Assembly (NCBI GenBank): GCA_015039315.1
Contig: WIDE01000111.1
Coordinates: 1 to 12,659, forward strand
DNA length: 12,659 nt
Reading direction: 5' to 3'
Source of the DNA: Clavulina sp. PMI_390
Taxonomy: Eukaryota; Basidiomycota; Agaricomycetes; Cantharellales; Hydnaceae
Each line of letters starts with the position of its first letter. Position 1 is the first letter of the stretch. The translations under genes and the position numbers were made by a program. Shown here piece after piece: positions 1-12,659 of this stretch. Below the pieces are notes generated by a model. The model searched no databases. It had not been told where the DNA came from and saw nothing but the letters and a program-made list of their open reading frames with translations.

Positions 1-398
1 TTAGCAGAATCGATAGCAAGATCATGTGCATCAAGACGTGAAGGGTTGGATTGGGCATTACTGCGCGATCGTTTGGTAGGCGGCGGTTGTAGAGGTGGTT
101 CATCTGGGCCGACGTGAAGCCGACGCCGAAAGCAAGTTCAGCCAAAACGCACTAAGGAATGGACGCTAAAAGCGATGGTCAACGTACCAGACTGATCTGA
201 AGGTCGTTTTTGGTAAGTAACGGCCGTCGAGGAGGTTTGAGGGAGTTCAGATTGGAGGGTCGTGGAGGGCGGAGCCTGCTCGCGACGAGACACTAATCGC
301 GGATATAACGAATCAGCCACAGACGCGCGCTGAATCCTTTAAAGGTACTCACAGATATTATTAGCAGGTTTGGAACTGGAACGAGAGGTAGCAGGCAT
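1..398 (-). CDS. USP-family gene, left copy (5' end only, runs off the left edge)
   Basis: This is the 5' end of a paralogue of the central gene. Three exons can be built: 398-353, 292-188 and 103 to the left edge, with introns 352-293 (gtgagt...attag) and 187-104 (gtacgt...cccag). The first exon is 46 bases, exactly as in the central copy, ends in the same phase and uses the same gtgagt donor. That agreement, plus the matching upstream DNA, fixes the start codon. The visible peptide (about 84 residues) is low-complexity: Ser/Thr/Pro/Gln-rich, with PPLQPPPTKRSRS as a proline run followed by a basic patch, like the tail before the protease domain of the central gene. It seems to lack counterparts of central exons 3 and 4. 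The protease domain would lie outside the window, so a USP function is inferred from paralogy only. The 84-base second intron is the least certain junction. Confidence 0.7.
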
Positions 399-508
399 AA
401 AGGAGGACGTGGATGGAGAAAGTGAAACAGAATCGAGCAAAGGGCGGACTTTTTTTCGACAAGGGAGAGAAAAAGTGGATCGAGCGCGATGAAACCAGTC
501 CCAGAGTG

Positions 509-630
509 TCTAGACGCGTCCTGCAACCGTCTATCGCGTGGTTATAACGAGAAAGACGTTCTGGTCGACGAGGGAGGGGATTCAATGCAGACTCGTTTGA
601 GCGTGGGAACTGGCCTCTGTTCGTTCGTTG
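509..630 (-). promoter_or_regulatory. Conserved core promoter/leader block of the left copy
   Basis: This 122-base block matches 9572-9693 with about 8 mismatches and no gap, and lies at exactly the same distance from the ATG in both copies. On the minus strand it holds a TATA-like TTATAA (547-542), whose near edge is 144 bases upstream of the ATG. Then, 23 bases closer to the gene, comes ACGCGT (519-514), which equals the MluI cell-cycle box bound by MBF-type factors in other fungi. Whether the block is a true TATA promoter or part of the transcribed leader (see the short ORF at 542-640) cannot be decided from sequence. Confidence 0.5.
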
Positions 631-640
631 ACCCGATCAT
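542..640 (-). CDS. Possible short upstream ORF in the leader of the left copy (32 codons)
   Basis: A short ORF starting MIGSTNEQRPVPTLK and ending SSTRTSFSL lies on the same strand as the protease gene, 143 bases upstream of its ATG. The central copy has a matching ORF with the same C-terminus and stop. Between the two, three of the five changed codons are synonymous (GGG/GGA, TCA/TCG, AGG/CGG). This pattern is mildly in favour of translation but rests on very few sites. It only makes sense if transcription starts upstream of 640, which would rule out the TTATAA here as the TATA box, because that sequence contains the stop codon. Confidence 0.3.
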   Translation of the reverse strand: MIGSTNEQRPVPTLKRVCIESPPSSTRTSFSL

Positions 641-946
641 GGTTCAATGAGAATGGCTCATCTCCAGGGGACCTCCATTGCATGAGCGATTGATTGCATG
701 GAGTATTAGAGACAGCTTTATCATCTGCTGAGATTGCTGAGGAGGCGAGGCTGGGATAAATATGGAATGAGAGCAATGTGTTGGGGTGTACACAGTAGGC
801 GTCGCGAAAGGTTCGCCCAAAGCATCCCGTTGGGAACACAAAGGAGAGTTCTCAAACATAACGTGAGAGGGAGGAGGGGAGGGAGGTAGAGAGGACGCTC
901 TGGAAGACGACGAGGAGTGGGCGAATCATGATGCAGTATAATTGAT

Positions 947-1000
947 GTGGCTGGGGCTGTCATCCGCAATGCATCGCAGTACCATATCCGGATGTGCAGA
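947..1000. repeat. Distal upstream repeat block, left unit
   Basis: About 54 bases that match 9997-10050 closely, including GTGGCTGGGGCTGTC and CCGCAATGCATC. The block sits about 550 bases upstream of the ATG in both units, but the DNA between it and the core block is poorly conserved. Read on the minus strand, one frame gives IWYCDALRMTAPAT here and IWYFDALRLTAPAT in the central unit. It could be an upstream regulatory element or a remnant of an exon. Weaker similarity continues to about 1052, ending at a CACCAC run. Confidence 0.55.
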
Positions 1001-1052
1001 GTCGAAATTTTTCGTAGACCTGTTCTCTTGCATCTGACCACCACCATGAGCA

Positions 1053-2450
1053 CAAACTGAGAGTCGTCGGAGCACTTTAGCTGCTGCCACTGAGAGTTTG
1101 AGTGTGAAATGAGACTTGCCGGGTGACGAACGACGGTGGAATGAACGGACCTCTATTACACCATTGCGTCGTAGAGCTTGGGTAGCTCTCTTATGGCCGG
1201 GACGACTCTATCGTCTATAATATTGTGAAGCTATTGTCAGTGTCTTGTCAGTGTCGCTCACGGTGACGAAACTTGCCAGACACTCACCTTGAGGAAGCTA
1301 CTTCTGCATCGAATCTTGAGAGCTACCTGGTATTAGGACTATCTCGCACTATGATAGATACTGGAAGATCTCGTGAGTCTTGACCTGATAGCATAGGAGA
1401 GAGTGTCGAGGACCACTTACCCCACGAGAACCCCCGACACCGACGACAATGGACCCACGAAAGATTTCGCTTCAGCTAAGAGCTACAGATGGGCTACAGT
1501 CACATCTATGAACCGAGAATAATAAGTTCCTCGATCTCAGTGATTTGCCTGCACAATGAGTCTGGGACAACTATACCTGGGTGCGATGGCTCCCCCTACT
1601 TGACGATCTATTCGCGCTCGCGACTCCATTGGTGGCGAACGGTCCTAGGTCCTCTTCTTCTTCGTCAGAGCCCCAGGGATGGTCAGTTTTGGCTCGTTTC
1701 TGTTGCTCAGAGTTCAGTCGGGTGCTTGCGTTGGAAATCGTTGCGCGTCCTAACACCTGGGAGGACCAACACGTCAAGATGAGCGAAGTCTTGGGCAAAT
1801 AAATGAGATAAAATAATTATATTCACCCTGGACGCTACGAGGCATGCTTCGACCGGGGTTCTTGGTGAAGTTGGTCATGTGGAGCAGGTGTGTTGGGCGA
1901 AAACTGTCGAGTTCATCCAGGACGCAGAGAGTCTGCGATGAAGTCGAGCAAGTTGAAGAAGAGACAATACCGTGCGGCTCAGGCGGGTCTATGGGTTTGT
2001 CTTGGTGATGGAGGTGGGCCATCGAGTTTGTCTGAGGGTGCCATCGTCGGCGAGAGCGATGTTTGGTGGTGTTGCGCGCGCGATCCCGAGTCAATCTCCT
2101 GACGGCCTCGATCTCTCGCCGACCACTTTTTTTTTTCAAGTTTCTCCTTGCTGTAATAACGATATCACACTATCTGGGAAATCGATTTGCTTTGGTGAAA
2201 GGCGAAGGGAATCGTGCCCCAAGTACAATGTGATGTGATGGGATTCGTGCATACTATTCACCACAGATACAACCAAAAGTCGAGCGAGAAATATTGAATC
2301 TGAGTAGCTGGCTATTAATATACTATAAAATGATCCAAAAGGCCACGTTGATATCCTGGGGCGACCACTTTCTTGGAGTCATTCAGTTGAAATGCGAGGA
2401 ATCGTTGGGCAAGTACTCCACGTCTCGTACCCATCCTGGCCCTCCTCCCC
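1053..2450 (-). other. Spacer of about 1.4 kb with possible decayed minus-strand exons; no secure gene
   Basis: No complete gene can be built here, but the minus strand has protein-like pieces next to good splice-like sites. One is an exon-like piece about 1700-1577 with KRAKTDHPWGSDEEEEDLGP, ending CAG then gtatag. Another is about 1482-1421 reading LLAEAKSFVGPLSSVSGVLV, followed by gtaagt. A third is about 1325-1287 ending in gtgagt, which joins across an intron ending in aatag to LHNIIDDRVVPAIRELPKLY and a stop near 1157. Phases between these pieces do not all agree, and stops interrupt the parts further upstream, so this may be a degenerate gene or chance. A tandem duplication of an 11-base unit (TTGTCAGTGTC) lies at 1234-1255. 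The 2140-2450 part shows nothing recognisable. Confidence 0.25.
1234..1255. repeat. Perfect 2 x 11-base tandem repeat
   Basis: TTGTCAGTGTC occurs twice with no gap. It lies inside a candidate intron of the possible decayed gene and looks like a simple slippage duplication. Confidence 0.8.
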
Positions 2451-2454
2451 CAAT

Positions 2455-2665
2455 CTTCCACACTCGACTGCAGATATTCTCGGTCAAGGGAGAGTCTCTT
2501 GTGGTTCAATAGGTGGTCAATCTATGTGTTGGAGAGGTAATTTGAAGTAGAAGCCCGTAAAAAAATCGCAAAAAATCGCAAAATTTTCGTTTTTAACACG
2601 CAATGCTCCGTGCAGAGCGTGCAGAGACGACGGGCCATTTCACATACAAGTGAAATAACTCTGAC
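2455..2665. repeat. Repeated 3'-flank block with A-rich core and palindrome (between left and central genes)
   Basis: This matches 11781-11990. Fixed points are CTTCCACA (2455) and GTTGGAGAGGT (2528), which are 73 bases apart in both copies. Next come an A-rich stretch with repeated AAAAATCGC, then TCCGTGCA. A 9-base tandem repeat CGTGCAGAG x2 (2609-2626) and an inverted repeat ATTTCAC/GTGAAAT (2637-2656) follow. It could be part of the array unit or a separate dispersed repeat that landed in both spacers. No coding potential was seen. Confidence 0.6.
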
Positions 2666-3561
2666 GCTCTCCTGCCATTTATTTTGACATATCTTGCGTT
2701 CCTTTCAGATAATTGTTGTAAAGTCTCATGGGGAACTCGTCACCCAACAACCTTGAACATCTTCTTCAGAGCCGCTCCCAGCGACTCCATGCTGATGAGA
2801 TAGGAAACTGTCGTCTGATCACTAATTATATGCACAAAAAAAATCCACTTTAGAGCCATACGGGCGAGAGGGGATCAGAATGGAAGGAAGCAAGGTAGTT
2901 TTACATTGCTTCCGATGGCCTTTCACCAGAGTGCTCATCTTGACCACATGTACAGGGAAGTCATTATGCTTCGTCAAGAACTAGGAACAGGGGGCATGTA
3001 AGGAATGTAGCTATAACCATGTAAGGCCTCCGCTGCAGCGACGCCGCTTCACTCAATAGTATGAAGATTTGCGTTCAGCTTCGCCCAGACAAGCGCGCCG
3101 TCCCCTTTCCTTTAGCCGACAACATGTGTTCAGCAAGTAATCCATAGCTTTTGGTGACACACCACCTCATTCCAGTATCTATAGTATAGTAGTCAGAGAA
3201 CAAGGACTTCAATCGATCGATTACCTAGAAACCTGCCCGAATTCCTTCCTTCCCTCACTCTCTCTCCTCTCCTCTACCTCACGTCTCTCCCCCTCTACCT
3301 CTCGCTCCCTTCCTCCTTGCTCAATCTCTCTCGGCGCGTCTTTGACACATTTTCTCATTTTCCGTCTCACTTGCCACTCGCTCGACACAACCCTTAACTC
3401 AAGATTACCTCACATTGTCACGCCTAACGCCCCTCAATCGTCTCATGGTCATTATATTAATCGATTACTAGCTACTCTACTCTAGGAGCGTAGTAACTTT
3501 CTAGTGACCTCTTACGAGACATTGCTAGTTACATACAGAGCGATAAGTAAGGAATAACAAG
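2666..3561. other. 3' flank of the central gene with an extra segment of about 640 bases
   Basis: From the shared GTTGGAGAGGT to the stop codon there are 1034 bases here but only 393 in the right-hand unit, so about 640 bases have been gained here or lost there. The segment has an 8-base hairpin (GGAAGCAA/TTGCTTCC, 2886-2913), a minus-strand ORF of 39 codons (2859-2740) of no recognised family, and the pyrimidine-rich tract at about 3236-3390. No terminal inverted repeats or transposase were found. The final bases before the stop (agagcgataa, 3537-3546) match the right-hand copy and may belong to the 3' UTR. No canonical AATAAA was found downstream of the stop. Confidence 0.5.
3236..3390 (+). 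repeat. Pyrimidine-rich (CT) tract
   Basis: About 150 bases are mostly C and T on the plus strand, with runs such as CTCTCTCTCCTCTCCTCTAC. Such tracts are common in fungal promoters, but no plus-strand gene follows before the end of the central gene. It falls in the segment that is missing from the right-hand unit. Confidence 0.6.
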
Positions 3562-6500
3562 CTAAGACGGACTCTGCCAATTCACCACCATGGTGGCATT
3601 ACCAAGAAGGGAGTCGCCCCCTTTCGCTTTCCCCAGCTTTGTGTTGTGGAAAAAACAAGCGTAGATATGCGCCCGTTTGATCATAAGCGGCAAGTGCCAA
3701 AAGTCTGGGTAATTCTCGCCAATGGTGCCCGAGTGCTTTCCACCAACCGCTGTATGAGCCCTTAGGCTGTCCCCCACACGTTGCAGCAGCCCCGGGTCCG
3801 CTGGCAGCAATGACATCGTGTCAGGGTACCACATTCGCGGCAAATGAACGAGGTGATTTTCCCTCGGCTTGTAATCAAGCTTGTTGCGTTTAGAGCCAGA
3901 TGGCTGCGACACCGTCACTAGCGTCCGAGGACACTGAGCACAGTCCACCTGCACAATACAAGCATGCGGGATCGAGCCAGGAAGGACCTCCACAAGCCCA
4001 AGAGGTATGCCAAGATCGTATACATTCTCAAAAATGACATCTTGATCGCGATCGAGCCCTAAAACAAGGCGCGCGAGAGTATCGTGAGCCTGGAATCTAG
4101 CAGACTCTGTGGGGTCGTCGGGGTGGTAAATCACAAACGACGCATCCCAAGCAGCTTGGCAGGGGGGGGACATGAGAGGAATCACCACTCCAAGTGGTAG
4201 TGCGTCAATCGATGGCTCTTGAACAAGACCAGTTTGCTCGAAAAAGTCGGCAGGAAGAGGACGGCAGAGGGGATGGGAGAGCAACTCATGGGGAGTCAGA
4301 ACGGTCATTGATTTGAGCATGCCGGCCTTGTTCATTTCAGGAATCGAGAGCGACTTTTTTGGATTGGAGGCGGAGGGGCAGCAATGTTTTGTGTTGCGCG
4401 AGACAATGCACACATCACCACATGACGTGCATTGAGCAAGTGAAAGAGCTGAGTCGCTCGGCTTGGCGTCCTCAAAATTGGGGCGGGCAAGCAGTTCGAC
4501 GGCTTTCGAGGTCGTAAAAATGTTATCCCATCGCAGACAGAGGAATTTTTCGTCTGTACGAGCATCCTCATCAGCAGCATCATACTCGGCCTGGAGCCTC
4601 TCAATCTCGGTCTGGTGTTTGAGGCGCATTGTCCGTGAATGATTCTTGTTCTGCTCGAGTCGAAGTGCTCGGCCCTCCTCTGTGGCATTGCGGGCTCGCA
4701 GCGCTTGGTTCCCTCGAATGCCATCCAAAGATCGAATGATATTTGTGCCCTCCTTCAAGCGTACGAGGTGATCGAGCAGCTCGGCCGAGGTCTCAAAGGG
4801 GTTGGGGAGAGGATCGGGACGGCAACACTCGAGGGCTTCATCTCGCGACGCAATGACCTCACTCGCCCATGCCTTGCGCGCGTCGGATTTGGCCTCGTGC
4901 GGCGCTTTTTCTGCGTCCTCGTTTCCTAGATTGGATGTTAGACAATCGGGTCAGATGATAAAGCAACACCAAGACGTACCAACTTGCGTAGCGCGCGAGA
5001 CTCCCAGTGAGCCTTTATATTCAAATTCCGCCGTGGTGCCTTGATCTTCGGCCTGCTGTGCTCGACGACTCCAGCTGCTCCGCATACGAGTGGATTTGAC
5101 GATGGTGTTATGAGAAGAAATCTGCCAAAGAAGAATTAGATATAATAATATGGGCGTGAACTACATGAAGGACTCACTTGGGATTTTTGAGATCGAATGA
5201 GCTCTGGGAGTCCATACTTCTCCCATTCCCGCTTAATAGCGTCAATATCGGCCCGTTCCAGACTCCTCCCATTAAGGGCGGCGCAGTAAGAGGTTGCAAT
5301 GCGGTACTCGAGTTTCACGAGGAAGGAACACTCCTCGACGCGAGGGAGGATAGTAGGGTCGTATTTCCCTTGGCCAGGCTCAAGATCCGGGAGAGCTGCA
5401 GAAGTCTTCCCTCCCGCCAAGCGACAGATGAAGGGCTCGGCAACGTGGTCAAGAAATGAGAGCTTCTCCCAATGCGGCCACAAAGCTGCAAGCTTCTTTG
5501 ACCACTCGCTGGGCTCAACAGATTTCAGAGCTCTGACTAGGTTTGTAAGGGTAGGATTCTCAAAAAACTCCTGGACTTCCCCATTCCAAGGGACGTCAAG
5601 CATGCCTGCTAGTAGCAAGCGGGTCATCTAATGGAGATTCAAATAAGACTTGGTTTATTACAACGTAAAAAGAGAAGAAATTTGCATACCGGCGCGCCCC
5701 ATATGAGCATGAGCATAGGGTGGATCCTCCAGATTGTTGCTGCAAGACACATGACGTTTGCATGGTAGCTTTCAGTAACACCAGAGTATGGGAAGAGGTT
5801 TTGGTAAACCCAATTATTCCAACTAATGAATCGAGTCCAGTCCTTGCGTGGCAAGGATGTCCACGTCGATCGTGGAGGGAGTTGGTTAGCACGCTCTGAC
5901 TGATCATGCCAAAGCCTACAAATTGATTCAGATTTTGGTAAACAAAAAGGAAGCGTTCAAAAGACCTACGTCGGGCCTGGGCCAGCACCCTCCTCAAACA
6001 TACTCCCCTCCTTCAACTCGCTCTGCGTAATATCCTTATACGCGCCCATGGCGACGACTCTACCGCTGTTAGACAGACCAAATCCTGTATTTCCAGCCTT
6101 GATAGTCTCAAGGACAAGGGGATTTGATATTCGCTCACCACCGTTGGAAAGGTGGTGCTTGTACCCAATGTCCATGATGGCCGCGACATTAGCGCGAAGC
6201 TGCGCGAGCTCGGGGCTATGCTGGTCGTTGACAATGGCGGGAGAGTATACCGGCACTTCAGCATGAACCTTTGAAAAGTGGTCAGATGACAGGAAGTAAC
6301 ACAATTAGAGAAAGACGTACTCGAGCCTCAGCCGCCAGTGCCTGTGGTGACATCGAGTCCAGATCCAGCTTTGAAGACTTGAACCCTCCGTGAGCGCTAT
6401 TAAGCAGATAGGGTTGCCCAATCACCACCACCAGATTCTCAGCAAGCTTGGTCTGCTTTGCAATACTCGCCGGAGATTGACCCTGGGTGACACGAGGGTA

Positions 6501-9461
6501 TGTCTCCATAACATAAATCTCCCAGTCGTCCTCACTGCCACTGTAGGCTCTGAGAAAGTTGCCTAGACGACTCAGTAGATGGCCAGCCATGGCAGCAGCA
6601 AAATCCCTGGAGTGTCGCCCCCAGGGATCTTGCGTTGATGTTTCGCCAATGTACCAAAATACAGCGCGCTTGTTGGGAGGGAAGGATCTGAGCTCATGCT
6701 GGACCACGCGTGCCCAGACAAGATCGGCAGGGTAGTCAGTGATGTAGCGTGCGATCGCCACCAGTGCTCTCTCAACACTAATAGATAGCGATCGAGCGTA
6801 ACACGGATGCGGGTGCGTGGAGAGTTCGCCCTTGTGAATTCTGTTCAGCAGATCGAGATGATCTGCAGGATACGTGAGCAGACTATTGGTAGCAAAAGCG
6901 TCAAGGAATCGAAGCATTGGTGGGTTCCCCACTGCTTCCTCATAGAGCGGCACAATTTCCTTGTCCTTGTCCCCCTCTAGCATAAAGGCTCGCTGTCGTA
7001 GAACATCGAGGCGCTCGGCGGATGAGACATTGGCCAAACTTTCTGAGAGTATCTTGCGATGGCGCTCAGTTTCAGACGCTTGCTGAGCCTGCCCCTCAAG
7101 GTGATCCATGTTCTCGCGATTCTTGCGCTCTTTGGTGATGTCAGTGATTGGCCGGCGAGCTTTGCGACGCACGCGTCGGCGAACATTTTTGGGGTCAGTG
7201 GAGAGGTCAAACTGCTCGCTCCTGCGCAGAGCAGTCGCACTCGTCATTGGATAGGTCTCGTCGATGTCATCATACTCATCGCACTCATCGCACTCATCAA
7301 AATAATCGAAATCATCATCTAGCATGAACTCGGCATCAAGGGAAGTGGCTTCCAGTGCAGCATTGAGGGTCTCTACAACAGCACTGTCAGGCGCATGAGT
7401 AGAGAAGACAAAGTCATTCGGAGCATATGGAAGATTAGGATGTTTTCGATATACGAGGAAGGTGGCAGTGCGAGGAATGGAGTCGAGAGGGTGGAGAAAA
7501 CCGGGCAATCGAGGATCTTGCGTGTTGGGAAGTGGGATCGAAACGCGATCATTCTTCAGCACCCAGCGGTCGCTTTCGGGTACCACGGCAGTATAATGCG
7601 CAGCATTGTCAGTCCCATGAACATTCACGATACCAGCAAGATATCCAGACCACTATTAAAGACCATGTTAGCCTTTGACGAGCAAAGACATGCAAAATAC
7701 ATACCTCTAGTTCTGGAGCAGCGTTACGAGCAGGAACAATAACCGAAACTGTCCTATTGAGGCTTAGAGACTTGTTGTCGGTTCCGCCTCTGTGTTCAAT
7801 TATGCGAGGGATTGAGATGAAGATGTGTTCGCCCAAGGACTCGACGCGCGATGGCAGCACATGATTCGCATGTGGGCACCGCTCCGGTCGGAAGAACTCG
7901 ACTCCCTTACTATCACTTACCACCCAAGCATCCAGAAGCTGCTGGACCGAGTCTCCTCGAGTGCGGTCAAGTGTGATGTATGGGAGCTGCGCTCCATGCA
8001 CGAACGGGAGACCACAATCAACACATATGTCCGACTGCAATCTGGCCGATGGTCCGATATCATCCTCAACATCTGAGAAGAAGTAGTTGAGAAAATGGGC
8101 TGGATCCTGCTGGTGATTTACGTTCCATTCTTGAATAGCACATGCCGCCCGCAGCACAGTAGGGTTCACGACAGGGACTGTGCTCTCCATCTCTTGCAAG
8201 GTATAATGGAGAGCGCATGAGAAGCGTAGGTGATCACAGTCTCCACCATGGTGATGGCGAAACAGGTCACAAACTGTAAAAATTGACTGGAGGCACGAGT
8301 TCATGTAGCAATTCGTGCCTTCGTTGAACAGCCCTGGTGTCCGCGGCCACTCCTTGTAAGGCGGCACGTTACTTGAGGCAGTAGGTGCAGGAATCTCGAT
8401 ATGAGCATCTTGTGTCGATGAGCGACTCTGAACCGCCACTGCGGTCTTCTTCTCCAGGCCAAGCCCATCGATTTGCTTCTTCTCATGTTTCTGAAGACTG
8501 GCGCTTGTCTTCTTTGGCGTTGTATTGTCGAAAAGTTGCTGGGATTGATCCCAGTTGGTACTCTTCTTTGGCAATCCAGCAGCAGGAGGCGACAAGGTGT
8601 GGGGTTTCGAGGAACAGGGTGATCCGAGAGGGTCAGACAGTAGAGGGATTAGGTCGTCTTGACCTCCGCCATCGCTTTGCGCAGGTCCGAGCTTGCGTTT
8701 TTTTCTCGGAGGCTGGCAGCTTGTCGACGATGTTGGATCAACGGAGCTTGACAGATGTGGAGGATGAGGGGGTTTCGTAGTAGACTGGCGTGGAACATCA
8801 CTCTGGTTCTTGACTCTCCCGTCGTTGGTTTTCAGAGCATCGGGAGCAGATTTGGGATGGGGAGCCGAGGCAGCGCGAGGCGCAAGAGGTTGGTTCTTGG
8901 GTTTGTTTGGAAGCGGAGTGGGAGGTTGAGGGGGGTCTATATGAGTGCGTGTTAGGGACTAGAAAAAGAAGAGTGCTAATGAGAGAAACGCATATCGTAC
9001 CAAAATTGGGGCGGGCGGCCGGCAGGGCGAGTGGGGTCGACGGAGCATTCTGACGCGTCTCGGCAGTATCAACGCGAGGCTTTTCAACAGAACTATCGTT
9101 TGCGTTGCCTAAGAGTCATTTAATGTTGGTTTGAGTGAGACAAATGATGCAGCACGCCATAAGAAAGCATTCGTACCTGAGGCGCTTGAGGGACGCTGGA
9201 AGGGTGCTGGGACGTGCTAAAAATGCAATCGACACGTCAGAGAATAAGATAGTGCCATATATCAATGAGAAAACATACAGATGGACGAGATTGCGCCGTC
9301 ACAGATCCCCACAACAGCCGGGATTGCTTAAGACCATCGCGCCCTCGCGCAAAGTCTGGTGCTATAGTGAATGAATGAGCAAAAGGGGAGGTTTTAAATG
9401 TACTCAATGACTCACGGGTCGATTTTGAAGACTTTGAGAGGGACTGGGCCTGGCGGGCCAT
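3562..9461 (-). CDS. Large multi-exon USP-type deubiquitinase with nuclear signals and a possible GIY-YIG-like region (complete)
   Basis: Predicted cysteine protease that removes ubiquitin from proteins, probably nuclear. Exons: 9461-9416, 9361-9279, 9216-9177, 9108-9001, 8936-7705, 7652-6321, 6268-5970, 5915-5690, 5627-5178, 5121-4980, 4925-3562; 5322 bases, about 1773 residues, in frame across all ten introns (52-68 bases). Visible parts: Pro-rich tail with NLS PPRKKRKLG (169-176); USP domain about 290-575 with Cys box GLFNEGTNCYMNSCLQ (Cys302, Asn297), QQDPAHFL (368-375), a single CxxC (397, 400), His box NAAHYTAVV (His522), WVLKND (Asp538) and the usual last strand ATFLVYRK; acidic tract 609-635; basic tract 658-670; charged helix about 672-745; WYIGET...GRH at 836-850; unrecognised region about 950-1320; coiled coil about 1402-1447; Cys cluster 1485-1502. 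Start chosen because exon 1 matches the left copy in length, phase and upstream DNA. The USP call is strong; the remaining two thirds have no assigned function. Intron 4 is the weakest junction. Confidence 0.85.
7271..7298 (-). repeat. In-frame 9-base repeat coding the acidic tract
   Basis: About three copies of a 9-base unit (GATGAGTGC on the coding strand, the last one changed to GATGAGTAT) encode DECDECDEY inside the acidic tract that follows the protease domain (residues 609-635). The unit is a multiple of three, so copy-number change would keep the frame and only lengthen or shorten the acidic linker. Confidence 0.75.
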
Positions 9462-9571
9462 GAGCGAGGAAGAGGATCGGGGAAGGGTGAGGGAATTCGG
9501 GTGAGGGAGGGATTTTTTCTCGGCAAGGGAAGGAAAATGGAATCGAAGACGATGGTATGGGTCCTGACAAC

Positions 9572-9693
9572 TCTAGACGCGTCCTGAGACCGTCGATCGC
9601 GTGGTTATAACGAGAAAGACGTTCTGGTCGACGAGGGAGGGGATTCAATGCAGAGTAGTTTGAGCGTGGGAACTGGCCGCTGTTCGTTCGTCG
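9572..9693 (-). promoter_or_regulatory. Conserved core promoter/leader block of the central gene
   Basis: Counterpart of 509-630, at a constant offset of 9063 bases that also holds for the start codons. TTATAA is at 9610-9605 and ACGCGT at 9582-9577, with spacing to each other and to the ATG identical to the left copy. The conservation, in a region that need not encode the main protein, suggests that the copies share one mode of expression. The ACGCGT site would fit G1/S-phase expression if MBF binds it, but that is inference from other fungi. Confidence 0.5.
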
Positions 9694-9712
9694 ATCCAAA
9701 CTCGCCATTCAT
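9605..9712 (-). CDS. Possible short upstream ORF in the leader of the central gene (35 codons)
   Basis: Counterpart of the short ORF at 542-640. It starts MNGEFGSTNEQRPVP, ends SSTRTSFSL, and stops at TAA (9607-9605). The first few residues differ in number from the left copy, but the rest aligns without gaps. The peptide is Ser/Thr/Pro-rich and matches no family I know. The frame is also open further upstream, to an ATG at 9988, but the left copy has a stop just before its short ORF, so only the downstream part is shared. Confidence 0.3.
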   Translation of the reverse strand: MNGEFGSTNEQRPVPTLKLLCIESPPSSTRTSFSL

Positions 9713-9996
9713 GGATGCACGATTCGTAACCCTGGGTATCATCAAAGCATTTGAGACACTTAGTAGAGGCGGGTATATGAGTGAGATAGCTTTGTCGAGA
9801 TCGCAGACGGAGGGGGGAAGAGGGTGTCCGACGTCGAGGAACGGATTCGCGCTGGGTCGTCGCCCAAGAGTATGGCAGGGGAAGGAGGGCTTGAGACTGG
9901 GGAGGGAGCATCGAATATGCGATGTAATAACTGAAGAATAAACAATGGACGTTTTTGCGTGGGTGAGGAGGGAGTCGTGCGGGCAAATCATGCTTG

Positions 9997-10050
9997 GTGG
10001 CTGGGGCTGTCAACCGCAATGCATCAAAGTACCATATGTGGACGCGAAGC
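9997..10050. repeat. Distal upstream repeat block, central unit
   Basis: Counterpart of 947-1000, containing the self-complementary ATGCAT and the shared ACCATAT. The spacing to the ATG differs by only 13 bases between units. Homology fades after about 10110, just past the (ACC)n run at 10093-10106; beyond that the spacers of the two units no longer align by eye. Confidence 0.55.
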
Positions 10051-10110
10051 ATATTCAGATTTTTTTTTACTCAACATTGTCTCTTGCTCTTTACCACCAC
10101 CACCATCATT

Positions 10111-11780
10111 GTCACTACGACAGCATTTGTTGACTGGAACGCGTCCGCTGTCCAACATTGCCACACCGTACTGAGGCGAACGATCGACGACGAGACTGAG
10201 CTCTATACCCTGAGAGGCCGCAGTTCCCTTGGTCCTTTGTGGCTACATTTGAGAGAGATTTTTTCATATGAGAAACTTCTATTGCTGGTCCCACTGCTCT
10301 ATTCAAAGGAATTAGCGTTTGAGTCCTGAACGATACGCGCCATCTGATGGCATTGAGAGTGGAGACGTACCTGCACGTTGCCTCTCAGCTATGCTCAAAC
10401 TAATCTGTAATGAGAACTGGCCCCTAAATTTGCTGATGGTACGCGATCATTCAGCAGCGCGCACTTATCGAGACAGGACGCCGTAGACATGCTCACCGAA
10501 TGCTGGACTCGCGAAGCACTGTCGACGTGGGACGTGGCCGGAAGCCTTCTACTTGTTTATGTGAGCCCTAGTGTGGTCTTTATCGCTGCACCATCTGAAG
10601 CTGTCAGAGCGAGTTGAGCTGAATTGAGAACATGAGGCTTGCCTTTGGGGCATGACGTGTGCTGCGTTGTTCCAGCTGCATGGATACTTGCGCTAGATGG
10701 TGAGGGAGACGTATCTTGGTAGTTCCTATGGTCGCTTTGCCAAGAGCTTGAGGCCTTGCTGCCAGTTCAGGTGGTGTCTCGGTGTGTCTCGGCGTCGCTG
10801 TGGAACAAGTTGTTCTGGGGTCAACTAACGGCGGTGACGAGAAATGCTCAAATGCTTGCAATATTCACCCGAGATGTGGAGAGTCTGCTCTATGGGTCGA
10901 GTCCCCTTGGTCGGTCGAGCATCCGCGCAAGGATTTGTTGGACAAGGTGGAGACTGTTCAAGGACGGCGGCAAGTGCTGGTCGTATTGAAGGTAGTAGAG
11001 CGATGAGGGTTTGGGATAAGCCAGACGATTGGAGAGAGCTAGTCTACATTCGGACGATTTGGGTAAAAGTCGAGCAGATCTGTTGATGAGGCGCGGTGTT
11101 TGCGAGTGTTTCGTGCCACAGGGTCTAGTCCTTGCTCCCGGCCTCGTTTCCCACCTTTGCTTCCTTGCTGCTTGCGATAAGGTCTATTTATATATGTCCT
11201 CGGCTCATTTGGCGTGAATGAATATCGCTCGCTGACATGAAGTTGTGATGAGATAAATTTGAGTGTGTGAGATTTGGAGAGCCAACCGTCGTCGATCTAC
11301 CGCCTTGCCCCCCACCTCGACTTGAGAGTGTTATGGCCTGGATTCTATTGCGATGGCTCTCCATAATGACTTGAATATACTCGATCTCTTGATTAGCTTG
11401 TCTCTATGTATTCGAGGCGGTTCTGCCTTCCAAGAGACCTCGTGTGCACCTTTCCCCAACAGATTCCCCCTATATTTATCGTTTCTAGCTCACGATCGAC
11501 AATGAGAGTCGATCCTAAATGTACTACGGATCGAGACCGTGTGTGTTGTTCATAGTGAATCTAATTATGAGTTGAACTAGTAAGCTTGAATGATCCCACG
11601 ACTTTGGCTAGAGTTCCTCCACGCTGTAAGGATGGAGACATTTAGGCAACGATGGCATTAAATACAGCAAAATAAACAGAGCGAGCTAGCTTATGTTTAT
11701 TGACTGGGAGGCGAGGCGGGTGGCATGTACCAAGTAGGGGGTTGAGGTTGAGTCCCCTGTCCGCCCCCCTTCCCCCCGAC
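10111..11780. other. Spacer of about 1.65 kb, no secure gene
   Basis: Nothing here could be assigned. It occupies the same place in the array as 1053-2450 but does not align with it by eye. On the minus strand there is a good TATA-like sequence (11194-11184). About 150 bases further on lies an open stretch (about 11044-10833) that includes ALLPSIRPALAAVLEQSPPC but has no suitable ATG. Several plus-strand ORFs of 62-80 codons overlap it, with no family resemblance. The region may hold a decayed gene or be plain spacer. Confidence 0.3.
11184..11194 (-). promoter_or_regulatory. TATA-box-like sequence (TATATAAATAG)
   Basis: A near-consensus TATA box on the minus strand, with no convincing coding sequence downstream of it. 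It may be chance in a locally AT-rich stretch, or mark the promoter of a lost gene or a non-coding transcript. Confidence 0.2.
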
Positions 11781-11990
11781 CTTCCACAATTAATCACGAC
11801 TACTCAGGGCCTTTAGGGACTTTTCAGCTGTCATATACGTCGTTGATCTACGCGTTGGAGAGGTGAATTGAGGTGGAGGACGTGAAAAAAATCGAAAAAA
11901 TCTGAAAAATCTCGCAAAAAGATGGCAATGGTCCGTGCAATCCGTCGCAGTGTATAAAAAGTTGAAATTTGCACTTGCAAATTATTTCCT
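11781..11990. repeat. Repeated 3'-flank block with A-rich core and palindrome (before the right copy)
   Basis: Counterpart of 2455-2665. GTTGGAGAGGT is at 11854, followed by the A-rich stretch and TCCGTGCA. In place of the ATTTCAC hairpin there is a different inverted repeat, AATTTGCA/TGCAAATT with a 2-base spacer (11966-11983), nested within GAAAT...ATTTC. The 9-base tandem repeat of the left copy is absent. The block ends about 260 bases before the stop of the right copy; the DNA between (11991-12246) shows only the shared motif next to the stop. Confidence 0.6.
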
Positions 11991-12246
11991 TCAGCGAGGT
12001 TGTACCTGCTCTCTCACAATACAAACTCCTTTACACAAATGAGGGTGTTAAGGGCGTGAAGGAGAGATACACAAGTTACGGCGCAACAAGCTAACCGCAT
12101 ACAACATGTTATAGGGTACTAAACGCAAGATGGATTCTACATAAGAAGCATAGCTAATATGCTGCATAAAAAGTTCGAATTCATGCCTCGTAGCAACAGC
12201 TTGCAGGTCTCAGACGTATAAAGAGCGATAAAGAATGAATGAGAGG

Positions 12247-12659
12247 CTAAGATGGACTCTGCCAATTCACAACAGTGACGGCATTACCAAGAAGAGAGTC
12301 GCCCCCTTTCGCTTTCCCCAGCTTTGTGTTATGGAAAAAACAAGCGTAGATATGCGCCCGTTTAATCATAAGCGGCAAGTGCCAAAAGTCGGGGTAATTC
12401 CCACCAATGGTGCCCGAGTGCACTCTATCAGCATCTCCATGAGCCCTCAGGCTGTCCCCCACACGTTGCAGCCGCCCCGGGTCCGCTGGCAGCAAGGACA
12501 TTGTGTCAGGGAACCACCTTCGCGGCGAATGAACGAGGCGAGATTCCTTTGGATTGTAATCAAAGTCGTTACGTCTCTTGCGAGACGGCTGTGAAACTGT
12601 CACCAGCGTCCGAGGACACTGAGCGCAGTCCACCTGCGCGATGCAAGCATGAGGTATTC
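12247..12659 (-). CDS. USP-family gene, right copy (3' end only, runs off the right edge)
   Basis: This is the last 136 codons plus TAG of a third copy, open to the window edge and aligned with residues 1638-1773 of the central protein without gaps. By eye about 113 of 136 residues are identical. The last 50 residues differ at only two positions, while short patches around QPSRKRRND and AHGDADRVH have changed almost completely. The Cys triplet pattern HACIAQVDCAQCP is kept. The protease part lies beyond the right edge, so function is inferred from the central copy. The 3' flank also matches without a gap for at least 25 bases past the stop (agagcgataa at 12222-12231 and at 3537-3546). The reading frame is intact here, so the copy may well be functional. 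Confidence 0.85.
   Translation of the reverse strand, partial: IPHACIAQVDCAQCPRTLVTVSQPSRKRRNDFDYNPKESRLVHSPRRWFPDTMSLLPADPGRLQRVGDSLRAHGDADRVHSGTIGGNYPDFWHLPLMIKRAHIYACFFHNTKLGKAKGGDSLLGNAVTVVNWQSPS

Follow-up and report, generated by a model that had tools for sequence, protein, structure and literature searches.

The 12,659-nt window analysed here, which begins with the first base of the 107,942-bp contig C15 of Clavulina sp. PMI_390 and stops exactly at a run of 12,287 N, carries one complete gene for a giant deubiquitinase-like protein between stubs of two further copies. These belong to a gene family that appears to grow by tandem duplication and to change by module exchange. The signs of exchange come from one pair of neighbouring genes in a second array, on contig C275, where two proteins that are nearly identical at both ends have very different middles; the corresponding middles of the outer two copies in the window are missing.

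Head-to-tail copies in the window

Start codons lie at 398 and 9461, 9063 nt apart, and stop codons at 3562 and 12247, 8685 nt apart, as given in a preliminary description of this DNA, which was also right about the head-to-tail orientation (unit period here ~9 kb). Both ATGs open a first exon of exactly 46 nt, ending at GTGAG. The description had counted at least three large protease genes. The middle one (copy 2) is complete and, at 1773 aa, bears out the predicted USP protein of more than 1700 residues, but the outer two are stubs without the protease domain, and the count of three is inferred: copy 1 retains 84 open codons before the contig breaks off, with splice sites assumed, and copy 3 retains 136 codons that are 83% identical to copy 2 in amino acids (Table 1). 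Two repeats stand far above chance, one at the 3' ends (12218-12657 versus 3533-3972, 86% over 440 nt, E 9e-148) and one at the 5' ends (9510-9697 versus 446-634, 84%, E 4e-51).

Both flanks had also been described as repeated. This is true of patches: an upstream block whose identity is 84% over 189 nt and higher in its core, a second upstream block, to which a block upstream of a paralogue on C35 is also related, a spacer patch of ~190 nt (2439-2624 versus 11763-11950, 65% identical) and only 29 nt after the stop codon. The remainder of the 2.5-2.9 kb spacers between copies does not align. We saw no ORF common to both window spacers, in a comparison that would miss an unconserved gene, and the window has neither a tRNA nor an Rfam hit that reaches the gathering threshold. 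A seemingly open frame of 4273 aa at C15:12250 was set aside because it arises from the N run, and a search for more copies beyond the gap gave no match to the copy 2 protein at E 1e-3 in C15 24,947-107,942.

Table 1. Features of the window, in order of position.
Feature	Position	Strand	Remarks
Copy 1, 5' stub	1..398	-	46-nt exon 1 and two putative exons; contig starts at window base 1
Conserved block 111-236 nt upstream of copy 1 start	509..634	-	118/126 nt identical to 9572-9697
Second conserved upstream block, ~100 nt	947..1046	-	repeated at 9997-10102
Copy 2, complete gene	3562..9461	-	spliced model; 11 exons, 1773 aa, no stops
Copy 2 exons 1-6	9461-9416, 9361-9279, 9216-9177, 9108-9001, 8936-7705, 7652-6321	-	
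Copy 2 exons 7-11	6268-5970, 5915-5690, 5627-5178, 5121-4980, 4925-3562	-	
Last exon, C-terminal part	3562..4925	-	CxxC Zn-ribbon-like patch (aa ~1485) and conserved C-terminal block
Rest of central module, exons 7-10	4980..6268	-	class I, from paralogue comparison
GIY-YIG-like segment, aa 787-947	6321..6803	-	CYAR...AVFWYIGETS...RHSRD...AENL...LLNSAHGG; name from motif only
USP domain, last part, start of exon 6	7542..7652	-	His box DNAAHYTAV (His522), KNDR (Asp538); Pfam match ends here
USP (C19) domain, first part, exon 5	7705..8334	-	Cys box GLFNEGTNCYMNS (Cys302); CxxC and CxH of finger
Conserved block 111-236 nt upstream of copy 2 start	9572..9697	-	counterpart of 509..634
Copy 3, 3' stub	12247..12659	-	last 136 codons and stop; cut by the 12,287-N run

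A giant protein with a USP domain

Given the copy 2 protein, a spliced aligner returned the identical set of introns, and the paralogues came out as homologous spliced genes. From N- to C-terminus the protein has a disordered stretch, a USP domain, a central module that bears GIY-YIG-like motifs, and a final part containing Cys residues. PF00443 matches at 38.6 bits on the ORF and 43.8 bits on the spliced protein (curated cut-off 23.9), the best PDB sequence matches are USP structures, and the catalytic residues Cys302, His522 and Asp538 are present; by eye, catalytic Cys, His and Asp occur in all nine of the USP-bearing members that were read, including one (C90) with an in-frame stop. By profile and catalytic residues, copy 2 is thus predicted to belong to the USP deubiquitinases. 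With USP/UBP enzymes (PF00443; USP46/USP12, Ubp8), which we take to be MEROPS C19, it shares the three catalytic boxes (Cys, His, Asp) and a CxxC finger, but here the USP is fused to ~1170 more residues that have no Pfam match above cut-off and for which our searches found matching proteins only in Clavulina. The last-exon ORF has no Pfam match at E<=1; in a Pfam scan Zn_ribbon_3 matched one of five family members, weakly (E 0.27).

Probable exchange of the middle in a second array

The preliminary description proposed a genome search for the same unit, and this placed family members on five or more contigs and revealed, on C275, a second, independent head-to-tail array, which lies in N-free stretches and consists of two full copies (C275_147k and C275_156k) and a truncated one (C275_140k), with periods of 8752-8754 and 8942 (8.75-8.94 kb). 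The nr model of C275_156k (P0003, 1706 aa) agrees with ours throughout our 1684 residues and is longer by 8 residues at its start, 9 internally and 5 at its end. The proteins of the two full copies are 92% identical in the USP and 93% in the C-terminus, yet only 29% in the linker, 40% in the GIY-YIG-like segment and 28% in the rest of the middle, and their middles fall into two classes, that of C275_147k differing from its neighbour's. The intervening DNA (145,969-148,384 versus 154,721-157,138; 2416 and 2418 bp) shows no nucleotide match at E 1e-5, and trees of the middle and of the ends conflict, with SH-like support of 1.000 on each side. Because conserved ends flank middles of near-equal length that are only 28-40% identical, which drift alone cannot produce, at least one exchange is needed, and this pair appears to carry an exchangeable module on a constant body. 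No conflict role follows from exchange alone.

The array had been taken for a recent expansion under possible diversifying selection, and neither part held up in the coding sequence that can be compared. In the window, dS is 0.29 over the 136 shared codons, with 13% nucleotide divergence and dN well below dS, and in C275 dS is 0.085-0.25. With dN/dS of 0.36 in the window and of 0.16 and 0.11-0.14 in C275, the shared coding parts are evidently under purifying selection.

The central module

GIY-YIG nucleases (PF01541) are defined by the active-site residues Y, R, (H), E and N in that order. All of these occur in order in the central module, where Y28, R40, E99 and N112 (A4 numbering) are invariant in seven of seven aligned paralogues and the remaining position is H in five and Q in two. 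The columns Y, G, T, R, D, E, N, G and G are likewise invariant in 7/7; an eighth paralogue (C202), partly read and left out of the alignment, has YAGWS. The motif was found in none of 2000 shuffles, with a pattern written after the sequence had been seen. Copy 2 aa 941-1270 are 56% identical to P0002 (a family member that is also from Clavulina sp. PMI_390, on a contig of 26,697 bp), 47% to C275_156k and 29% to each class II member.

PF01541 matched none of the seven members at E<=10, NCBIfam and PDB profiles gave no match for the segment, a PF01541 search of the assembly found only C1:511596, and PHROGs returned one unknown family for one of seven members (E 0.013). Against a phage Seg-nuclease profile, hhalign placed the GIY-YIG-like region first of 34 segments, but barely (score 14.8 versus 13.7 for a USP segment), at a probability of 0.4% and E 0.13-0.14. 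AlphaFold2 models were poor, with pLDDT 50 for the segment with three rows and 38 for P0002 with six further rows. The fold matches of the pLDDT-50 model (nitroreductases, NIPSNAP, sliding clamp) were weak and are taken as noise, and GIY-YIG appeared as one phage protein at rank 25 (E 3.1) in one of the fold searches, behind other folds, a ranking that excludes no fold. The central module may be said to carry GIY-YIG-like nuclease motifs, a name given by motif only. It resembles GIY-YIG nucleases (PF01541; phage Seg homing endonucleases) in having YIG-x-T, R-H, E and N-x3-GG in order and a possible first strand (CYAR) upstream in a low-confidence model, and differs from them in the lack of a profile match and in a ~30-aa helical insert that, in one low-confidence model, would part the two strands.

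Possible explanations

The explanation that we favour, with chances that we consider evenly balanced, is that this is a lineage-restricted modular family that arises by tandem duplication and middle swapping and serves intracellular conflict. Unequal crossing-over or ectopic gene conversion between flanking homologous blocks would duplicate whole units, and the same recombination would swap the ~2.4-kb middle. Least certain are the functional steps, in which the USP end may recognise or trim ubiquitin-tagged partners, the exchangeable middle may act on, or recognise, nucleic acid, and the family may serve in defence against foreign DNA or in self/non-self discrimination between nuclei; a conflict or self/non-self role, which the preliminary description had also raised, is plausible but unproven.

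It is also possible, if rather doubtful, that this is an ordinary tandem family: a lineage-specific USP would have been duplicated locally long ago, with recombination now and then and a rapidly evolving middle, and would have no part in conflict. Moderate dS and purifying selection would suit such a history, as would members that are degenerate through an in-frame stop or missing modules (C247, C90 and C275_140k), which are typical of birth and death; drift alone, however, cannot explain how the diverged middle comes to lie between parts that are 92-93% identical, for which exchange is needed. The genes are dispersed over several contigs, often near contig ends, and have nuclease-like motifs, as they might if a large DNA transposon, itself also arranged in tandem, carried them as cargo or used them as its enzyme, but we consider this improbable: within the window there are no inverted pairs of >=25 nt (exact seed 14), copy 2 has 10 introns, Pfam scans of the pieces given found no family of transposases, Rep proteins or reverse transcriptases, dN/dS is low, and paralogues other than the C275 copies among themselves are not recent copies, with only 31-50% identity in their USP and C-terminal parts. 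Both window edges are assembly edges, as they would be if the array were an assembly artefact or two haplotypes in a row; we give this very little credence, as the divergence of the copies, their low dN relative to dS and their mostly unalignable spacers speak against it, and so does the independent array on C275 in N-free sequence.

A bolder form of the modular-family explanation, which we think unlikely, is that these proteins are a fungal counterpart of polymorphic effectors, with a deubiquitinase body and a nuclease-like module for recognition or killing that is exchanged by recombination between tandem paralogues, in the service of self/non-self discrimination or genome defence in a basidiomycete. 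Bacterial polymorphic toxin systems keep a constant body while recombination exchanges one module, in many cases a nuclease (PMC3482391). The likeness lies in an exchangeable module on a constant body; in the bacterial systems the exchanged module is C-terminal and accompanied by an immunity gene (PMC3482391), whereas here it is in the middle of a eukaryotic protein and we saw no conserved second ORF in the window spacers. Should exchange be borne out by long reads and by comparison of strains, this would be a case of an intracellular enzyme family of a eukaryote diversifying through module swaps rather than point mutation, with ubiquitin removal joined to a possible nuclease in one polypeptide. 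As far as we found in a thin check of open-licence papers only, a USP/GIY-YIG fusion has not been described.

Distribution of the family

All relatives that turned up belong to Clavulina, in keeping with the earlier remark that this is unlike a housekeeping USP. For the central and C-terminal parts none was found outside Clavulina (~8000 candidates scored per protein search), and a scan of bacterial and archaeal contigs gave zero relatives. The USP-led protein search returned nothing, not even P0002, and the other returned two proteins, though the same assembly encodes more family members; because the searches missed known members, absence from other species is only suggestive, and so, in turn, is a Clavulina-restricted family of giant modular USP proteins whose central and C-terminal parts have no relatives elsewhere. 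P0002 itself has no match above 59% in the assembly analysed, from which we infer that its contig is missing or masked there. The assembly contains no (TTAGGG)4, which makes telomere proximity uninformative; five of eight family loci (one on an 11.8-kb contig) lie within ~10.5 kb of a contig end, an excess with a binomial P of 0.004 at a threshold set after seeing the data.

A tandem array in the window and the protein it encodes

The array in the window does not look like an artefact. Every position, orientation and spacing in the preliminary description is correct, and its interpretation, recent expansion of a large protease gene in at least three copies, is in part supported: the tandem arrangement is observed, with the caveat that the outer copies are present as stubs only. 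The complete gene (copy 2) is modelled with 11 exons and 1773 aa; its first exon is 46 nt long, as in copy 1 and in a full gene (C275_147k) of a second array on another contig. The stub of copy 1 has 84 open codons when splice sites are assumed, and that of copy 3 has 136. The left edge of the window is the end of C15, a contig of 107,942 bp, and the right edge is the start of a run of 12,287 Ns; the assembly comprises 301 contigs and totals 39.4 Mb. Spacers between copies have only short blocks in common, and close DNA copies were found nowhere else in the assembly; the 300-nt 3' repeat occurs at two places, both inside the window.

At the sequence level the identity of the ubiquitin-specific protease (USP) domain is certain. 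Copy 2 matches Pfam PF00443 at 43.8 bits (cut-off 23.9), the family profile finds USP46, USP12 and Ubp8 as its best matches among PDB sequences, and catalytic Cys302, His522 and Asp538 are all in place. An acidic and basic linker follows; beyond it the central module spans about 500 aa and the C-terminal part about 430 aa. Neither of these last two parts matches a Pfam family at its cut-off or gives a useful match in NCBIfam or PHROGs, where the best hit (E 0.013) is to an uncharacterised family and involves one of seven members of the Clavulina family.

The central module has the motifs CYAR, YIGET, RH, E and N-x3-GG, which we take to be those of GIY-YIG nucleases. In an alignment of seven paralogues, made without the eighth, partly read member on C202, 11 columns are invariant and include the motif residues Y, G, T, R, E, N, G and G; the motif His is Q in two of the seven, and the C202 member reads YAGWS at the motif. 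None of 2000 shuffled proteins carried the motif, by a pattern written after the sequence had been seen. A low-confidence fold model (mean pLDDT 50) has three strands, the first at CYARSL and the second, after a helical insert, at YIG; helices separate the second from the third. Profile searches and fold searches did not recognise GIY-YIG in the segment. Compared with a profile of eight phage Seg-type sequences it ranked first of 34 segments, but only narrowly, its score of 14.8 being just above the 13.7 of a USP segment (E 0.13-0.14, probability 0.4%). Because the motifs are present but the profile and fold searches do not recognise them and the Seg-type margin is small, we call the segment GIY-YIG-like, and we lean towards its having a true GIY-YIG fold.

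Probable exchange of the central module in a second array

More interesting than the tandem repeat itself, and the strongest of the new findings, is module exchange in the sister array on contig C275. This array has three members in head-to-tail order, two of them full copies and one truncated, and its periods are 8752-8754 and 8942 bp. Between the full copies, C275_147k and C275_156k, the USP domain is 92% identical (302 aa) and the C-terminal part 93% (412 aa); the linker is 29% identical, the GIY-YIG-like segment 40% and the rest of the middle 28%. Between the blastn blocks the two middles measure 2416 and 2418 bp, and at E 1e-5 neither matches the other at the nucleotide level. Over aa 941-1270 the first is nearest to the paralogues on C35 (50%) and C247 (34%), and the second to P0002, an nr protein of the same strain (48%), and to copy 2 (47%); the two middle classes are 28-30% identical to each other over these residues. 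A tree of the C-terminal part unites the two C275 copies and a tree of the middle splits them, each with SH-like support of 1.000, so that the trees conflict; both used six of the seven rows of the family alignment, C204 being omitted. The evidence for exchange comes from C275, as copies 1 and 3 are in the window without their middles.

With three ORF pieces of copy 2 as queries, the assembly yielded 6, 7 and 8 matches, self-matches included. We read three genes on C15, of which two are stubs, another three on C275 and one each on C35, C247 and C90; contigs C204, C27 and C202 add three distant relatives. Spliced alignments free of stops were obtained for copy 2, the C35 gene and the two full C275 genes. 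An nr protein, P0003 (DL93DRAFT_1788360), is identical to the C275_156k model over all 1684 modelled residues and carries 8 additional residues at its start, 9 internally and 5 at its end. Modules are also found separated from one another, a pattern that birth and death with recombination would predict: C275_140k has the USP end only, its middle and C-terminal parts not being found down to base 134,000; in the C90 gene the USP end contains one stop, and no middle was found when the following sequence was searched as far as base 8323; in the C247 gene the middle and C-terminal parts, with one stop, are present, and the piece read contains no USP ahead of them; and P0002 begins after the USP part. 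P0002, from a 26,697-bp contig, has a best match of at most 59% identity in the assembly examined, and the family is therefore larger than counted here. Protein searches, each scoring only about 8000 candidates, found no relatives outside Clavulina, a suggestive result. The main text of a mycorrhizal genome paper (PMC7550596) has no occurrence of Clavulina, PMI390 or GIY-YIG.

Age, selection and a possible role

By the Nei-Gojobori method, copies 2 and 3 differ at dS 0.29 and dN 0.105 over 136 codons (ratio 0.36), and the window array is thus not recent. Nor do the parts in common show the diversifying selection that had been proposed; averaged over sites they are under purifying selection, with ratios of 0.11-0.14 among the three C275 copies in the USP exon (215 codons, dS 0.22-0.25) and 0.16 in the C275 C-terminal part (360 codons). 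The two full C275 genes differ at dS 0.085 in their C-terminal part and at 0.22 in their USP exon; the lower value suggests gene conversion, one end having been homogenised more recently.

We regard the array, the USP domain with its catalytic residues, the two middle classes and the constraint as established. Unequal crossing-over, with conversion between homologous ends, may have produced the exchange. We speculate that the family could serve in intracellular conflict, the least certain step, in which the USP end would edit ubiquitin signals and the exchangeable middle would bind or cut nucleic acid. Polymorphic toxin systems of bacteria (PMC3482391) join a constant body to an exchangeable toxin module in the service of conflict. 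In those systems immunity genes accompany the modules, whereas none was seen in the window spacers of the Clavulina family, whose middle is nuclease-like by its motifs and has a candidate GIY-YIG fold.

Upstream blocks and surroundings

Features of the window, its contig and related loci
Feature	Position	Remark
Upstream block	509-634 / 9572-9697	111-236 nt upstream of ATG; 118/126 nt identical
Second upstream block	947-1046 / 9970-10102	about 100-135 nt
Match to second upstream block	C35:336,934-337,068	first aligned exon of the C35 paralogue lies about 1.6 kb downstream; identity 73%
Exon 1 of C275_147k	C275: start 150,884	intron 1 begins at 150,838
C-terminal exon, C275 copies	C275:144,664-145,968 / 153,416-154,720
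Direct-repeat pair	C275:134,082-134,920 / 136,214-137,046	66% identical over about 846 columns
Egh16-like protein	C15, right of N run	Pfam
Mitochondrial DNA polymerase exonuclease domain	C15, right of N run	Pfam
YTH protein, two pieces	C15, right of N run	Pfam
LIM	C15, right of N run	Pfam, barely above cut-off
SWIB	C15, right of N run	Pfam

The best conserved stretch of the window array is the block nearest the ATG, more conserved than the 136 codons shared by copies 2 and 3 (86.8%); it could have a regulatory function or mark a tract of conversion. Searching the assembly with the upstream stretch returned the places in the window and one weaker block upstream of the C35 paralogue; this match to the second upstream block suggests a promoter element in common.

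Ten of the 50 ORFs of at least 150 aa to the right of the N run were put through Pfam, and since six of the ten gave matches, the array adjoins ordinary genes. For five of the eight family loci the nearest contig end is no more than about 10.5 kb away, a pattern that is compatible with a repeat-broken assembly as well as with a subtelomeric position. Adjoining the C275 array is a further direct-repeat pair, which encodes another protein, different from the family.
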